Under the pieces are notes generated by a model. That model ran no database searches and was not told where the DNA came from. It saw nothing but the letters and a program-made list of their open reading frames with translations. A stretch of DNA of 64,000 bases from Herpetosiphon aurantiacus DSM 785 (GTDB taxonomy: Bacteria; Chloroflexota; Chloroflexia; Chloroflexales; Herpetosiphonaceae): the NCBI GenBank assembly GCA_000018565.1, contig CP000875.1, positions 1,503,199 to 1,567,198 of the forward strand, in the 5' to 3' direction. Both the position numbers and the translations under genes were made by a program. Within the stretch, counting starts at the first letter, position 1, and each line of letters opens with the position of its first letter. Below are positions 1-64,000 of the stretch, one piece after another.

Positions 1-12
1 TGCTTCCCTCGC

Positions 13-450
13 TTATTTGGCTTTGACCGCTTTGCCCTTGACCCGTGGCCAGAGCATCAGCAAAATCAACCATAATGCGCCAACTTGCAAGCTTGCTGCA
101 ACGACCACCGCCCAGCTGACGACCGTGCTCGGTTGCCATTGCAGCATTGGCTCAACCACGCTGCGCAGCCCAAGCCCAAGATTAAATGTGATATACGCAG
201 CCCACGCGATGCGTTCGTTGCCGCGTGGCTGCTCACGGGTATGTACCGGAAACAGCCAAATCGCCACGCCCACAATCAACTGAGTAACCCAACCAACCAT
301 CAGTGCGTGATAAAACACAATTTGCAAAGCTGCTAATGGATTGGTTTTGAAGCCCCACAATTGGCTGGTGAGCATGGCGCTGCCTAAACCAAACGCCAGC
401 ACCAGCCAAACAAATGCCGTGCGAATATAGTAACGAGCAAGTGTTGGCAT
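13..450 (-). CDS. NnrS / oxidase-subunit-I-like 4-TM membrane protein
   Basis: An integral membrane protein of 145 residues with four predicted helices (about 13-34, 42-69, 81-101 and 107-137). The motif HALMVGWVTQLIVGVA in helix 2, with a further His after helix 2, resembles the His-containing repeats of NnrS and heme-copper-oxidase subunit-I-like proteins found near denitrification genes. The same kind of motif occurs in the larger membrane protein at 3981-5243. The start follows a GAGGAG ribosome site. The gene lies 18 bp downstream of the DUF542 gene on the same strand, so the two are probably cotranscribed. A role in NO or heme-related respiration is inferred from context; the exact function is unknown. 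Confidence 0.65.
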   Translation of the reverse strand: MPTLARYYIRTAFVWLVLAFGLGSAMLTSQLWGFKTNPLAALQIVFYHALMVGWVTQLIVGVAIWLFPVHTREQPRGNERIAWAAYITFNLGLGLRSVVEPMLQWQPSTVVSWAVVVAASLQVGALWLILLMLWPRVKGKAVKAK

Positions 451-468
451 GATCCTGGCTCCTCGAAA

Positions 469-684
469 TTAGGCTGTTTTGCTCAAAATGGCGGTTAAAT
501 CGGCGACGATCGGCACTAGTTCAACGTGATGGGCTTGGGCAGCTTGGCTCAGGCTTAATCCGCCGCCGCAACACAAATCAAAGCCATGTTGGCGTAAAAC
601 AGCCATAACCTCGGGGTGAGCTTCGGCTAATGCGGCGAGAGTGCTTTCGGCGATCACTTCTGGGGTTATGGTTATAGTTGACAT
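469..684 (-). CDS. DUF542 / ScdA N-terminal domain protein
   Basis: A 71-residue protein that corresponds to the ScdA_N (DUF542) domain: AEAHPEVMAVLRQHGFDLCC followed by a Gly-rich turn. In RIC/YtfE proteins this domain precedes the di-iron hemerythrin-like domain that repairs nitrosylated iron-sulfur clusters; here it stands alone. The double Cys is the family hallmark. I chose the internal ATG at 684 because AAGGAG lies just upstream and the domain begins there; a longer reading to 762 has an atypical N-terminus. It is divergent from nirK and upstream of a membrane protein, fitting a nitrosative-stress or denitrification role. Confidence 0.85.
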   Translation of the reverse strand: MSTITITPEVIAESTLAALAEAHPEVMAVLRQHGFDLCCGGGLSLSQAAQAHHVELVPIVADLTAILSKTA

Positions 685-750
685 AAATTTAATGCTCCTT
701 GCAACAATTAAGCTGGCTCTAGCATACCCGTGAGAGAACTGTTGAGCAGC

Positions 751-795
751 GACTTTTCTCACAAGCAGCTAGCTAGGCACCATGCGAGAAAAGTC
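751..795. promoter_or_regulatory. Inverted repeat between scdA-like gene and nirK
   Basis: Perfect 10-bp arms GACTTTTCTC (751-760) and GAGAAAAGTC (786-795) sit in the divergent promoter region between the DUF542 gene and nirK. It could be an operator or an RNA hairpin. No clear FNR box (TTGAT-N4-ATCAA) was seen here. Confidence 0.4.
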
Positions 796-928
796 ACAGC
801 CAAACCAATTGTGAGGTTCTAAGCTAGCGCTATGTAATTACAACGGCTGGCCAACATCCAATTGCATATCGATCACTGGCGATCCCCAGCATCGATTGAT
901 GGTTCGCTTTCAAGCAAGGAGCGTCGCA

Positions 929-2320
929 ATGAACCGCCGATCATTCATTATGGTAGTGATTTTTAGTCTATTGTTAGCAAGTATTGCCGCATGTAGCGAT
1001 CAGGCTACACGAACGAGTAGCCTTGCCCCAACGGCTTCGGCTAAGCCCGAAAGCCAAGTTGTGAGCCAACAGGCTAGCCAACCAACCAGCCAAGAAGTGT
1101 TGGAAATTCATTCGTTTGATATGGGCTTCAAACCACAGAATCTCACAGTGCCAAGTCCTGGTGTCTATACGATTAAATTAGTTAATGATGGGGTGATTCC
1201 TCACGATATTACCTTTCCAGATGGCACAGTTATTAGTGCTAAGGCCAACGAAACAGTGACTGGCGAGGTCACAATTCCGGCTGAAGGCATGAATTTTATT
1301 TGTGCTGTGCCTGGCCACGAAGCTGCGGGCATGAAAGGCTCAATTCAAGTTGCCTCGGCTGATGCAGCCGCAGTTACCCCAACCATGATGGATGACCATA
1401 GTGGGCCTGCACCAGAGAGCGATATTGCTGCCGATGAGTCGGCTCCGGAATATATTCTGCACGATGCCAAAGCGCCAGCCGCCTTAGAAGGCACACTCCA
1501 TGACATTGAATTAGTGGTTGAAGAAAAACCAATGACTGTGGCTCCAGGCTATGTCCAGCATGTTTGGACATTTGGCGGCACAGTGCCTGGCCCAGTCATT
1601 CGGGTGAAGGTTGGCGATACTGTGCGGATTCACCTCAAAAACCCTAGCTCCAACAAAGTGCCACACTCAATCGATTTTCACTCCAGCGAGGTTGCTTGGA
1701 ACGACGAAATGACCTCAATCAATGTTGGCGAAGATAAGATGTATGAATGGAAAGCCAATTATGCTGGGGTTTGGATGTATCACTGTGGCACAACTCCCGC
1801 GCTGCATCATATTGCTAATGGGATGTATGGGATGGTGATTGTTGAACCTAAGGAAGGCTTGCCAGCAGTTGATCATGAATTTGCCTTGGTGCAAAGCGAA
1901 TGGTATCTCGGCCCGCAAGGCGATTTGGTCAGCCTCGAAAAAGCTGCTTCAGCCGCTCCAGCCCCAGAATATGTGGTCTTCAACGGCGTTGCCAACCAAT
2001 ACAAAGATCATCCATTGGAAGTCAAAACTGGGGCAAGTGTGCGGGTATTTGTGCTGAATGCTGGCCCAAGCATCGATAGCTCGTTCCACGTGGTTGGTAC
2101 CATTTTCAACACCGTGATCAAAGAAGGTGTGCAATTACGGCCTGAAACTGCCAATGGCTATGGTTCGCAAGCTGTCGATTTGGCTCCAGCCCAAGGGGCA
2201 ATTGTCGAATTTACGACTGCTGAAGATGGCTTATATCCCATCGTGACCCACGCCTTCAACTTTGTCGGGCGCGGAGCTTTGGGCTTATTCCAAGCAGGCG
2301 ATGGCGATCCCAAAAACTAA
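929..2320 (+). CDS. nirK: Copper-containing nitrite reductase lipoprotein with extra N-terminal cupredoxin domain
   Basis: Reduces nitrite to nitric oxide outside the membrane. The 463-residue protein begins with a lipoprotein signal (IAAC, Cys22). A first cupredoxin domain (about 45-135) ends with a type-1 copper set, CAVPGHEAAGM. The two NirK cupredoxin domains follow: IDFHS and MYHCGTTPALHHIANGMYG (about 255-300) carry Asp, His, Cys, His and Met copper or catalytic ligands, and VTHAFNF (about 440) supplies the His from domain 2. The family is normally about 340-380 residues, so the extra length is the fused electron-carrier domain. I chose ATG 929, which has AAGGAG upstream, rather than an earlier ATG at 896. 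Confidence 0.88.
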   Translation: MNRRSFIMVVIFSLLLASIAACSDQATRTSSLAPTASAKPESQVVSQQASQPTSQEVLEIHSFDMGFKPQNLTVPSPGVYTIKLVNDGVIPHDITFPDGTVISAKANETVTGEVTIPAEGMNFICAVPGHEAAGMKGSIQVASADAAAVTPTMMDDHSGPAPESDIAADESAPEYILHDAKAPAALEGTLHDIELVVEEKPMTVAPGYVQHVWTFGGTVPGPVIRVKVGDTVRIHLKNPSSNKVPHSIDFHSSEVAWNDEMTSINVGEDKMYEWKANYAGVWMYHCGTTPALHHIANGMYGMVIVEPKEGLPAVDHEFALVQSEWYLGPQGDLVSLEKAASAAPAPEYVVFNGVANQYKDHPLEVKTGASVRVFVLNAGPSIDSSFHVVGTIFNTVIKEGVQLRPETANGYGSQAVDLAPAQGAIVEFTTAEDGLYPIVTHAFNFVGRGALGLFQAGDGDPKN

Positions 2321-2580
2321 ATGGCCGCCTTCACCCCTAGCCCCTTCTTTCAAGGGTAGGTTTTTAACAATCATTGGTGATCACCACCCTTCCGTCCCGC
2401 CTCAAGGCGGGAGACGCAGGGGGCTTTAATCCCCCTGCACCCCCTCAAGGACAGGTGTTGGTGAACAGGCATCCACTGATGAACCACGGGATTAGTGGTT
2501 CACAACGGAAAACGATTAAAAACCTATCCTTGAGGGACTGGGTGAGGGAACGAATGAACTGTTACAGCTACTGATCGGAG
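2321..2580. repeat. Palindromic intergenic repeat
   Basis: Non-coding. C-rich tracts on the left (cccctagccccttctttcaa) are mirrored by G-rich tracts on the right near 2530-2555, and the poles GGTTTTTAAC and GTTAAAAACC are inverted copies. An internal CCCGCC-GGCGGG hairpin and GTGAACC-type arms are also present. Related sequence occurs at about 7226-7390 and 11765-12000, so this is a dispersed repeat family of the genome. A reading frame at 2374-2574 is not credible. Confidence 0.7.
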
Positions 2581-2586
2581 TTGGTG

Positions 2587-2841
2587 ATGGTATTACCTGT
2601 GATTAATTTGCAACGTTGTATTGCCTGTGGTGCCTGTGAACATGTTTGCCCAACTGCCGCAGTGGCAATTGAGCAACAGCATGCGGTCTTAGTCAAACCC
2701 GAAGCCTGTACCTTTTGCGATCGCTGCGAAATTGCCTGCCCAACCGAAGCGATTAGCCGTTCGTTTGCAATTCGCTTTGCCCCAAGCAGCCAGCCATTAA
2801 CTAAAGCTCAGCTTGGGCAGCTAAACCTTGGGGATCGATAA
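2587..2841 (+). CDS. 2[4Fe-4S] ferredoxin
   Basis: A small soluble electron carrier of 84 residues with two complete cluster motifs, CIACGACEHVCP and CTFCDRCEIACP, the classic bacterial 8Fe ferredoxin layout. The ATG at 2587 has GGAG six bases upstream, so it is preferred over the TTG at 2581. The last 41 bp overlap the 3' end of the opposing Crp/Fnr gene. Its position next to nirK suggests electron delivery or redox sensing in the denitrification cluster, but the partner is not evident. Confidence 0.85.
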   Translation: MVLPVINLQRCIACGACEHVCPTAAVAIEQQHAVLVKPEACTFCDRCEIACPTEAISRSFAIRFAPSSQPLTKAQLGQLNLGDR

Positions 2842-3469
2842 TTTCGATTATGCCGCGCTCAAGCCGAATTAAGCCTTGGGCATCAAAGGCCTTCAAGGCT
2901 CGCCCGACCATCTCACGCACTGAGCCAATATGCGCGGCCATTTCAGCTTGGGTTAAAGGTGCAAGATTGGGATTTTGTTCGGCTAATGCAGCTTGTTGCA
3001 ACAATAAACGCGCCAAACGCCCGTTGACCGTATGCAAGGCCAAATTTTCAATTAAGCCAACCAAATTATGCAAACGGTTCGCGAATTCGCCCAACATTGC
3101 CAAGGCTAATTCAGGGTGTTGCTGGGCGACTTGGCGGATATGTTCACGCGGAATTGCCAATAATTGGCTGGTAACTAAGGCTTCACTGGTGGCTGGGCAG
3201 CGGGCTTCACGAAACATCGGGACTGTATTAAAATGATCGTAGGCCTCAACTACGTGTAAAATATGCTCGCGGCCCTCGATTGAATGACGCACAACCTTAA
3301 TTCGCCCGCTATACACCAGATACATTGCTACGGCGGGGTCGCCCTCCAGCGTGATAATCTGACCACGCTCGACGGTTTGTTCATTGGCATGGCTGCTCAG
3401 CGCAGCAATAATCGTTGGCGATAGATCGCGAGTGAAACTGACATGGGCAAATAAAACATTTCGATCCAT
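2801..3469 (-). CDS. Crp/Fnr family transcriptional regulator
   Basis: A 222-residue DNA-binding regulator. The N-terminal cyclic-nucleotide-type beta-roll covers about 25-120, a dimer helix about 125-150, and a winged HTH about 165-215 (motif AEMAAHIGSVREMVGRALKA). There is no N-terminal Cys cluster; the only Cys is near residue 91. It is therefore not a classical Fe-S FNR and fits better with DNR/NnrR-like NO sensors or CRP-like proteins. It is convergent with the ferredoxin gene (41-bp overlap) and divergent from the cupin gene 58 bp away. It probably controls the surrounding denitrification genes. Confidence 0.9.
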   Translation of the reverse strand: MDRNVLFAHVSFTRDLSPTIIAALSSHANEQTVERGQIITLEGDPAVAMYLVYSGRIKVVRHSIEGREHILHVVEAYDHFNTVPMFREARCPATSEALVTSQLLAIPREHIRQVAQQHPELALAMLGEFANRLHNLVGLIENLALHTVNGRLARLLLQQAALAEQNPNLAPLTQAEMAAHIGSVREMVGRALKAFDAQGLIRLERGIIEIIDPQGLAAQAEL

Positions 3470-3527
3470 CAGCGTATCCTCGTTGCACTAGAACTGGACT
3501 GCCACCATAGTACAAGGAATTTGCCCA

Positions 3528-3911
3528 ATGCATGCATTACTTTCGCAATTGATTGTTGGTACCTTTCCGCCCTTGGATTTGGCTCAACTGCGCGACCAAA
3601 GCGAGCTTGATGGCCCATTGTGGAGCTACACCACCGATCAACTTAACCTCAATTTGTTGCGTTTTCGCTTTGGCGATGGCATTCCTAACCATCAAAATCA
3701 CGAAGTTGATGTGCTATTAATCGTGCTCGAAGGCACGGCTATTTTGGAGATCGATTTGGTGCAACAGCCAATTGGCGTTGGCTCGATCGTCTGTGTGCCG
3801 CGTGGTGCTGCTCGTTCAATCCAAGCCACCAGCGATGAATTGATCTATTTTAGTTGCCATCAACGGCGAGCTGGCCTGTTTCCCACAATCACCAAGCATA
3901 ATGCCATGTGA
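3528..3911 (+). CDS. Cupin-domain protein
   Basis: A 127-residue single-domain cupin. The double-stranded beta-helix core runs from about 45 to 110, with NHQNHEVDVLLIVLEGTAIL carrying the metal-binding His/Glu pattern of motif 1 and VPRGAARSI in motif 2. AAGGA lies 10 bp before the ATG. It shares a short divergent promoter region with the Crp/Fnr gene, which may control it. The substrate is unknown; in this setting a small-molecule sensor or a metal-dependent accessory protein is plausible. Confidence 0.75.
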   Translation: MHALLSQLIVGTFPPLDLAQLRDQSELDGPLWSYTTDQLNLNLLRFRFGDGIPNHQNHEVDVLLIVLEGTAILEIDLVQQPIGVGSIVCVPRGAARSIQATSDELIYFSCHQRRAGLFPTITKHNAM

Positions 3912-3980
3912 GAAATATCGCTGTGCAGATCGATCAATCTCCGTAAACTAGCCTTAGATTGGCTCGTTGATGGAGTGATA

Positions 3981-5243
3981 ATGATGGCGCGGCATAGTAA
4001 ATTATTTTGGCTTAGCGGCTTGGTAGCCTTGTTGCTGGCGACGATTGTGCATCTGGCTTTGACGGCGGCTGGCCCACAGCGCTGGGATGCTTGGGTGCAT
4101 CTGCTGCTGTATGGCTGGATCAGCTGTAGTATTTTTGCGGTGAATTACCACACAACTCCGGTATTCAGTGGCCGCAATTTCCCCAAACCAGCGTGGTTGG
4201 AGTTGCATTGGTTGGTTTGGAGTTTGGGTGTCGTGCTGGCCAGCAGTGGCTTGGTTTGGTATAGCCAACTCAGTTATCGCTTAGGCTTGGGTTTGGAGTG
4301 GCTGGGCAGTTGGTTGTTTATGTGGAATATTATGCAACTGTTGCGTAGCCCTAAATTGCGCCCAAGCATGCCATCATCACCCTTGCAACAACAGATTGAT
4401 CGACTCTCGACCCTCGCCACGAAAACCTCTGGAGCCAGTTTACCCCTAGCGCTGAGCTTAATTCTTGCTCGTGAATTTGGCTTGATTCATTCCCGTTGGC
4501 TTTTGAGCGCTGAGCATTTATTGACCCTTGGTTGGATGATGTTGATGATTATTGGCGTAGCCTGCCATGTCTTGCCGCGTTGGTCAGGCCAAGCAACCCG
4601 TGATCCGCGTTGGCTAAAAGTGGGCTTGAGCTTGCATCATCTTGGTTTGCTGAGCATTGTGCTTGGCTTGGGCGTTGATCTGCCTGCCCTCTTTGCGCTT
4701 GGAGCCAGTTTCATTTTAGTGGCCTTAGCGTGTTGTGTTTGGCTGTTGATTCCGGCCTTGGCTACTCCGCCTGTCAAGCAACCAAGCCAATTGAGCATTG
4801 TGCAGCCGCGCCGCATCGGCCCCTTGACCATGTGGTCGATTCGCGCGGCAGTCTTTTATTTGGCAGTTGGGATTGGCTTGGGCATTAGTTTTGCCTTTGA
4901 TCGGGCTTTGGGTGCGCAACTTCGCCCAATCCATGTTGAATCGAATTTAGCGGGCTTTGCGACGATCCTGATTTATGGAATGGCCTATTTTATGATTCCA
5001 CGCTTTATGGGGCGACCGTTGGGCTTGGCCAATATTGCTAATTGGCAGGTGTTTTTGGCGATTAGCGCGGTAGCCATTATTGATCTTGGGTGGGCTGGAT
5101 TAGTGGCTGGCTTGGCTTGGGCACGCTGGTTGCTGGTGTTTGGGGCTAGTATCCATGGCTTGGCGGCACTGCTATTTAGTTTGAGCATGCTAGCGACGAT
5201 CTATCAGCCTGTGCCATTGCGGCGTTTGGCGCATAAATCTTAA
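3981..5243 (+). CDS. NnrS / oxidase-subunit-I-like polytopic membrane protein
   Basis: A protein of about 420 residues with roughly 12 hydrophobic segments. Two His-bearing repeats, HLLTLGWMMLMIIGVACHVL then PRW, and HVESNLAGFATILIYGMAYF then PRF, are the hallmark of NnrS-like and subunit-I-like heme/copper membrane proteins of nitric oxide metabolism. GGAG at 3972 precedes ATG 3981; the GTG at 3975 overlaps it and is less likely. It is last in the nirK-fnr cluster and paralogous in style to the 145-residue protein at 13-450. A role in NO tolerance or detection is inferred. Confidence 0.75.
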   Translation: MMARHSKLFWLSGLVALLLATIVHLALTAAGPQRWDAWVHLLLYGWISCSIFAVNYHTTPVFSGRNFPKPAWLELHWLVWSLGVVLASSGLVWYSQLSYRLGLGLEWLGSWLFMWNIMQLLRSPKLRPSMPSSPLQQQIDRLSTLATKTSGASLPLALSLILAREFGLIHSRWLLSAEHLLTLGWMMLMIIGVACHVLPRWSGQATRDPRWLKVGLSLHHLGLLSIVLGLGVDLPALFALGASFILVALACCVWLLIPALATPPVKQPSQLSIVQPRRIGPLTMWSIRAAVFYLAVGIGLGISFAFDRALGAQLRPIHVESNLAGFATILIYGMAYFMIPRFMGRPLGLANIANWQVFLAISAVAIIDLGWAGLVAGLAWARWLLVFGASIHGLAALLFSLSMLATIYQPVPLRRLAHKS

Positions 5244-5348
5244 CTCAGCTTTAATTCTTGGGCTGGCGTTGTAGCGTATAGTGGGGCTGTGTTGAATTGA
5301 GGGTTGTGCAAGAGTTCTGTGCATTGCCCCAACTAGAAGGATGTTGCG

Positions 5349-6503
5349 ATGCCAGCCCCGATTGTGCAAATTGATTATGAGCTGATCAAGCAGGTTGCCC
5401 AGCGGTTTCAGCGCCAAACCGAGCAGGTGCAAACAATTCGCCTGCAAATTCAACAGGTTGCCGAGCCATTAATTGCTGGGGCATGGCAAGGTGCTGCGGC
5501 AACGGCCTTTGCCAACGAATATCAAACCCAACTACTGCCCACCCTACAACGCTTAATGATTGTTTTGCATACTGCCCAGCAAGTTAGCCTTGAATTGAGC
5601 GGTGTATTGCACGAAGCTGAACGTGAAGCCGCTAGCTTGTTTCGGGCCGAAGTGGTGCTTAATCAAACAACTGATCAGGCAGGCAAATACAAAGATGCCT
5701 ATCTCGAAATTAGCGAAATGCGCCCAGTTGAGGGTGAATTATATTTAGCTGGCGGGGCTGATATGCGCCAAGGCATTCACCCCAGCGATGCTGATCAAGG
5801 CCAGATTGGCAATTGTTTTGTGGTAGCTTCGCTGGCGGCGGTAGCCCAAAATAACCCCGATGTGATTCGTAATGCAATTGAAGATAATGGCGATGGCACC
5901 TATACCGTTACATTTTACCAGCGCGAAGCCGATACGCGCTTTAATCGTTTAAATAATTGGTTTGATAATGGCTTTGATCCGGTGAAAATCACCGTAACTG
6001 CTGAATTTCCAGTGCTTGCTGATGGCACACAGCCCTATATCCACGAAAATCAAGAAGTGTTGGATGGCAAACGCGAATTATGGCCAGCAATTATGGAAAA
6101 AGCCTACGCCCAATTTCTGAGTCAAAGCAATAATCCAATTGATATGTATAGTACGCTCAACAAAGGTGGTAACCCTGCCGATGTGCTAGAGGCGATTACT
6201 GGTCAACGTAGCGCGATTAACGAACCTCAAAGCTACAGCATTCATCAACTAGCCACGATGCATAATAATCAACAAGCGATTATTTTTGGCACGCCTGATC
6301 CAAGCGATCCGAGCGTTAATCAACCAGCGTTTATCAATAAACAACTGCAACCGAAGCATGCCTACTATGTGAGCCATATCGATCAACAGCGCAATTGGGT
6401 GACCTTGCGCAATCCATGGTCGTGGGATGAATCACCAGTCACGGTCGATTATGCGGATCTTGAGCAGGTGTTTAATGTTGTTATAACCAATCCAATTGAT
6501 TAA
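5349..6503 (+). CDS. WXG100-calpain fusion: candidate secreted cysteine-protease effector
   Basis: A 384-residue protein with two parts. Residues 1-100 are alpha-helical with a WxG turn (W46-Q-G48), like ESAT-6/WXG100 or LXG leaders that target proteins to type VII secretion. Residues 130-384 are a calpain-type (C2 family) protease: QIGNCF with the likely nucleophile C156, H337 in KHAYYVSH, and N355 in LRNPW. No signal peptide is visible. A lipoprotein gene follows after 14 bp. Function in interbacterial antagonism or envelope processing is inferred; no T7SS ATPase is present in this window. Domain calls rest on motif reading only. Confidence 0.82.
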   Translation: MPAPIVQIDYELIKQVAQRFQRQTEQVQTIRLQIQQVAEPLIAGAWQGAAATAFANEYQTQLLPTLQRLMIVLHTAQQVSLELSGVLHEAEREAASLFRAEVVLNQTTDQAGKYKDAYLEISEMRPVEGELYLAGGADMRQGIHPSDADQGQIGNCFVVASLAAVAQNNPDVIRNAIEDNGDGTYTVTFYQREADTRFNRLNNWFDNGFDPVKITVTAEFPVLADGTQPYIHENQEVLDGKRELWPAIMEKAYAQFLSQSNNPIDMYSTLNKGGNPADVLEAITGQRSAINEPQSYSIHQLATMHNNQQAIIFGTPDPSDPSVNQPAFINKQLQPKHAYYVSHIDQQRNWVTLRNPWSWDESPVTVDYADLEQVFNVVITNPID

Positions 6504-6517
6504 TTGGCGGGGGTTGC

Positions 6518-7171
6518 ATGCGTTTTTGCTGCTTATTGGGCTGGATTATCGTGTTATTGATGGGTTGTCAGGCCAAGCAAGATCCGCTGGCCGACCCAGA
6601 ACAGGAAACTTCAATGTTAGCGATTGATCAAGCAACCGTGGTGACTTTACGCGAAGGCACCGATTTGCATATCGAAGGCTTGAATCTTGGTGTTTTGCAA
6701 ATTTTATATGCTGCTGATCAGCCGCAGCAATCAATTGGTGTGCGCATTCGCTTTTTAACCAAGCCAGCGATTTTTAATTATCACACCCAATTAATGCTTG
6801 ATCAGACGATTACGGTCGCAAATTATCAAGTGCAATTGCTGTCAATCGAGCAAAGCTCAATTCAAGTGGCCATTCGTTTAACTGCTGAACAAGCGCCTAT
6901 TTTGCCAATTGAAGCCCTTGGCCAAGAACAATTATTGATTGCGCCCGCCAATAGTAGTGTTGGCGATGGCTATCTAACAATTACAATTGGTGATTATGAC
7001 CCTGCGAATGGCCAAGTTGAATTGAGTTTCTGGGTTAGTAGCAGCGTGCCCGAATTAAAACAAACTGCAACACTTGGCCAAGTTATTGAATATCAAGGTT
7101 ATCGGGTGCGAGTCTTGTGGCTGCCCAACGCCGCTTATCCCATGGTTGCGCTTGGCTTGCAAGCCGAATAA
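6518..7171 (+). CDS. Lipoprotein, possible partner or immunity protein of the calpain effector
   Basis: A 217-residue lipoprotein: signal peptide ending LLMGC (Cys17), then a beta-rich extracytoplasmic region of no recognised family. It begins 14 bp after the WXG100-calpain gene on the same strand and is probably cotranscribed. A surface lipoprotein that restrains a secreted protease would make sense as immunity, but this is inference only; a scaffold or unrelated lipoprotein is equally possible. Confidence 0.7.
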   Translation: MRFCCLLGWIIVLLMGCQAKQDPLADPEQETSMLAIDQATVVTLREGTDLHIEGLNLGVLQILYAADQPQQSIGVRIRFLTKPAIFNYHTQLMLDQTITVANYQVQLLSIEQSSIQVAIRLTAEQAPILPIEALGQEQLLIAPANSSVGDGYLTITIGDYDPANGQVELSFWVSSSVPELKQTATLGQVIEYQGYRVRVLWLPNAAYPMVALGLQAE

Positions 7172-7489
7172 GTTTCGTCAATAACGAGGTTTTGTGCCAT
7201 CAAAAATTGCTATTTAGGGGGATTACGGGGATTAAGGATAATTTCCGTTCCCTCACCCCAACCCCTCTCCCACTGCGGTAGGCGAGGGGCATTCCCCTTT
7301 GATGATTGAGGACAATTCCCTCTCGCTCGCCCGGCGGGAGAGGGGGCTAGGGGGTGAGGGCATGCTGGCCGCTGTTGATGCTATGAACCATTACATCTAA
7401 ACGATAGTCCATAACTGGGAGAAAAGCTTAACGAAGTATCAAATCCCATAATTGATTGAGTATTCTCAACCAATCACAAAGTGTTAAGT
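7172..7489. repeat. Intergenic dispersed repeat
   Basis: Non-coding. From about 7226 to 7380 it carries two opposed copies of the C-rich/G-rich palindromic repeat (ccctcaccccaacccctctc against gagagggggctagggggtga), related to the elements at 2321-2580 and 11765-12000. Nothing else is recognised. Confidence 0.65.
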
Positions 7490-7518
7490 CTGACGAGTGG
7501 GCAGAAATATGCTACAAT
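7490..7518 (+). promoter_or_regulatory. Possible promoter of the TerB-N / SNF2 operon
   Basis: A TACAAT -10 box (7513-7518) lies 17 bp after CTGACG (7490-7495), a 4/6 match to the -35 consensus. It is 38 bp before the ATG at 7557. Confidence 0.4.
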
Positions 7519-7556
7519 AAGCGCTGATGTTTAACTTTGAGGTGACATAATCCACG

Positions 7557-9737
7557 ATGGCACGCACTACTCGCGCGATTCCACAACGTACACTTTCTGC
7601 TGAAGATCGGGCTACATTTGAGCGGATGGCTGAGAGTATCCGTTCGTTGGTTGGAGTGCACATTAATCAACAGCCTGGGCGTTTTATGTTGGATACGCGG
7701 ATTATGCTCGATTTGGTGCGTTTTCCGGTGATGCGTCCGACTGGTGGACGGGTGACGTGGGGCGGCTATTTTACCTATTCGCCAACCTATGCCTCATTAA
7801 CCCCCGAACAACGTTGGAATTATATTGCTTGGTTGGCTGGCGATGAGAGCGGAGCGATTCAGCTCTTTCGAATTATGCGGCTCTATGCCTTGTGTGCTGA
7901 ATTAACCACCACCCGCCGCGATGAAGCAATTACGGCTATGCGTCAGTTGTACGATTCGAGCACCAATGATGCGGTAGCCCAAAGCTCGATTGGCAATGTG
8001 CTAACCTTGGCCTATGCCGCTTCGCAACCTGAATTATTGGGCGAATGGCTCACGCTCTACACTCCCTCAAATGCAATTCCTGCTGATGTGTTGATTCGTT
8101 GTTTTGCCTTAGCTTCGATTGAGGCTAGTGGTCCGTTGTTATTTGATATTGCCTCGCGCTGTAATTTCAAGCTTGGCCGTGGTTTAGGTGGCAAACGTGC
8201 CGCGATTGAGCAGGCCATGCGCGATATTGCTGAACGCTGGGGCGAACGCCATCAAACTACCGTCATTCGGACTATGGTCGAGCAAACCCCAACCATGCCC
8301 GTAGCCTTAAACTACAGCGATACCTTGGTGATGTGGGTTGCCCGCGCGTTGGAGCTTTCCCAAGGCGTGTTTTTATTCGATCGCTCTGATGCAGCGAGTT
8401 TTATTCGTGGTTTAGCCGCTGCTGCGCAGGAGCAAGTGCGCTCGAACAAAAAAGGCAGCACCCCGCTCGATGGCCTTGAATTGCTCGATGGTATTCTCAA
8501 GGGCGATGGCGGTGTGGTGCAATTCGACCTTTCTGGCTCGGCTGAATATGTGATGACCGAGGAAGAAGAGGCCATCCTCGAGCAAAAATTGGCGCGAATT
8601 CAAAAAGTGCCTGGGGTCAAAATCGTCAAAAACGAGTGGGATGTCTTTTCCTACTGGAGTGGCCGCCAAAACACCTCGCCCGATGCTGTGCTGATTCGCA
8701 CGCTGTCGATTAAGCAACCAAGCTCGCCAGAACCCTGGAATGCTCCAACGCCACCAACCTACGCCGTTGCTTCCTACAAAACGCTTACACCTGAACAACG
8801 CTGGTGGTATTTGGATTGGCTGGCAGGTGAAGATATTAAGCCCTTGGATGTTTTTTGGGCGGTGCGTTTCAAAGGCCTAGAGGCAGCATTTGCCCGCTTA
8901 TCACCCCAAAAAGCCCAAGAACAAACCGATTCTTGGTTTGACGAACGCGATCCACGTTTGCTTAAACATAACATCGTGGGCATGCTCGAAACGATTTTCG
9001 ACCAAACAACCGATGAATCGTTGATGCGGGCTGGGCTAGATTTGCTCATGCCACTGTATAGCGATTTTGGCGATGTCGAACGGGCAACCGCTGCCTTCAA
9101 TCGCACCCCAATGAACCCCGACCAAGCGACGCGCCTGTTGGAATTGCTTTGGAATACGGGTGGGGTAGTCGATGGTCGTGGTTTGTTGTATGTAGCGCGA
9201 GTTGGCGGTTTCAACCATACCCCATTAACTCGCGAATGCTTCGACCAAATTGCTGAACGCGCCGAGCAATTGATCAACGAATGGGAAATGGATAACGGCC
9301 CATTGAGCGATTTGCCAATTGTTAATTTTAGCTATACCCGCTCTAAGCGGCGAGTGGTTAGCGCAGTCAGTGTTGCCGCCGATGTGGCACGCCAAGCTCA
9401 AGAAGAAATTAAAGCCCAGCGTCGTTCGGCTCCACGGACTGCCCGTATGAGCGCCGAAGAAATCGAGGCCGAACAAGCTGAATTAGCTGAATTGCCAACC
9501 AATGCTGGCGATGGCCCAGCTGAGGCGATTTATGTCCAACTGGCCAGCGATCCGCAGTTGGTTGAACTTTATTTGAGCTATGGAGCCAACGCCTTGGATC
9601 AAGGGCGACCAACTGAGGCAGTGGCCTTTTTGCGCCGTGCTGCCGAACTCGACCCACGCAGCCATGCCAGCTTGTTGTTGCCCTTGGCGCGTTTACGCCT
9701 AAGCGAAGCTGCTCACGACCCGAAGCCGAATCAGTAG
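7557..9737 (+). CDS. Large protein with two TerB-N-like repeats and a C-terminal TPR
   Basis: A 726-residue cytosolic protein. Two blocks share the signature LTPEQRWxYxxWLAG (about residues 81-96 and 405-420), which resembles the TerB N-terminal domain found in tellurite-resistance-associated and conflict-related proteins. The C-terminus (about 660-720) reads as a TPR pair (YGANALDQGRPTEAVAFLRR). No enzymatic motif is visible. It is followed after 17 bp by a SNF2 helicase, so the two probably act together on DNA or in stress response. The TerB-N assignment is by motif and moderately certain. Confidence 0.65.
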   Translation: MARTTRAIPQRTLSAEDRATFERMAESIRSLVGVHINQQPGRFMLDTRIMLDLVRFPVMRPTGGRVTWGGYFTYSPTYASLTPEQRWNYIAWLAGDESGAIQLFRIMRLYALCAELTTTRRDEAITAMRQLYDSSTNDAVAQSSIGNVLTLAYAASQPELLGEWLTLYTPSNAIPADVLIRCFALASIEASGPLLFDIASRCNFKLGRGLGGKRAAIEQAMRDIAERWGERHQTTVIRTMVEQTPTMPVALNYSDTLVMWVARALELSQGVFLFDRSDAASFIRGLAAAAQEQVRSNKKGSTPLDGLELLDGILKGDGGVVQFDLSGSAEYVMTEEEEAILEQKLARIQKVPGVKIVKNEWDVFSYWSGRQNTSPDAVLIRTLSIKQPSSPEPWNAPTPPTYAVASYKTLTPEQRWWYLDWLAGEDIKPLDVFWAVRFKGLEAAFARLSPQKAQEQTDSWFDERDPRLLKHNIVGMLETIFDQTTDESLMRAGLDLLMPLYSDFGDVERATAAFNRTPMNPDQATRLLELLWNTGGVVDGRGLLYVARVGGFNHTPLTRECFDQIAERAEQLINEWEMDNGPLSDLPIVNFSYTRSKRRVVSAVSVAADVARQAQEEIKAQRRSAPRTARMSAEEIEAEQAELAELPTNAGDGPAEAIYVQLASDPQLVELYLSYGANALDQGRPTEAVAFLRRAAELDPRSHASLLLPLARLRLSEAAHDPKPNQ

Positions 9738-9754
9738 AAAATAGGTTTTTACCA

Positions 9755-11764
9755 ATGGATGAATTACGTCGCCAGCGTTATCTTGAGATTCTGGCCAGCC
9801 TGCCTGAGCCAACCTTTGAGCTTGAGCAGCTTGTCCAAGCATTGCCTGAGATTGACCAGCCTGAAGTTGAAGCTGATCTCTTGCATTTAGGCTTTGAGTT
9901 AGATGAGCATTTGATTCGAGCTGATTTTGAATCGGCATTAACTCCCAATACGCGAACTACCCGCCCGCAAATTCCGGTTGCTGCGCCGCCACGCTTGCAA
10001 GCTTTGCCACCAATTTTGGGCGAATTACGTTTTCGCCCACCAACTGATGGCGAACGCGCACGCTTGCTCAGTGGTCACGTCACGCCAGCTGATCGTTGGG
10101 CAGTGCGCGAGCAAGCCGAACATTACACGCTCAAAGGTGGCTTTGACCATCTACTTTCGCTCGAATATGCGGCGATTGATGCTAAAGAATATCAACTGCG
10201 GGCTGTGCGGCGAGTTTTGGGCGAGATGCATGGTAATGCAATTTTGGCCGATGAAGTTGGCTTGGGCAAGACGATCGAAGCAGGCTTGATCATTAAAGAA
10301 TATCACTTGCGCGAAATGATTCGCACTTGTTTGATTTTAACCCCTGCCCCACTCTCTGAGCAATGGCTCGAAGAAATGCACGATAAATTTGGCATGAATT
10401 TTCATCGTTTAGGCGATGATAGTGATATTGCTCAATATCCTTTGGTGGTTGGCTCGATCGATCGGGCGAAAGGAGCCTATCGTAAAGCCTTAACCGATCG
10501 TACTTGGGATATGTTGGTGATCGATGAATGTCATATGCTCAAAAATCACCGTACTGGGCGTTATAAATTTGTCTTCAATTTAAATCGTAAGCATTGTTTA
10601 TTGCTCTCAGCAACACCAGTTCAAAACGAGCTGCGCGAATTATATAATTTGATTACGGTTGCACGGCCTGGTCATCTCAAAGGACCACGCCAATTCCAAA
10701 AATTGTTTATGGAAGATCGGCGGCATGCTCGTAATGTTGAACATTTACGTGCTTTGCTTAACGAAGTGATGATTCGCAACCGACGTTCAAATACCTTGAC
10801 TGAGTTGCCACCACGCCTAATTCATCATCATGAAATTGAATTAACTGATGATGAACACGATTTTCACGATGCAATGGTGCGTTTCTGCAAACATATCTAT
10901 CAACGTTACGTTGAGGGTGATATTGTTTTGCAAAGCATCGATGGCAAAGTTGTAGTTTCCAAATTGGTGTTGGTGCTGATGACCTTGCTCAAGGAAATGA
11001 CTTCGAGTCCTCGCGCGGTTGGACATACCTTACGTGGCGCGATGTCGGCGCGTTTGGGCAAGATGGATGCTGCTGATAACGGCGAATTAGAACGTTTGCT
11101 GAAAATCGTCGATGAGATGCAAATTCCATCCAAAGCCCGCACATTATTGAAAATTATCAAAAACGATGATAGCAAGATCATCGTGTATACCGAGTTTGTG
11201 GCAACCCTTGAATTCCTGCGCGATTTCTTGGTTGATCACGGGGTTGAATCGGTGCTCTTTCACGGCGGCTTGAGCGGAATGCAAAAACGCAATGCAGTTG
11301 AGCGTTTCCGTGATGGCAAGGCTCAAGTCTTTCTTTCAACCGAAAGTGGTGGTCAAGGGCTTAACTTACAATTTTGCCATCGCCTGGTAAATTACGATTT
11401 GCCATGGAATCCAATGCGAATCGAGCAACGGATCGGGCGGGTGCATCGTTATGGTCAGGAACGACCAGTTGAAATTTATACTTTGATTTTACGCGGCACA
11501 ATCGAAGAATATATTTTACACGTGCTGACTGGTAAAATCGATATGTTCCAAACCGTGATTGGCGAAATTGATGCAATGCTTTCATTTATGCACGAACAAC
11601 AAAGCCTTGAAGTGCGCATAACCGATATTATTTTGCATTCCAAGAGCTTTGATGAAATTCGTGCTCAAATGGAGCAGCTTGGCGAAGAATTGCGCAAAGC
11701 CAACGATACACTCAACGAAGCTGAAAAAACTAATGCAGCCTTGTTGGATAGTGTGTTGGGCTAG
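9755..11764 (+). CDS. SNF2-family DEAD/DEAH helicase
   Basis: A 669-residue ATP-dependent DNA translocase of the SNF2/RapA type. Motif I is DEVGLGKTIEAG (about 168), motif II DECHMLKN (about 255), motif III LLSATP, and the helicase-C half carries STESGGQGLNLQ and RIGRVHRYGQ (motifs V-VI, about 530-570). The N-terminal 100 residues are helical and unassigned; the C-terminus is a probable coiled coil. It lacks the RapA Tudor-like domains. It is cotranscribed with the TerB-N-like gene upstream. The role may be chromatin or transcription remodelling or defence; context does not decide. Confidence 0.9.
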   Translation: MDELRRQRYLEILASLPEPTFELEQLVQALPEIDQPEVEADLLHLGFELDEHLIRADFESALTPNTRTTRPQIPVAAPPRLQALPPILGELRFRPPTDGERARLLSGHVTPADRWAVREQAEHYTLKGGFDHLLSLEYAAIDAKEYQLRAVRRVLGEMHGNAILADEVGLGKTIEAGLIIKEYHLREMIRTCLILTPAPLSEQWLEEMHDKFGMNFHRLGDDSDIAQYPLVVGSIDRAKGAYRKALTDRTWDMLVIDECHMLKNHRTGRYKFVFNLNRKHCLLLSATPVQNELRELYNLITVARPGHLKGPRQFQKLFMEDRRHARNVEHLRALLNEVMIRNRRSNTLTELPPRLIHHHEIELTDDEHDFHDAMVRFCKHIYQRYVEGDIVLQSIDGKVVVSKLVLVLMTLLKEMTSSPRAVGHTLRGAMSARLGKMDAADNGELERLLKIVDEMQIPSKARTLLKIIKNDDSKIIVYTEFVATLEFLRDFLVDHGVESVLFHGGLSGMQKRNAVERFRDGKAQVFLSTESGGQGLNLQFCHRLVNYDLPWNPMRIEQRIGRVHRYGQERPVEIYTLILRGTIEEYILHVLTGKIDMFQTVIGEIDAMLSFMHEQQSLEVRITDIILHSKSFDEIRAQMEQLGEELRKANDTLNEAEKTNAALLDSVLG

Positions 11765-12030
11765 GGATCAGGGGCTAGGGGCGAGGTGTAATGGTTTATG
11801 AGATTGGCAACTGTTCTTGTTCCCTCACCCCCTGCCCCCTCCTTTCTTAACAATGATTGGGTGGGATGCGCCGTCGATTGGCGTTCCCTCGCCCGCCGCA
11901 GTGGGAGAGGGGCTGGGGGTGAGGGAACGTTACAATTGGTTGTTAATGCAATGAACCATTACAGTTAGGGGCGAGGGATCAGAAGCTATTCTGTGAGGCG
12001 GGGAGCATGAATCTGACCCCTAGCCCCTCG
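11765..12030. repeat. Intergenic dispersed repeat before ribE
   Basis: Non-coding C-rich and G-rich opposed tracts (for example ccctcaccccctgccccctc at about 11823) of the same family as 2321-2580 and 7226-7380. I looked for an FMN riboswitch upstream of ribE and did not recognise one. Confidence 0.6.
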
Positions 12031-12045
12031 TTAAGGAAAATTGCC

Positions 12046-12657
12046 ATGTTTACTGGAATTGTTGAAGAAATTGGCACGATTTTGGTCGCGAATACGGGCC
12101 TAGAGCGCGATAATACGCTGCGGATTGGCTGTACGCTGGCGACTAGCGATGCTCAATTAGGCGATAGCATTGCGGTCAACGGAGTTTGTTTGACCGTAAC
12201 CGCCTTTGCAGCCGATTGGTTTGAGGTTGGTTTGGCTCCTGAAACCTTGCGCCGCACCAATTTGGGGCAACTCAAGGTTGGCAGTTCGGTCAATTTGGAG
12301 CGAGCATTGGCTGCGGGGCGGCGTATGGGCGGCCATTATGTGCAAGGCCATGTCGATGGTACTGGCGAAATTATCGCGATCGAACCCGATGGCGAATCCA
12401 AAGCGATCACGATTCGAGTGGCTCCAGCCTTGATGCGCTATATCGTCGAAAAAGGCTTTATCGCGGTCGATGGCACGAGTTTGACGATCACGCGCACCAC
12501 CGATGATAGTTTTGGCTTGGCGATTATTGCCCATACTCAGGCTTGGGCGATTATCGGCCAGCAGCAGGTTGGCGATACGGTCAATATCGAAGTTGATATT
12601 TTGGCGAAATATGTTGAAAATATTGTGCGCTTTGACCGAAAAATGCTGGCCGAGTAA
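12046..12657 (+). CDS. ribE: Riboflavin synthase alpha subunit
   Basis: Catalyses dismutation of two 6,7-dimethyl-8-ribityllumazines to riboflavin. The 203-residue protein starts with the diagnostic MFTGIVEEIGTI and has the two lumazine-binding repeats, each with a GDSIAVNGVCLTV-type or FIAVDGTSLTI-type segment (about 40 and 137). I placed the start at ATG 12046 after AAGGA rather than 12007, because all family members begin with MFTG. RibBA lies two genes downstream, making a riboflavin cluster. Confidence 0.95.
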   Translation: MFTGIVEEIGTILVANTGLERDNTLRIGCTLATSDAQLGDSIAVNGVCLTVTAFAADWFEVGLAPETLRRTNLGQLKVGSSVNLERALAAGRRMGGHYVQGHVDGTGEIIAIEPDGESKAITIRVAPALMRYIVEKGFIAVDGTSLTITRTTDDSFGLAIIAHTQAWAIIGQQQVGDTVNIEVDILAKYVENIVRFDRKMLAE

Positions 12658-12687
12658 ACCGCGCTCGAAATTAGTTGGAATAATTCG

Positions 12688-13434
12688 ATGATGTATAACG
12701 ATTATGCCCGTTACTATGATGACGGGCAACTCCATTTTAGCGTCTTGATGTTTGATTATTTGCAGCGAGTGCTGGAGCGTCATCCCGTTCCTGGCCGTTC
12801 GATGATCGATTTAGCCTGCGGTACAGGAACGCTGGCATTATTACACGCCGATTTGGGCTGGGATGTGTTGGGAATCGATGCCTCGCGTGAGATGCTGAAG
12901 GTAGCTCAACGCAAAGCCCGTGGTGATCTGACCCAACAACGCTCAATTCGTTTTCGGCGTGCTGATATGCGCGATTGGCAGGTGAGCCAGCCAGTCCAAC
13001 TGGTCACTTGTTTTTACGATAGCCTCAATTATTTGCTCGAAGAAGCTGATCTGGATGCGACATTTGGCTGCGTTGCGGCAGCGCTTGAAGCTGGCGGACG
13101 CTGGATTTTCGATATTAACACGCCCTATTTTCTAGAGCATGTTTGGCAGCCAGTCGAAGTTGATGAGCGTGATGGCTATGTCCACATTATGCATTCAGAA
13201 TTTGAGCCAGAACGTTGTATTTCGTGGTTGCAATTAACTGGTTTTGCCCAACGCAGTGATGGTCTGTTTGAACGATTTAGTGAGCAACATGCCGAACGCG
13301 GTTATAGCCAAGCCATATTAGAGCAACTTTTACAGGCAAACGGGTTTACAATAGAGGCCGTGTACGATTGTTTCGTGCTGACTGAACCAACCCCGATTAG
13401 TCATCGGTGGTTGTGGGTATGTACCAAACAATGA
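12688..13434 (+). CDS. Class I SAM-dependent methyltransferase
   Basis: A 248-residue methyltransferase of the Methyltransf_25 type. Motif I is [13 protein letters not shown] (about 40-52), followed by GIDASREML and the acidic RRADMRDW. The substrate is unknown. It sits between ribE and ribBA on the same strand with small gaps, so it may belong to the riboflavin operon, but no link to flavin synthesis is known. A second ATG immediately follows the first and either could be used. Confidence 0.85.
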
Positions 13435-13465
13435 GCGTTCTCATTGTCACAAAGGAGTGGAATGT

Positions 13466-14695
13466 ATGCCGTTGGCAAGCATCGAAGAAGCACTGCAAGA
13501 TTATGCAGCCGGAAAAATGGTGATCATCGTAGACGATGAAGATCGCGAAAACGAGGGTGATCTCGCGTGTGCTGCCCAGTTTGTTACGCCACAGGCAATT
13601 AATTTTATGGCCAAAGAAGGCCGTGGGCTGATCTGTTTAGCCATTACTGGTCAGCGCCTCGACGAGTTGGAAATTCCAATGATGGTGACCTCGAATAACT
13701 CTAAGTTTGGCACCAATTTCACGGTGTCGATCGAGGCTGCTCAAGGCGTAACCACCGGAATTTCAGCCTATGATCGAGCGCATACCATCCAAACCGTGAT
13801 CAATCCAAACTCCAAGCCCAGCGATATTTCGCGGCCTGGCCATGTGTTTCCTTTACGCGCTGCCGAGGGTGGCGTATTGCGGCGGGTTGGCCAAACTGAA
13901 GCCTCAGTCGATATGTCACGCTTGGCGGGTTTGTATCCTGCTGGCGTAATTTGCGAAATTATGAACGACGATGGCACGATGGCTCGGATGCCTGACCTTG
14001 AGATTTTCGCCGAAAAGCATGATCTCAAAATTATCAGCGTTGAGCAATTAATTCGCTTTCGTCGTGAGCGTGAATTTCTAGTTACGCGCACTGCTGAAGC
14101 TCGCTTACCAACGGCCTATGGCGAATTTCAAATCGTCTCATATGAGAGCAAAATCAACACACCTGATCTGCAAGCCAAGGAGGCAGTGGCCTTGATTATG
14201 GGCGATATTTCAACCGACGAGCCAGTGCTGGTGCGGGTGCACTCCGAATGTTTAACTGGCGATGCCTTTGGCTCATTGCGTTGTGATTGCGGCCCACAGC
14301 TTGAAAAAGCGATGCAACGGATTGCCCAAGAAGGCCGTGGCGTGTTGCTGTATTTGCGCCAAGAAGGCCGTGGAATTGGTCTGACCAACAAAATTCGCGC
14401 CTATATGCTGCAAGATCAGGGCTTGGATACGGTTGAAGCTAACGAGCGCCTAGGTTTCCCTGCTGATTTACGCGATTATGGCTTGGGAGCGCAAATGCTG
14501 GCCGATTTGGGTCTGCGCGATTTACGCCTACTCACCAATAATCCCAAAAAGATCATTGGTTTTGAAGGCTATGGTTTGCATGTGGTTGAACAATTGCCCT
14601 TGGAAACCGACCCTAACACTGAAAACCAAGCCTATCTGCGCACCAAGCGCGAACGCATGGGCCATACGTTATCGAATTTGAATTCGGCGGAATAG
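13466..14695 (+). CDS. ribBA: Bifunctional DHBP synthase / GTP cyclohydrolase II
   Basis: Supplies both precursors of riboflavin. Residues 1-205 are 3,4-dihydroxy-2-butanone-4-phosphate synthase with [13 protein letters not shown]. Residues 210-400 are GTP cyclohydrolase II with the zinc set [20 protein letters not shown] and the catalytic stretch [13 protein letters not shown]. Length (409) is normal for RibBA. GGAG is 8 bases before ATG 13466; the GTG at 13457 overlaps that site and is rejected. Confidence 0.96.
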
Positions 14696-14697
14696 CC

Positions 14698-15393
14698 TTA
14701 TAACCATGCCAACCGCCGTTCGCGCATGCTGACCCAACGTGCTTGACCGATCACCAAATGGTCAAGCACGTCGATATCGAGCAGTTGGCCAGCCTGAATC
14801 AGTTGCTTGGTGACCAAAATATCGTCGGGCGAGGGCGTTGGGTCGCCGCTCGGGTGATTATGCACCACAATAATTGCCGCCGCATTCAGGCGAATTGGCT
14901 CACGAAAGACCTCGGCAATCCGCACGCTAGCGCTATTTAACGAGCCAATTGTCACGTTTTCAATTTTGAGCACATGGTTTTTGGTGTTGAGAATCACTAC
15001 CCGCAGATGCTCCTTATCCAGATGGCTCATTTCAACTTGCAATAATCCCACCACATCGGCTGGCGAGGTGATTTGCAAGGGCTGATTGGGCGCTGCCAGC
15101 AACAAGCGCCGCCCAATTTCAAGAGCTGCTTTGATATGCGCAGCCTTGGCCTCGCCCATGCCACGTACTCGACATAAATCGTTGAATTCGATTTTTTGCA
15201 GGCCATGCCAGCCGCCATGCTCGCGCAGCAATAATTGGGCTAGCTGAATCACATTCATTCCTTGCACGCCAACCCGTAGCAAAATCGCCAAAATCTCAGC
15301 ATCAGACAGCGCTTGTGGCCCAAAGTCGCGCAGGCGTTCACGCGGCTGTTCGCTGGTAGGTAATTCTTTAACTGAAATAAAATAGTTGCTCAT
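14698..15393 (-). CDS. radC: RadC/JAB-domain protein
   Basis: A 231-residue RadC family protein: N-terminal helix-hairpin-helix-like region (GPQALSDAEILAILLRVG, about 25-42; VRGMGEAKA, about 73) and a C-terminal JAMM/MPN metalloprotease-like domain with HNHPSGDPTPSPDD (about 175). Named for DNA repair, though its true biochemical role is unsettled. It is convergent with ribBA, only 2 bp apart. Confidence 0.93.
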   Translation of the reverse strand: MSNYFISVKELPTSEQPRERLRDFGPQALSDAEILAILLRVGVQGMNVIQLAQLLLREHGGWHGLQKIEFNDLCRVRGMGEAKAAHIKAALEIGRRLLLAAPNQPLQITSPADVVGLLQVEMSHLDKEHLRVVILNTKNHVLKIENVTIGSLNSASVRIAEVFREPIRLNAAAIIVVHNHPSGDPTPSPDDILVTKQLIQAGQLLDIDVLDHLVIGQARWVSMRERRLAWL

Positions 15394-15498
15394 ATGCTTA
15401 AACTCGCACTAAAATGGTTGTTAGAGTAGAGCCACAACGGTGGCAAATTTGGCATGGATATTTAGGCATTTGGCGAAATTGCCAAAAAGGTGTTGATA

Positions 15499-16644
15499 AT
15501 GAGCAATGATCCAGCGGTTTTGGCTCGCCGAAACCATGAATTGATGATTTTGAACCAAATTGCCGAGGCGTTGAATCGGAGCACGCAGCTTGATCAGGCG
15601 TTACAAACTGTTTTAGAACTAGTGGCTGAGTTGTTGGGGTTGCACACAGGTTGGGTTTGGCTGTTACGTGAGGATCAAACGACCCATTATTTGGCCGCCG
15701 CCTATCATCTGCCGCCTGTGTTGTGCCACCCCCAAGCCTTAGAAGACGATTGTTATTGCCTGGAACGTTTTCGCGATGATGATTTGGAACGGGCTGCCAA
15801 CATTAGCGTGATTCGTTGCACACGTTTGCGCCACGTTCCGCAAGGTACCGAGGTGCGTTTTCATTCGTCAATTCCGTTGATGGCCCATGGCCGCAAGCTT
15901 GGAGTGTTTAATGTGGCTAGCCCTGATTGGTGTGAATTGAGCGCTGATGATTTGCGTTTATTGCACACGGTCGGCGATTTGCTGAGCATGGCGATTGAAC
16001 GTACACGCCTATTTGAACGCTCGCTCAGCTTGGGTGCGGTCGAGGAGCGTAACCGGATTGCCCGCGAAATTCACGATACTTTGGCCCAAGGCTTGACTGC
16101 GGTATTGCTACAACTTGAAACCGCCGATGCTTTATTTGAAACGGGTGCTACCGAGCGTGGCCGAGCCAAAATTCAGCAAGCGCTACAATGGACGCGCTAT
16201 AATCTTGATGAGGCGCGGCGTTCGGTACTCGATCTGCGGGCGGCTCCGCTCGAAGGCCGTAGTTTGGTTGAAGCCTTGGCAACCTTGAAGCATGAGCATG
16301 ACCCATTCAGCTTTGACATTCAAACGATTGGCGCGTTGCAGCCGTTGCCCTTACGGATCGAAGTTGGCTTGTTGCGAATTGTGCAAGAAGCCTTGAATAA
16401 TGTGCGGCAGCATGCCCAAGCCAACGCTGTGGTGATTGAATATCACGCTACGCCGACCCAGATTGAAATTTGCGTGCATGACGATGGCTGTGGCTTTGAC
16501 CCAACCTTGCCCAAGCCCCAACATTTTGGCCTGATTGGCATGAATGAGCGTACTCGGTTGCTGAGCGGCAGCCTTGAAATCAAAAGTACCCTTGGCGCAG
16601 GGACTGAGGTTTGTATTGTTGTGCCACTGGGGAGTTCCAAATGA
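15499..16644 (+). CDS. GAF-domain sensor histidine kinase, NarL type
   Basis: A 381-residue cytoplasmic kinase without membrane helices. A GAF domain spans about 20-170. The HisKA_3 dimerisation motif NRIAREIHDTLAQGLTAVLL holds the phosphorylated His near 190, and HATPase_c covers about 285-380 (RIVQEALNNVRQHA, then DDGCGF and GLIGMNERTRLL). The ATG at 15499 has AAAAGG upstream. It overlaps the response regulator gene by ATGA, so the pair is translationally coupled. The signal is unknown. Confidence 0.93.
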   Translation: MSNDPAVLARRNHELMILNQIAEALNRSTQLDQALQTVLELVAELLGLHTGWVWLLREDQTTHYLAAAYHLPPVLCHPQALEDDCYCLERFRDDDLERAANISVIRCTRLRHVPQGTEVRFHSSIPLMAHGRKLGVFNVASPDWCELSADDLRLLHTVGDLLSMAIERTRLFERSLSLGAVEERNRIAREIHDTLAQGLTAVLLQLETADALFETGATERGRAKIQQALQWTRYNLDEARRSVLDLRAAPLEGRSLVEALATLKHEHDPFSFDIQTIGALQPLPLRIEVGLLRIVQEALNNVRQHAQANAVVIEYHATPTQIEICVHDDGCGFDPTLPKPQHFGLIGMNERTRLLSGSLEIKSTLGAGTEVCIVVPLGSSK

Positions 16645-17261
16645 TCCGCATTTTGGTGGTTGATGATCATCCGGTGGTGCGCGAGGGCTTGGTGGCAATT
16701 CTCAGCACCCAAGCCGATTTTTCCGTGGTTGGTGAGGCTAGCGCTGGGCTGCAAGCTGTCGAATTGTGTCAGCAATTGCAACCTGATCTGGTATTGCTCG
16801 ACCTTGAGTTGCCTGATCTCGATGGAGTGGCGGTGCTTGAGCGGCTTGATTTGGCGGCGACCAACCGACGCGTGTTGGTATTTACCGCGTTTGATACCGA
16901 TGAACGGATTATTGGCGCGGTGCGGGCTGGTGCTCAGGGCTATTTGCTCAAAGGCGCTCCGCGTGATGAATTATTTGCAGCAATTCGCTTGATTCATGCT
17001 GGTGGCTCGACCTTGCACCCCTTGATTGCCTCGAAATTGTTGCGCCAAGTGCAGCGCGATACAACCTTGGTTGAATTAACGCCGCGTGAGCATGAAGTAT
17101 TGCAACATTTAGCCCAAGGCTTTGCTAATAAGCAAATTGCCTACCAACTTAATATTACCGAGCGCACAGTTAAATTCCATCTGAATAGTATTTTTCAAAA
17201 GCTTGGGGCGCACAATCGCACCGAGGCTGTGGCGATTGCCTATGAACGCCAATTAATTTAG
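16641..17261 (+). CDS. NarL/FixJ-family response regulator
   Basis: A 206-residue regulator: receiver domain (LVVDDHPVV near the N-terminus, phospho-acceptor Asp near 53 in LLDLELPDLDG, K near 103) and a LuxR-type HTH (LTPREHEVLQHLAQGFANKQ, about 142-205). The start is ATG 16641, overlapping the kinase stop. It is the cognate partner of the upstream GAF kinase; target genes are not evident. Confidence 0.95.
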   Translation: MIRILVVDDHPVVREGLVAILSTQADFSVVGEASAGLQAVELCQQLQPDLVLLDLELPDLDGVAVLERLDLAATNRRVLVFTAFDTDERIIGAVRAGAQGYLLKGAPRDELFAAIRLIHAGGSTLHPLIASKLLRQVQRDTTLVELTPREHEVLQHLAQGFANKQIAYQLNITERTVKFHLNSIFQKLGAHNRTEAVAIAYERQLI

Positions 17262-17273
17262 TAGGTTAATTCG

Positions 17274-17891
17274 ATGACTCCAACTCGTTATCAAATTCCG
17301 GCAGCTGAGCATGAATTTGAACAAGATATCAAACATTCACGCTTTATTGCGACGGTTGTGCATGCGCCAAGCTTAGTTGAAGCCAAACAAGCGATTGCCA
17401 CGATTGCCGCGCGTTATCCTGACGCAACCCATAATTGTTGGGCGTTTCAAATTGGGCTTGGCCCCCAAGCCGAAATTGGCTCATCCGATGATGGCGAGCC
17501 TGCTGGTACGGCTGGTCGCCCGATGTTGCAAGTGTTGCAAGGCAGTGGTATTGGCGATATCGCAGCAGTCGTGACCCGCTATTTTGGCGGAATCAAATTA
17601 GGCAGTGGCGGCTTGGTTCGGGCATATAGTGGAACCTTACAAAAAGCCCTGAATGATTTACCAACCAAAGAGCAAGTCATTCGTCGCACTGGTATGGTGA
17701 CGATTAATTACAATCAATACGAATTATTGCGGCGTTTGCTGAATACATTTGATCCAGTGATTGAAAGTGAAGATTTTGCCAGCGATATTACCTTGATGCT
17801 GGCATTGCCTCAAGATCGCTGGCAAGAATGTGCGGCGGCTATTCGTGAATTAACCTATGCTGAAAGCGAATTAATCGCGCTTGATGATTAA
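17274..17891 (+). CDS. yigZ: YigZ / IMPACT family protein
   Basis: A 205-residue member of the UPF0029/IMPACT family, with the typical core SSDDGEPAGTAGRPMLQVL (about 78-96) and VVTRYFGGIKLGSGGLVRAY (about 98-118). The family is linked to translation or Gcn2 regulation in eukaryotes; bacterial function is unclear. It lies 12 bp after the response regulator and overlaps the opposing GNAT gene by 4 bp. Confidence 0.92.
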   Translation: MTPTRYQIPAAEHEFEQDIKHSRFIATVVHAPSLVEAKQAIATIAARYPDATHNCWAFQIGLGPQAEIGSSDDGEPAGTAGRPMLQVLQGSGIGDIAAVVTRYFGGIKLGSGGLVRAYSGTLQKALNDLPTKEQVIRRTGMVTINYNQYELLRRLLNTFDPVIESEDFASDITLMLALPQDRWQECAAAIRELTYAESELIALDD

Positions 17892-18445
17892 ATAATTGGC
17901 GTTGTATGATCCATTTCAAAGTGGATATTTTGAAATTCGCCCTGATCAGGCCGATCATCGTAGATTTCGCTGGTTGGGAGCGAACGCCAAAATTGCTCAG
18001 CTCCAGCAATTGCCGGGTTGGTATGCAAATAAATCGTGCGATACGTGCCTTCATGCAAAATCCAATCGCGGGTTAGGCTGACCAAACGGCGAGCCAAACC
18101 AGCCCGACGATGGGCTTGATCAACATAGACCCGCACAATTTGGGCGGTTGCGACGGTGCTATAACGCTCAACCAGCCATTCTGGTTTGTAGGGTGGCTTA
18201 GGGCCGCCAGTTCGCACGGCGCAGGTTCCGACAACCTCGTTGGTTGCGCGAACGACTGCCACAAACAACACTTGGCGGGGGTTATCCAAATAGGCTTCGG
18301 CTAAATTATCAACATCAGCATGCCATTTGGCGATATAGCCGTAGCCAAAATCTTGCTCAAATGTGCGCAACATCAACTGGCGTGCGCCCGCCAAATCGGC
18401 GGTGGTAGCTTCGCGCAGCGTATAAATCCCATGCTCAAGGCTCAT
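17888..18445 (-). CDS. GNAT-family N-acetyltransferase
   Basis: A 185-residue acetyltransferase with the GNAT fold. The acetyl-CoA loop is in VRVYVDQAHRRAGLARRLVS (about 108-127). The substrate is unknown. Convergent with yigZ (4-bp overlap). Confidence 0.88.
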   Translation of the reverse strand: MSLEHGIYTLREATTADLAGARQLMLRTFEQDFGYGYIAKWHADVDNLAEAYLDNPRQVLFVAVVRATNEVVGTCAVRTGGPKPPYKPEWLVERYSTVATAQIVRVYVDQAHRRAGLARRLVSLTRDWILHEGTYRTIYLHTNPAIAGAEQFWRSLPTSEIYDDRPDQGEFQNIHFEMDHTTPII

Positions 18446-18506
18446 GCCAATACCTCATCCTAGATTAATTTTACTGATATATTATATCAATAAATGACCA
18501 ACTAAT

Positions 18507-18535
18507 TTGCCAAAAAATCTAATATGCGCTATAAT
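18507..18535 (+). promoter_or_regulatory. Sigma-70-type promoter of tRNA-Leu
   Basis: TTGCCA (18507-18512), 17-bp spacer, perfect TATAAT (18530-18535). The tRNA starts 12 bp further. Confidence 0.8.
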
Positions 18536-18547
18536 ACCGCTCGTTGC

Positions 18548-18633
18548 GCCGAGGTGGCGGAATGGCAGACGCTGAGGTCTTAAACATCTCTCCTCGCAAG
18601 GGGGTGCGGGTTCGACTCCCGCCCTCGGCACCA
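18548..18633 (+). tRNA. tRNA-Leu(UAA)
   Basis: Cloverleaf seen directly: acceptor arms GCCGAGG (18548-18554) and CCTCGGC (18623-18629), encoded ACCA, anticodon stem GAGGT/ATCTC around loop CTTAAAC (anticodon TAA), a long variable arm as expected for a class II tRNA, and T-loop GGTTCGACTCC. Length 86 with CCA. Confidence 0.95.
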
Positions 18634-18637
18634 ACCA

Positions 18638-18670
18638 CAGGCCTGTTGATCACATTGATCAGCAGGCCTG
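18638..18670 (+). terminator. Terminator hairpin after tRNA-Leu
   Basis: Arms CAGGCCTGTTGATCA (18638-18652) and TGATCAGCAGGCCTG (18656-18670) with one T-G wobble, closely following the tRNA. Only a weak T tract follows. Confidence 0.7.
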
Positions 18671-18741
18671 CTGTATTTAATCGCTTAACAAGCTTGAGGT
18701 TTGGTATACTAGCAACGGAGTTTTTTAGCCGAGGATCTACT

Positions 18742-19779
18742 ATGCGCCGTTGGATTTGGCTGTTGCTGGTTGTTGGTTTCTTGCCGCGTCCTGTTGCTGC
18801 TCATAATTTGTGCTTTGTAGAGGTGAGCAACCCCTACTGTTTGGAAGAACCGTTCAGCGATTACTGGGAAGATAATGGTGGCCTGCCAGTGTTTGGCTAC
18901 CCAATTGCTGCCGCTAAAGCCGAAGCAAACCCCGATACTGACATGAGCTACCATACCCAATGGCTCGAACGGAATCGTTTTGAGGTGCACCCTGAGAATG
19001 CTGGTACGGCTTACGAGGTGCTGCTTGGTTTATTAGGCAAAGAACGGTTGCAACAACTTGGGCGCGGGGTTGCCCCACGCGAGGTTGGGCCACAAACAGG
19101 TTGTTTATGGTTTGAAGAAACTGGACATAATGTTTGTGATCAGGCCAATGGACTTGGTTTCAAAAGCTACTGGCAATCGCATGGCCTTAAAATTCCTGGC
19201 TTGGATACCTATGCCCGTTCGTTGCAATTGTTTGGCTTGCCCTTGACGGGCGTTAACTTGGAAACCAACGCTAATGGCGATACGGTGCAAACCCAATGGT
19301 TTGAGCGGGCGCGGCTTGAGTGGCATCCTAACAATCCTGATCAATTTAAGGTGTTGTTGGGCTTGTTGGGCAAAGAAGTCTATACCAATCGCGGCAATCC
19401 AATTCTGCCTGTACCAACCCCAACTCCCGCCCCAATTGTCACACCCACGCCTGCACCACCACCACCATCGTTCAACGATTGCCAAGCTGATCCAACCGTC
19501 GCCAGCAATTTTCCAGTGAGAATTGTCAGCGTCGATAAACGCGCCGAAACTGTTATGATTCAAAATGTGAGCAATGCTCCAGTGGCGATTGATGGCTGGA
19601 AAATCTGTAGTATTCGTGGTAATCAGTTGCATGCAACCCTTGGTGGTAGCCTTGCTGCTGGCGAAACGCGTACGATTAATTCAACCGCAGGTGCGCCAAT
19701 TTGGAGCAATACTGAAAAAGATGATGCGACCTTGTATGATGGCCAAGGCCGCTTAATTTCGTTCTTGGAAGATCGTTAG
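18742..19779 (+). CDS. Secreted lamin-tail-domain protein with two internal repeats
   Basis: A 345-residue exported protein. Residues 1-20 are a Sec signal (RRWIWLLLVVGFLPRPVAA). Two repeats of about 90 residues follow (each with FSDYW or FKSYW, then GLPxxGxP, QWxERxRxExHP and LLGLLGKE), then a Thr/Pro-rich linker, and a C-terminal lamin-tail domain (about 245-345, VMIQNVSNAPVAIDGWKICS). Likely extracellular or cell-wall associated. I placed the start after the tRNA; the frame runs open through the tRNA gene but that part is not coding. Confidence 0.8.
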   Translation: MRRWIWLLLVVGFLPRPVAAHNLCFVEVSNPYCLEEPFSDYWEDNGGLPVFGYPIAAAKAEANPDTDMSYHTQWLERNRFEVHPENAGTAYEVLLGLLGKERLQQLGRGVAPREVGPQTGCLWFEETGHNVCDQANGLGFKSYWQSHGLKIPGLDTYARSLQLFGLPLTGVNLETNANGDTVQTQWFERARLEWHPNNPDQFKVLLGLLGKEVYTNRGNPILPVPTPTPAPIVTPTPAPPPPSFNDCQADPTVASNFPVRIVSVDKRAETVMIQNVSNAPVAIDGWKICSIRGNQLHATLGGSLAAGETRTINSTAGAPIWSNTEKDDATLYDGQGRLISFLEDR

Positions 19780-19793
19780 TTTAAACAACAAAA

Positions 19794-19819
19794 GGGCGAT
19801 AGGATTCACACTATCGCCC
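19794..19819. terminator. Bidirectional terminator
   Basis: Perfect 9-bp arms GGGCGATAG and CTATCGCCC with A-rich sequence on the left and a short A run on the right, between the convergent lamin-tail and acpS genes. Confidence 0.8.
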
Positions 19820-19833
19820 AAAACACGCTTGAT

Positions 19834-20217
19834 CTAGCCCATACCCACCACAAACGCGATTGCTTGATCGCCGCTATGCGAAAGGCTGACTGACCAATGG
19901 CGAATGCCTAGTTCGTTGGCTCGTTGTTGGGCTGCGCCGTGGAGCCGCAACAGTGGCTTGCCTTGGGTGTCGTTAGCAACTTCGATTTCACGCCAGGCGA
20001 CGGCACATGCGGGGTGGCCAATGCCTTTGAGGCCAACACCGAGGGCTTTCGCGGCGGCTTCCTTGGCCGCCCAACGTGCCGCTAACGACTGAGCACTATC
20101 ACGACAGCGCAACCATTCTGCTTCGGTCCAAACCCGACGGGCAAACCGTTGGCCCCAACGTGATACTGCTTGATTGATCCGGTCGATCTCGATTAAATCA
20201 ACACCTGTTACCAGCAT
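19834..20217 (-). CDS. acpS: Holo-[acyl-carrier-protein] synthase
   Basis: Transfers 4'-phosphopantetheine from CoA to acyl carrier protein. The 127-residue protein has the family motifs VTGVDLIEIDRI (Mg-binding Asp at 7) and RWAAKEAAAKALGVG (Glu near 53), and SVSLSHSGDQAIAFV near the end. Normal length. It is the last gene of a leftward group with dcd and a receiver protein. Confidence 0.95.
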   Translation of the reverse strand: MLVTGVDLIEIDRINQAVSRWGQRFARRVWTEAEWLRCRDSAQSLAARWAAKEAAAKALGVGLKGIGHPACAVAWREIEVANDTQGKPLLRLHGAAQQRANELGIRHWSVSLSHSGDQAIAFVVGMG

Positions 20218-20298
20218 AAAGTATTCACTTCCTCGCTACCACGAACATGGTGGTTGTTTGTATTGTATGCTGATTTATTAAAATGGCCAAATTAATGA

Positions 20299-20853
20299 TT
20301 AAATTCGTGGCAAAGTCACGCCAGTTTGGCCTTGATATTTGCCCGAACGATCGTCATAGGCCACGTCTGGCAACTCATCGCCCTCGAAAAACAGCACTTG
20401 GGCAATGCCTTCGTTGGCGTAGATTTTGGCAGGCAATGGCGTTGTATTGCTAATTTCGATTGTCACATAGCCTTCCCAACCTGGCTCGAAGGGCGTTACA
20501 TTCGCGATCAGACCACATCTTGCATAGGTCGATTTGCCAACACAAACACAGAGCACATTGCGCGGAATGCGGAAGTATTCGATCGTGCGGCAGAGTACAA
20601 ACGAGTTTGGTGGAATGATACAAACGTCAGCTTTGACATCGACAAACGAGCGTGGGTCGAAGTTTTTGGGGTCGATAATCGCCGAATTGACATTGGTGAA
20701 AATTTTAAATTCATCAGCAATTCGAATATCGTAGCCATAGGACGATAAGCCATATGAAACGACTCCACCGCGCACTTGACCATCAACAAATGGCTCGATC
20801 ATGCCATGCTCTTGGGCCATGCGCTTAATCCAGCGATCAGCTTTAATTGACAT
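20299..20853 (-). CDS. dcd: dCTP deaminase
   Basis: Deaminates dCTP to dUTP for thymidylate supply. The 184-residue trimeric enzyme shows [13 protein letters not shown], the Arg/Ser of [12 protein letters not shown] (about 112) and the catalytic Glu in GYVTIEISN (about 138). Normal length for the monofunctional enzyme. It starts 10 bp after the receiver-HTH gene on the same strand. Confidence 0.94.
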
Positions 20854-20862
20854 ACAAACTCC

Positions 20863-21894
20863 TTATGGTGTCGCCGTGGGCGCATTCGGATCAAGGGTTG
20901 GGCTTGGTTCGGGTGTTAATGTTGGCGTAGGGCTAGGCGTAGCGGTCGGCGTTAATGTTGGTGTAGGGCTAGGCGTAGCGGTTGGGGTTGGCGTAAGCGT
21001 CGGGGTTGCAGTTGGGTCGCTGAACATCGCCCGTACATTGGTTGTGACGTTACGGGTTTCTTCAGGGAAGATCAAGGCAATCGCGCCAGAGGCTAGCCCA
21101 CAGGTTAGCAATGCAACCAAACTCAACACCAACGGCCACGAAACGCGCCGTCGATAGCGCACCGGCTGGCCGCCCAAATTGCGCAGGGTTTCAACATCGC
21201 TATGGTGCAAACGTCGGAACTCGGCCAACGCCTGATCGGGATCTTCGCTTAAAAATTGGGCATAGCGTTGCACAATCTCTTCGGCGGCAGTGCCACGCGG
21301 TAGCAAGGCATATTTCTCTTCTTCGATCGCCTGAATATAATACATTTGGATTTTGGTATCCAAATTGGCTTGAACCAGCGAGATATTGCGCAGTTTGCGG
21401 GCTTGGCGCAGGCGTTGCCCAAGCGGAATATTCAGGGTTGGCGCTTCAGCCTCAACCGCTGGTGCAGCCATAGGAGTTTCGATGACTGGCTCGGCTAGCT
21501 TGGGTGTGCGCGTATCGGCGCGTTGCAAGGCGGGTGGTGGCGCTTGGCGTAAGCGAATCGCAATCCGCGCCAGCAATTCTTCGGTGCGGTAGGGCTTGGT
21601 GATATAATCGGTCGCGCCAGCCCGCAGGCCACGGGCAATATCCTCGGCGCTGCTGCGATGCGACATCACCATGACCCGCAGGCCTAAACTCACCAATTCA
21701 TCGAGCAAGGCCCAGCCTTGTTCGCGGCCCAGTTCAAGATCGAGCAAAATGAGATCGGGCTGTTGGGTACGGGCAACCTCGCGAGCGCTGGTTTCAGTCC
21801 ATTCGCGCATCACCCGATAACTGGCCATCTCTAAAGTACGAGCGAGCGTGGCCGAAAACGCCCGATCCTCATCAAGCAACAGAATGAAGCTCAA
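20863..21894 (-). CDS. Receiver / RodZ-like HTH / single-TM protein with Thr-Pro repeat tail
   Basis: An unusual fusion of about 343 residues. Residues 1-120 are a response-regulator receiver (ILLLDEDRAF, DLILLDLELGREQGWALL, ITKPYRTEEL). Residues about 155-230 are a RodZ-type HTH (LGQRLRQARKLRNISLVQAN). One TM helix follows (VLSLVALLTCGLASGAIALI), then an extracytoplasmic TPTPT tail. A TTG start at 21894 with AGGA upstream fits the receiver; a TTG at 21915 is possible. The membrane anchor suggests a signalling or shape-related scaffold, not a free transcription factor. The tail is coded by tandem DNA repeats. Confidence 0.82.
   Translation of the reverse strand: MSFILLLDEDRAFSATLARTLEMASYRVMREWTETSAREVARTQQPDLILLDLELGREQGWALLDELVSLGLRVMVMSHRSSAEDIARGLRAGATDYITKPYRTEELLARIAIRLRQAPPPALQRADTRTPKLAEPVIETPMAAPAVEAEAPTLNIPLGQRLRQARKLRNISLVQANLDTKIQMYYIQAIEEEKYALLPRGTAAEEIVQRYAQFLSEDPDQALAEFRRLHHSDVETLRNLGGQPVRYRRRVSWPLVLSLVALLTCGLASGAIALIFPEETRNVTTNVRAMFSDPTATPTLTPTPTATPSPTPTLTPTATPSPTPTLTPEPSPTLDPNAPTATP
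20915..20986. repeat. 36-bp tandem repeat (two units) coding Thr-Pro tail
   Basis: Units 20915-20950 and 20951-20986 are nearly identical; shorter degenerate units continue on both sides. They encode the TPTxTPSPTPTLTPT tail of the receiver-HTH-TM protein. Confidence 0.8.
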
Positions 21895-21971
21895 AACCAG
21901 AATTCCTATCCACAAAGGCTACGCTAGGGCGTAACCAACTTGACCATGCCTAATGCAGCGATTATAGCACG

Positions 21972-22826
21972 TTAGATCGACTCGATCGTCAAGTTTTGGC
22001 GTTCGAGCGCGGCCATTAAGCCGCTTTGCAAATCGGCGCGAGTGGCGATTGTATCCAAGCGAATGCCCAATTGCACGATGGTTTGGGCGATTTCGTTGCT
22101 AATGCCGACTACAATTGTTTCAGTGCCAAGCAATTTAAGCGCATTGATAGCCTGCAAAATGTAGTTTGCCACCGCCGTATCCACCACCGGCACGCCGGTT
22201 AAATCCAAGATCACGGTATCGGCGTTGCTGCGCGAGCTGGCCTGCAACAAGGCGGTAATAATTTGGTCGGCTTGCATTGGGTCGATGCCACCAACCAAGG
22301 GCAATACTAAAATTCCTGGCAGAATTGGCACAACTGGCACAGCACGGGCGGCAATTTCGGCTTTGAGCAACGAATCTTGTTGGCTCATGCGATCAATTTC
22401 ATCACGCCGAGCGCTAATTTGGGCTTCTAACTCGAGCGATTCGCTGACATCGTGGAAATAGCCCACGACATATTCTGGTGGCGTGGCATCGCCCACAGGC
22501 TTGAGCAAAAAGCGTGCGGCTAAATGGCGGTTGCTCGGCTGGCCATGGGCATCAACAATCACATAATCTAAAATTGGCAAGAAAACTTCTTCGCCAGCAA
22601 ATGCCCGTTTCAAATCTGCTTGCAGTTCAGGGGTCGCCAAGGAAGGATCATCAAATAAATTGTAATGTTCTTGGAGTTCCAACATTTCGGCTGGGCTGAG
22701 ATTGAAAATTCGGCGCAAGGCAGTATTGGTATAAATGACCTTGCCTGTTTGATCGTAAATGGCTGAACCGATTGACATAACCGACCAAGCGCTGCTGCGA
22801 ATGAGTGTATTTAAGCTAGAAGCCAT
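21972..22826 (-). CDS. PAS-STAS protein (RsbR-like)
   Basis: A 284-residue protein with a PAS domain (about 15-145) and a C-terminal STAS domain (about 165-275, VILDLTGVPVVDTAVANYIL), as in RsbR-type stressosome co-antagonists. The Asp-Thr of VVDTAVA is the usual phosphorylation site. It is a tandem paralogue of the next gene upstream (22836-23696), with a 9-bp gap. Partner kinases (RsbT or RsbW) are not in the window. Confidence 0.88.
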   Translation of the reverse strand: MASSLNTLIRSSAWSVMSIGSAIYDQTGKVIYTNTALRRIFNLSPAEMLELQEHYNLFDDPSLATPELQADLKRAFAGEEVFLPILDYVIVDAHGQPSNRHLAARFLLKPVGDATPPEYVVGYFHDVSESLELEAQISARRDEIDRMSQQDSLLKAEIAARAVPVVPILPGILVLPLVGGIDPMQADQIITALLQASSRSNADTVILDLTGVPVVDTAVANYILQAINALKLLGTETIVVGISNEIAQTIVQLGIRLDTIATRADLQSGLMAALERQNLTIESI

Positions 22827-22835
22827 GGGCGCACC

Positions 22836-23696
22836 TCACGAACGAGCACGAATAATTTGGCCTTGGCGACGAAGGGCGGTCTGCAAGCCACTTTGTAAAT
22901 CGGCGCGAGTGGTAATATCTTCCAGCCGCAGGCCCAATTGCACCAAGGTTTGGGCAATTTCGGGGCTGATGCCAACCACAATGGTGTCGGTGCCAAGCAA
23001 TTTGAGCGCTTTGATGGCTTGCAGCAGATAATTGGCTACAGCCGTATCGACCACCGGAATGCCCGTAACATCGAGCAACAGCGTATCGGCGCTATGCTCT
23101 GAGGCGGCTTCGAGCAAACAATTCAAGACATATTCGGCGCGGCGTGAATCGATCGCGCCAACCAAGGGCAACACCAAAATGCCGGGCAACACTGGCACAA
23201 CCGGAGCTGAACGAGCTTCGATTTCGGCTCGTAGCGCTTCTTGTTGTTGTTCGGCCTGTTGAATTTCGTGCTTGCGGCTATCGAGTTCGCGGCGCAGGGT
23301 TACTTGGGGCGTGATATCGGTAAAAAATGCCACAATATACTCGCCAGTTTTGGCTTCGACCCGTAGCGGAGCCAGATTGAGTCGCGCCACAATATGTTTG
23401 CCAGAAGGCCGCGCCTGCACATTTAGCAACTCATAATCCAACTCGCCGATGCGGGTTTTTTTGCCCTCAAAAGCTGAGGCAATGGCACTTTTGGTTAGCG
23501 GCGCTTGGAGTGAAGGGTCTCGATGCAGATTATAATGTTGTTGAGCTAGGGCAGCCTCTTCCGGCTGATATTGCAATAACTCCATTCCGGCGCGGTTGAG
23601 CAATTCGGCGCGGCCATTGCGATGATAAATCAGCGAGGCAATCGGGGCGTGAACCCAGCCATGGCTCATCTGTTGGATAAGTGTTTCTGGCAACAT
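22836..23696 (-). CDS. PAS-STAS protein (RsbR-like), paralogue
   Basis: A 286-residue protein with the same layout as its neighbour: PAS (about 15-150), helical linker, STAS (about 170-280, LLLDVTGIPVVDTAVANYLL). The two proteins share the linker motif APVVPVLPGILVLPLVGAID. They probably form mixed sensor complexes. First gene of the leftward group that runs to acpS. Confidence 0.88.
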   Translation of the reverse strand: MLPETLIQQMSHGWVHAPIASLIYHRNGRAELLNRAGMELLQYQPEEAALAQQHYNLHRDPSLQAPLTKSAIASAFEGKKTRIGELDYELLNVQARPSGKHIVARLNLAPLRVEAKTGEYIVAFFTDITPQVTLRRELDSRKHEIQQAEQQQEALRAEIEARSAPVVPVLPGILVLPLVGAIDSRRAEYVLNCLLEAASEHSADTLLLDVTGIPVVDTAVANYLLQAIKALKLLGTDTIVVGISPEIAQTLVQLGLRLEDITTRADLQSGLQTALRRQGQIIRARS

Positions 23697-23747
23697 ATGC
23701 GACCCTCAATCACTGGCATTGTTTGTAGATTATAAGCGAGGTTGGCA

Positions 23748-24506
23748 ATGGATGAACAGCGAATGTGGTGGGAAGAATTGTTTCAAATTCACGAGTTTGC
23801 AACCTATTCCGACGTTGCCGAAAGCCTCACCAACAATGAAGTTGATTTTCTGGAAATGATTTTGAATTTAACCCCCGATATGCGAGTTTTGGATTTGGCG
23901 TGTGGCAATGGGCGGCATTTGCTGGGCTTGGCGCGGCGTGGCTATCACGTTGATGGGGTTGAATTAGCAACGCCGTTGGTTAATCAGCTTAGCGCCCAAA
24001 TCACTGCTGAGCAATTGCCTGCCCGGGTGATTGCTGGTGATATGCGAAAACTTGATGATTTGGGCATGTACGATGTGGTGCTGATTATGAATAGCTCGTT
24101 GGGCTTTTTCAGCGATTTTGAGCATCAGCAATTGCTGAATGATTTGGCTGATCACCTTGTGCCGCAGGGACGGCTGGTATTGCAATGTATTAATCCCTAT
24201 CAAATTAGTAGTTATATGCAGCACTATCGGCGTGGTTGGCATCAAGTTGGGCCGGGCTATGTGCTGCGCGAATCGCATTTTAGCCCAACCACAGGCACGA
24301 TCGAAACTGCCTATCGCTATATCGAGCCAAATGGCGGCGAGGCTGTGCACCCGGGCGAGCGCATTCGTTTGTATACCTTCCCCGAATGGCAGCAACAGGT
24401 GCAACGGGCTGGGTTGCGCTTGCAAGCAGTGTTTGGCGATGCGGTCTTGCCAATCGTACCATTCGATGAAACCAGCCAATGGCAAATTTTGATGGCGATG
24501 AAGTAA
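23748..24506 (+). CDS. Class I SAM-dependent methyltransferase
   Basis: A 252-residue methyltransferase: motif I VLDLACGNGRHLLGLARRGY (about 48-67), GVELATPLV, and GDMRKLDDLGMYDVVLIMNS. Substrate unknown. The ATG at 23748 has GCGAGG upstream; the TTG at 23742 is less likely. It is divergent from the PAS-STAS genes and is the last gene before the accessory region. Confidence 0.85.
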   Translation: MDEQRMWWEELFQIHEFATYSDVAESLTNNEVDFLEMILNLTPDMRVLDLACGNGRHLLGLARRGYHVDGVELATPLVNQLSAQITAEQLPARVIAGDMRKLDDLGMYDVVLIMNSSLGFFSDFEHQQLLNDLADHLVPQGRLVLQCINPYQISSYMQHYRRGWHQVGPGYVLRESHFSPTTGTIETAYRYIEPNGGEAVHPGERIRLYTFPEWQQQVQRAGLRLQAVFGDAVLPIVPFDETSQWQILMAMK

Positions 24507-24542
24507 GGGCTTGCCTACAAGGATAGGTATTTACGCGTGTGA

Positions 24543-24737
24543 ACGACAAATGGCATAGAATTCGCGAATACTGGATGTATCAGCGCCCACCCATACAAGG
24601 AATTCTATGCTGTTGAATCCGATTCCGAGGATTTTGGTTATTTGAAGCTACCACAACAAAACGGTGATTTACCTTGCAACGGAACGTGTCAATATCGCTT
24701 TTTACGGACTGCATGGTTTGAGAAGGTTGTGTCGTAA
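24543..24737 (+). pseudogene. Fragment ending in a replication-relaxation-protein C-terminus
   Basis: An open stretch without a start codon. Its last residues, YRFLRTAWFEKVVS, match the C-terminus of the replication-relaxation protein at 62949-63887 (HRFLRAAWFEKIIA). The preceding part shows no clear similarity. It lies just outside the left copy of the amine-oxidase duplication, whereas the intact gene lies just outside the right copy, in mirrored orientation. I read it as the scar of a deleted second copy. Confidence 0.55.
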
Positions 24738-24819
24738 GTGAAATATTAATACCTATCTAATGTCTATAATCCACATTCTCTGGTATACTGAAGTCAAACC
24801 TTCTCCTCTCTCTTCTCTC

Positions 24820-24850
24820 CCACAAGCGACCCCCAGCGGGTCGTTTGTGG
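24820..24850 (-). terminator. Terminator hairpin of amine oxidase (left copy)
   Basis: Arms CCACAAGCGACC and GGGTCGTTTGTGG with wobble pairs, downstream of the leftward amine oxidase gene. Related hairpins lie at 62276-62305, 59856-59889 and, degraded, about 26344-26372. Confidence 0.65.
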
Positions 24851-24885
24851 TTTTAGGCTGTGAACGTGAATCATTGGGGTTCAAT

Positions 24886-26298
24886 CTATGCCTGCATCAC
24901 CTCATCAGCAGCACGCAATCCACTGAGGTAGGCTCCATGAACGGTTGAGGGATAGGTGCGTTCTGTTGCTTCTCCCGCGAAGAACAATCGTCCAGCAATC
25001 GGTTGGGCAAGGTCATCACGCAGGGCATCGGTTGCGCCAACGCCCAAAAAGGAGTACGAGCCAAATGCATAGGGGTCAGCGCCCCAGCGGGTGATTTGCC
25101 ACGCCTCAGGATCAGGAATTTCCTGCCCATAGATCGTTCGCAGGACTTGCATCCCATCGGCAATAATCTCCGCATCGCTGCGTGATTCAAGCATACGAGC
25201 ATACGAACCAGCATTAAAGCCGAGCAAGATCGGGCTATCGGTATAGTGATAGATATTGAGGAATTCGGCCCAACGGCCTTTTTGTTCGTCAATATAGTTA
25301 ATGATCTCCGGTTCTTTGGGCCAGAACGCGGTTGGAAAGCGCAGCCATGTCTTGTTGAGCAGCCCTGATCCGAGCAAGGTTATCGCATCGGTTTTTGTGG
25401 CATCAAGTGGCGGAGTGAACTGAATACGGCCCTGCTTGAGCACACCGAGCGGAACGGTGATAATGACGTGCTCCGCTTCAAACGTAGTGGTATTGGTTGT
25501 GATCGTGATTGATTCAGCAGTGTAATTGATTGCGTTAACGGGTTGCCCAGTGTGGATCGTGAGGTCCGCCGTGAGTTGATCAAGGATTTGATCATACCCA
25601 TCAAGAAAGATGACATCACCCCCAACAACTTCCCCATCGTTGTCCCAATACTGGGCTGATAATTCCTCGACATCGGCAGCATACTCATGTTCAATTGTGC
25701 TATTGATGCTGAAATTCAAGCGTGGTTGATCGATTGATTCAGCTTGTTCAACGAGAACCTGCTGCATCGCCGCTGCGAGTGACATATCATCGGTATCTTC
25801 AACCAACTCAGCCACAGCATCCAGCAGTGTGACCAACTGTTCCTCAAGCTGTTCCACAGCGGCATCGTCGAGTTCCTCGCCGTCCATGGTGTAGACCAGA
25901 CTATTCTCATAATCGGTGGGTGTTCGCTCAATCCTAGCAGTATCTGCCAGATCGGTGAGGGGGTTCTGTGTAACGCCATGAATCCACGAAGCCCCTAAAT
26001 CGACAGGCATATCGTTCCAGGTGCGGCTTGTCCAAATGCGCCCACCGATCCGATCACGTCCTTCGATGATCTGGACGCGATAGCCGTTTGCTTGGAGTTT
26101 GGCGGCAGCGGCTAATCCCGCGATGCCTGCGCCAATCACGATGACCTGCGGGGTGCTGTCACTCGTTACTGGGCTATTCGATGTGGTGGTTGGCTTGATG
26201 GTTGGTGTATTCGGATCATTGGGTGCACAGGCAGGCAGCCATGGACTAAGGCTGACGAGTGCTGCAAGTTTCAGGATATCGCGCCGTGTGTAGGACAT
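24886..26298 (-). CDS. Flavin monoamine oxidase family protein, left copy
   Basis: FAD-dependent amine oxidase (470 residues) that would oxidise an amine to an aldehyde or imine with H2O2 release. The N-terminus has twin Arg (YTRRDILKLAALVSLSPW) and a lipobox-like LPAC (Cys24), so a Tat-exported lipoprotein is likely. The FAD Rossmann motif is VIGAGIAGLAAAAKLQ (about 53), then DRIGGRIWTS, and the C-terminal FAD motif is GRLFFAGEATERTYPSTVHG (about 440). GGAGG precedes the ATG. A near-identical inverted copy lies at 60834-62240; this one keeps two residues (in YPSTVHG) lost from the other. Substrate unknown. Confidence 0.9.
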   Translation of the reverse strand: MSYTRRDILKLAALVSLSPWLPACAPNDPNTPTIKPTTTSNSPVTSDSTPQVIVIGAGIAGLAAAAKLQANGYRVQIIEGRDRIGGRIWTSRTWNDMPVDLGASWIHGVTQNPLTDLADTARIERTPTDYENSLVYTMDGEELDDAAVEQLEEQLVTLLDAVAELVEDTDDMSLAAAMQQVLVEQAESIDQPRLNFSINSTIEHEYAADVEELSAQYWDNDGEVVGGDVIFLDGYDQILDQLTADLTIHTGQPVNAINYTAESITITTNTTTFEAEHVIITVPLGVLKQGRIQFTPPLDATKTDAITLLGSGLLNKTWLRFPTAFWPKEPEIINYIDEQKGRWAEFLNIYHYTDSPILLGFNAGSYARMLESRSDAEIIADGMQVLRTIYGQEIPDPEAWQITRWGADPYAFGSYSFLGVGATDALRDDLAQPIAGRLFFAGEATERTYPSTVHGAYLSGLRAADEVMQA

Positions 26299-26402
26299 AC
26301 ATCCTCCAAATAAAGGTGATTATATGCCTCCGCACAACCCCTAAGCGGCTTCGATTTGCGAGCCGTTTGTGTTATTAGCGGGCTTGCACCAGCTCGGCGC
26401 AT

Positions 26403-26672
26403 CGTGTATAGTCTAGACATCCTCGTTGGGGATTACAACAGTGTACCTTTAAATGTATTGTTACCTAATAATGTATCAATATTCGAATGGCCTTAATCCT
26501 CGTTGGGGGATTACAACTCATTAGTAGGTCGTTTAGGCGTAGACAAAACCAATACCTATTAGAAAGACCTCAATCCTCTCGCGAGGATTAAAATAGAAGA
26601 TGTTACCCCCGTATTACTAGTCAGGGGTTCAATTCATTGGAAAGATCTCAATCCTCTTGCGGGGATCACAAA
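26403..26672 (+). CRISPR. Degenerate CRISPR array (four decayed repeats)
   Basis: Four diverged 37-nt repeats at 26403-26439, 26481-26517, 26558-26594 and 26636-26672, spaced by 78, 77 and 78 nt, leave spacers of 41, 40 and 41 nt. The third repeat is closest to the repeat of the array at 29815-30515 (shared CAATCCTCT and GGATTAAAA); the first two end in GGGGATTACAAC and the last in GGGGATCACAAA. The very regular period supports a true old array. A terminator hairpin follows directly. No cas genes are near. Confidence 0.8.
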
Positions 26673-26702
26673 ACCCACACCATACGGCGTGGGTTTTTCT
26701 TT
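26672..26702 (+). terminator. Terminator at the distal end of the degenerate CRISPR array
   Basis: Arms AACCCACACC (26672-26681) and GGCGTGGGTT (26686-26695) then TTTTCTTTT. The hairpin and T tract recur in inverted form at 58561-58592, and a sequence-different hairpin occupies the same place after the main array (30517-30536). Confidence 0.8.
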
Positions 26703-26826
26703 TGCGCAGTATCCCTCACGATGCTGGAATGGCCTATAAAGCTCAGCATACCCTTGCTAGTTGCGTTACTGGTTCGCGGCTGTGCGATGATGCAGGCGAT
26801 TGTATCCTCGGTGTGGAGTGAAGCCC

Positions 26827-29596
26827 ATGCAACCGCAAGCGTTTGTGCAGAAGTGGCGAGCCGTCCAGGTCAAAGAAAAATCAGGCTATCAGGAACATTT
26901 TTTCGATCTCTGTGCGTTGCTTGGAGCCAAAACCCCCATCCACGAAGATCCCAAAGGAACCTTTTATTTATTTGAGGCAGGCGCAACCAAGCAATCGGGC
27001 GGTCAAGGCTGGGCCGATGTCTGGCGCAAGGGCTGCTTTGCCATCGAATACAAGGGCGTTGGCGCGAATCTGACCAAAGCCTATGAGCAACTGTTGCAAT
27101 ATCGCGAATCGCTCCAGAATCCCCCGCTGCTGATTGTGAGCGATATGCAGCGGATTATCGTGCATACGAATTTCACCAACACCGTCAAGCGCACGGTTGA
27201 ATTTACGCTCGATGATCTGCTGAATCCCGACAAGCTGGCCGACCTCAGGCAGATCTTCACGAACCCCAAAGCCTTCAAGGCGCAAACTACGACCGAGCAG
27301 GTAACGAAAGAGGCCGCTGCCGAGTTTGCCAAGCTGGCCCAGCTGCTCGCTCGCTATGAAAAAGATAAAACACCCCATGAGATTGCCCACTTCCTGATTC
27401 GGGTGCTGTTCTGTTTGTTTGCGGAAGATGTGGAGCTGTTGCCCAAAGGGATTTTTTTTCAGGTCTCGTGAAGAAGTTTGGTAATAAGGCACCAATCTTT
27501 AGTACGGCACTTCGTGATTTGTTTCATGCAATGGCTACAGGCGGCTTGTTTGGTGATGAAGAAATTCGCCACTTCAATGGCTGGTTGTTTGATAATGATA
27601 CAGTGATCCCTCTGGGCAGTGAGGCGCTGGCGATTCTCCAGAAGGTCTCCAAGCTCGATTGGTCGTCGATTGAGCCTGCGATTCTGGGAACGCTGTTTGA
27701 GCGCTCGCTCGACCCAAACAAGCGCTCACAGCTTGGCGCACACTACACGAGCAAGGATGATATTTTGCTGGTGGTGGAGCCGGTGGTGATGCAGCCGCTA
27801 CGCCGTGAATGGGCCGACCTCCAAGGCACGCTGAACACGCTGGATGTGGAGCGGGTGGCCGCCAGTCCTGCGCAACAAAGCACGATCACGACGAAGATGC
27901 GCACACTGATCGATGCCTTTATCTATCGCCTTCATTCGTTGAAGGTGCTTGATCCGGCCTGTGGGAGTGGAAATTTTCTGTATGTGGCCTTGAAGTCGGT
28001 GCTGGACTTAGAAAAGGAAGTGATCACGTTTGGGGCCGATGTGGGGCTGGGCTATCGCTTTCCCATGGTCAGTCCGGAACAATTCTTGGGGATTGAGGTC
28101 AATGAGTATGCCCACGAGCTAGCCCAGATCACGGTCTGGATTGGCTATATTCAATGGCTGCGCGATAACGGCTTTGGCGATCCGTCTGACCCGATTCTGA
28201 AAACACTGGCCACGATTACCAATATGGATGCGATTCTGGCATTTGATGCCAACGGGAATCCAATTGAACCTGTCTGGCCACAGGCAGATTACATTATTGG
28301 GAATCCGCCGTTTTTGGGTGGGAATAAGATTCGGCAAGAGCTGGGTGATCGCTATGTTGATGCGTTGTTTAATCGTTACGCAGATCGTGTTCCAGCATTT
28401 GCTGATCTGGTGTGTTATTGGTTTGAAAAGGCGCGAGCCATCATTGCCCAAGGCATAACCAAACGAGCGGGCTTTATTGCCACCAACTCGATTCGTGGTG
28501 GGGTAAATCGCAAAGTTTTAGAACGTATCAAAACATCTGGTGATATTTTTATGGGTTGGTCGGATCGAGAATGGATCTTAGATGGGGCTGCGGTACGGGT
28601 GTCAATGGTGGGATTTAACAAAGCCGATGAACGGGAAACTCGAACGCTCAATGGTATTGTTGTCTCAAGTATTCATGCTGATCTGACGGGTACACCCGTC
28701 GATACGACAAAGGCTATCAAGCTTTATGAGAATTTAAACATACAATTTGAGGGCACAAAGAAAGGCGCAGATTTTGATATTGATTTCCAGACTGCCAAGA
28801 GATTTCTTGCGGTTCAAAATAATCCTAATGGACAACCTAATAGTGATGTTGTAAAACCATGGGTTAATGGAAAAGCCATTGTTCAACGAGCCGCAAGTAA
28901 ATGGATTATTGATTTTGGTTCTACTATGTCATTGGAAGAAGCAGCATTGTATGAGGCACCTTTTGAGTATATTAATCAAAAGGTGCGGCCAAAATATGAA
29001 AGTACGCGAAAAAATGGTGGCTCCACGAACGACATCGGCCTGAAATGCGAAAGGCATTGAGTAATTTTGAGCGATTTATTCTTACAGTCCGAGTATCAAA
29101 ACATCGAATTTATGTATGGATTAACAAAGGAACGCTGCCTGATTCGGCAACTATCGCGTTTGCACGCGACGACGACTATTTTATGGGTGTGCTACACTCA
29201 AAAATTCATGAATTATGGTCACTACGTTTAGGTACATTTCTTGGTGTAGGAAATGATCCACGCTATACACCAACAACAACCTTTGAAACTTTCCCCTTCC
29301 CATGGCCGCCAGCGAAGGAACCCACGGACTCGCCGCTCGTCAACGCCATTGCCGAGGCAGCAAAAGAGTTGGTTGAGAAGCGGGATCGCTGGCTGAATCC
29401 AGCCGGAGCAACCGAGGCCGAGCTGAAAAAACGCACCTTGACCAACTTGTATAACGAGCGCCCAACGTGGCTGGATTTGGCGTACAAGAAGCTGGACAAA
29501 GCGGTCTTTGCGGCCTATGGGTGGCCTGATACCTTGACTGATGATGAAATCCTTGGGCGTTTGTTGGTGCTCAATCACGAGCGAGCAGCAGGCTAG
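26827..29596 (+). pseudogene. MmeI-like type IIG restriction-modification gene, two frameshifts
   Basis: Three consecutive frames together encode one MmeI-like enzyme of about 920 residues: 26827-27471 (N-terminal nuclease-like part and helical spacer), 27468-29060 (methyltransferase with LDPACGSGNFLYVALK and catalytic NPPFLGG, then recognition region), 29045-29596 (C-terminal part, RFILTVRVSKHRIYVWINKG). Both breaks are restored by adding one base: the first at a run of eight T (about 27455), the second near 29035. The ATG at 26827 has GGAG upstream. The gene sits between two CRISPR arrays. It may be inactive, a sequencing artefact at the T run, or rescued by slippage; two independent breaks favour a pseudogene. 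Confidence 0.85.
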
Positions 29597-29814
29597 GCAA
29601 GGAATGGTGGGCGGGGCGTGTTGATCAGGCAGCACGCTCCTGCTTAAACTGGGTGACGGTTGACAGGCTTGCTACAATGGACACAGATGCTGATAATTGC
29701 TATTCAAATTGACATAAACGATTGCGCGATATGCACCATCCAGTATTATGGTCAGGTAGAATCGCGCAAGGCTGCTCAGCGAGCAGGTCGATTTGAAAAA
29801 GTGGACACAGAGGT
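29597..29814. other. Putative CRISPR leader region
   Basis: Non-coding sequence just before the first repeat of the main array. The last repeats at the far right end are degenerate, which places the leader on this side. It includes partial repeat-like words (CAATGGACACAGA at about 29674, GTGGACACAGAGG at about 29801). Confidence 0.5.
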
Positions 29815-30515
29815 CTTAGAATGGACACAATCCTCTGGCGGGGATTAAAACGTTGGAGTTCCAACAGTTGGGTATGGACTGTCACTTGCTTAGAATGGAC
29901 ACAATCCTCTGGCGGGGATTAAAACATTATCATGCGTTGGGTTAGAAGAATCCAAACTATCTTAGAATGGACACAATCCTCTGGCGGGGATTAAAACTCT
30001 GAGACATGGACGATCCAGAAACGTGTGTTTTATGCCTTAGAATGGACACAATCCTCTGGCGGGGATTAAAACAATTTTAAACGAACTGTTGTAGGCGTTG
30101 CAGTAAGATCTTAGAATGGACACAATCCTCTGGCGGGGATTAAAACACTCGCGGTCGATGGTTAAAGCGGTCGATGGAACATGACTTAGAATGGACACAA
30201 TCCTCTGGCGGGGATTAAAACGTTGGAGTTCCAACAGTTGGGTATGGACTGTCACTTGCTTAGAATGGACACAATCCTCTGGCGGGGATTAAAACATTAT
30301 CATGCGTTGGGTTAGAAGAATCCAAACTATCTTAGAATGGACACAATCCTCTGGCGGGGATTAAAACTCAGGTAGAGACGACTACCTGCTCGCCGTCAAG
30401 GGCAACTTAGAATGGACACAATCCTCTGGCGCGGATTACAACTCAGTAAGATATACGTCCAAATCTAATTCGAGCTATCTTGGAATGGACACAATTTTTG
30501 CGAAGGGATAAGCAA
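29815..30515 (+). CRISPR. CRISPR array, 37-nt repeat, ten repeats, nine spacers
   Basis: Repeats begin at 29815, 29889, 29961, 30036, 30110, 30185, 30259, 30331, 30406 and 30479. The unit starts CTTAGAATGGACACAATCC and ends GGCGGGGATTAAAAC. The first eight are identical; the ninth has GCGCGGATTACAAC and the tenth is degenerate after ACACAAT. Spacers are 35-38 nt. Spacers 1 and 2 are repeated exactly as spacers 6 and 7, showing an internal block duplication. The degenerate end marks the distal side. No cas genes occur in the window, so any processing would rely on Cas proteins elsewhere. Confidence 0.97.
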
Positions 30516-30516
30516 G

Positions 30517-30545
30517 CCACCTCATAATTGAGGTGGTTTTTCTTT
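30517..30545 (+). terminator. Terminator after the main CRISPR array
   Basis: Perfect arms CCACCTCA (30517-30524) and TGAGGTGG (30529-30536), then TTTTTCTTTT. The following TATCCCTCACGATACTGGAA also follows the terminator of the degenerate array (about 26710-26727), so the two arrays share ancestry on this side. Confidence 0.85.
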
Positions 30546-30670
30546 TGTCCACTATCCCTCACGATACTGGAATCACGAAAGGCAAATCAGTCGCCTTTGA
30601 GCGGCATCGTGCGGTTTGGGTAGCACACGACGCGACAACCGTAGGTTTCTGATGGAATAGCCCTATGAGC

Positions 30671-30890
30671 GCCCATTAAAGAGTGTTGGTCCTCCCAAAT
30701 GGCTGTTAGCTCACTCTGGGAGTGACTAACTCATAAAGGGTGGTTTTAGTCATGATTTGGGCGCTAATTCGGCGTTGATTCGTCCTAAGATGGGGGTACG
30801 AAATAGCCGTCTAGGCCGCTCTAGCGATGGGATAATGGGTGCAATGCGATGTGGGATTGAGCAAACGGCTTTGGCACAAGTGAGGCAGCG
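30671..30890 (+). ncRNA. Structured intergenic repeat, copy A
   Basis: Homologous in islands to copy B at 33881-34190 (shared TTAAAGAGTGTTGG, TTCGGCGTTGATTCGT, GTCTAGGCCGCTCT, GTGCAATGCGAT and CAAACGGCT). A stem AGAGTG / CACTCT encloses about 26 nt, and the next hairpin here is TGACTAA / TTAGTCA, different in sequence from the equivalent hairpin of copy B. It lies between the CRISPR terminator and a lipoprotein gene. Whether it is transcribed is unknown. Confidence 0.5.
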
Positions 30891-31009
30891 GGATCAGGAA
30901 CATTTGCTGGTGCGAACCCGTTATGCCATGGTATGGCACTCATCGTCTACCCCATCGCCTTGGGGGTTGACCAACGAGGGATGGGAGAATTCTTGTTAAG
31001 GAGAAGCTT

Positions 31010-31450
31010 ATGCGTGCTTGGATCTGTCTCGCGGTGATGATCGTATTAACGGGCTGTGGTGGAGCGGCCACGCCCACGGTTTTTCCAACTAACACACCCA
31101 TGGCCATGGACGAGCCGCCATTGTTTACCCCACCATCGGCCAAGCCGTATGCTGGTGGTGATGAACAAATTGATGTTTTTCTCGCTGCACTCAAAAACGT
31201 TGATACGGTTGGCACGGTCACAGACCAAGCGTTTTATCGCGTTACGGAATCAACCGTTGAAGTTTTTCAATTTTATCGCGATAGCTATGCATCGGATACG
31301 ATCGAGGGTGGACCACCACAGCCTAGTGCTACGACGCTCATCATCTTTATCAAACCAAGGAGTGTGGATTACCAGATCATGGTTACCTATGTTCGTCTCG
31401 GGGCTATAGGCCACCCAGGTGGGTTATTAGGAGTAACCGTGACTCGGTAA
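31010..31450 (+). CDS. Small lipoprotein of unknown function
   Basis: A 146-residue lipoprotein: signal ending VLTGC (Cys16), a short Pro/Thr-rich linker, then a compact domain of about 95 residues not assigned to a family. AAGGAGAAGCTT precedes the ATG. It ends at a strong shared terminator. Its neighbour on the other side is an insertion-interrupted phage tail gene fragment. Confidence 0.8.
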   Translation: MRAWICLAVMIVLTGCGGAATPTVFPTNTPMAMDEPPLFTPPSAKPYAGGDEQIDVFLAALKNVDTVGTVTDQAFYRVTESTVEVFQFYRDSYASDTIEGGPPQPSATTLIIFIKPRSVDYQIMVTYVRLGAIGHPGGLLGVTVTR

Positions 31451-31460
31451 ATAACTAGAT

Positions 31461-31494
31461 CGCACTTGGAAAATTCCCAAGTGCGCTTCTTTTT
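31461..31494. terminator. Bidirectional terminator
   Basis: Arms CGCACTTGG (31461-31469) and CCAAGTGCG (31477-31485), then TTCTTTTTT. It serves the lipoprotein gene and the opposing tail-gene remnant. One of five related hairpins found after tail-gene 3' ends. Confidence 0.85.
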
Positions 31495-31539
31495 TAGCCC
31501 TGCGCCAACCAGAGATCGAGTTGCTTAATTGGTGCTTCG

Positions 31540-31559
31540 GGGGTAACGCTCACCTCACC
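31540..31559. repeat. 20-bp direct repeat, left flank of the IS
   Basis: GGGGTAACGCTCACCTCACC, repeated exactly at 32991-33010 on the other side of the element. It is tail-gene sequence present once in the uninterrupted relatives, so it is a target-site duplication. Confidence 0.85.
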
Positions 31560-31560
31560 T

Positions 31561-32990
31561 ATAGGCATCAACCTTAGCCGCTCCCAGCAGTTAAGGCCAA
31601 CAACCGCTGCGCTGTCGATGGCCGTTTTTGACGTTTCTGCACCCGCGCCAACCGCCCAATGATGCTCGCAAGGGTCGTGAGCACCGTCTCCAATTGCTCA
31701 CGACATCCGCGACTGCTCGCCAGATCAGTCGCATAGGCCATCACGATTTGCGCCGCTTTGAACAGACTGCGTTCCGCCGTATCCCACGCACTTGCCACCA
31801 GAATCCACTGCTGGAACACCAGTCCAAGCAATTTCGCATAGATTTCGCACAAAATCCGGGCAGGTTTTTTCGTTCGCCATTCATCTACGTGGCCATGACT
31901 CTTCCACAATTTAAACAACAGCTCGATCTGCCAGCGCATTTTCAGTAAGACCATGGCCTCGGTGAGGCCGAGCTTATCTTCCGGCGCGTTCGTGATAACC
32001 ACCGTCCATGCCGCCAGATCCATGGCAGCGTTGGAGACTGGGCGGCACTTGTCATGCGCCTCGTCTTGTACCCGCTGGCGACGTTGTGCCGCCACGGCAT
32101 CGGGGACGCGTTGCACCAATAAGCGGGCCGCGAGTCGCTCCTTGCTTCCCACCAGCACCGTCCCTTCCCAGTGATCCGCATCCCCCAACCCCGTCACGAC
32201 CTCCAGAATTGACTGTTCTTTCTGTCCTGGCAGCCGAATCCGACTGTGACTCTGGACGCGTGACAGCCAATATACCTCGGCGGCAGCAAGCTCACGAAAG
32301 ATACGGATGTTGTAGAAGCCGAGGTCCGCCAGCCGAAGGCTCCCAGCAGGCAGCGGGGCACGTTGAACCGATAACACCTGATCCGAAGCTCGTCCGTCCG
32401 TGAGGTCGATCCCACACAGGGTTCCCGTGAGGAGATCGAGCTGGACACCACATTTCAAGCCTGCCGTCCCGCGTGCCGAAGCATTGCCACAGCCACGATA
32501 CGTGGTCGCCAGCGCATCAGGCAGGCCGATCGTCGTGCTGTCATGAATACGCACGCTGGTGAACCGTTGGAGGATGGACACCGCCACGGGATCGGCACTG
32601 ATCGCATACTCCATACTGGCCAGTAACACGTGATGGAGCAGATCGACGGTGGCCAGCGTAAAGCGGCGATCAATCGCTTGCGGTGAGACCGTCGCGCCTA
32701 CCCGTGCCGCCATCTGAGCCAATTGGCCTAAACTGGCGGTTGGGTTCGCCAACCAGCCATAGACGAGGGTCTGCACCAAGGTGCTCGGCGTGAAGGTCGC
32801 TCGATCGGCCCGCTTCACATAGCCGAGGGTTGCCGCGACGGTTTCGGTGGTCGTGGTCAGTACGGTTTGCATCGCGTCACTGACGTGCGGTATGATGGAC
32901 ATGGGCACTCCTTGGACTCATGGTGTAGTGCAATTCCATGATGCCATAGGAGTGCCTTTGAGTGATACTGGCGATAAGGTTGATGCCTAT
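31561..32990. mobile_element. IS4-like insertion sequence
   Basis: A 1430-bp element with 16-bp perfect terminal inverted repeats ATAGGCATCAACCTTA (31561-31576) and its complement (32975-32990), one transposase gene, and 20-bp flanking direct repeats (31540-31559 and 32991-33010). It is inserted in a phage tail-gene fragment. The duplication is longer than the 8-13 bp I know for most IS4 groups. Confidence 0.9.
31574..32908 (-). CDS. IS4-family DDE transposase
   Basis: A 444-residue transposase. HDSTTIGLP (about 120) supplies the first catalytic Asp, RLADLGFYNI (about 192) the second, and LKMRWQIELLFKLWKS (about 330) the Glu with the Arg and Lys spacing of the IS4 YREK signature. It appears intact and fills the IS almost fully; the stop lies within the left inverted repeat region. 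Confidence 0.92.
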   Translation of the reverse strand: MPMSIIPHVSDAMQTVLTTTTETVAATLGYVKRADRATFTPSTLVQTLVYGWLANPTASLGQLAQMAARVGATVSPQAIDRRFTLATVDLLHHVLLASMEYAISADPVAVSILQRFTSVRIHDSTTIGLPDALATTYRGCGNASARGTAGLKCGVQLDLLTGTLCGIDLTDGRASDQVLSVQRAPLPAGSLRLADLGFYNIRIFRELAAAEVYWLSRVQSHSRIRLPGQKEQSILEVVTGLGDADHWEGTVLVGSKERLAARLLVQRVPDAVAAQRRQRVQDEAHDKCRPVSNAAMDLAAWTVVITNAPEDKLGLTEAMVLLKMRWQIELLFKLWKSHGHVDEWRTKKPARILCEIYAKLLGLVFQQWILVASAWDTAERSLFKAAQIVMAYATDLASSRGCREQLETVLTTLASIIGRLARVQKRQKRPSTAQRLLALTAGSG

Positions 32991-33376
32991 GGGGTAACGC
33001 TCACCTCACCCGTGACCAAATTAACCGAGGTTTCAGCCAGCGTGTAGCTTCGTTTGTTGATTGCATCGAAGAAATCGCCAATGGTGATCACATTCCAACA
33101 GATTTGTCGTTCCATGTCCATGCACTTCTTCGCTGATGCCGCCGTGCTAGAGCTGATAGTGCTCATTTGACCCGTTGGGACATCTTAACGTAGCGTGGGT
33201 GGAGCATCACGGCTCATCGGCTCCCAACACGGCATACTAGGAATCGACAATCACGGTGTTTCAGACCATAATGCCATCAAAAAAGCCGCTGAATGGGGAC
33301 TCTCCACGCACCAAAGAACCAATTTATAAAATCGTCTGTTGGTTGAAGGATCGCAATCGATGGTGGAAAGGCATGT

Positions 33377-33838
33377 ATGCAAGCGTTTGATATTGCCAAC
33401 GCAGGCAATTTTCTCGATGGGGGCATGAATGCCGTTCGCATAGCAATGAATGCGGCAAAAGCAGGAAAAACGTATGCATGTATTCAGTATTTTCACAACG
33501 AAACCGTAACCTACTGTATTCCTGAGTCGAGCGAATCCGTTGAACACTTGATTGCGCTGGTCGATACGATGGTTGTGGCCGACCCTGGTATCAAAACGGC
33601 TATGGTGATGAATCCACAATCGCATATGCTTTGGATGGTTGATCGAAATACGCACCATGGGTATCTCATGGAAGAATCAATCCTACAATTGTGCGCTGGC
33701 TATATCTGCTGGGAATGTGGCCATGGCCAAGCAACACCCTTCAATCGCTGCCTCATGTGCACCATGGATAATACTTGCCAGCCTTCGCCGCTGCGGTGGG
33801 TGCACACCTATCGCGATGATCGCGCAGCGTTTCAATAA
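33377..33838 (+). CDS. 153-aa zinc-ribbon-like protein, left copy
   Basis: A soluble protein of unknown family. The C-terminal third has CWECGHGQ and CLMC plus another Cys (about 112-133), a likely zinc ribbon; the N-terminal part is mixed alpha/beta. A close paralogue lies at 56237-56698 in inverted orientation. In both places the gene is divergent from the tail-gene mini-gene and is followed by the structured repeat seen at 33881. The pair therefore moved or duplicated as one module of about 1.2 kb. Confidence 0.75.
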   Translation: MQAFDIANAGNFLDGGMNAVRIAMNAAKAGKTYACIQYFHNETVTYCIPESSESVEHLIALVDTMVVADPGIKTAMVMNPQSHMLWMVDRNTHHGYLMEESILQLCAGYICWECGHGQATPFNRCLMCTMDNTCQPSPLRWVHTYRDDRAAFQ

Positions 33839-33880
33839 AACACCTATTAGCCTAACGGCTATGTCAATAGCTCTAGGAAC

Positions 33881-34190
33881 GTCCCTATTAAAGAGTGTTG
33901 GCCATCCTAAATGGCCTCGTAGCCCACTCTGGGAAGGGCTTGCTATCCCTTTGTGATTTGGGTGGTGTTTCGTCTTTATTTCGGCGTTGATTCGTTTAAG
34001 CGTGTTGGTAGGGCTAAATGGTCGTCTAGGCCGCTCTGGCAGCAGGATTAAGGGCTTTTGCGGTAGTGCAATGCGATTGAAGATTGATCAAACGGCTAGG
34101 GTTGTATCCGTGGTGAAGGGTTTCGTGCGTATGGAAAGAAACAACCGCATGCCACGTGGCATGCGGTGTATGGGTGTGGTTCTTTTATTT
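33881..34190 (+). ncRNA. Structured intergenic repeat, copy B (best copy)
   Basis: Begins near CCCTATTAAAGAGTGTTGG. Stem 1 AGAGTG / CACTCT encloses an inner hairpin GGCCA / TGGCC; a second hairpin AAGGG / CCCTT follows. Conserved islands shared with copy A run to about 34100. The unit ends with a perfect 24-bp palindrome (34144-34167) and T-rich sequence, which looks like a terminator. Copy C (63926-64000) changes stem 1 to AGAATG / CATTCT, a compensatory change. No protein is encoded. A small RNA of about 300 nt or a mobile non-coding element are both possible. Confidence 0.55.
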
Positions 34191-34195
34191 TTACA
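34144..34195 (+). terminator. Perfect 24-bp palindrome with T-rich tail
   Basis: Arms ACCGCATGCCAC and GTGGCATGCGGT (34144-34167), followed after 12 nt by TTCTTTTATTTTT. Likely terminator of the structured repeat. Confidence 0.6.
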
Positions 34196-34268
34196 ACAGC
34201 ATGGTTGGATTGAGGTCGCGTATGCTCGGTCTGCCGATCCGTTGTATTCACACTCCTTCTCGGAATAA

Positions 34269-34608
34269 ACGTATCGATGATTGGCCACTACTCCTTCAAT
34301 GATTCCTCGATTCTCCTAATGATCTATCCTCAAACGTCTGAAGCGGGAGTGATGCGATAGCCATGATCGATAATCAAAATCAAGGATTGGATCGGTCATG
34401 GCTATCGGGCGAATCCCAAGATGTGATGTTGGGCTGGTATGTGCGGGATACGCATTCCGCGTGGCGTTGAGCACTGTGTGTTTCTCATCTTCCAGACGGA
34501 TGACAACGGTGTATCCGGTCTGGAATTAGCAGTGGCTAGTCGCGGAACCGACAACTATTAATGTCCTCAATAACAGAAAAAGAACAAATGTTTGATATGC
34601 CGTCCTAG
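34269..34608. other. Non-coding stretch with a short possible ORF
   Basis: No gene recognised. A 35-codon frame (34363-34470) and the sequence after it look like eroded coding DNA, but there is no convincing ribosome site or known motif. Confidence 0.3.
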
Positions 34609-34833
34609 CTACGCGATCTCCAATTCCTCGCAATTGTTGAGGTGTGCCCCTGCCTGTTCTAGAAGAAACTGGGTATATTCGGGATTGTTCTTCAAGAATC
34701 GGACAACACTCTGTATGGCAGGGCTTTGAATATCATTCTCGATCTCGTCACGCTCAAACCTATCCTGCCCACCCGCTTCAGCTCTTACCAATTCAGCATC
34801 TTCGTTAGAAAACCAAGTGTAAGAGTTAGGCAT
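34609..34833 (-). CDS. Small hypothetical protein
   Basis: A 74-residue acidic, mostly helical protein (PEYTQFLLEQAGAHLNNCEE near the C-terminus) with no recognised domain. GGAGGAACGG lies just before the ATG. Followed on its upstream side by an AT-rich promoter-like region shared with nothing obvious. Confidence 0.55.
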   Translation of the reverse strand: MPNSYTWFSNEDAELVRAEAGGQDRFERDEIENDIQSPAIQSVVRFLKNNPEYTQFLLEQAGAHLNNCEELEIA

Positions 34834-35006
34834 TCCGTTCCTCCGTAAGTATATATGATTGATAGCTCTTGTTTATACAATATAGAAAAGTATTTCTTTT
34901 GTCTATAAACTTTAGTACTGTCTCTTTTTAGTATTTATCATAGAGAAAGATTGATGCATTGTCGTAAAAGGTATTCTTTCTCTATGATATTAAATATATC
35001 AATGCA
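34834..35006. other. AT-rich intergenic region
   Basis: Contains the word TTTCTATGATA / TATCATAGAGAAAG twice in opposed orientation (about 34935-34950 and 34977-34988), a possible regulatory inverted repeat upstream of the small protein and downstream of the sigma factor. Confidence 0.35.
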
Positions 35007-35555
35007 TTATGATTTCTTTTTGATTTTCGCAATACTTCGATTAAAGGTCATTCGAACATTGTCTTCTGAAATTCCAAGCTTAAGACCAATCTCTTTAAAG
35101 GTTAATTCATGCACTAAACGTTGAATAAAAATATACCGTTCCTTGTCTGTTAAATCATGGAGATACTCGACGATATGAAGCATGGATAATGCCTCCTCGA
35201 TGGGATTAATCATGGTGTTTTCATGATATTGTTTGGAATACTCATCGTAACGAGGTTCCTTTCGATCGCGAATGGCTTTGTTTCGAAAGTAGGTACTCAA
35301 CACACGTCGGGCGGTTACCCAGATAAACTTATACTGTTGAAACTTACTGTGAAAGACTAAGGGCTTGGCCTCGTTTTGCATCCGTTGCAAAATCTTCATC
35401 CCTGTAATTGAACGCAGATCCTCGGCATCAACCGAACAGCCCGTTTTTTTGAGAAAAAAAAGAAATAAGCGTTTTTGTACCAGTGCCTCGGCAAGTCTCC
35501 CATCGAGTGAACCAATCGAACTGGACGAATTGGGTGGAATAGACTCATTTGTCAT
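35007..35555 (-). CDS. RNA polymerase sigma factor, ECF-like
   Basis: A 182-residue sigma-70 family protein. Region 2 lies at about 50-110 (DAEDLRSITGMKILQRM and KFIWVTARRVLSTYFRN) and region 4 at about 130-180 (LTFKEIGLKLGISEDNVRMT). The internal ATG at 35555 with GGAG upstream is preferred to a start at 35666, whose extra residues do not look like sigma sequence. A 62-residue membrane protein is divergent and could be an anti-sigma or target, but this is speculative. Confidence 0.85.
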   Translation of the reverse strand: MTNESIPPNSSSSIGSLDGRLAEALVQKRLFLFFLKKTGCSVDAEDLRSITGMKILQRMQNEAKPLVFHSKFQQYKFIWVTARRVLSTYFRNKAIRDRKEPRYDEYSKQYHENTMINPIEEALSMLHIVEYLHDLTDKERYIFIQRLVHELTFKEIGLKLGISEDNVRMTFNRSIAKIKKKS

Positions 35556-35775
35556 GCGGTTTCTCCATGCGAACAAATGCAACAAACTATTACATCCAGC
35601 ACTAAGCGATAAAGAAAGACTTCTATTCCATCCCCACTCAGATACATGAACACAGGAGTGATTCAAAAACCGAACACAACGATCCTGAATTGTGTGGGAA
35701 CCTCTTTATCACTTTTGCGATGTTCGCTTTTTATTTCGCTGTGGTTTATTCATGTAAGCACGAAAGGAGCTGTCA

Positions 35776-35964
35776 ATGAAAAAGCCATTTTATCGAATGC
35801 GTCGGCGGCCTCGCGAGGATCGGCCTTGCCCAACACAAAAAATGCGCCTATTCGCTCGGCTTCTCCGCTATGTGTACTTGATATCAATTACGGTTGCAGT
35901 CATTTTGTATGGCCCATCCGTCCTTGATTTGATACCTATCGCGGTCGCTGGCTTGGGCGGATAA
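35776..35964 (+). CDS. Small single-pass membrane protein
   Basis: A 62-residue protein with a basic N-terminus (KKPFYRMRRRPRE) and one or two hydrophobic helices (YVYLISITVAVILYGPSVL). A strong AAAGGAG ribosome site precedes the ATG. It is divergent from the sigma factor. Function unknown. Confidence 0.55.
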   Translation: MKKPFYRMRRRPREDRPCPTQKMRLFARLLRYVYLISITVAVILYGPSVLDLIPIAVAGLGG

Positions 35965-36176
35965 GCGCGATGTGGGTGGTATTTATGCAATACATACGTA
36001 CATTTTTGTTGCAGTAGCGCATAAATACCACCATCAATTTCCTGTTGGGCACAAAACATAATCTATGACGATCATCCATTGTGGGGATAAATGGTCTTTC
36101 AAATAACAATCCATAGCATTGATTGCGGCGTGATCAACACCTATCAATGTTCTGAAATGCTATAGAGGTGACACCG

Positions 36177-36566
36177 ATGAATCTCGAAACAGGTATGTTC
36201 TATAATACAATGATTAAGACACTCAAGGCGCTCTTACGCCAGCTTTTCCCCGACATTAATTGGAGCATTGCTGATTATGAAACGGTGATTAAACGCGGGT
36301 TTATTGATGCATTTGGTCATCCCAATGGGATTGTGATTACGGGTTCATTGCCCAATCGCCCAAAACAAACAGTCCACATCTCGAACTTAGTGCTCTATGA
36401 TGCAACCCCGATGTCCGAGGATATGGCTATAACGGCATCCATGGTGGGTGCGCGGATGCGGATTCTGCTTAAGGATGATTCGTCTCTGCCAATTCCTGCG
36501 CATACCCCTGCGCAGAAAGCGCACTTGGGAATTTCCCAGGTGCGCTTCGGCCTAAGCATTTGCTAA
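36177..36566 (+). CDS. Hypothetical protein, 3' end fused to phage-relic terminator
   Basis: A 129-residue reading frame starting at ATG 36177 after GAGG. The first 100 residues look like a normal soluble protein (no family recognised). The last 17 codons run through the hairpin terminator at 36519-36545 that belongs to the opposing phage remnant, so the true C-terminus was probably lost at the junction. Likely truncated. Confidence 0.5.
   Translation: MNLETGMFYNTMIKTLKALLRQLFPDINWSIADYETVIKRGFIDAFGHPNGIVITGSLPNRPKQTVHISNLVLYDATPMSEDMAITASMVGARMRILLKDDSSLPIPAHTPAQKAHLGISQVRFGLSIC
36519..36545. terminator. Hairpin terminator of phage remnant 1
   Basis: Arms GCGCACTTGGGAA and TTTCCCAGGTGCGC with one wobble pair. 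One of the five related hairpins after tail-gene 3' ends. Confidence 0.7.
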
Positions 36567-37125
36567 CCACATATCCAGCCGCTTGATCGGCGCTTCTGGC
36601 GTAACTGACACTTCGTCAGAGATCAAGTTAACCGAGGTTTCGGCCAGCGTGTAGCTGCGCTTATTAATTGCGCCGGAAAAATCGCCAATGGTAATCACAT
36701 CGCCTTGCGCACGTTGTACAATGTGCGCAAGGCCCGCACGCCTAGACTGGCGTGAAGGTAAAACACAGCGATCCGGTTTGGGCTGTGCTATTTCCCAGGG
36801 CAATCGTGGTGGCTCCGACTTGGCTGCTGTAATCGCACTCGGCAGCGAGGAACGTGGCCAGCCAATTGGTTGGGCCTTTGACTTTCCAATCGAACTGAAT
36901 CACCTGAAAGCCTGCACTTTGCAGATTCGCTGGAATAAAGAGCGACTGGCAGCCAATCTCCTTGGCATTCGAGAATTGTTCGTTCTTGCGCGGGGATAAA
37001 CTGATCGTGCCATCGTCGTGGCGCATCTCCCAGCGCTCGGGCGTGGACGAGGCAGTTTCCACGGGCAGCCGTCCAGTTTGGTGACCCACCACCAGCCATC
37101 GTACTGAAGGTCATCGAGCGCTGGA
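36555..37125 (-). pseudogene. Tail-gene remnant fused to terminase large subunit
   Basis: Two blocks of the tail protein at 52587-54266 survive: 37125 to about 36745 (RWEMRHDDGTISLSPRKNEQ, then GPTNWLATFLAAE) and about 36715 to 36555 (C-terminus, DVITIGDFSGAINKRSYTL to a TAA at 36555). The middle, about 250 codons, is deleted, with short inverted words (TTGCGCACG and TGTGCGCAA) near 36710-36730 at the joint. Frameshifts are present. The 5' end is joined to terminase sequence. Confidence 0.8.
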
Positions 37126-37285
37126 TTAAGAGCGTCCCGAGTACCTGTACTTGGGCAGGCCAGAGCGTAAAGGGCATTGTGCATCTCCCATCCCCCAACC
37201 CTTGGGCATCGTCGATTAATCCAAAGTGGTGGGTGAAGTAGGCAGGGTCGGCATGGCATTTCGCCAATTCAACAGCATTTGACAT
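37126..37285 (-). pseudogene. N-terminal fragment of terminase large subunit
   Basis: The first about 53 residues (DPAYFTHHFGLIDD, MPFTLWPAQVQVLGTLL) match the N-terminal region of large terminase subunits. It then joins tail-gene sequence at about 37125, so nearly all of the ATPase and nuclease is gone. It follows the small-subunit-like gene with a 70-bp overlap. Confidence 0.65.
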
Positions 37286-37926
37286 TGTTCCTCACGCCAC
37301 TGCTGCAATTCCTTGGCAGCCTGTTCCAACGCTGGGCTATCAATCACAATCGGTGCGCTCCGATCGCCTTTATGCACATGCTCTTGCTTCTGTTTGCGGC
37401 CTCCGGTTTCCTTGGCCAAGTCATCGAGCACCCCGCGATAATCACTAATCAGGGCCGAGTTATACCGATAAATCTCAACCTGCTCGGCATACTCGCCTGC
37501 CCCAATTTGTTTGACATCGCGCACCCATACATTCGGTCGCTTGTGCGGGTGATCGTCGTCAATCTCTTTAATTTGTTCTTCTAAATCCTTCGCTAACTCC
37601 TTGAGCTTGATCACCCGCTCAAAGTCGAGCGCGAGGCCTTCCTCAAACACCTCGCGGCGACGTGCAGCTAGCGCATCATTTTTTGCTTGCTCCAGCTGCG
37701 CATCGTAGGCCTTGGCACGATCCTGCCAATTGAATTCGGTTGACCACCGTTCAAGACTTCTTAAATTAGGTTTTTTACCCGACAAATCACCGTCATGTAC
37801 CGATAAACGCTTGAGTGATCGGTTAATACCCATGCGCAGATAATCGTTGCAGGCCACCACGGCCTTATCTGATTCGTTGGCGTAGCGGTGGCCAATGATA
37901 AGTTGTACTGTTTCTTGCTTGGCCAT
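37216..37926 (-). CDS. Phage terminase small-subunit-like protein
   Basis: A 236-residue protein with an N-terminal HTH-like part (LRSLERWSTEFNWQDRAKAY, about 54-73), a long coiled coil (about 80-130) and an acidic tail, the usual plan of small terminase subunits that recognise phage DNA for packaging. It is directly upstream of the terminase large fragment. Intact but without a working large subunit. Confidence 0.7.
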   Translation of the reverse strand: MAKQETVQLIIGHRYANESDKAVVACNDYLRMGINRSLKRLSVHDGDLSGKKPNLRSLERWSTEFNWQDRAKAYDAQLEQAKNDALAARRREVFEEGLALDFERVIKLKELAKDLEEQIKEIDDDHPHKRPNVWVRDVKQIGAGEYAEQVEIYRYNSALISDYRGVLDDLAKETGGRKQKQEHVHKGDRSAPIVIDSPALEQAAKELQQWREEQCQMLLNWRNAMPTLPTSPTTLD

Positions 37927-38045
37927 TGCTCGCCGCCTTGTACTCGCTGGTTAGATCTTGATCAAGGTCACGAAAAAAGCACCACAGATCCAGATTGATA
38001 TAGAACAAAAAGCCATAGACAACACTGAGCCCAACGCCACCCAAA

Positions 38046-38606
38046 TCACAGCACGGCTTTCAGGCCATCACGCAGTAGCCCATGTAACAAAGCCCAGTTG
38101 AACCCAGCCGGATCGTCTTTTCGTGCATCGACATGGCCGTGGCCAAGCACAGGCAGAAACCCATACTTGCCCCACCACTCGCGAATCTGCCACGCAACCA
38201 TGGTCATTTGCGGTAGCGGATAAGGATCAACCCCATTGCCACGATTTTCGATTTCAATATTGAGCGTGCATTCATTCAAGTTGCGCGGAACGCCCACTGG
38301 GTCACTGCCATCAGGATCGACAGGGCCAATCGTGCCGAATCCGGCGCAATAGGCGGTGTCTTCATCCTTAACCAGTTTGTGATTCATGCCCGACTTACTA
38401 ATCAGCCGATGGGCACTCACACGCGGGTTGCTCGTGCGAGTCAGCCACAGCAAACTATTCGTGCCGCCTGTGTGGTGCAGCAGAATTTGCAGCGGTTGAT
38501 AGCCAGCTCGTCCAACCGTGAAGTGGGTTGGGGCTGCTGGAAAATCCACGATCGAGAGATCAGGCGTGGTGAAGATGCGCGACTGGGCGAATCGGAAAAG
38601 GCTCAT
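38046..38606 (-). CDS. Phage endolysin, N-acetylmuramoyl-L-alanine amidase
   Basis: A 186-residue amidase_2 enzyme that cleaves the peptide-glycan bond of peptidoglycan. Zinc ligands are visible as His in LQILLHHTGG (about 38), HGHVDARKDDPAGFNW supplies the later His and Asp/Lys region (about 155), and AHRLISKSG the middle part. ATGA overlap with the upstream holin. Part of the lysis module of remnant 1. Confidence 0.88.
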   Translation of the reverse strand: MSLFRFAQSRIFTTPDLSIVDFPAAPTHFTVGRAGYQPLQILLHHTGGTNSLLWLTRTSNPRVSAHRLISKSGMNHKLVKDEDTAYCAGFGTIGPVDPDGSDPVGVPRNLNECTLNIEIENRGNGVDPYPLPQMTMVAWQIREWWGKYGFLPVLGHGHVDARKDDPAGFNWALLHGLLRDGLKAVL

Positions 38607-39031
38607 AGATGACCATCCTTTTCAATTCGCTCCAGGCCTTGTTCGAGGAGATCGGGGCGCTGGCTATTGTCCTTCGCTTGCTCAGCCAAGACCGACATAA
38701 CCCGCTTGAGCGGAGCGGGGATAGGCACGCCGAGCTTTGCGGCATTTTCAATAATACTCAGCAGCTCAGCCAAGCAAAAGCCCAAGGCGATGCTTTCAGC
38801 GACTGGCGCGTTGCCGATAAAGCGCTCAAGGGCTGCGCCAATCATCACGAAAATAAGTTCCATGGCCTTGCGACGCATCCCCTTGCCAGACATGCTGCTA
38901 TTGATTTTGGCATTTTGACCCGCCAACAGCAGGCCAGTCAGGATGTCAAAAAACATCATGAGTAACAGCGTGCCAATCGTTGCATTATTCGCAAACCAGT
39001 CTTGAAACCATTGCATAACCACCTGCCACAT
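38603..39031 (-). CDS. Phage holin
   Basis: A 142-residue holin of the toxin-secretion/phage-lysis (Cph1-like) type: two or three hydrophobic helices (IGTLLLMMFFDILTGLLLAG, FVMIGAALERFIG, ESIALGFCLAELLSIIEN) and a charged C-terminus. The ATG at 39031 follows AAGGA. It overlaps the endolysin start by 4 bp, as in functional lysis cassettes. Confidence 0.85.
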   Translation of the reverse strand: MWQVVMQWFQDWFANNATIGTLLLMMFFDILTGLLLAGQNAKINSSMSGKGMRRKAMELIFVMIGAALERFIGNAPVAESIALGFCLAELLSIIENAAKLGVPIPAPLKRVMSVLAEQAKDNSQRPDLLEQGLERIEKDGHL

Positions 39032-39108
39032 AATCAATCCTTCAATCAATTGATAGCTCGCAGGCGAGTATACAAAAAACACCACGCGAAACGCGGGTTG
39101 AAACTAAA

Positions 39109-39426
39109 TCAACCCGCTCTCCGAGCGCGATGGCGCTGATACCGTTGATGGTCACAGGCACGGCACAGCCACGCATGGCGGCGCTCATTCGTGCCACCAC
39201 ACACTTGGCAGCGGCGGTTAATGGGGTTTGTGCGTCGTTTGTAGGGATGTTCAAGTGGGTCGATGGCAATGCGGCCTATCGACTGGTGGATGAGATCGAT
39301 AAAGCAGCTGATCACCAGGTCAGGGGCATCGTAAAGCAAGCGATAGAGGTGCTGTTGTTCCGCGTCAGTTAAGTAGGTGGCATGGCGATCCCAAAGGGCA
39401 TCGAAGATGTGATCGAGGGTAGACAT
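39109..39426 (-). CDS. Small phage zinc-finger protein
   Basis: A 105-residue protein with a C-terminal four-Cys zinc ribbon (CQVCGG and CRAC, about 70-93) and a basic tail. Helical N-terminus. Probably a DNA-binding phage protein. I chose the ATG at 39426 because the preceding residues of the open frame lie in non-coding-like sequence. Confidence 0.65.
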   Translation of the reverse strand: MSTLDHIFDALWDRHATYLTDAEQQHLYRLLYDAPDLVISCFIDLIHQSIGRIAIDPLEHPYKRRTNPINRRCQVCGGTNERRHAWLCRACDHQRYQRHRARRAG

Positions 39427-39540
39427 GGGCAGCGCTCCTGATGGCACGACAAATCGTGCCGTGAGCGCGGCAGGGGCTACCCACATAGTATACCAGATTG
39501 AAGAGATTCGATATGGGTGAGTTTTGGGGTGGTGTTACTG

Positions 39541-39790
39541 GTTGCGTTACTGCTTTGTAACTGCATTTTCAAAAAAGCAGTTACGCTTTTTAGGGCTATC
39601 CAATCAGCTAAAAAGCCTGCTGTAACTGCGTAACTGCTTTTTCAGCGTAGCACTCACATGAGAAGAATATATTTTAGTAGTTCAATCGCATTATTCGTCC
39701 TATAAAAGCCTACAAAAAATATAATAAACAAAGACTATGTTAAAAAAGCAGTTACGCTACCAGTTACAGGCGAAAAAGCAGTTACGCCGT
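39541..39790. repeat. Iteron-like cluster around GCAGTTAC
   Basis: At least eight copies of the word GCAGTTAC or its complement GTAACTGC or close variants, in longer units such as AAAAAAGCAGTTACGC (39571, 39742, 39773) and GCGTAACTGCTTTTTC (39628), on both strands, flanking an AT-rich segment (39661-39735). This is the look of a replication-origin iteron array or a multi-site operator. It lies at the early end of phage remnant 1. Confidence 0.7.
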
Positions 39791-39885
39791 TTATTCCCGT
39801 TGTTCCCGTTGATCGATGGTGAGCACCACATGTACCTTGTGGCAGCATGGTCAATGGCTGAATATCGGCTGAGCTGGGGGATAGC

Positions 39886-40014
39886 TCAGAGCTTCGTTTC
39901 AGACGAAAGCGTTATTTCAATGCCTTCAGGGGTTAACTGGGGTGTAGGCGGCTTAGCACTACCGCAGCTCCAGAGTGCAAGCATGACCACGATGAGACCG
40001 AGACGATGCAGCAT
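39886..40014 (-). CDS. Very small lipoprotein
   Basis: A 42-residue frame with a lipoprotein signal ending LWSC (Cys17) and a strong GGAGG before the ATG. The mature part is about 25 residues. It may be the surviving 5' end of a longer gene. No homologue recognised. Confidence 0.5.
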   Translation of the reverse strand: MLHRLGLIVVMLALWSCGSAKPPTPQLTPEGIEITLSSETKL

Positions 40015-40305
40015 AATCCCTCCTCAAAGATAATTGAGAAGAGTATAGAGCATTGGTAAAGAGGATCAATGGTTATGTTAAAGTTATAGAGGCTACGCTA
40101 CCAATCACATACAAAAAAAGATTCTAGTGAGTTAAATGAATGTAGCTCAGTAAAGTAATAGAAACTTTATTAATATAGTTGTACGACAACGTTTAAACAT
40201 GTTATACTCTGGTATATTATGATGCCTATTTCTGCTTAATTTTTTATTAATTATTTACACTTAGTAATGTAGTCTCATGTAAGTAATTAAGACTGCTGTA
40301 TTTCT

Positions 40306-41553
40306 ATGCCGATTACCCTTAAGACAATAGAATTATTTGCTGGAGCTGGAGGCCTCGGGCTAGGGTTTCTTCTCGCAAATCATCCAGGTGTCAATTTTAG
40401 GCCTTTATGTGCAGTCGATTTTAACGTAGACGCATGTACTAGCTATAATATGAATATGCAATGGCTGCATCAGAATGCTCCTCATTTACAGACAACACAA
40501 GCTTCTAAGGCTTATCTGCGGAAAGTTGAATCCTTAAACGTTAATGCAGTGAAGAGGCTTTTCCAGTTACAACAAGGTGATCTCGATATTTTAATGGGTG
40601 GTCCTCCTTGTCAAGGATATTCATCTTCAAATCGCCAGGCATCAAAAGAAACACGCGATGAACTTAATAATATGGTGAAATCCTTTCTTGATCGAGTTCA
40701 AGATTTTTCACCAAAAATGTTTCTCTTAGAAAATGTCCAAGGAGTCACATGGACTGCCTCGACTGACGAAATGAGAATACCTAGTGAGCAATTATCCTTT
40801 ATAGATAATGAAGAGATTGCTGATGTTAAAGACTATTTAGTTCATAGAGCACGCGAGCTGGGTTATCACATATGGTATTCGGTGCTTGATGCAGCGGATT
40901 TTGGTGTCCCTCAACATAGAAAACGATTTTTTCTTTTTGGTATTCGTACAGACTTGACAACTGACCCAAATATTCGGCTTGAAAAATTTATCAATCCTTA
41001 TAGAACGAGCACACTTACAACAGTTGCCCAAGCTATTGAGGATCTTCCTGTTATTAATAATGGCGAGCATTGGAAAGGTAATAACTATAATCCGGTGGCG
41101 AATGGGTATATCACTATGATGCGTAGCTTTATGAATAATAATGTTTTATTTGACCACTTTACAACAAATCATCAAGAATATGTTCTTGAGCGTTTCAGAA
41201 ATATTCCTGAAGGCGAAAATTGGAAATCTATAAAAAATATTATGAATACGTATAAAAATGTAAACAAAACCCATAGTAATATTTATAGAAGATTACAACG
41301 GAATGCCCCATCGCATACTATTAGTCATTACCGCAAAGCAATGACTATCCATCCTGTACAGAATAGAGGATTATCATTTAGAGAAGCCTGTAGATTGCAG
41401 TCTTTTCCAGACTGGTATCGATTTAGTGGAACAAGAGAAAGTGCCCAACAGCAACTAGCGAATGCAGTGCCACCTTTGCTTTCGTCAAAGGTGGCACTGG
41501 CTATCGCAGATTATTGGTTATCTCTGCCACATAATGCTCTTATGAAAGATTAA
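40306..41553 (+). CDS. DNA (cytosine-5-)-methyltransferase
   Basis: A 415-residue C5 methyltransferase: motif I ELFAGAGGLGLGFL (about 8), motif IV GGPPCQGYSSSN with the catalytic Cys (about 99), motif VI ENVQGV (about 143), motif VIII QHRKRFFLFGIR (about 203), motif X LANAVPPLLS near the end. It is more AT-rich than the core genes. It ends 14 bp inside the 3' end of the opposing Z1 gene. Probably the modification half of a restriction-like system. Confidence 0.93.
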   Translation: MPITLKTIELFAGAGGLGLGFLLANHPGVNFRPLCAVDFNVDACTSYNMNMQWLHQNAPHLQTTQASKAYLRKVESLNVNAVKRLFQLQQGDLDILMGGPPCQGYSSSNRQASKETRDELNNMVKSFLDRVQDFSPKMFLLENVQGVTWTASTDEMRIPSEQLSFIDNEEIADVKDYLVHRARELGYHIWYSVLDAADFGVPQHRKRFFLFGIRTDLTTDPNIRLEKFINPYRTSTLTTVAQAIEDLPVINNGEHWKGNNYNPVANGYITMMRSFMNNNVLFDHFTTNHQEYVLERFRNIPEGENWKSIKNIMNTYKNVNKTHSNIYRRLQRNAPSHTISHYRKAMTIHPVQNRGLSFREACRLQSFPDWYRFSGTRESAQQQLANAVPPLLSSKVALAIADYWLSLPHNALMKD

Positions 41554-43615
41554 AGACAAAAGTATATTTGTCTTTTGTATCTGGAAATGTTATTGCAGGT
41601 ATCCAAAAAGGTTTTCCATTCCAGTTTTCGCCAGTAACTTTGAATATAAATAAAGTTGGATATTCTCGGCTTGCTTTGGCTTTATAGCCGGGTGGTAATA
41701 AAGCACCAAATTTGTCTTTACTACCAATATTTCGATTACGGCTAACAATTAAAAGACCTCTCGTAATGTTTCCTGTCTTCATTAATTCCAGTGCAGATAT
41801 AATTTTTTTGTCATTCCAAAGACTAAAAGTTCTAGGTACCGAATGGATATTATTTAATATATCTATCAGAATTTCTATATCAACCTCTTTTTCCTCGGTC
41901 TTGATACCGGTAGTTGGATAGTCTTCCAATATGGCATCAATATTTTTAGTAGTTTTATCTATATCTGACTTATTGTAATATGGATATCTTTGTAAGTAAT
42001 TCTTTCCAGAAACGTAATATCCTATACTAAACTTATTTAGAACATTGTTTCTTGTTGCTCTTACCGTGTTATTTATAATAATACTGCGATAATTTTCATT
42101 AGGATATCTTTTTATTAAATCACGTAATGCTTTTTCTGATTCATAAATAACAGTAAATCTTTTTTCAATTTCTTCAGTTATAAATAGTCTTGTAACATCC
42201 ATATGATTTTTTCTGTACCCATACATTCTTGCATGCTGAAGCATGGTATCCATGTTTGTTACTTTTGGTTGTCTCCCATAATATGTGACAATTAAATTTT
42301 TTATGGTGACCCCACGCGCTATTTTAGTTCCTCCAATGAAAATATTATATTTTCCTGAATATGTTGGTTGATAGGTCGTACTACTGTTAATTACACTTAT
42401 ATCTGTTTTTATAATAGACTCTCTTAATTCATTAATTATCGTTCCTAATGAAATACCATCCTCATATGTACTTATTATGTCAGTATATATTTTTTCTAGA
42501 TAATATATATCTTCACTTGTGATATTATTATCAACATAATCTATTAATGATTTTCTAAGTACTCCTATATATTTATTTATTATTTGACTAATTTTATCAT
42601 GATCTGCTTTTCTCGCACTAATATGACAAAGAAAAGAAAATCTAGTACTAGGTTCATCAACTATCTTGATAGTTGCTCCAATATAAAATGTTAGTAATGC
42701 ATCTCGCAGACTATCTGGAATACTATCACCTTCTTGTTCAATCATCATATGGATATCATGCTGATCGATTCTTCGTATAATTTTTGATTTACGTTCCTCT
42801 AATTCATTTTCATCATCATTTTCATAAATCATGTCAATTTCTTGTTTCAGCGCAAAAAACTGTTCGCTTCCAACATAATCAGCCCCTGGTTCCAATAAAA
42901 CAGTAAAACCAGGTCTTGATTCATGTCCAGAATCTTGAAGAAAGAGTGCTTGAGGAGTAGCTGTAACCTGTAATCTGACATGATTAGGAACTAAACGACG
43001 TATCTCTTCAATAGCACTGAACGTAGGCCCAGCCTCTATAAGAGGATTAACGCTTCTTCTTCGAGTATTAGTATCTAATCCACCCTCATCAGCTTCATCA
43101 TCAATAATTAATGCTATAGGAAGGCCCATCTTGAGCTCTTCTTGAATTGTTCTAAGGGTTTGTTCTAACTTGTAAAGAATAGCAGTATTTTTTGTTGTAA
43201 CTAATACTAAAACACCCTTAGGATCTTTAAGGGTTTGGGTCATCATTAGTATCTTTTGTTCCCAACTATCCTTCCCTTCCACTTCTATACTTTGTAAATC
43301 TTGTTTCAACCGCTCATCAATTGTCTGATTATAGAGTATAAGGTTATTAGAAGTAAGAATAATAAAGAGTCGATATCCATTATCTGCCGCTAATGCTATA
43401 GCTGTAGTGAAAGCAAATGTTTTACCACTTTGAATATAGCCTAGAAGCAATCCATGTCGGTTTTGACTTCCTTCTTCGGCAGAAGGTAATTCTTGAATTA
43501 ATTCTAGAATATTATTAATAAGCTTATCTGCACCATTCTCACCCATTGATTTTACTAAAACTGTGCGTAGTTGCGTAATATGTTTGCCATCGGTGATAAT
43601 ATCGTCAAGTTCCAT
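41540..43615 (-). CDS. Z1-domain P-loop ATPase, defence-associated
   Basis: A 691-residue protein. GYIQSGKTFAF (about 59-69) is a Walker A variant, IIDDEADEGG (about 170) a DEAD-like box, VRLQVTATPQALFLQ (about 220) a helicase motif III-like segment, and NIFIGGTKIARGVTI (about 425) with MLQHARMYGYR (about 460) the Z1 core (PF10593). Z1 proteins are helicase-like and accompany C5 methyltransferases in restriction-type gene groups that usually also have MORC/MutL-type ATPase, DUF4420/PD-(D/E)xK and AIPR genes. Those partners are absent here. Strongly AT-rich, so recently acquired. Confidence 0.85.
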   Translation of the reverse strand: MELDDIITDGKHITQLRTVLVKSMGENGADKLINNILELIQELPSAEEGSQNRHGLLLGYIQSGKTFAFTTAIALAADNGYRLFIILTSNNLILYNQTIDERLKQDLQSIEVEGKDSWEQKILMMTQTLKDPKGVLVLVTTKNTAILYKLEQTLRTIQEELKMGLPIALIIDDEADEGGLDTNTRRRSVNPLIEAGPTFSAIEEIRRLVPNHVRLQVTATPQALFLQDSGHESRPGFTVLLEPGADYVGSEQFFALKQEIDMIYENDDENELEERKSKIIRRIDQHDIHMMIEQEGDSIPDSLRDALLTFYIGATIKIVDEPSTRFSFLCHISARKADHDKISQIINKYIGVLRKSLIDYVDNNITSEDIYYLEKIYTDIISTYEDGISLGTIINELRESIIKTDISVINSSTTYQPTYSGKYNIFIGGTKIARGVTIKNLIVTYYGRQPKVTNMDTMLQHARMYGYRKNHMDVTRLFITEEIEKRFTVIYESEKALRDLIKRYPNENYRSIIINNTVRATRNNVLNKFSIGYYVSGKNYLQRYPYYNKSDIDKTTKNIDAILEDYPTTGIKTEEKEVDIEILIDILNNIHSVPRTFSLWNDKKIISALELMKTGNITRGLLIVSRNRNIGSKDKFGALLPPGYKAKASREYPTLFIFKVTGENWNGKPFWIPAITFPDTKDKYTFVFNLS

Positions 43616-43737
43616 TATTCTAGACTCCTATATAGAAAAATATTAATCTGCTAGAAAAAATCTGAAATAACCCTTCCTCTCATATTTTAAGCACACTTGG
43701 GTTATATGTTGTCGGTCAACAGTCCAAGAATAATTAA

Positions 43738-44703
43738 CTAAATCCGATCACCCTTCGCCAGATTACATTTCCGACAAAGCAGCTGCACATTGCCGACGGT
43801 GTTTGCTCCGCCCTTGCTGTGCGGAATGATATGATCAAACTCAAGATAAGAGGCATCGCCACACTGGGTACACTTGCCCTGATCACGTTGCCACACTGCC
43901 AGTTTTACATCTTGGGGAATATAGCGGCTTTCTTGTCCAGTTTGGGGTGCAATAAACTCTCGTTTGGCCATACGCACTAACACATCAAATACTGCTTCAG
44001 CCATGGTTGGATCTGCCACGCTATAGCGACCATTCCCACTTTTAACCGATAGTTCTAAGTAGATGCTGCCTGCCTCAGCGTTAATCCGCATGACCTTCTT
44101 CCAGTCGATGCTGCTTCCACCCGCTTGGGAAAGAAAATGCAGTTTCTTATTGGTAGCCACAAAACGCCCAGGTTGCAAGGTAGTGCCTTTGGCGGTGACT
44201 TTATGATAGCGGGCATCAGTTTCGAGATGGCAGATTTCGCCAGCATCGAGCCGAACGGTTGGTTGAATCGTTGGCAGATGACCTTGGCGCACATTACTAA
44301 TGGTTTGCAAGTATTTGAGGCGCTGGAGCAGCGGTTGGGCTTGATGATCGGGGATGCGAAAGGCCTGTTGGAGTTGCTGAATATGGGCGGCTTCTTCATT
44401 CGTAATTACGCCATCGGTCGATGCAAAAGCCAGTGTGCGTTCAAGGAAGTTCAGTGCATCACCACGAATATAGTTCAGCGCCTCATCCCAGCTCAAGCCT
44501 TCTTGCTGCGAGCCTTGAATAAGGATCGTCCATTCTTGTGGCGATAAAAGCCCATCATTACAAAATTGCAGAAACGCCTGGCGAAAGCGCTGGAGTTGTT
44601 GTTGGACAACGCCGTCGCAGGGGCCGCAGCGATTGGTTTGACGATTGAAGCGTAAAGCACCCATAAGACCAGTATCTTGGTGGCAGCGCGTGCAAACTGG
44701 CAT
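43738..44703 (-). CDS. Zinc ribbon / TerB-like / PH-like / HNH endonuclease
   Basis: A 321-residue multidomain protein. CTRCHQD and CGPC near the N-terminus form a zinc ribbon; about 45-120 is helical and TerB-like (DGVITNEEAAHIQQL); about 150-255 is beta-rich and PH/GRAM-like (LEtDARYHKV, GRFVATNKKLHFLS); about 270-321 is an HNH nuclease (VWQRDQGKCTQCG, LEFDHIIPHSKGG, LLCRKCNLAKG). The ATG at 44703 has AGGAG upstream. It may be a defence nuclease, possibly linked to the nearby methyltransferase, but is separated from it by the Z1 gene and a gap. Confidence 0.75.
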   Translation of the reverse strand: MPVCTRCHQDTGLMGALRFNRQTNRCGPCDGVVQQQLQRFRQAFLQFCNDGLLSPQEWTILIQGSQQEGLSWDEALNYIRGDALNFLERTLAFASTDGVITNEEAAHIQQLQQAFRIPDHQAQPLLQRLKYLQTISNVRQGHLPTIQPTVRLDAGEICHLETDARYHKVTAKGTTLQPGRFVATNKKLHFLSQAGGSSIDWKKVMRINAEAGSIYLELSVKSGNGRYSVADPTMAEAVFDVLVRMAKREFIAPQTGQESRYIPQDVKLAVWQRDQGKCTQCGDASYLEFDHIIPHSKGGANTVGNVQLLCRKCNLAKGDRI

Positions 44704-45112
44704 GATCGTCTCACTCCTAGAAATCCAAAATACTCTGAGGTTAGGTATAGCTATATCCACATGAGGCTACAGCTACTCTAGCGATCATGCTCGCCGCTGT
44801 CAAGAGGAGTTAGGGGGAAATCCCCCATGCGGTTTTCGATTGGTGACTAAAGGGCTTCTTGTAGGAAATATAAAGAGACTAGAGACTGGCCTTAAACACA
44901 AATACCATCCAGTTGGATGGTATTTGCATGATCTTTGGCAGGATTGCGGTTACATCTAACGAATATGCTAGACGTTTAATTGTAGAACTGGTGCTGTCGG
45001 AATTTCATCCCACGTTCGTCCATCAAGCTTTCTCCCTGATGTTTTTTTACTTCCTGGACGCATGATTGTTTCGTCATGAGGATCTGGACTCCATACATTA
45101 TTAGGCTGATTT
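44704..45112. other. Intergenic region with a perfect palindrome
   Basis: No gene seen. CAAATACCATCCA (44899-44911) and TGGATGGTATTTG (44914-44926) form a perfect 13-bp inverted repeat with a 2-nt centre; no T tract follows, so a binding site is as likely as a terminator. Confidence 0.5.
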
Positions 45113-45796
45113 TTATAAATTGCTATGGTGTTTCTTGCGTCTCCGTAGATCAGCAGGGGTTGGTATAGGTTTTAAGTGAAGCCGTTCATGACAATCTCGA
45201 CAAAGCGTAATTCCATTCGAAACAACAAAACGTAGTTCTGGATATTTGGCAAATGCTTTAATATGATGAGCCTGTAAATTACCGCCGCGACGATCACCGC
45301 ATGATTGACATGTGTATTCATCGCGTGCATAAACAGCATTTCGCCAGTCACGATATTCGGGGCTACGGCGTGCATCGTTCCTATGTATCCCCCCCTTCCA
45401 ATTAGGGTTTCGTTCTCCGCGAGCCGCATTAACGCGTAAAACTTGGCTAATCTTTTGTCTTACCTCTTCGCTTCGAGGAATGCCACGAAGCGGGCTAATG
45501 CGTCCTATATGCGCCTCTCTCATACGTTGTTTTGCTTCTTCTGTATGGGTATGGCCTTTAAAAGTCGAAACCCTACCTTTATGACTTTTACGAACTTTGA
45601 CACGACTACATGCATGACAACGGGTTGATAAGCCATCACCACGAGTATGATCTTTATTAAACCACTCCCGTGGTTGCCATGATTTACATTTGCTGCACCA
45701 TTTCAACCCTTGACTAAGATTTAATTTATACTCATCAAGTGATATACCTATTCTTTTGGCTGCTATTTTGAGTGAACCTTCTAATGTCAGTGCCAT
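45113..45796 (-). CDS. NUMOD3 / HNH homing-type endonuclease
   Basis: A 227-residue protein: an N-terminal two-Cys-pair zinc finger (WCSKCKSWQPREWFNKD, CHAC), NUMOD3-like DNA-binding repeats (HTEEAKQRMREAHIGRIS, RSEEVRQKISQ, about 85-125) and a C-terminal HNH (CQSCG, LQAHHIKAFAKYP, LCRDCHERLH). This is the plan of phage-borne free-standing homing endonucleases. It follows that it may be selfish and not part of a host system. Confidence 0.88.
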   Translation of the reverse strand: MALTLEGSLKIAAKRIGISLDEYKLNLSQGLKWCSKCKSWQPREWFNKDHTRGDGLSTRCHACSRVKVRKSHKGRVSTFKGHTHTEEAKQRMREAHIGRISPLRGIPRSEEVRQKISQVLRVNAARGERNPNWKGGIHRNDARRSPEYRDWRNAVYARDEYTCQSCGDRRGGNLQAHHIKAFAKYPELRFVVSNGITLCRDCHERLHLKPIPTPADLRRRKKHHSNL

Positions 45797-46220
45797 AATA
45801 TAGCCTCGCTTTACTTCATGAACGTTTTTTCAAGCAATAGTAATATACTTAATTAGTTAAATTCTTTGGTACTTCCCAGTATTTTACAACAGATTCTATA
45901 ATATTTGATAGTGTATATCGGGCGATTTTAATTTTAGGCTTATTAGGAAACAGAACCTCTTCAATAAGCCTCGGCCTATCGGCAGTAGAGTCAGATTTTC
46001 AACTTAGCAGTTCTGATAGCAGGAAAACCTATCTAAAATAGCGGATTAGTAGGTTTCTTTATTAATCTGTGGATAATTTCCCTATGGAATTCTCTTTCTA
46101 TTTAAACCATTTATCATAGAGGAAACTTGAAAATAAAGAAATAATTATAGCTATAATTACACCAAATAATATAAAGTTTTTTATATTTTTCTTTTTGTCA
46201 TATTTTTTTATGTAATCTCC
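45797..46220. other. AT-rich intergenic region
   Basis: No gene, repeat or clear regulatory site recognised. Confidence 0.4.
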
Positions 46221-46961
46221 CTAATAAAAATTATATCTTGGAAAGAAATAATAAAATAATTTAATCAAAGGAAATAATCCAAACATCATTATAAATGGTA
46301 GTACAAGAATAAATATCAAGCTTGAAGAACCTGTAAAAGGATTATCTATTATTGAAACCTTTTGAGATTCTATAATTAATTTACCTAAATCTGTTATTTC
46401 TTTATTATTCCATCTATTTTCAACAGCATTAATCTTTTCTCTTCCAGAAGTTATCATTTCATTAAGTAGAATATAAAAAGATAAAAAAGATATTCCTAAA
46501 GCAGAAAATGTAATTGTTGATGATATAGTTTTATCTCTCAGAGGAACTTTTGATTTGATTCTTTTAATTCTTTCTTCCAATTGTGATGTTGTTATAAATA
46601 CCCAATCCCTGTCATCACCTTCAATTTGGAATGATATAGAATGATTATTTGGTTCAGATAAGTATTTTGGATTTGAAAATGACATAAATATTCTATAATT
46701 ATATGTATAAGATTCATCTTTATCAGTTAAATTTAATCTAATTCTATTTATAAGAGATGAACCATCATTCTTAAATGAAAATATTGAATCTATATTTTCT
46801 ATTTCACTAATAACTCCATTACCAAATAATACTTCTATATAGATTTCCGGATCGTTTGATTTGATTTTTATTTGTTGTAAACAAATATCAAGTAATCTTC
46901 TTAATTCTTGTTCATTTATAAAAAAACCGTTATCATATGATTTATTCAGTTCTGATCTCAT
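46221..46961 (-). CDS. Hypothetical membrane protein, very AT-rich
   Basis: A 246-residue protein with a soluble N-terminal half and two hydrophobic helices (TITFSALGISFLSFYILLNE, about 150-170; LIFILVLPFIMMFGLFPLIK, about 212-232). No family recognised. Its base composition is far more AT-rich than the core genes, so it is a recent arrival. A membrane effector of a defence system or a phage gene is possible but unsupported. Confidence 0.65.
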   Translation of the reverse strand: MRSELNKSYDNGFFINEQELRRLLDICLQQIKIKSNDPEIYIEVLFGNGVISEIENIDSIFSFKNDGSSLINRIRLNLTDKDESYTYNYRIFMSFSNPKYLSEPNNHSISFQIEGDDRDWVFITTSQLEERIKRIKSKVPLRDKTISSTITFSALGISFLSFYILLNEMITSGREKINAVENRWNNKEITDLGKLIIESQKVSIIDNPFTGSSSLIFILVLPFIMMFGLFPLIKLFYYFFPRYNFY

Positions 46962-47199
46962 AAATCAAAGCCTCTGTCAACTTAATTCAAAGACAACAGG
47001 TATATAAGTAATATCCTTTAAGTTAATCCAACGAGTAGGTATAGCAAAGCTGGCATTTTGCAACACCCTTGCTTGGCTAATTGTCACTAAATTGTCATAC
47101 TTAATTGAGCTATCTAATGTTAAAATAGAACATGGGTTCTAAAAGAGGGTATACATATGCTTGATGAAGATATCGTTGCACTAGCAAAATGGTTTGATA

Positions 47200-47601
47200 T
47201 TATTCTGACTTCAAGTGATGTTGCGCACGACGCTCACGAACAAGTCGTTGACCTTCAAGAAATGCCAACATACCCTCAATATCGTCAGGAGTTGCTTTCA
47301 TCAAGCGCTCAAGACCCTCGTGAAAATCAGGAACAGCTTCAATGAGCGATGCAATCCGTTCAGCAATAGAACGTGATGAATCACGAAATCCAAGATCGTA
47401 ACCTGCCATCTCAACAACTCTCCATAAAGGCAGGGCGAAAGATCTACTAACTTTAACTAAAGTCTCTAAGTCAGGCTTTTGAGCATCATTAATCAAGTTA
47501 GATAGGGCTGTCTTTGATATCCCTGTCTCTTCTTCGGCAACACGTAAACTCCAGTTACGTTGCTTGAGTTGCTGATCGACAAAAACGGATAGTTCAGACA
47601 T
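47200..47601 (-). CDS. XRE-family phage-type repressor
   Basis: A 133-residue regulator with an N-terminal HTH (NWSLRVAEEETGISKTALSN, about 15-34) and a helical C-terminal region. It is divergent from a ribbon-helix-helix gene, with operator-like repeats between them, the layout of a CI/Cro switch. I chose the ATG at 47601. Confidence 0.85.
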   Translation of the reverse strand: MSELSVFVDQQLKQRNWSLRVAEEETGISKTALSNLINDAQKPDLETLVKVSRSFALPLWRVVEMAGYDLGFRDSSRSIAERIASLIEAVPDFHEGLERLMKATPDDIEGMLAFLEGQRLVRERRAQHHLKSE

Positions 47602-47636
47602 ATTTAATAACCCCAATTATTACAAATCGCAGTATA

Positions 47637-47679
47637 AATGATATATACACCGTTGACAATAGTATATACCTTTGATACA
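47637..47679 (+). promoter_or_regulatory. Phage early promoter with operator-like repeats
   Basis: TTGACA (47651-47656), 17-bp spacer, TACAAT (47674-47679). TGATATATAC and AGTATATAC repeats overlap and flank the -35 region, likely sites for the divergent repressor. Confidence 0.8.
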
Positions 47680-47718
47680 ATGTCCCCTAGAAAGTACAAA
47701 CGGTCTTGGAGGTGTCCA

Positions 47719-47922
47719 TTGTCAAATCTTGCACGAACCCTTGTTCATATCCCGAAGGATGACTTGAAGGCAGTAACATTAATGGCGAAACAAATGCAAG
47801 TTTCTCGTGCCGCTATTATTCGTTGGGCTATCAGTTCATATCTCCAAAAAAATTTATCTAATTGTCCCGAAAAAGGGACAAATGTACTTAATAAAAACCA
47901 ATCCGACCAACAAGCAGCTTGA
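47719..47922 (+). CDS. Ribbon-helix-helix DNA-binding protein
   Basis: A 67-residue protein with RHH character (TLVHIPKDDLKAVTLMAKQM, then VSRAAIIRWAISSYL). A TTG start at 47719 with GGAGG 6 bp upstream is the best start; an ATG at 47680 would overlap the promoter -10 region's end. Probably the Cro-like partner of the XRE repressor. Confidence 0.7.
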   Translation: MSNLARTLVHIPKDDLKAVTLMAKQMQVSRAAIIRWAISSYLQKNLSNCPEKGTNVLNKNQSDQQAA

Positions 47923-47949
47923 ATCCAATAAACCCAAGGAGTAATTCCC

Positions 47950-48111
47950 ATGTATATCGTCTATATCGATTCGCCACCAAATCGTCCCCGCAAACATTGG
48001 GTCGGCGTGAAACGCAAATGCCAATTCCGTTTCCGCATGAGCCTGCGGATGCTGCATGACGTTCGTGAATACACCGCAGCTCACCATGCAATGTTTCACC
48101 AATTAACCTAA
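47950..48111 (+). CDS. Small basic phage protein
   Basis: A 53-residue basic protein (KHWVGVKRKCQFRFRMSLRM) with AAGGAG before the ATG. Part of the remnant-2 early operon. Function unknown. Confidence 0.6.
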   Translation: MYIVYIDSPPNRPRKHWVGVKRKCQFRFRMSLRMLHDVREYTAAHHAMFHQLT

Positions 48112-48145
48112 ATCCCAAACCCAATTCACCTAGGAGCGCACAGCC

Positions 48146-48646
48146 ATGACAGCAACAATCGCCGAACTGCAAAACCAATTACTAGAAGTCTTGCCCGAAT
48201 CAGGCCGAACCGACCTCACGACCGAATCGCACGCTGCTGCTGGCGTGCAAGTCTGGATTGAACGTGATGGTGTAGGCTGGCATGCCTATCTGTCCACGCC
48301 CACGATCGAGCACCAATACATCAGCTCACGTTTCATTGAACGCAACCTCGAAAGCCTCAAAGAGCATGCCGTCTTCTGCGCTGATGAAGCCGTGCTTGAC
48401 CTGACCCCGAAAGTTCCAGCCGCAGCCAAGCCCGCCAAAAAGACCCGCAAAACCAAAAAGCCGCTTTGTGCCTGCCCAAGCTGCACGAAGCAGAGCAATG
48501 CCAATGGTGTATTTCACTGCCTCAAAGGTAGGGAATACGTGATCTTTGCTGCTGGTCAATGCCTCGGTTATCGCAAGACCGAGAGCGCCGCCGATACCGT
48601 GCTGCGCGAGTATCGCTATGCCCAACTCACCAAAGCAGCCGCATGA
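48146..48646 (+). CDS. Phage protein with Lys-rich linker and zinc-finger-like Cys
   Basis: A 166-residue protein. About 1-90 is a compact acidic domain, about 93-108 a Lys/Pro linker, then CACPSC with a later Cys (about 111-145), like a SWIM/zinc-ribbon fragment. AGGAG before the ATG. Function unknown. Confidence 0.65.
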   Translation: MTATIAELQNQLLEVLPESGRTDLTTESHAAAGVQVWIERDGVGWHAYLSTPTIEHQYISSRFIERNLESLKEHAVFCADEAVLDLTPKVPAAAKPAKKTRKTKKPLCACPSCTKQSNANGVFHCLKGREYVIFAAGQCLGYRKTESAADTVLREYRYAQLTKAAA

Positions 48647-48733
48647 ATCACCGGAAGGCTCACGCGGCTGTAAGCCTCAATTACAGCGCCAGAGGCGTAC
48701 CTGGCACCGACTTTCAATTGAGTGGAGGCTCCC

Positions 48734-49021
48734 ATGGGCAAAAAGCTCAACCTTGAACCAATCGCCTGTGAATCATTTGGTGAGGCTCGCGACAAAGCAG
48801 CGCACATCGCCCGCTATAGCCAGTACCGCTACCTCGTTTGGGAACGCGGCGACGACCAATACTACTACGCACTGGCAACCCCACAAACCGTCAAGCAGAT
48901 GATGCTTGATGCGGGAACGCAAGGGTTGATGCGAATTTACGATCGCACAGGATTCTTGAGATTGACGTGGTGGGTTGCGAATAACATCCGTCGCCAATTA
49001 CTGAGAACCTGGCGTGGGTAA
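48734..49021 (+). CDS. Hypothetical phage protein
   Basis: A 95-residue soluble protein, basic at the C-terminus. TGGAGG precedes the ATG 48734; the earlier GTG overlaps that site. No family recognised. Confidence 0.55.
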   Translation: MGKKLNLEPIACESFGEARDKAAHIARYSQYRYLVWERGDDQYYYALATPQTVKQMMLDAGTQGLMRIYDRTGFLRLTWWVANNIRRQLLRTWRG

Positions 49022-49381
49022 CCAACTAAAGGCCTGAGCAGCCCTACCTGCTCACCAGCCGTTGAGCGCGGCGCACACAAAAAAAGCCTGATCGGGAGGC
49101 TACCCCAATCAGGCAAACAACCAGTACAGCGAAGGCAACAGCACCTTTAAAAGTTCATACGCAGTCGTGGCATATCGTGCGCACCCAGCGCAGGATCGCA
49201 TGCCTCAAGGACACAAGGCTATGGGCGAATACCCCACCTCGGCAGATACGCCGCGTCCTTCCCAGCAGCACCACGATCAACGGGCAGGAAATCACGTAGG
49301 CCTGCCCACCCTAGCACCCACAGGAGGCGTTATAGACAGATCAATGCGCTGGAACAATCGCTCATCCCAGCGCACTCATGA
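49022..49381. other. Intergenic with hairpin
   Basis: GCCTGAT (49086-49092) and ATCAGGC (49108-49114) form a hairpin after an A-rich run, so it could terminate leftward transcription; the T-side for rightward genes is weak. A GTG frame at 49167-49385 has poor protein character. Confidence 0.45.
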
Positions 49382-49681
49382 TTGAGCTATCAATCACCAC
49401 CAAGACTACACGATGTAATAGAGAGAGACAAGGCAATACTTGATCATTTTCAGCACGAATTGAGTACCAACACCATGGCACGAAAATCAATGAGCGGCGC
49501 AGCCGAAGACATTGTGGCTGACGCACGCAATCAACTGCGGGAGGCTGATAGCGAATTAGAAACCGCGAAGAAAGTCAAAGATGAAACTGAGCGCAATCGC
49601 CTCATTGCCGAGGCGCAAATCAAAGTCAACCGCGCCGAAGCACGCTTAAGAGAGGCGATGCACCACGGGCGCGAGAAATGA
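49382..49681 (+). CDS. Coiled-coil phage protein
   Basis: A protein of up to 99 residues whose second half is a clear coiled coil (LREADSELETAKKVKDETER). The start is uncertain: TTG 49382 or ATG 49475; no good ribosome site was seen. Function unknown. Confidence 0.5.
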   Translation: MSYQSPPRLHDVIERDKAILDHFQHELSTNTMARKSMSGAAEDIVADARNQLREADSELETAKKVKDETERNRLIAEAQIKVNRAEARLREAMHHGREK

Positions 49682-49687
49682 GGTTCT

Positions 49688-49894
49688 ATGGTTGCCCCCA
49701 AAGAATTCACCATGATCCGTGCATACGAACCAGTCACAGTTATTACGGCGACTGGGGTTCAAGTTGGGAATGTTGTTAGTGCAACTGCCACACAGGTAAC
49801 CGTTCAAATCAATGGTCAGCGTTATACATTCAGCCGATCGAAGTCATATCGAACCCAGCTTGATCGGCTGGTAATAGATGAGGTATCACGCTGA
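49688..49894 (+). CDS. Small phage protein
   Basis: A 68-residue beta-rich protein (VITATGVQVGNVVSATATQV). GAGG precedes the ATG. Its TGA overlaps the next ATG (TGATG), indicating coupling. Confidence 0.6.
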   Translation: MVAPKEFTMIRAYEPVTVITATGVQVGNVVSATATQVTVQINGQRYTFSRSKSYRTQLDRLVIDEVSR

Positions 49895-50112
49895 TGCTTA
49901 AATTACCGATTATCGAAACAACCAGCCCAAGCGACATGATCGCCGCAATCAAGCGCCATCGGCATGCTGAGTTGGCAATCCAACGGCTGAACTACAAGGC
50001 GCGGATGAGTGACTTCAATCGCACGCTGAACATGGAACATTACCACGATGCGCAGGCGATCAAGCCTGTTATTGAGCGTCTTGAGCAGCGTATCATCGAA
50101 TTGGAGAACTAA
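49894..50112 (+). CDS. Small helical phage protein
   Basis: A 72-residue helical protein (PVIERLEQRIIELEN at the end). Coupled to the gene before by TGATG overlap and followed after 3 bp by the next gene. Confidence 0.6.
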   Translation: MLKLPIIETTSPSDMIAAIKRHRHAELAIQRLNYKARMSDFNRTLNMEHYHDAQAIKPVIERLEQRIIELEN

Positions 50113-50115
50113 TCA

Positions 50116-50361
50116 ATGTGGAATGTGATTGGCGAAATCGGGCAAGATACCCTGATCACGATGGGCGTGGGCTTGCCACTGGCTGAAGCGCTCGATTATC
50201 ACCACCTCTTGCAGACAATGGCAATCAATGCTGCCGCAACTATGCAGATTCGCCCAAGCTTTGGGCTGATCACCTACTGGATCGAGCCAGCAGGCGAAGC
50301 GATCATTCTTGATCGTCAGCCGATGCCCGTGTTAACGAATGAAACGGCGCTTGCCCACTAA
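50116..50361 (+). CDS. Small hypothetical phage protein
   Basis: An 81-residue protein with no recognised domain. It ends inside a terminator hairpin, so it closes the early operon of remnant 2. Confidence 0.6.
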   Translation: MWNVIGEIGQDTLITMGVGLPLAEALDYHHLLQTMAINAAATMQIRPSFGLITYWIEPAGEAIILDRQPMPVLTNETALAH

Positions 50362-50384
50362 GAGCAGCGCCGTTTCCGTTTCTT
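50343..50384 (+). terminator. Terminator closing the phage early operon
   Basis: Arms AACGGCGCT (50343-50351) and AGCGCCGTT (50366-50374), then TTCCGTTTCTTC. Confidence 0.75.
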
Positions 50385-50418
50385 CAAAGCTGAATTAATT
50401 ATACCACAAAGGGGAATT

Positions 50419-51111
50419 ATGGGATTCTTAGACGTTATCGATGATATTGACGTGCCAACCAGCGAGTTGGTTCCACTGCCCAACGTCTATTGGTTCAACA
50501 GCCAAGATGGCCGCCCAGCGATGTTCTTTACCAATAACGATTACCTTGCCGATCCACCTAAAGCTCCGTGGAAACCAAGCGACCATTTCAATGATGGAAA
50601 AGCAGCCAGCTTTGTCGATGTCACCACTAAGCCGCTCAATGTCACGGTGATCGGGCTGCGTAAAAGCCCATTTTTGGAAATCGATACCGCCAATGGGAAG
50701 CGCAAACAATTTGCCGCTCAGTGGGAGCCAGGTATGCAGTTGCTGACTGAATCACTGTGCTTTTTCGAAGGCATTGACGAGCCAGTTATTTGGAGCATGC
50801 GCGGGATGACGGGCAAGCACTTTCAAACCGAGATCGTCAACAAAGCCAAGTCAATCATTCTGAAGCAGGCTCGCCAGGCATTAGCAACATTCCACGCGGC
50901 GCGGAGGTGTTTACCGCCGAAGAAACCAAGGGCATGGCCGCTCGCATGGTTGTACCCCAAGGCGGCATGGTCGGCACGATGGCCAATGCGTTGCCAACGA
51001 ATCAACCATCTGCGCCGTCGATCATCAATCAGATCACCATCGATGCGCGACAGGCCACCAATCCGGCAGCCATCAAAGCCGCCGTTGAAGAAGTCTGGAA
51101 CAAGAAGATGA
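50419..51111 (+). pseudogene. Early phage protein truncated by deletion
   Basis: Starts at ATG 50419 after GGGG. The first about 150 residues (VYWFNSQDGRPAMFFTNNDY) read like a genuine phage protein, maybe replication related; no family is recognised. After about 50876 the frame enters sequence belonging to a different gene and continues as a basic, low-quality tail. The 3' half is therefore lost. Confidence 0.6.
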
Positions 51112-51167
51112 AAGATATTTTGGGCAGCGCCACCATCCGGCTCAAAACCAATCCATTTGGCAAATAA
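50877..51167 (+). pseudogene. C-terminal fragment of a tail tape-measure-like protein
   Basis: In another frame from about 50877, GSPGISNIPRGAEVFTAEET (spanning the joint), then ITIDARQATNPAAIKAAVEE and a basic end resemble the C-terminal tail of tape-measure proteins. It directly precedes the distal tail genes, where a tape-measure gene is expected. It marks one side of an internal deletion of the head and tail-tube genes. Confidence 0.55.
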
Positions 51168-51203
51168 CCAACCAAACCCTACCGCCTAAAGGAGGCGGCT
51201 TGT

Positions 51204-52577
51204 ATGACCACAATGCAACTTCTGCGCAATGGCAGTGTCGTGATCGACTTCATGCCTAGCGTAAATCCAACCGAAGGAACCACCTGTTATTGGCTTGTTG
51301 ATGGCTCGTGGCAGCCGCAGGTTCCCCAACGCGACCGCCGCTTGATCTCCAATGGCGAACAATTAATGCCCAGTGTGCAATCGTTCGCCGTGAATATCTT
51401 TGGGGGAACCAATGAAGATCAGGCGTGGGCCGCCTACCACGCGCTCATGGTCTTGCTCGATGATGCCGAACGCTTCTATGAGGAAGGCTATAGCAGTGCT
51501 GTGGTGTGGCGCACCAAGCCCAGCGACAATACCGTCCATAGCGATATGCTGGTGATGGGCCGCGCTGGCGATACGCCCATGGTCGGTACATCGCCCACGC
51601 TGATTCAAGATAACGATGTCTGGTGGATTCTCAATGTGCCCGTGACGTTTCTCTGCCGCCCGCTGCGCTGCGCAACCAGTAGCGTGAGCAGCAGCACCAG
51701 TGCCAGCGCCAATATTGCGACGATTCATCAGCCCACTTTCAGTGGCAGCGCCGCACCCATGGAAAGCCCAACCAACCTGACCTTGAACGTGGCCGCAGCC
51801 ACGAATGGGGCAACCATCAATGGCCTGATTGCCGTGGCTCCACGCGGTAAAATGGTCAAATCGGCGGCGTGGTTGTTTGCGCCCAGTCCCAGCGTGGGCG
51901 GCTGGTCACGCCAAATTCAAGCATCCGGCGTGTACGCCTCCGATAATCTGGTCTGTTTCTACAACTTCCCCAGTGTCACGCCATCCTATTCGCCCAACGG
52001 GGTCTTGACCGACATTGGCGCAATGAATTGCCGATCGGTGATTCAATGGGCCATGCTGCGCACGACCGCACCATTTCTCATTACGCCCGTGGTGCGCAGC
52101 AATGGCGCACTGATCGAAGGCCGTGCCACCCTCGTCGATAGTGCTACCCCAATCATTGTGCCACTTGGCCAAACCAGTTCACCCTACCTGATTAGCGGCC
52201 ATCAGCTCAAGCTGACCAACCTAACCAACGCCGGAGCGATCTATATCAATGCCATCCTGACCATTGCCGCCGATGCAGGCGGCTGGAGTGTGATTCCCTT
52301 CGCGTCGCTGCCGCTGCCCAGCACGGCCACCACGATCATCGTCGATGCGCGCTATCTGAGCAATCCCGATGCGAGTTTGACGTGGACGAATGCCGGTGTA
52401 ACCCAAGCCGTTCCGACCGATAGCAATCCCTTAGTGCTCACGAAGGATCTCCAGCTGGATGTCAACATCTTTGCCGTGAATGGCAATTCATGGAGTGCCA
52501 CCGCCGAAGGTTCTGCCAGTGCTCGCACGATGACCGTCCAAGCATCACGCCTCAACAGCGCGATTATCCCACTCTAG
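51204..52577 (+). CDS. Phage distal tail-like protein
   Basis: A 457-residue beta-rich structural protein between the tape-measure end and the tail-hub gene, the place of a Dit or tail-tip protein. GGAGG precedes the ATG. Residues 1-150 form a tail-like domain (QSFAVNIFGGTNEDQAWAAY); the middle has a Ser/Ala-rich linker, and the rest resembles carbohydrate-binding jelly rolls. Assignment by position and style. Confidence 0.65.
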   Translation: MTTMQLLRNGSVVIDFMPSVNPTEGTTCYWLVDGSWQPQVPQRDRRLISNGEQLMPSVQSFAVNIFGGTNEDQAWAAYHALMVLLDDAERFYEEGYSSAVVWRTKPSDNTVHSDMLVMGRAGDTPMVGTSPTLIQDNDVWWILNVPVTFLCRPLRCATSSVSSSTSASANIATIHQPTFSGSAAPMESPTNLTLNVAAATNGATINGLIAVAPRGKMVKSAAWLFAPSPSVGGWSRQIQASGVYASDNLVCFYNFPSVTPSYSPNGVLTDIGAMNCRSVIQWAMLRTTAPFLITPVVRSNGALIEGRATLVDSATPIIVPLGQTSSPYLISGHQLKLTNLTNAGAIYINAILTIAADAGGWSVIPFASLPLPSTATTIIVDARYLSNPDASLTWTNAGVTQAVPTDSNPLVLTKDLQLDVNIFAVNGNSWSATAEGSASARTMTVQASRLNSAIIPL

Positions 52578-52586
52578 GAGGGGTTC

Positions 52587-54266
52587 ATGCAGTACGCAAT
52601 CTCACTCTATGACCCCTTCACGAACGTGCAACTGGCACGGTTTGATCGCCAGGTCACCGACGCAACCCTGAGCACCAACGGACTGACCGCCAGTGTGCGA
52701 CTTGCGCCCTTTATCGCGAAAACCTTGTACGCTCAAGCGCGGCTGTTGACTGCCGTGGTACAGCGCAGCGATGGTAAAATCCTGCGCTATCGCACCGTCA
52801 CCCTACGCCTGATTGATCAGGGCTTGGCGCTTGAATGCCATACCCTGATCGTGGCGCTCGATGATCTGGAGTACGATGGCTGGTGGTCAGTCACCACGCT
52901 GGATGGTTGGTTGCCCGTTGAAACCACTTCGTCCACACCCGAGCGCTGGGAGATGCGCCACGATGATGGCACGATCAGTTTGTCGCCGCGCAAGAATGAA
53001 CAATTTAGCAACGCCAAGGGGATTGGTCGTCAGTCGCTCTTCATTCCGGCGAATCTGAACACCACCGGATTCCAAGTTATCCAATTCGATTGGCGCTCGA
53101 AAGGCCCCACCAATTGGCTGGCAACCTTCCTCGCTGCCGAGCGCGATTACAGCAGCCAAACCGGAGCGACCACGATTGCCCTGGGTAATGGCACAGCCCA
53201 AACCGGATCGCTGTGCTTCACCTTCGCGGCGCGGCCCCTCGTCAGTGTTGCGATGTATTACAACGCCGCCCTCGCCACCTATATCGGGGAAACAGGCGAT
53301 GATTACCTGAAGATCAGCAACCTGCGCGTGGCCACGGTCACCACGAACATGGTCAACACGACCACCAGCGGTGCAATTGCCATTGGCACGGCCTTTGTGC
53401 CCGTGGCGAGTACCCTCAATATCGCGGTTGGTCAACGCCTGACCATCGAAAGCGGTGGGGTGAATAGCGAGAGTGTGGTGGTCTTGGCCGTCACCGCAAC
53501 CCAATTCCAAGCCACCTTTACCAAAACCCACGTCATCGGCAGCACCGTGCGCGGAATTGTGGTCACGGATAAAGAGATTGTGGAGGATGTGTTGAGTAAG
53601 GCCCTGGCAACCAACCCAACGAGCGGGATCAAGCAGAGCAGTGCGCGGATCAGTAAGAGCAGCCGCGATTGTTTGGAAGCGGTGTGGTCAGCCGCATCCG
53701 GCTTAAGCGTGGTACAGGAGCTGGCTGCGCAGGCGCAATATGTGACGTATGTGGACGATGCGCAATACCTGTACTATGGCCCCAAGGAAGTGGGCCGCAC
53801 GTTCGCCTTGGTCGATGGCTCGATTGAACTGGAGAAAGCGCTGGGTGAGGCGACCAACCAAGTGCGGGTTGGCTATAAAAACGCCAGCAACCAACCGCTC
53901 TATACCGCCTTCGCGGAACACGCCAGCGAGCGCTATGCCTTGGGCATCGTTCGCCAGCGCACGCTTGCCAGTGAAACCACCGATGCAACCGAGGCGGCCA
54001 CGTTGCGCAGCGTCGCATTGACCGATGCCGCGCCCACCGTTCGCGCCAGTCTGGGCGTGCGAGCCGTGCGCAATGACTACAACGTGCGTGAGCCGCTGGA
54101 TACGCTAACGCGGGGTGATGTGATTACCATTGGCGATTTGTCCGGCGCAATCAACAAACGAAGCTACACGCTGGCTGAAACCTCGGTTAATTTGGTCACG
54201 GGTGAGGTATCCGTAACGCCCGAAGCGCCGATTAAGCAGCTCGATCGGTGGCTGGCGCAGGGCTAA
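52587..54266 (+). CDS. Phage tail-tip / hub protein (full-length parent of the repeated 3' end)
   Basis: A 559-residue tail protein of the siphovirus tail-hub style: N-terminal beta domain (about 1-90), a jelly-roll-like insert (RWEMRHDDGTISLSPRKNEQ, about 115-215), and a C-terminal half typical of tail-associated hub proteins (KEIVEDVLSKAL, about 330; GDVITIGDLSGAINKRSYTL, about 510). GGAGG precedes the ATG. Its 3' end and a hairpin terminator recur in four other places in this window. Function as host-attachment part of a tail is inferred. Confidence 0.72.
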   Translation: MQYAISLYDPFTNVQLARFDRQVTDATLSTNGLTASVRLAPFIAKTLYAQARLLTAVVQRSDGKILRYRTVTLRLIDQGLALECHTLIVALDDLEYDGWWSVTTLDGWLPVETTSSTPERWEMRHDDGTISLSPRKNEQFSNAKGIGRQSLFIPANLNTTGFQVIQFDWRSKGPTNWLATFLAAERDYSSQTGATTIALGNGTAQTGSLCFTFAARPLVSVAMYYNAALATYIGETGDDYLKISNLRVATVTTNMVNTTTSGAIAIGTAFVPVASTLNIAVGQRLTIESGGVNSESVVVLAVTATQFQATFTKTHVIGSTVRGIVVTDKEIVEDVLSKALATNPTSGIKQSSARISKSSRDCLEAVWSAASGLSVVQELAAQAQYVTYVDDAQYLYYGPKEVGRTFALVDGSIELEKALGEATNQVRVGYKNASNQPLYTAFAEHASERYALGIVRQRTLASETTDATEAATLRSVALTDAAPTVRASLGVRAVRNDYNVREPLDTLTRGDVITIGDLSGAINKRSYTLAETSVNLVTGEVSVTPEAPIKQLDRWLAQG

Positions 54267-54270
54267 ATAA

Positions 54271-54311
54271 AACAAGCGTGCAGGTGGGAACATCCCACCT
54301 GCACGCTTGTT
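54271..54311 (+). terminator. Strong terminator of the tail gene
   Basis: Perfect 19-bp arms AACAAGCGTGCAGGTGGGA and TCCCACCTGCACGCTTGTT with a 3-nt loop. Confidence 0.9.
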
Positions 54312-54545
54312 TGTAAAATCCGGCCAAAACTACCACACCTTCAAGAGAAAATGTTTTCTTGGGTTGATTGATGGAGTGCTTTTTGCTACATCTCTTTTTT
54401 GTATAGTACAACCTCGCATATTACTCATGATATAGTAGGCATGGGTTCATTCGATTATATACATCCTGTGCGACAGGTTTGCCCATATATTCATTCACAT
54501 CCCCTATGCACTTAAGCATCTAAGATGGATAAGGAATTTCTAGCC

Positions 54546-54911
54546 ATGACTACCCACATTCTCGTGGTTGACGACGAACCCTCCATACGAGAGTTGTTCG
54601 AAGACGTTTTAGGTGATGAAGGGTATGTCGTACACACGGTTGCAACCGGACACCAAGCCTTAGCAGTCTATCAGACGATGCCTCTTGACCTTATTTTTAT
54701 CGATATTATGATGCCTGAGATGGATGGCATAACCCTCTGTCGGCGCATTACCACTATTCCCGGGATGACTCAGCCTCCCATCATTCTCATGAGTGGAGGG
54801 ACAACCGTGACCACGATTGATGGCCCGTATCAAGCATTTCTTGCCAAACCGTTTGACTTAACGAATCTTCTTCAGCTTATCCATACACTACTCAGTTCGG
54901 AACAATCATAA
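54546..54911 (+). CDS. Stand-alone response-regulator receiver
   Basis: A 121-residue receiver domain only: LVVDDEPSIREL (acidic pair), LIFIDIMMPEMDG (phospho-acceptor Asp near 53), LMSGG and LAKPFDL (Lys near 105). ATG 54546 has AAGGA upstream. No output domain, like CheY or Spo0F. A second, related receiver lies at 55617-55997 in the opposite direction. Confidence 0.92.
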   Translation: MTTHILVVDDEPSIRELFEDVLGDEGYVVHTVATGHQALAVYQTMPLDLIFIDIMMPEMDGITLCRRITTIPGMTQPPIILMSGGTTVTTIDGPYQAFLAKPFDLTNLLQLIHTLLSSEQS

Positions 54912-55142
54912 TGCAACGCAGAGCACCAACCATACAGGAACAGTGGACAAATGTAGATGATTATCCCTCGTATGAACCAAACACGCACGCTGGATTGTGG
55001 TTCATCCATCACAGGATCAAATACTGAGTCAATGAGTTCGCTTAAACGATCCGCCCAAGAAGAGCTTGTCATTCGTTGGCGCTATCTGATGTATTGCCGT
55101 CTAAAGACCAGTTATTAAGCAACTCGACCCATTGAAACAGTC

Positions 55143-55445
55143 TCATCCATGAGCACCTGCCCGCACTTTCTGATAGAAGGATAAATATAAATCCACAATC
55201 AACTCAAAACCTTCTACAGTTATCGCCCCAGCAAGCGGCTGATTGGCCCCACCACCCATACCGCCATAGAGCGCAAACGCTCGGACTAAGGCATGATACT
55301 CATCGAGTAAATCCCCTACCACATCACGATTAACGAGGAGTAATTGCGCATAGGCTCCTCGCAAACGGTGCTCGTACCGATATCCTAAACAGAGGCTCCG
55401 AATACCAGTCCACAGGCGGGCAACTTGATGTTCATAGGTGGGCAT
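55143..55445 (-). CDS. Hypothetical helical protein
   Basis: A 100-residue helical protein (VARLWTGIRSLCLGYRYEHR) with a GGAG ribosome site. It lies between two receivers. No domain recognised; a role with them is only positional. Confidence 0.6.
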   Translation of the reverse strand: MPTYEHQVARLWTGIRSLCLGYRYEHRLRGAYAQLLLVNRDVVGDLLDEYHALVRAFALYGGMGGGANQPLAGAITVEGFELIVDLYLSFYQKVRAGAHG

Positions 55446-55616
55446 AGCTCCCTCGCAGTCGATAGATCACCAAATAACCGCATTACCCTCAGCCGTTTGG
55501 TCAATCCTTATCGGCCTTTCACACCCATAACAAGCAGTATGGTTTCACCATACTTTTACTCTCACGCTCACTCTACCCGAGCATGTTCGAAGGCCATTTG
55601 AATAGTCCATCATTCT

Positions 55617-55997
55617 TTATACTGCGGCATTGTCGTTGGATACCCGAAGGAGTTGCTGGATCATCAGAAGCAGATGTCCAAGATCAAAGGGTTTCGCGAG
55701 AAAGCTACCCGCGTGGTGATCAAGGTTCAGGGCGAGTTCATTGTGGCCACTCATAACAATGATGGGAATCCCACGCGTCGCCTCGTTGCTCGCCAACAGT
55801 GATCCAATGGTACCGCCATCACCATCAGGGAGGTTGACATCCGTGAGAATTAACTGGGGTATCTGTTGCGCAAAATAGGCCATCAATGCACCTACCGAGG
55901 TAAGACTGATGACCGCATAGCCTTCATCCGCTAAAAATTCCTCTAAAACGGCAACAATGGAATGATCATCTTCAACAATGACAATGGTGGGCTGCAT
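55617..55997 (-). CDS. Stand-alone response-regulator receiver
   Basis: A 126-residue receiver: IVIVEDDHSI, LILTDVNLPDGDGG (Asp near 53), IVMSGHNE, FLAKPFDLGHLL. No output domain. Similar in length and style to the receiver at 54546-54911. Confidence 0.92.
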   Translation of the reverse strand: MQPTIVIVEDDHSIVAVLEEFLADEGYAVISLTSVGALMAYFAQQIPQLILTDVNLPDGDGGTIGSLLASNEATRGIPIIVMSGHNELALNLDHHAGSFLAKPFDLGHLLLMIQQLLRVSNDNAAV

Positions 55998-56129
55998 ACG
56001 ACCTCATTGGTCTCGATGGTGCATTTAAGAATCTTCTTCGGGTTCTACTATGCCATAGATGTGCTCATGAATCAAGCACTGTCTAGCTAGAGGTATAGGA
56101 ATACCACACAAACGCCATGGGTCGAACTG

Positions 56130-56215
56130 CAAGAGCGGAGCCAACACTCTTTGAAGGGCGCTATCAGTCTAGACAGAGACGTTCCGTCATGAACCAACCG
56201 ACGATTATAGGCTAT
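56130..56215 (-). ncRNA. Structured intergenic repeat, truncated copy D
   Basis: Read leftward, it has GCGCCCTTCAAAGAGTGTTGG, the start of the repeat seen at 33881 and 30671, then diverges after about 8 more bases. As on the left side of the window, it follows the 153-aa zinc-ribbon gene. Confidence 0.45.
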
Positions 56216-56236
56216 TCCCAAAGGCGCATAGGAGGT

Positions 56237-56698
56237 TTATTGAAACGCTGCGCAATCATCACGATAGGTGTGCACCCATCGCAGCGGTGAAGGCTGACAG
56301 GTATTATCCATCGAGCATATGAGGCAGCAACGGAAGGGGGTGGCTTGACAATGGCCACATTCCCAGCAGGTATAACCAGCGCATAATCGCAAGATTGATT
56401 GTTCCATGAGATACCCATGATGCCTGTTGCGCTCAACCATCCAAAGGATGTGTGATTGTTCATTCATCACCGTGGCTGTTTTGATACCGGGGTTGGCCAC
56501 GACTATCGTATCGACCAGCGCAATTAAGTGTTCAACTGATTCACTAGAATCAGGAATATAGTAGGTTAATGTTTCGTTGTACCGATACTGAATACACGCA
56601 TAGGGTTTCCTTACTTTTGCCGCATTCATCGCCGTGCGAACGGCATTGATGCTCCCATCAGAGAAATCGCCTGCGTTGGCAATATCAAACGTTTGCAT
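56237..56698 (-). CDS. 153-aa zinc-ribbon-like protein, right copy
   Basis: Close paralogue of 33377-33838, identical in length, inverted, with CWECGHCQ and CLIC in the zinc-ribbon-like part. Divergent from a tail-gene mini-gene as in the left copy. That both copies remain open suggests selection or recent duplication. Function unknown. Confidence 0.75.
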   Translation of the reverse strand: MQTFDIANAGDFSDGSINAVRTAMNAAKVRKPYACIQYRYNETLTYYIPDSSESVEHLIALVDTIVVANPGIKTATVMNEQSHILWMVERNRHHGYLMEQSILRLCAGYTCWECGHCQATPFRCCLICSMDNTCQPSPLRWVHTYRDDCAAFQ

Positions 56699-56901
56699 AC
56701 GCGCCTTTCCGCCATCGATTGCGATTTGTCAACCGACCGATCATCATTGATCCCACGCGGGGATAGTGTGCATTCAGGAGTTCTTTTTTGATCGCCGTAG
56801 TGGAGTAAACATCATGATCGCCCATTCCTAGTATGCCGTGTTGGTACGTGATGAGCCGTGATGCTCCACCCACGCTACGTTAAGATCTCCCAACGGGTCA
56901 A

Positions 56902-57123
56902 ATGAGCACTATCGGCTCTACCACGGCGGAATCAGCGAAGAAGTGCCTGGACATGGAACGACAAATCTGTTGGAATGTGATCACTGTCGGCGATTTTTCT
57001 GGTGCAATCAATAAACGCAGTTACACACTAGCAGAAACCTCAGTCAATTTAGTGACAGGCGAGGTGAGTGTTACGCCGGAAGCGCCAATTTAGCAGCTGG
57101 ATCTGTGGTTGTCGCAGGGCTAA
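56902..57123 (+). pseudogene. Tail-gene 3'-end mini-gene with an internal stop
   Basis: ATG 56902 begins the same novel N-terminus as in the left copy (QICWNVIT), joined to the tail-protein C-terminus (INKRSYTLAETSVNLVTGEV). A TAG at 57091-57093 interrupts the last ten codons before the ancestral TAA at 57121. Followed by a strong terminator. Counterpart of 31494-33166 without the IS. Confidence 0.75.
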
Positions 57124-57125
57124 AA

Positions 57126-57171
57126 ACCAAGGAGCACGTGAAAAATTCCCACGTGCTCCTTGGTTTTTTTG
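57126..57171 (+). terminator. Terminator of the right mini-gene
   Basis: Arms ACCAAGGAGCACGTG and CACGTGCTCCTTGGT, then TTTTTTT. Confidence 0.9.
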
Positions 57172-57188
57172 TGCTTCAATGCTGGGCA

Positions 57189-58184
57189 TCAAGCATGGGT
57201 TGAGGGTGGTATGGTATCGGGAGTCATCGTCTGCGGATGTTCCCGTAGATCTCGCCATACATCATGGAGTTTCCACCCAGTACTCAGAAGAATTATGCTC
57301 CATGCTCCCGTCATCATCAGCCAGTGTGCATGGTGATACACGGGATAGGTTAGTGCAATTGATTGCTTAAGTGATATCGGGGTTGTTTTATTCGATTTTC
57401 GCTCGTGATAGGTATCAAGTGGGACACTCGTCGTAACCGTAATTAAGATCAGGACAACCGCACTCACCCAGAGTGCTGGTAATGCGCACGAGCGTGCGAT
57501 ATTCCACCACACAAGAGCGCTCATCCCAAGAATAAAACAAAAGAAGACGCTCATGATCATAAACTGGATGTGCGTCCAGAACCCAGCTTCAATAAATGAC
57601 GCATCCACATGGAGTTGTGCTAGGATTGTATCAAACCACGCAAAGACTACAATCCCCACTGCAATACGCGTTACTCCAAGGAGCCAGAGTATCCACGTCC
57701 ATCGGTAAGCACGTGGTTGCTGATTGGGGTCATAGGTTCCAACCCCAAGATAGAGAACACTGGCGATCAGGATTGCGATGGCTCCACCGATCATCCACTC
57801 CGGACCATCAAGCGAACGATGATAGTGTTGTGCCCATGTATTGTCAGATGGCTGCGGGATGAGCGAGATATCGAGCATTCCACGAAAACGCCCGATCGGA
57901 CGGCGCGATGCAACACCAGTCAATACCAGCAATCCAGCAATCCCCGCAATAGACATCCACCCAAGTCGCCAACGCTGATGATAGGCAATGCCACTAAAGA
58001 CCAGTAGCAGGAGAAAGAGGATGTGTTCACCAAAATACAGGAGGATGTTATGATCGTAATACGAGGTGGTGAGCGGAGCCATAAACTGTGTATACCGAAT
58101 AAGGCCAACCTGCATACCAATAACCCCAATGACCCAGAGAAGGCCAGCACACCAACGGATAGCGATACGCCAAGAAGTAATCAT
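57189..58184 (-). CDS. Polytopic membrane protein of unknown function
   Basis: A 331-residue protein with about eight hydrophobic helices (for example CAGLLWVIGVIGMQVGLI and ILFLLLLVFSGIAYH) and a short cytosolic C-terminus. AAGGAGG 6 bp before ATG 58184 decides the start. No family recognised. It separates the right mini-gene from the CRISPR relic. Confidence 0.75.
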   Translation of the reverse strand: MITSWRIAIRWCAGLLWVIGVIGMQVGLIRYTQFMAPLTTSYYDHNILLYFGEHILFLLLLVFSGIAYHQRWRLGWMSIAGIAGLLVLTGVASRRPIGRFRGMLDISLIPQPSDNTWAQHYHRSLDGPEWMIGGAIAILIASVLYLGVGTYDPNQQPRAYRWTWILWLLGVTRIAVGIVVFAWFDTILAQLHVDASFIEAGFWTHIQFMIMSVFFCFILGMSALVWWNIARSCALPALWVSAVVLILITVTTSVPLDTYHERKSNKTTPISLKQSIALTYPVYHHAHWLMMTGAWSIILLSTGWKLHDVWRDLREHPQTMTPDTIPPSTHA

Positions 58185-58353
58185 ACACAACCTCCTTCGT
58201 GTAGTGAGTATAGAAAGCCACTCGCTGAATGTGAATGATAGGATTATGAAATATCGAGTTGCGGGGGAACAGATGGTAAGCACTAAGGATGAGTTGATTG
58301 TGGCATTGAAGCTGCTGCAAGTATGTGCGCTATAGAGCGCATAGTTGGGTGGA

Positions 58354-58390
58354 AGCCGCCGATCTGCATTGACAGTGCCAGTCGGCGGCT
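58354..58390 (+). terminator. Hairpin
   Basis: Perfect arms AGCCGCCGA and TCGGCGGCT; only a short T-containing tail. May be a terminator or repeat. Confidence 0.5.
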
Positions 58391-58463
58391 CTTGTGTGCC
58401 CTGAGCGTGCTATACTAGCAAACCGTTGCCGCGTGCTTGCACCAGCATTCGGTAATAACTAAC

Positions 58464-58518
58464 AAACAGGCCACCCCTGATCAGACTGTGCTATCAACTG
58501 ATCAGATGTGGCCTGTTT
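58464..58518. terminator. Hairpin related to that at 59535-59594
   Basis: Arms AAACAGGCCAC and GTGGCCTGTTT, with inner CTGATCAG words and ACTGTGCT in the loop. The hairpin at 59535-59594 has the same loop word and a similar CCCCTGATC arm, so the two are related. Confidence 0.6.
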
Positions 58519-58529
58519 GAGTAACAAAA

Positions 58530-58555
58530 GTCCATTATCTTGAAAGATAATGGAC
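58530..58555. terminator. Perfect 12-bp hairpin
   Basis: GTCCATTATCTT and AAGATAATGGAC with a 2-nt loop, next to the CRISPR relic. Confidence 0.6.
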
Positions 58556-58560
58556 AAAAG

Positions 58561-58607
58561 AAAAACCCACGCCGTGTGGTGTGGGTTTTGTGATCCTCGC
58601 GAGAGGA
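58561..58607 (-). CRISPR. Single relic of a CRISPR repeat with its terminator
   Basis: Read leftward: ATCCTCTCGCGAGGATCACA, then ACCCACACC-CGGCGTGGGT and TTTTTCTTTT, matching 26653-26702 at nearly every base. It is the distal end of an array of which only part of one repeat remains. It abuts a tail-gene 3' end at about 58608. Confidence 0.7.
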
Positions 58608-58676
58608 TGTGGTGAGGTGGCGGTTACGCCCGAAGCCCCGATTAAGCAACTCGACCTGTGGCTGGCACAAGCCTAA
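58608..58676 (+). pseudogene. Tail-gene 3'-end fragment
   Basis: GEVAVTPEAPIKQLDLWLAQ then a stop: the last about 21 codons of the tail protein at 52587-54266, joined to a CRISPR relic at its 5' side. Fifth copy of this 3' end. Confidence 0.75.
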
Positions 58677-58685
58677 AAGAAACAA

Positions 58686-58712
58686 GAGCACGTGGAAAAT
58701 TTCCACGTGCTC
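58686..58712 (+). terminator. Terminator after the tail-gene fragment
   Basis: Arms GAGCACGTGGAAA and TTTCCACGTGCTC. Fifth member of the hairpin set. Confidence 0.8.
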
Positions 58713-58905
58713 CCTCGCATAGCCACCAACCCAACCATACCTGTTCGCACCTTACCAATTGAACAGGTTCGCGATGAATTCCCAACGAGCGATAGCGGCT
58801 CCCCATGGGGCATCCACGGTACTAGCACCCATGCTGGTGTCGTTCGGCTGCGCAGGGTTGGTATACTTCCTGCTGCATCTGAGGGAACACCGAAGGAGGC
58901 TTTGC

Positions 58906-59112
58906 ATGGACGTAAGACACTAGCTCCGCGCACGAACGACACCGCCGCACGAAACCGGATACAAGAGTGCACGACTCTTGCAGTGTGAGACAACGACGGT
59001 CATCTGCTCGGGAGGGATAGTGCTTGTCTGGCAAAGGATGTCGTGCCCATCGATGCAGGCGACAATGGGCATCGTCACCTCGATGGAACACGACCACCAC
59101 AGGCACGGTTGA
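58906..59112 (+). pseudogene. Possible small gene with an in-frame TAG
   Basis: AAGGAGG precedes ATG 58906, but codon 6 is TAG (58921-58923); the frame then stays open to TGA 59110-59112, which overlaps an ATG of the next gene (TGATG). Downstream residues include VICSGGIVLVWQRMSC. It may be an eroded gene or a coincidence. Confidence 0.3.
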
Positions 59113-59162
59113 TGAGCAGCCCCGCACCGAGGCAGGAGACCGTCCCACCCAAGGAGCGATTA

Positions 59163-59405
59163 ATGCCCCGAAATACGTTTCCATACCGCTTTCAGCCCGT
59201 CCGCCGTGGTGATGTGATTTACCTTCCCAACGGCACGACCGTGCCGATGATCCATGGTGGGTTGGTGGTTGTGTTTGGTGACTGTGTGCTTGGCCCTTTT
59301 CGTTCCCGCCATATTGCCGAGATCGAGGCCAGTTACCATTCCCAAAAGTTGCTCTTGCCTGATGCCATTCCTGCCGTTGGTGGTAGGTTTGGTCTGATCA
59401 GCTAA
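59163..59405 (+). CDS. Small hypothetical protein
   Basis: An 80-residue beta-rich protein (GDVIYLPNGTTVPMIHGGLV). AAGGAG lies before ATG 59163; an alternative ATG at 59112 would add 17 residues and couple it to the frame above. Followed by a very long hairpin. No family recognised. Confidence 0.65.
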   Translation: MPRNTFPYRFQPVRRGDVIYLPNGTTVPMIHGGLVVVFGDCVLGPFRSRHIAEIEASYHSQKLLLPDAIPAVGGRFGLIS

Positions 59406-59413
59406 CCCGTCCA

Positions 59414-59473
59414 TGTGGCATCGTCATACCCATCATACGTCATCACGGGATGGATGGGTATGACGATGCCACA
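59414..59473. terminator. Perfect 21-bp inverted repeat
   Basis: Arms at 59414-59434 and 59453-59473 (TGTGGCATCGTCATACCC and its complement plus three pairs), 18-nt loop. Longer than usual terminators and without a T tract; may be a repeat or recombination site. Confidence 0.7.
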
Positions 59474-59534
59474 CTGACCTCTTGGTGTCTGGCCTGCGCA
59501 TCAAGCAAGGAAATAGTTGGTGAACCTTTACATC

Positions 59535-59600
59535 ACACCACGCCCCTGATCGAACTGTGCTGCAACCGATCAGGGACGTGGTGTTTTTTAGCGCCTCAAT
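59535..59600 (+). terminator. Strong hairpin terminator
   Basis: Arms ACACCACGCCCCTGATCG and CGATCAGGGACGTGGTGT with small mismatches, then TTTTTT. Related to the hairpin at 58464-58518. Confidence 0.8.
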
Positions 59601-59776
59601 TTATGGATTCACTGGGCGGAGCCGCCAACTGCTGATTAATGATATCCATCAAAATATGTCGATGGGCTTCAGTCGATAAGATGCGACCCTGCAACGCCAA
59701 CTGCGTCGAAGAGTTCGCCATTTGAGAGATCGTCAATGATTGCCTCGATCTGGGCCAGTGCTTCATGTTTCTGCAT
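59596..59776 (-). pseudogene. Small gene with a frameshift
   Basis: ATG 59776 follows AAGGAG. The first frame (MQKHEALAQIEAIIDDLSNG) stops at 59669, while the other frame continues protein-like (GRILSTEAHRHILMDIINQQ). One indel near 59690-59715 would join them into about 60 residues. No family recognised. Confidence 0.5.
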
Positions 59777-59855
59777 GATGGACTCCTTCTATAGATTCTT
59801 AGTAAGAGCCACACGAACGCGATTTCTGGCATGAATGGGGAAATATCCGCTAAAA

Positions 59856-59889
59856 CCACAAACGGCTCGCAAATCGGAGCCGCTTGTGG
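59856..59889. repeat. Hairpin of the CCACAAACG family
   Basis: CCACAAACGGCTC and GAGCCGCTTGTGG around AAATCG, followed by AGAGAGAGGAGG as after the amine-oxidase terminator at 62276-62305. Alone here, without an amine oxidase gene. Confidence 0.6.
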
Positions 59890-60091
59890 GAGTGAAGAGA
59901 GAGGAGGATATGAATTTCGATAGTCCTAGTATACCCATCAGTTCGTGCCATAACGAGGCCTATCAGTCCTTAACATTCATGACACTGGTACTAGCATTGT
60001 CTAGTCTTTTTTTATGGGAGCCATCTATAGCATCATTGAATGCACACCTGCGAACTCATACACTGCTATTTTGTCGCATCGCAGCCATCCA

Positions 60092-60592
60092 TCAGTACTG
60101 CGATCCATCGTGATCAAGCGGAATTCCAGCCAAGACTGATATTAATAGTTGCTCCATATCGGCCATGTTCAGCCAAAAGAAGCCTAAATTTGATTGCGAT
60201 CTGAGGACGGTAATAACAATATGACTATGAATTGGTCGAATGCTACAAAACCCCTCTGCCGTTCGGATCAAACTTTCTTCGGTATGCCCTAATCCAACGC
60301 TCTGTGCCACCTTATCAGCAATGCGTAACCATGGCCCACTAATCGCCGTAACCTGCATCACATTCAGATGATCGGGTAACGTTGACGCAAGCACATCACC
60401 AGCACTATTCATTAAAACAGACCCAAGAACCCCTGGCGTGACATGGGCTAATTGGGTAAAGAGTGTTTGGACAACACTGGTATGATCAAATGTTGGGAGT
60501 GGAACAATATAGTCGGTAGAATCGCCCTTATCCGACGAGAGGGAACCACCTAACGCAGTCATAATTTGATGCAATGAGTTTGGTTGAGTCAT
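60092..60592 (-). CDS. Roadblock/LC7-domain protein (MglB-like)
   Basis: A 166-residue protein. About 45-150 matches the roadblock/LC7 pattern: PGVLGSVLMNSAGDVLASTL, a central helix, and EESLIRTAEGFCSIRPIHSH with VITVLRSQSNLGFFWLNM. Such proteins regulate small Ras-like GTPases (MglA/MglB) in polarity or signalling. No GTPase gene is nearby. Confidence 0.72.
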   Translation of the reverse strand: MTQPNSLHQIMTALGGSLSSDKGDSTDYIVPLPTFDHTSVVQTLFTQLAHVTPGVLGSVLMNSAGDVLASTLPDHLNVMQVTAISGPWLRIADKVAQSVGLGHTEESLIRTAEGFCSIRPIHSHIVITVLRSQSNLGFFWLNMADMEQLLISVLAGIPLDHDGSQY

Positions 60593-60833
60593 AGCAGAAC
60601 ATCCTTGTTGCTACCGAGCAATTGCCGTATCCATTCGCGTGGTGATGGTAATCCTAGGAACTGCAACTAACGAACAACCTTACGCACATTTGAGGAATCC
60701 AATAAGTACCTATATTAATATATACACGTCTCTATAAAACTATCTCTTGCCTCATTGAATCCATATCTTTCTAACCGAATCCTAGCCAGAATGGTTGTGC
60801 GAAGTCATATAATCACCTTTATTTGGAGGATGT

Positions 60834-62240
60834 ATGCCCTACACACGGCGCGATATCCTGAAACTTGCGGCACTCGTTAGCCTTAGTCCATGGCTGCCTG
60901 CTTGTACACCCAATGATCCGAATACACCAACCATCAAGCCAACCACTACATCGAATAGCCCAGTAACGAGTGACAGCACCCCACAGGTCATCGTAATTGG
61001 AGCGGGAATTGCTGGATTAGCCGCTGCCGCCAAACTCCAAGCAAACGGCTATCGCGTCCAGATCATCGAAGGGCGCGATCGGATCGGCGGGCGCATTTGG
61101 ACAAGCCGCACCTGGAACGATATGCCTGTCGATTTAGGGGCTTCGTGGATTCATGGAGTCACACAGAATCCCCTCACCGATCTGGCAGATACTGCTAGGA
61201 TTGAGCGAACACCCACCGATTATGAAAATAGTCTGGTCTATACCATGGAGGGTGATGAACTCGACGATGCCGCTGTGGAACAGCTTGAGGAGCAGTTGGT
61301 CACACTGCTGGATGCTGTGGCTGAGTTGGTTGAAGATACCGATGATATGTCACTCGCAGCGGCGATGCAGCAGGTTCTCGTTGAACAAGCTGAATCAATC
61401 GATCAACCACGCTTGAATTTCAGCATCAATAGCACGATTGAACATGAGTATGCTGCCGATGTCGAGGAATTATCAGCCCAGTATTGGGACAACGATGGGG
61501 AAGTTGTTGGGGGTGATGTGATCTTTCTTGATGGGTATGATCAAATCCTTGATCAACTCACGGCGGGCCTCACGATCCACACTGGGCAACCCGTTAACGC
61601 AATCAATTACACTGCTGAATCAATCACGATCACAACCGATACCACTACGTTTGAAGCGGAGCACGTCATTATCACCGTTCCGCTCGGTGTGCTCAAACAG
61701 GGCCGTATTCAGTTCACTCCACCGCTCGATACCATAAAAACCGATGCGATCACCTTGCTCAGATCAGGGCTGCTCAACAAGACATGGCTGCGCTTTGCAA
61801 GCGCGTTCTGGCCCAAGGAACCGGAGATCATTAACTATATTGATGAACAAAAAGGCCGTTGGGCCGAATTCCTCAACATCTATCACTATACCGATAAACC
61901 GATCTTGCTCGGCTTTAATGCTGGTTCGTATGCTCGTATGCTTGAATCACGCAGCGATGCGGAGATTATTGCCGATGGGATGCAAGTCCTGCGAACGATC
62001 TATGGGCAGGAAATTCCTGATCCTGAGGCGTGGCAAATCACCCGCTGGGGCGCTGACCCCTATGCATTTGGTTCATACTCCTTTTTGGTCGTTGGCGCAA
62101 CCGATGCCCTGCGTGATGACCTTGCACAACCGATTGCTGGACGATTGTTCTTCGCGGGAGAAGCAACAGAACGCACCTATCCCTTCCATGGAGCCTACCT
62201 CAGTGGATTGCGTGCCGCCGATGAGGTGATGCAGGCATAG
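60834..62240 (+). CDS. Flavin monoamine oxidase family protein, right copy
   Basis: A 468-residue near-duplicate of 24886-26298, with the same RR motif, CysLipobox region (LPAC), FAD motif VIGAGIAGLAAAAKLQ and ERTYP segment. Two residues are missing in the C-terminal FAD motif (ERTYPFHGAYL instead of ERTYPSTVHGAYL), and G in SFLGVG is V here. These are in conserved FAD-binding parts, so this copy may be impaired. GGAGG precedes the ATG. Confidence 0.88.
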   Translation: MPYTRRDILKLAALVSLSPWLPACTPNDPNTPTIKPTTTSNSPVTSDSTPQVIVIGAGIAGLAAAAKLQANGYRVQIIEGRDRIGGRIWTSRTWNDMPVDLGASWIHGVTQNPLTDLADTARIERTPTDYENSLVYTMEGDELDDAAVEQLEEQLVTLLDAVAELVEDTDDMSLAAAMQQVLVEQAESIDQPRLNFSINSTIEHEYAADVEELSAQYWDNDGEVVGGDVIFLDGYDQILDQLTAGLTIHTGQPVNAINYTAESITITTDTTTFEAEHVIITVPLGVLKQGRIQFTPPLDTIKTDAITLLRSGLLNKTWLRFASAFWPKEPEIINYIDEQKGRWAEFLNIYHYTDKPILLGFNAGSYARMLESRSDAEIIADGMQVLRTIYGQEIPDPEAWQITRWGADPYAFGSYSFLVVGATDALRDDLAQPIAGRLFFAGEATERTYPFHGAYLSGLRAADEVMQA

Positions 62241-62275
62241 ATTGAACTCCAATGATTAACGTTCACAGCCTAAAA

Positions 62276-62305
62276 CCACAAACGACCCGCTGGGGTCGCT
62301 TGTGG
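62276..62305 (+). terminator. Terminator hairpin of amine oxidase (right copy)
   Basis: Arms CCACAAACGACC and GGTCGCTTGTGG, one A-C mismatch. Confidence 0.7.
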
Positions 62306-62375
62306 GAGAGAAGAGAGAGGAGAAGGTTTGACTTCAGTATACCAGAAGATGTGGGTTATCACTATTAGAATGTTA

Positions 62376-62849
62376 TTAATGCGCTCCACCCTCAGCATCG
62401 GTTGATGGTTGGGGATTGCCTGCTTGGAGCGATTTCCAACGTGTATAGTTCCCTTGAAAGGTATCTTGGCACATTGGTGCAGCCTCAAGTCCCCAAAGCA
62501 GATGTCGAATCGTTTCGGCGCGATCGCGCGTTTTATACATAATTCGTGCGTGGGGCCATGGCGCAGTTGCTGGCTCCGCCCATGCTTCAACTGTATACGC
62601 CCCTTGCCAACCAATAATACAGACTGACTCTTGATCGGGGTATGCTTCACGACGAAACGTTAAGTACATCATGCTTCTTCCAACAAGTAATGGCGTTGGA
62701 TAGGGGATGACCACGAGATCGGCAAGCAGATCAAGATACATTATATAGACAGCTCGATAGGGATCATCCGGTTCGGACGTGCTTATTGAGAATGTTAATT
62801 CTTCTGTCACTGTGCGGTTTTTGGTATTTCGATATTGATGGAGTTCCAT
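62376..62849 (-). CDS. Hypothetical protein
   Basis: A 157-residue soluble protein, beta-rich in the first half (IMYLDLLADLVVIPYPTPLL) with no recognised family. GAGGAG precedes the ATG. It lies between the amine oxidase and the replication-relaxation gene; it has no counterpart on the left side. Confidence 0.65.
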   Translation of the reverse strand: MELHQYRNTKNRTVTEELTFSISTSEPDDPYRAVYIMYLDLLADLVVIPYPTPLLVGRSMMYLTFRREAYPDQESVCIIGWQGAYTVEAWAEPATAPWPHARIMYKTRDRAETIRHLLWGLEAAPMCQDTFQGNYTRWKSLQAGNPQPSTDAEGGAH

Positions 62850-62948
62850 CGATGCTCCTCGCTCCTATTCAGACTATTGGCAATCAAAAGTATAGCAGCA
62901 TGATGTATTGGTGGATAGCATGTCTGGTAGCTGCAGTTGCTCCATTCC

Positions 62949-63887
62949 TTATGCGATGATCTTCTCAAACCACGCTGCCCGTAAAAAGCGATGCGGCTGC
63001 TGCATGCGTTGGCCTTGCTTGGTGTACTGGGCTGTCCAGATCGGCGTGAGAATACCCGACTCACGCACCTCGTCGATCGTCGTAATCAGCAATTGACTGC
63101 CAGGCCAGCCGATTTCCCACGCATCGAGCACCGCCCGTTTGCGGCGTTCGCTCGGCACGGTAAAGGCAATCAGCGGCCAGTTGTAGCGCCCTTCCCAATA
63201 CTTCGAGCGATACAACTCCCCATACGAATGCGCCTTCCCCGTGATAATACTCAATTCCTCAGTTCCGCGATCAATTTCAATCGCATAGAGTTGATCAATT
63301 TGCTTTGATTGTTGACCAATCCCCAGCCACGGATAGAGTGACGAGCGCTCACAGTCGGGCTGCGTTGCATCGGCCCAGCGGCGCACCACGACGATGCCAT
63401 CGGCGCGTGGCCGTGCGGTTGGGCCTAAGTCCATCTCAATATAACTACTCATTCCCACAATGCCAGGCACATACGGCAAGGACTGAATCAAGCTAGTGAT
63501 GACCTCGGCATATTCAATCTGGTGTTCAGCTTGATGCTGGAGATTGACCATGGTGGGAGCCAGCCGCTCACTGCCTTCTTCGAGCATCGGAAATGCCTGT
63601 TTGACGATCTCCCAGCCGAGCGGCGTGAGACTATACAAACGGCCATGGCGTGTCCAGCCCAGCGCACCACGCGGGTCATAGCCATGCGATTGAAAGTGTT
63701 CGCAATAGGTGAGCAGCTTGGCATCGACGAGCTTGGACAACGTGCGATTAACCGTCTGAATCGTCACGGTAAACGGATGACCCCACGCGGTACGCAGGTG
63801 GCGAGACAGCAAACGCCCAAGCCGAGCAACGAGCAACAGGATGTGCAACTCGATGGGATTGAGGCCAATAGCGAGCGATGAAGCCAT
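62949..63887 (-). CDS. Replication-relaxation family winged-helix protein
   Basis: A 312-residue protein: N-terminal winged helix (about 5-100, TVNRTLSKLVDAKLLTYCEH) and a PD-(D/E)xK-like region with RADGIVVVRR and YAIEIDRGTEELS (about 165-220), matching the replication-relaxation family (PF13814) of plasmids and conjugative elements. GGAGG 6 bp before the ATG at 63887 decides the start. It supports an integrated mobile element. A C-terminal relic of a homologue lies at 24543-24737. Confidence 0.78.
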   Translation of the reverse strand: MASSLAIGLNPIELHILLLVARLGRLLSRHLRTAWGHPFTVTIQTVNRTLSKLVDAKLLTYCEHFQSHGYDPRGALGWTRHGRLYSLTPLGWEIVKQAFPMLEEGSERLAPTMVNLQHQAEHQIEYAEVITSLIQSLPYVPGIVGMSSYIEMDLGPTARPRADGIVVVRRWADATQPDCERSSLYPWLGIGQQSKQIDQLYAIEIDRGTEELSIITGKAHSYGELYRSKYWEGRYNWPLIAFTVPSERRKRAVLDAWEIGWPGSQLLITTIDEVRESGILTPIWTAQYTKQGQRMQQPHRFLRAAWFEKIIA

Positions 63888-63925
63888 GAACAACCTCCTC
63901 AGGATGAAAATGGTGGCTATCCAGC

Positions 63926-64000
63926 CTGTTAAAGAATGTCGGCACGACCAAACGGCCAGTTTAGGCCATTCTGATGGGCTATTCTTTTTTTGGCGGTTTG
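63926..64000 (+). ncRNA. Structured intergenic repeat, copy C (cut by window end)
   Basis: Begins GTTAAAGAATGTCGG. Stem 1 is AGAATG / CATTCT, the compensated form of AGAGTG / CACTCT in copies A and B; an inner GGCC / GGCC hairpin is possible. The sequence continues past the window. Confidence 0.45.

What the first reader, a model, noticed from the sequence alone, without database searches (positions are those of the whole stretch)
40306..43615. Stripped-down C5-methyltransferase / Z1 ATPase pair
In known systems the Z1 protein travels with a C5 methyltransferase plus MORC-type ATPase, PD-(D/E)xK and AIPR genes. Here only the two are present, convergent with a 14-bp overlap, in AT-rich foreign DNA. 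A multidomain HNH protein (43738-44703) lies beyond Z1 on the same strand and could supply the nuclease in a novel arrangement.
Basis: inference. Interest (0 to 1): 0.55.

Follow-up and report, generated by a model that had tools for sequence, protein, structure and literature searches.

The report
Nuclease-less methyltransferase/Z1 motor pair in prophage
A prophage in a gliding soil bacterium carries a DNA methyltransferase and the motor protein of a known three-part restriction enzyme, but the known DNA-cutting part was not found in the genome; the neighbouring nuclease that was suspected belongs to another protein family, and similar cutter-less pairs in other bacteria look like working units.

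Summary
A C5 MTase (40306-41553, +) and a Z1 ATPase (41540-43615, -) are intact, convergent, overlap by 14 bp and lie in AT-rich DNA of an IMG/VR-called provirus. The Z1 protein is not MzaC: it aligns end to end with the motor (N/H) subunit of the CglI/NgoAVII ATP-dependent restriction enzymes, including the C-terminal domain (PDB 6f1s). Those enzymes need a PLD-B3 nuclease (R); two profile searches find none in this genome. The HNH neighbour is not its replacement: 8 of 8 full-length relatives lie without Z1, MTase or R in the flanks available. R lies within 3 kb in 0 of 19 loci of the window's Z1 clade, against 52 of 67 others. Two planctomycete MAGs share DNA homology over a Z1-MTase pair alone, both genes under purifying selection (dN/dS 0.16, 0.10), and a Rhizobium plasmid has the same convergent pair. 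Against this, the window's nearest Z1 relative has a PLD nuclease, an AlwI-like REase and a 172-aa partner nearby, so loss of the nuclease in the window is a serious rival. Best reading: an R-less variant of CglI-type restriction; mechanism untested.

The parts
40306..41553 (+). C5-cytosine DNA methyltransferase (M component), 415 aa, motifs complete
   Evidence: ORF; PF00145 E 2.1e-51; TIGR00675 154 bits over cut-off 100.65; motifs
41540..43615 (-). DEAD-Z1 ATPase homologous to the N/H motor subunit of CglI/NgoAVII, 691 aa
   Evidence: PF10593 E 1.6e-41; full-length co-linear alignment with N.NgoAVII-type proteins; PDB 6f1s E 0.0015; model matches 6f1s (TMt 0.70) and HsdR
41540..41553 (.). 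14-bp tail-to-tail overlap of the two genes
43616..43737 (.). 122-bp AT-rich gap upstream of Z1 (30% GC); no remnant of R or of the small partner found in window ORFs of at least 25 aa
43738..44703 (-). Zinc-ribbon/TerB-like/bPH/HNH protein: NOT part of the module (listed because the finding proposed it)
   Evidence: HNH E 8.7e-15, bPH_3 below its cut-off; relatives TerD-linked and without Z1; the domain names zinc ribbon and TerB-like are my reading

Best explanation
The pair is an R-less variant of CglI/NgoAVII-type restriction-modification carried as cargo by a prophage. SHOWN by sequence: an intact C5 MTase; an intact DEAD-Z1 motor with the CglI-type C-terminal domain; no PLD-B3 nuclease found in the genome; similar convergent Z1/MTase pairs elsewhere, one of them under purifying selection. 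INFERRED: the MTase marks self DNA; on unmarked DNA a site-recognition function (in CglI the B3 domain of R, here most likely the MTase itself, as in Type I, Type III and BREX systems, recalled) loads the Z1 motor, whose ATP-driven translocation interferes with incoming DNA, either without cutting or by recruiting a nuclease encoded elsewhere.
For: Z1 identity as H subunit. R absent: PF09565 in G000 none (control C. glutamicum found); 10-member R profile in G000 none, while control L054 gives 3e-148. R within 3 kb in 0 of 19 loci of the clade against 52 of 67 others, of 86 loci with at least 3 kb on both sides (clade; the 19 include the window itself). Pair as a unit: L084 and L088 share DNA homology only over Z1+MTase (7834-11084 of L084), none in the flanks; dN/dS 0.159 for Z1 (710 codons) and 0.095 for MTase (358 codons). 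Rhizobium plasmid L278 has the same convergent pair (31-bp gap), Z1 50.8% and MTase 51.3% identical to L084's. Convergent pairs without R within 3 kb and with gaps of at most 300 bp: L041, L045, L084, L088, L113 (window), L128, L131, L278. The prophage setting parallels CglI, which lies in prophage CGP3 (PMC4267653, Introduction read). Motor action: CglI is proposed to translocate on DNA (PMC5737866, passages seen).
Against: The nearest Z1 relative, L238 (support 0.84), has a small partner gene, an AlwI-like REase and, 4.66 kb from Z1, an R-like PLD nuclease. In the 16-member clade around the window all 15 others carry the small partner directly upstream; the window genome lacks it. Placement of L084/L088/L278 beside the window is unstable (clade support 0.93, only 0.48). 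The window MTase is not specifically close to the other pair MTases (L041 150 bits; L045 95, L088 91, L084 89). In CglI the ATPase works only with R and its cognate DNA (PMC4267653). L045 has an AlwI-like REase beside the MTase, L041's MTase sits in an MZA-like cluster, L278 has a Vsr next to Z1, so several of the pairs are not bare. L084 and L088 are MAGs.
Confidence: 0.42

Rival explanations
1. Loss: the prophage once had a CglI-like or small-partner/Z1 system with a nuclease; the nuclease and partner genes are gone, and the MTase survives as an orphan (protecting prophage DNA) with Z1 as a recent relic.
For: Nearest relative L238 carries PLD nuclease, AlwI-like REase and small partner; all 15 clade mates have the small partner; none of these is in G000.
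Against: Both genes are full length with all motifs in 32-38% GC DNA, where stops would soon appear; no remnant found; an R-less pair elsewhere is under purifying selection.
Confidence: 0.3
2. Nuclease in trans: the MTase/Z1 pair works with a nuclease encoded elsewhere in the chromosome or prophage that is not of the PLD-B3 or AlwI type.
For: Related Z1 loci have exchangeable nuclease-like neighbours: PLD-B3 (most), AlwI-like (L045, L238), a small protein of Hjc-like predicted fold (cyanobacteria, L155, L156, L238), Vsr (L278), HNH (L114).
Against: No candidate identified in this genome; the R genes of such systems normally lie next to their motor (52 of 67 other loci).
Confidence: 0.14
3. One reading: the HNH protein 43738-44703 is the nuclease of a three-gene MTase-Z1-HNH system.
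For: Same strand, directly upstream of Z1 at the place where R sits in CglI loci; another HNH sits upstream of Z1 in L114.
Against: 8 of 8 full-length relatives lack Z1, MTase and R; the family is TerD-linked; different GC3; 122-bp gap; the L114 HNH matches it only over 10 residues at E 0.37.
Confidence: 0.06
4. The two genes are independent cargo genes that happen to be neighbours.
For: Convergent, so not co-transcribed; MTase not specifically related to other pair MTases; Z1 genes without R or MTase occur in phages (L133, L146).
Against: Z1/C5-MTase proximity recurs widely (63 of 86 loci within 3 kb); chance adjacency here about 0.001 (my estimate).
Confidence: 0.08

Closest known systems
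CglI / NgoAVII ATP-dependent restriction-modification (M, R = PLD-B3, N/H = DEAD-Z1)
   Same: C5 MTase; DEAD-Z1-CTD motor co-linear over its full length; prophage setting as for CglI in CGP3
   Different: no R subunit found in locus or genome; MTase convergent and overlapping instead of M-R-H in a row; motor only 28% identical to N.NgoAVII (A1)
MZA system (MzaA-E: C5 MTase, MORC-type ATPase, Z1, PD-(D/E)XK, AIPR)
   Same: C5 MTase plus a Z1 protein
   Different: Z1 691 aa against about 900; 109 bits against MzaC cut-off 1500; no MzaB, MzaD or MzaE neighbours; MZA-like loci occur in other genomes of the genus (L279, L280)
Small protein-Z1 pairs of cyanobacteria (plasmids and other contigs), unnamed
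   Same: nearest well-populated Z1 clade (support 0.93); no PLD R
   Different: they carry an about 155-aa protein with an Hjc-like predicted fold directly upstream and no MTase within 3 kb; the window has the MTase and lacks the small protein
Convergent Z1/C5-MTase pairs of Planctomycetes MAGs and Rhizobium gallicum plasmid pRgalR602b
   Same: two genes tail to tail (overlap or 31-bp gap), no PLD R
   Different: Z1 about 26-31% and MTase about 22-26% identical to the window's; Rhizobium adds a Vsr gene

Membership tests
CglI/NgoAVII-type RM | C5 MTase gene | tested here: met
   PF00145 E 2.1e-51
CglI/NgoAVII-type RM | DEAD-Z1-C-terminal-domain ATPase | tested here: met
CglI/NgoAVII-type RM | R subunit with PLD nuclease and B3 domain | tested here: not met
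   none in G000; positive controls found
CglI/NgoAVII-type RM | ATP-dependent site-specific cleavage by an R2H2 complex | not testable with these tools
   biochemistry needed
MZA | Z1 protein of MzaC type | tested here: not met
   109 bits, cut-off 1500 (the genus' own MzaC-like protein reaches 519)
MZA | MzaB, MzaD and MzaE beside it | tested here: not met
   none among the flanking ORFs scanned; AIPR not searched genome-wide
   0 of 8 full-length relatives
Small protein-Z1 pair | about 155-aa partner next to Z1 | tested here: not met
   none in window or G000
Prophage cargo | lies inside a called provirus, near phage genes | tested here: met
   (L113, IMG/VR UViG); small terminase, endolysin, holin at 37.2-39.1 kb

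The most novel reading that the evidence does not exclude
A nuclease-free M-H defence system: a stand-alone C5 methyltransferase supplies self/non-self recognition and a CglI-type DEAD-Z1 translocase is the effector, blocking foreign DNA by motor action rather than cleavage, a two-gene counterpart of BREX-like exclusion that has spread between phyla.
Probability: 0.25. Interest if true: 0.72.

Novelty: new variant of a known kind. Interest (0 to 1): 0.4.

Why it matters
CglI-type enzymes were shown to need R for target recognition and for switching on the motor. If Z1 motors work with only an MTase, or with exchangeable small partners, then the Z1 ATPase is a general motor module, and the two-gene pair is a simple system in which to ask what the translocase alone does to incoming DNA.

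Tried and rejected
HNH as nuclease partner: rejected. MZA membership: rejected. PLD R in trans: none. AlwI-like REase in trans: none in G000; 2 of 13 genomes or records searched have it, both at Z1 loci. Small partner in the window or genome: none. Vsr as partner: no hit in window ORFs of at least 60 aa; it is common in R-containing CglI-like loci and so looks accessory. L114 as an MTase-HNH-Z1 operon: its MTase is a distant 270-aa protein (E 6e-6 to the window MTase), so I did not build on it. Promoter scan uninformative (33 found, 32.9 expected). Relatives of the MTase in viral contigs: only itself and one fragmentary match. A PHROG search for the large terminase in three ORFs at 36.5-37.3 kb found nothing. 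My first clade definition was changed by adding two sequences; both results are reported.

Of 134 loci, 48 were left out of the count (4 without a Z1 ORF of at least 550 aa, the others with a flank under 3 kb); L088 is among them.

Full report
Observation. Both are AT-rich (GC3 0.29 and 0.20) beside ORFs of 0.43-0.70 elsewhere in the window. The window lies in a 6,785,430-base genome of three contigs with one Z1 gene; the size fits Herpetosiphon aurantiacus DSM 785 as I recall it, which I did not test. IMG/VR holds the locus as provirus UViG_2508501111_000003, 78.8 kb (L113); from its coordinates the provirus begins near window 36,177 and runs past the window's right end. Small terminase, endolysin and holin genes lie at 37.2-39.1 kb.

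What the Z1 protein is. It aligns over its full length with the N/H subunit of NgoAVII and with Z1 proteins that sit behind a PLD nuclease gene (identities 25-33%). The only PDB sequence match at E up to 1 is 6f1s, annotated CglIIR protein, E 0.0015, residues 521-681. The AlphaFold model (mean pLDDT 83.2) matches HsdR of EcoR124I, other SF2 helicases and 6f1s, 'C-terminal domain of CglI restriction endonuclease H subunit' (E 2.1e-6, TMt 0.70, rmsd 3.6). No nuclease domain was matched by Pfam (the ResIII match is the helicase part). So the closest known system is CglI/NgoAVII rather than MZA. In CglI (PMC4267653; Introduction and part 1 of the Discussion read) the R protein (PLD nuclease plus B3 domain) recognises DNA, the ATPase is active only with R, and cleavage needs both; the CglI genes lie in prophage CGP3. 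PMC5737866 (passages) proposes DNA translocation. The 2018 paper on the DEAD-Z1 motor is known to me only through a reference-list entry; it is not held.

Missing parts. PF09565 finds no R protein in the genome (control C. glutamicum found), and a profile of ten R proteins finds none either, while finding the control L054 (3e-148) and G567 (7.5e-86). Weak PF09565 hits in other clade genomes lie mostly in much longer ORFs (one in a 375-aa ORF of L088's genome) and are not confirmed by the fuller profile where both were run. AlwI-type REase: none in G000. Small partner: none.

Survey. 134 loci (6 from plasmid records; 80 from genomes; 48 from viral contigs) were labelled with home-made profiles. 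Of 86 with at least 3 kb on both sides, R lies within 3 kb in 0 of 19 in the window's clade and in 52 of 67 others; an MTase lies within 3 kb in 5 of 19 and 58 of 67. The clade (20 members, support 0.93) held the window, L041, L045, L114, L084, L088 and 14 cyanobacterial loci. After adding L238 and L278 the window groups with L238 (0.84), these with the cyanobacteria (0.93), then L041/L045/L114 (0.80); L084/L088/L278 fall outside with weak support (0.48).

Neighbours in the clade. In all 14 cyanobacterial loci and in L238 a 150-172-aa protein (99 aa open in L040) lies directly upstream of Z1. Two members scanned match no Pfam family at E up to 0.1; the model (pLDDT 87.8) is nearest to archaeal Holliday junction resolvases Hjc, E 2.4e-3, none at E up to 0.001, so a PD-(D/E)XK-like fold is likely but not proven. 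Among invariant or nearly invariant residues (E6, K50 and others) I do not see the full catalytic acid set as I recall it. L045 and L238 have an AlwI/BpuJI-like REase. L238 also has an R-like PLD gene 4.66 kb from Z1. This is the strongest fact against a simple 'R-less clade' and keeps the loss model at 0.3.

Pairs as units. Z1 and MTase are convergent, without R within 3 kb, with gaps of at most 300 bp in L041, L045, L084, L088, L113 (window), L128, L131 and L278. L084 and L088, two planctomycete MAGs, share DNA homology (80-81%) over the two genes only, with dN/dS 0.159 and 0.095. A Rhizobium gallicum plasmid has the pair at 50.8% (Z1) and 51.3% (MTase) identity to L084, with a Vsr gene beside Z1. 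So a bare Z1/MTase unit appears to be maintained by selection and to move between genomes. Not all eight are bare: L041's MTase sits next to AIPR and a second, MzaC-sized Z1, L045's next to an AlwI-like REase.

The HNH gene. Full-length relatives were found in five Chloroflexota genomes (G281, G206, G302, G068, G050), one viral contig and two Deinococcus plasmids. None of the eight loci has Z1, MTase, R or the small partner at E below 1e-3; flanks were as fetched and are short on one side in L256 and L257. In D. radiophilus it lies among TerD genes. The 350 of 400 phylum genomes with a match are mostly HNH-domain matches. No full-length relative was found in the five other genomes of the genus.

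Mechanism. Shown: intact MTase, intact motor of CglI type, no known nuclease partner, recurrence of such pairs. Inferred: the MTase protects self DNA and probably gives the specificity; the motor acts on unmodified DNA. Whether it blocks without cutting, borrows a nuclease or has lost one cannot be decided by sequence. Confidence 0.42 for a working R-less variant, 0.30 for loss, 0.14 for a nuclease in trans, 0.06 for the HNH, 0.08 for unrelated neighbours.

Novelty. Paper searches on NgoAVII/CglI, Z1 domain with restriction-modification, CglIIR/H.CglI/BceSIV, MZA with Z1 domain, DEAD-Z1, and Z1 with methyltransferase and MORC (listings only, apart from the papers named above) listed no account of R-less Z1/MTase pairs or of the small partner by title or abstract start; subscription papers and REBASE are not in reach, so this is weak evidence of novelty. 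I rate it a new variant of a known kind.

Noticed in passing
L027, L028, L033-L040, L042-L044, L046 upstream of Z1; L238:10356-10874; L155:9751-10218; L156:9744-10172: Unnamed 140-172-aa protein family beside Z1 ATPases (upstream in cyanobacteria and L238, downstream in two viral contigs), no Pfam match for the two members scanned, predicted Hjc-like fold: a likely new partner of Z1 motors.
   Followed up: partly
L277:6268-6714 (G567): A second copy of the small protein in G567, without a Z1 gene among the neighbouring ORFs.
   Followed up: partly
L045:11543-13697 and L238:5419-7534: AlwI/BpuJI-like restriction enzyme with a 168-187-aa ORF in front of it beside Z1 and a C5 MTase: a possible Z1-assisted Type IIS-like system.
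   Followed up: partly
L041:5429-17843: Cohnella cluster with an HD-CE/HATPase protein, a CglI-like Z1, a 563-aa C5 MTase, AIPR and a second MzaC-sized Z1: two kinds of Z1 in one locus.
   Followed up: no
window 46221-46961: Very AT-rich (23% GC) 246-aa ORF, apparently a membrane protein, in the same cargo region; no match in Pfam, PADLOC, PHROGs or NCBIfam.
   Followed up: no
window 36552-37285: Downstream of the small terminase only fragmentary ORFs without PHROG match; an intact large terminase was not seen there, so the provirus may be decayed.
   Followed up: partly
L098:7246-9634 (and L121): Broken second copies of R and Z1 next to an intact R-Z1 set in Robinsoniella: decay of CglI-type genes does occur.
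   Followed up: no
L279, L280 (other genomes of the genus): MZA-like five-gene loci (MTase, MzaB, MzaC, MzaD, MzaE-like) in the genus; NCBIfam scan done on L279 only, the Mza matches below their equivalog cut-offs.
   Followed up: yes
window 45113-45796: NUMOD3-HNH homing-type endonuclease in the same provirus.
   Followed up: no
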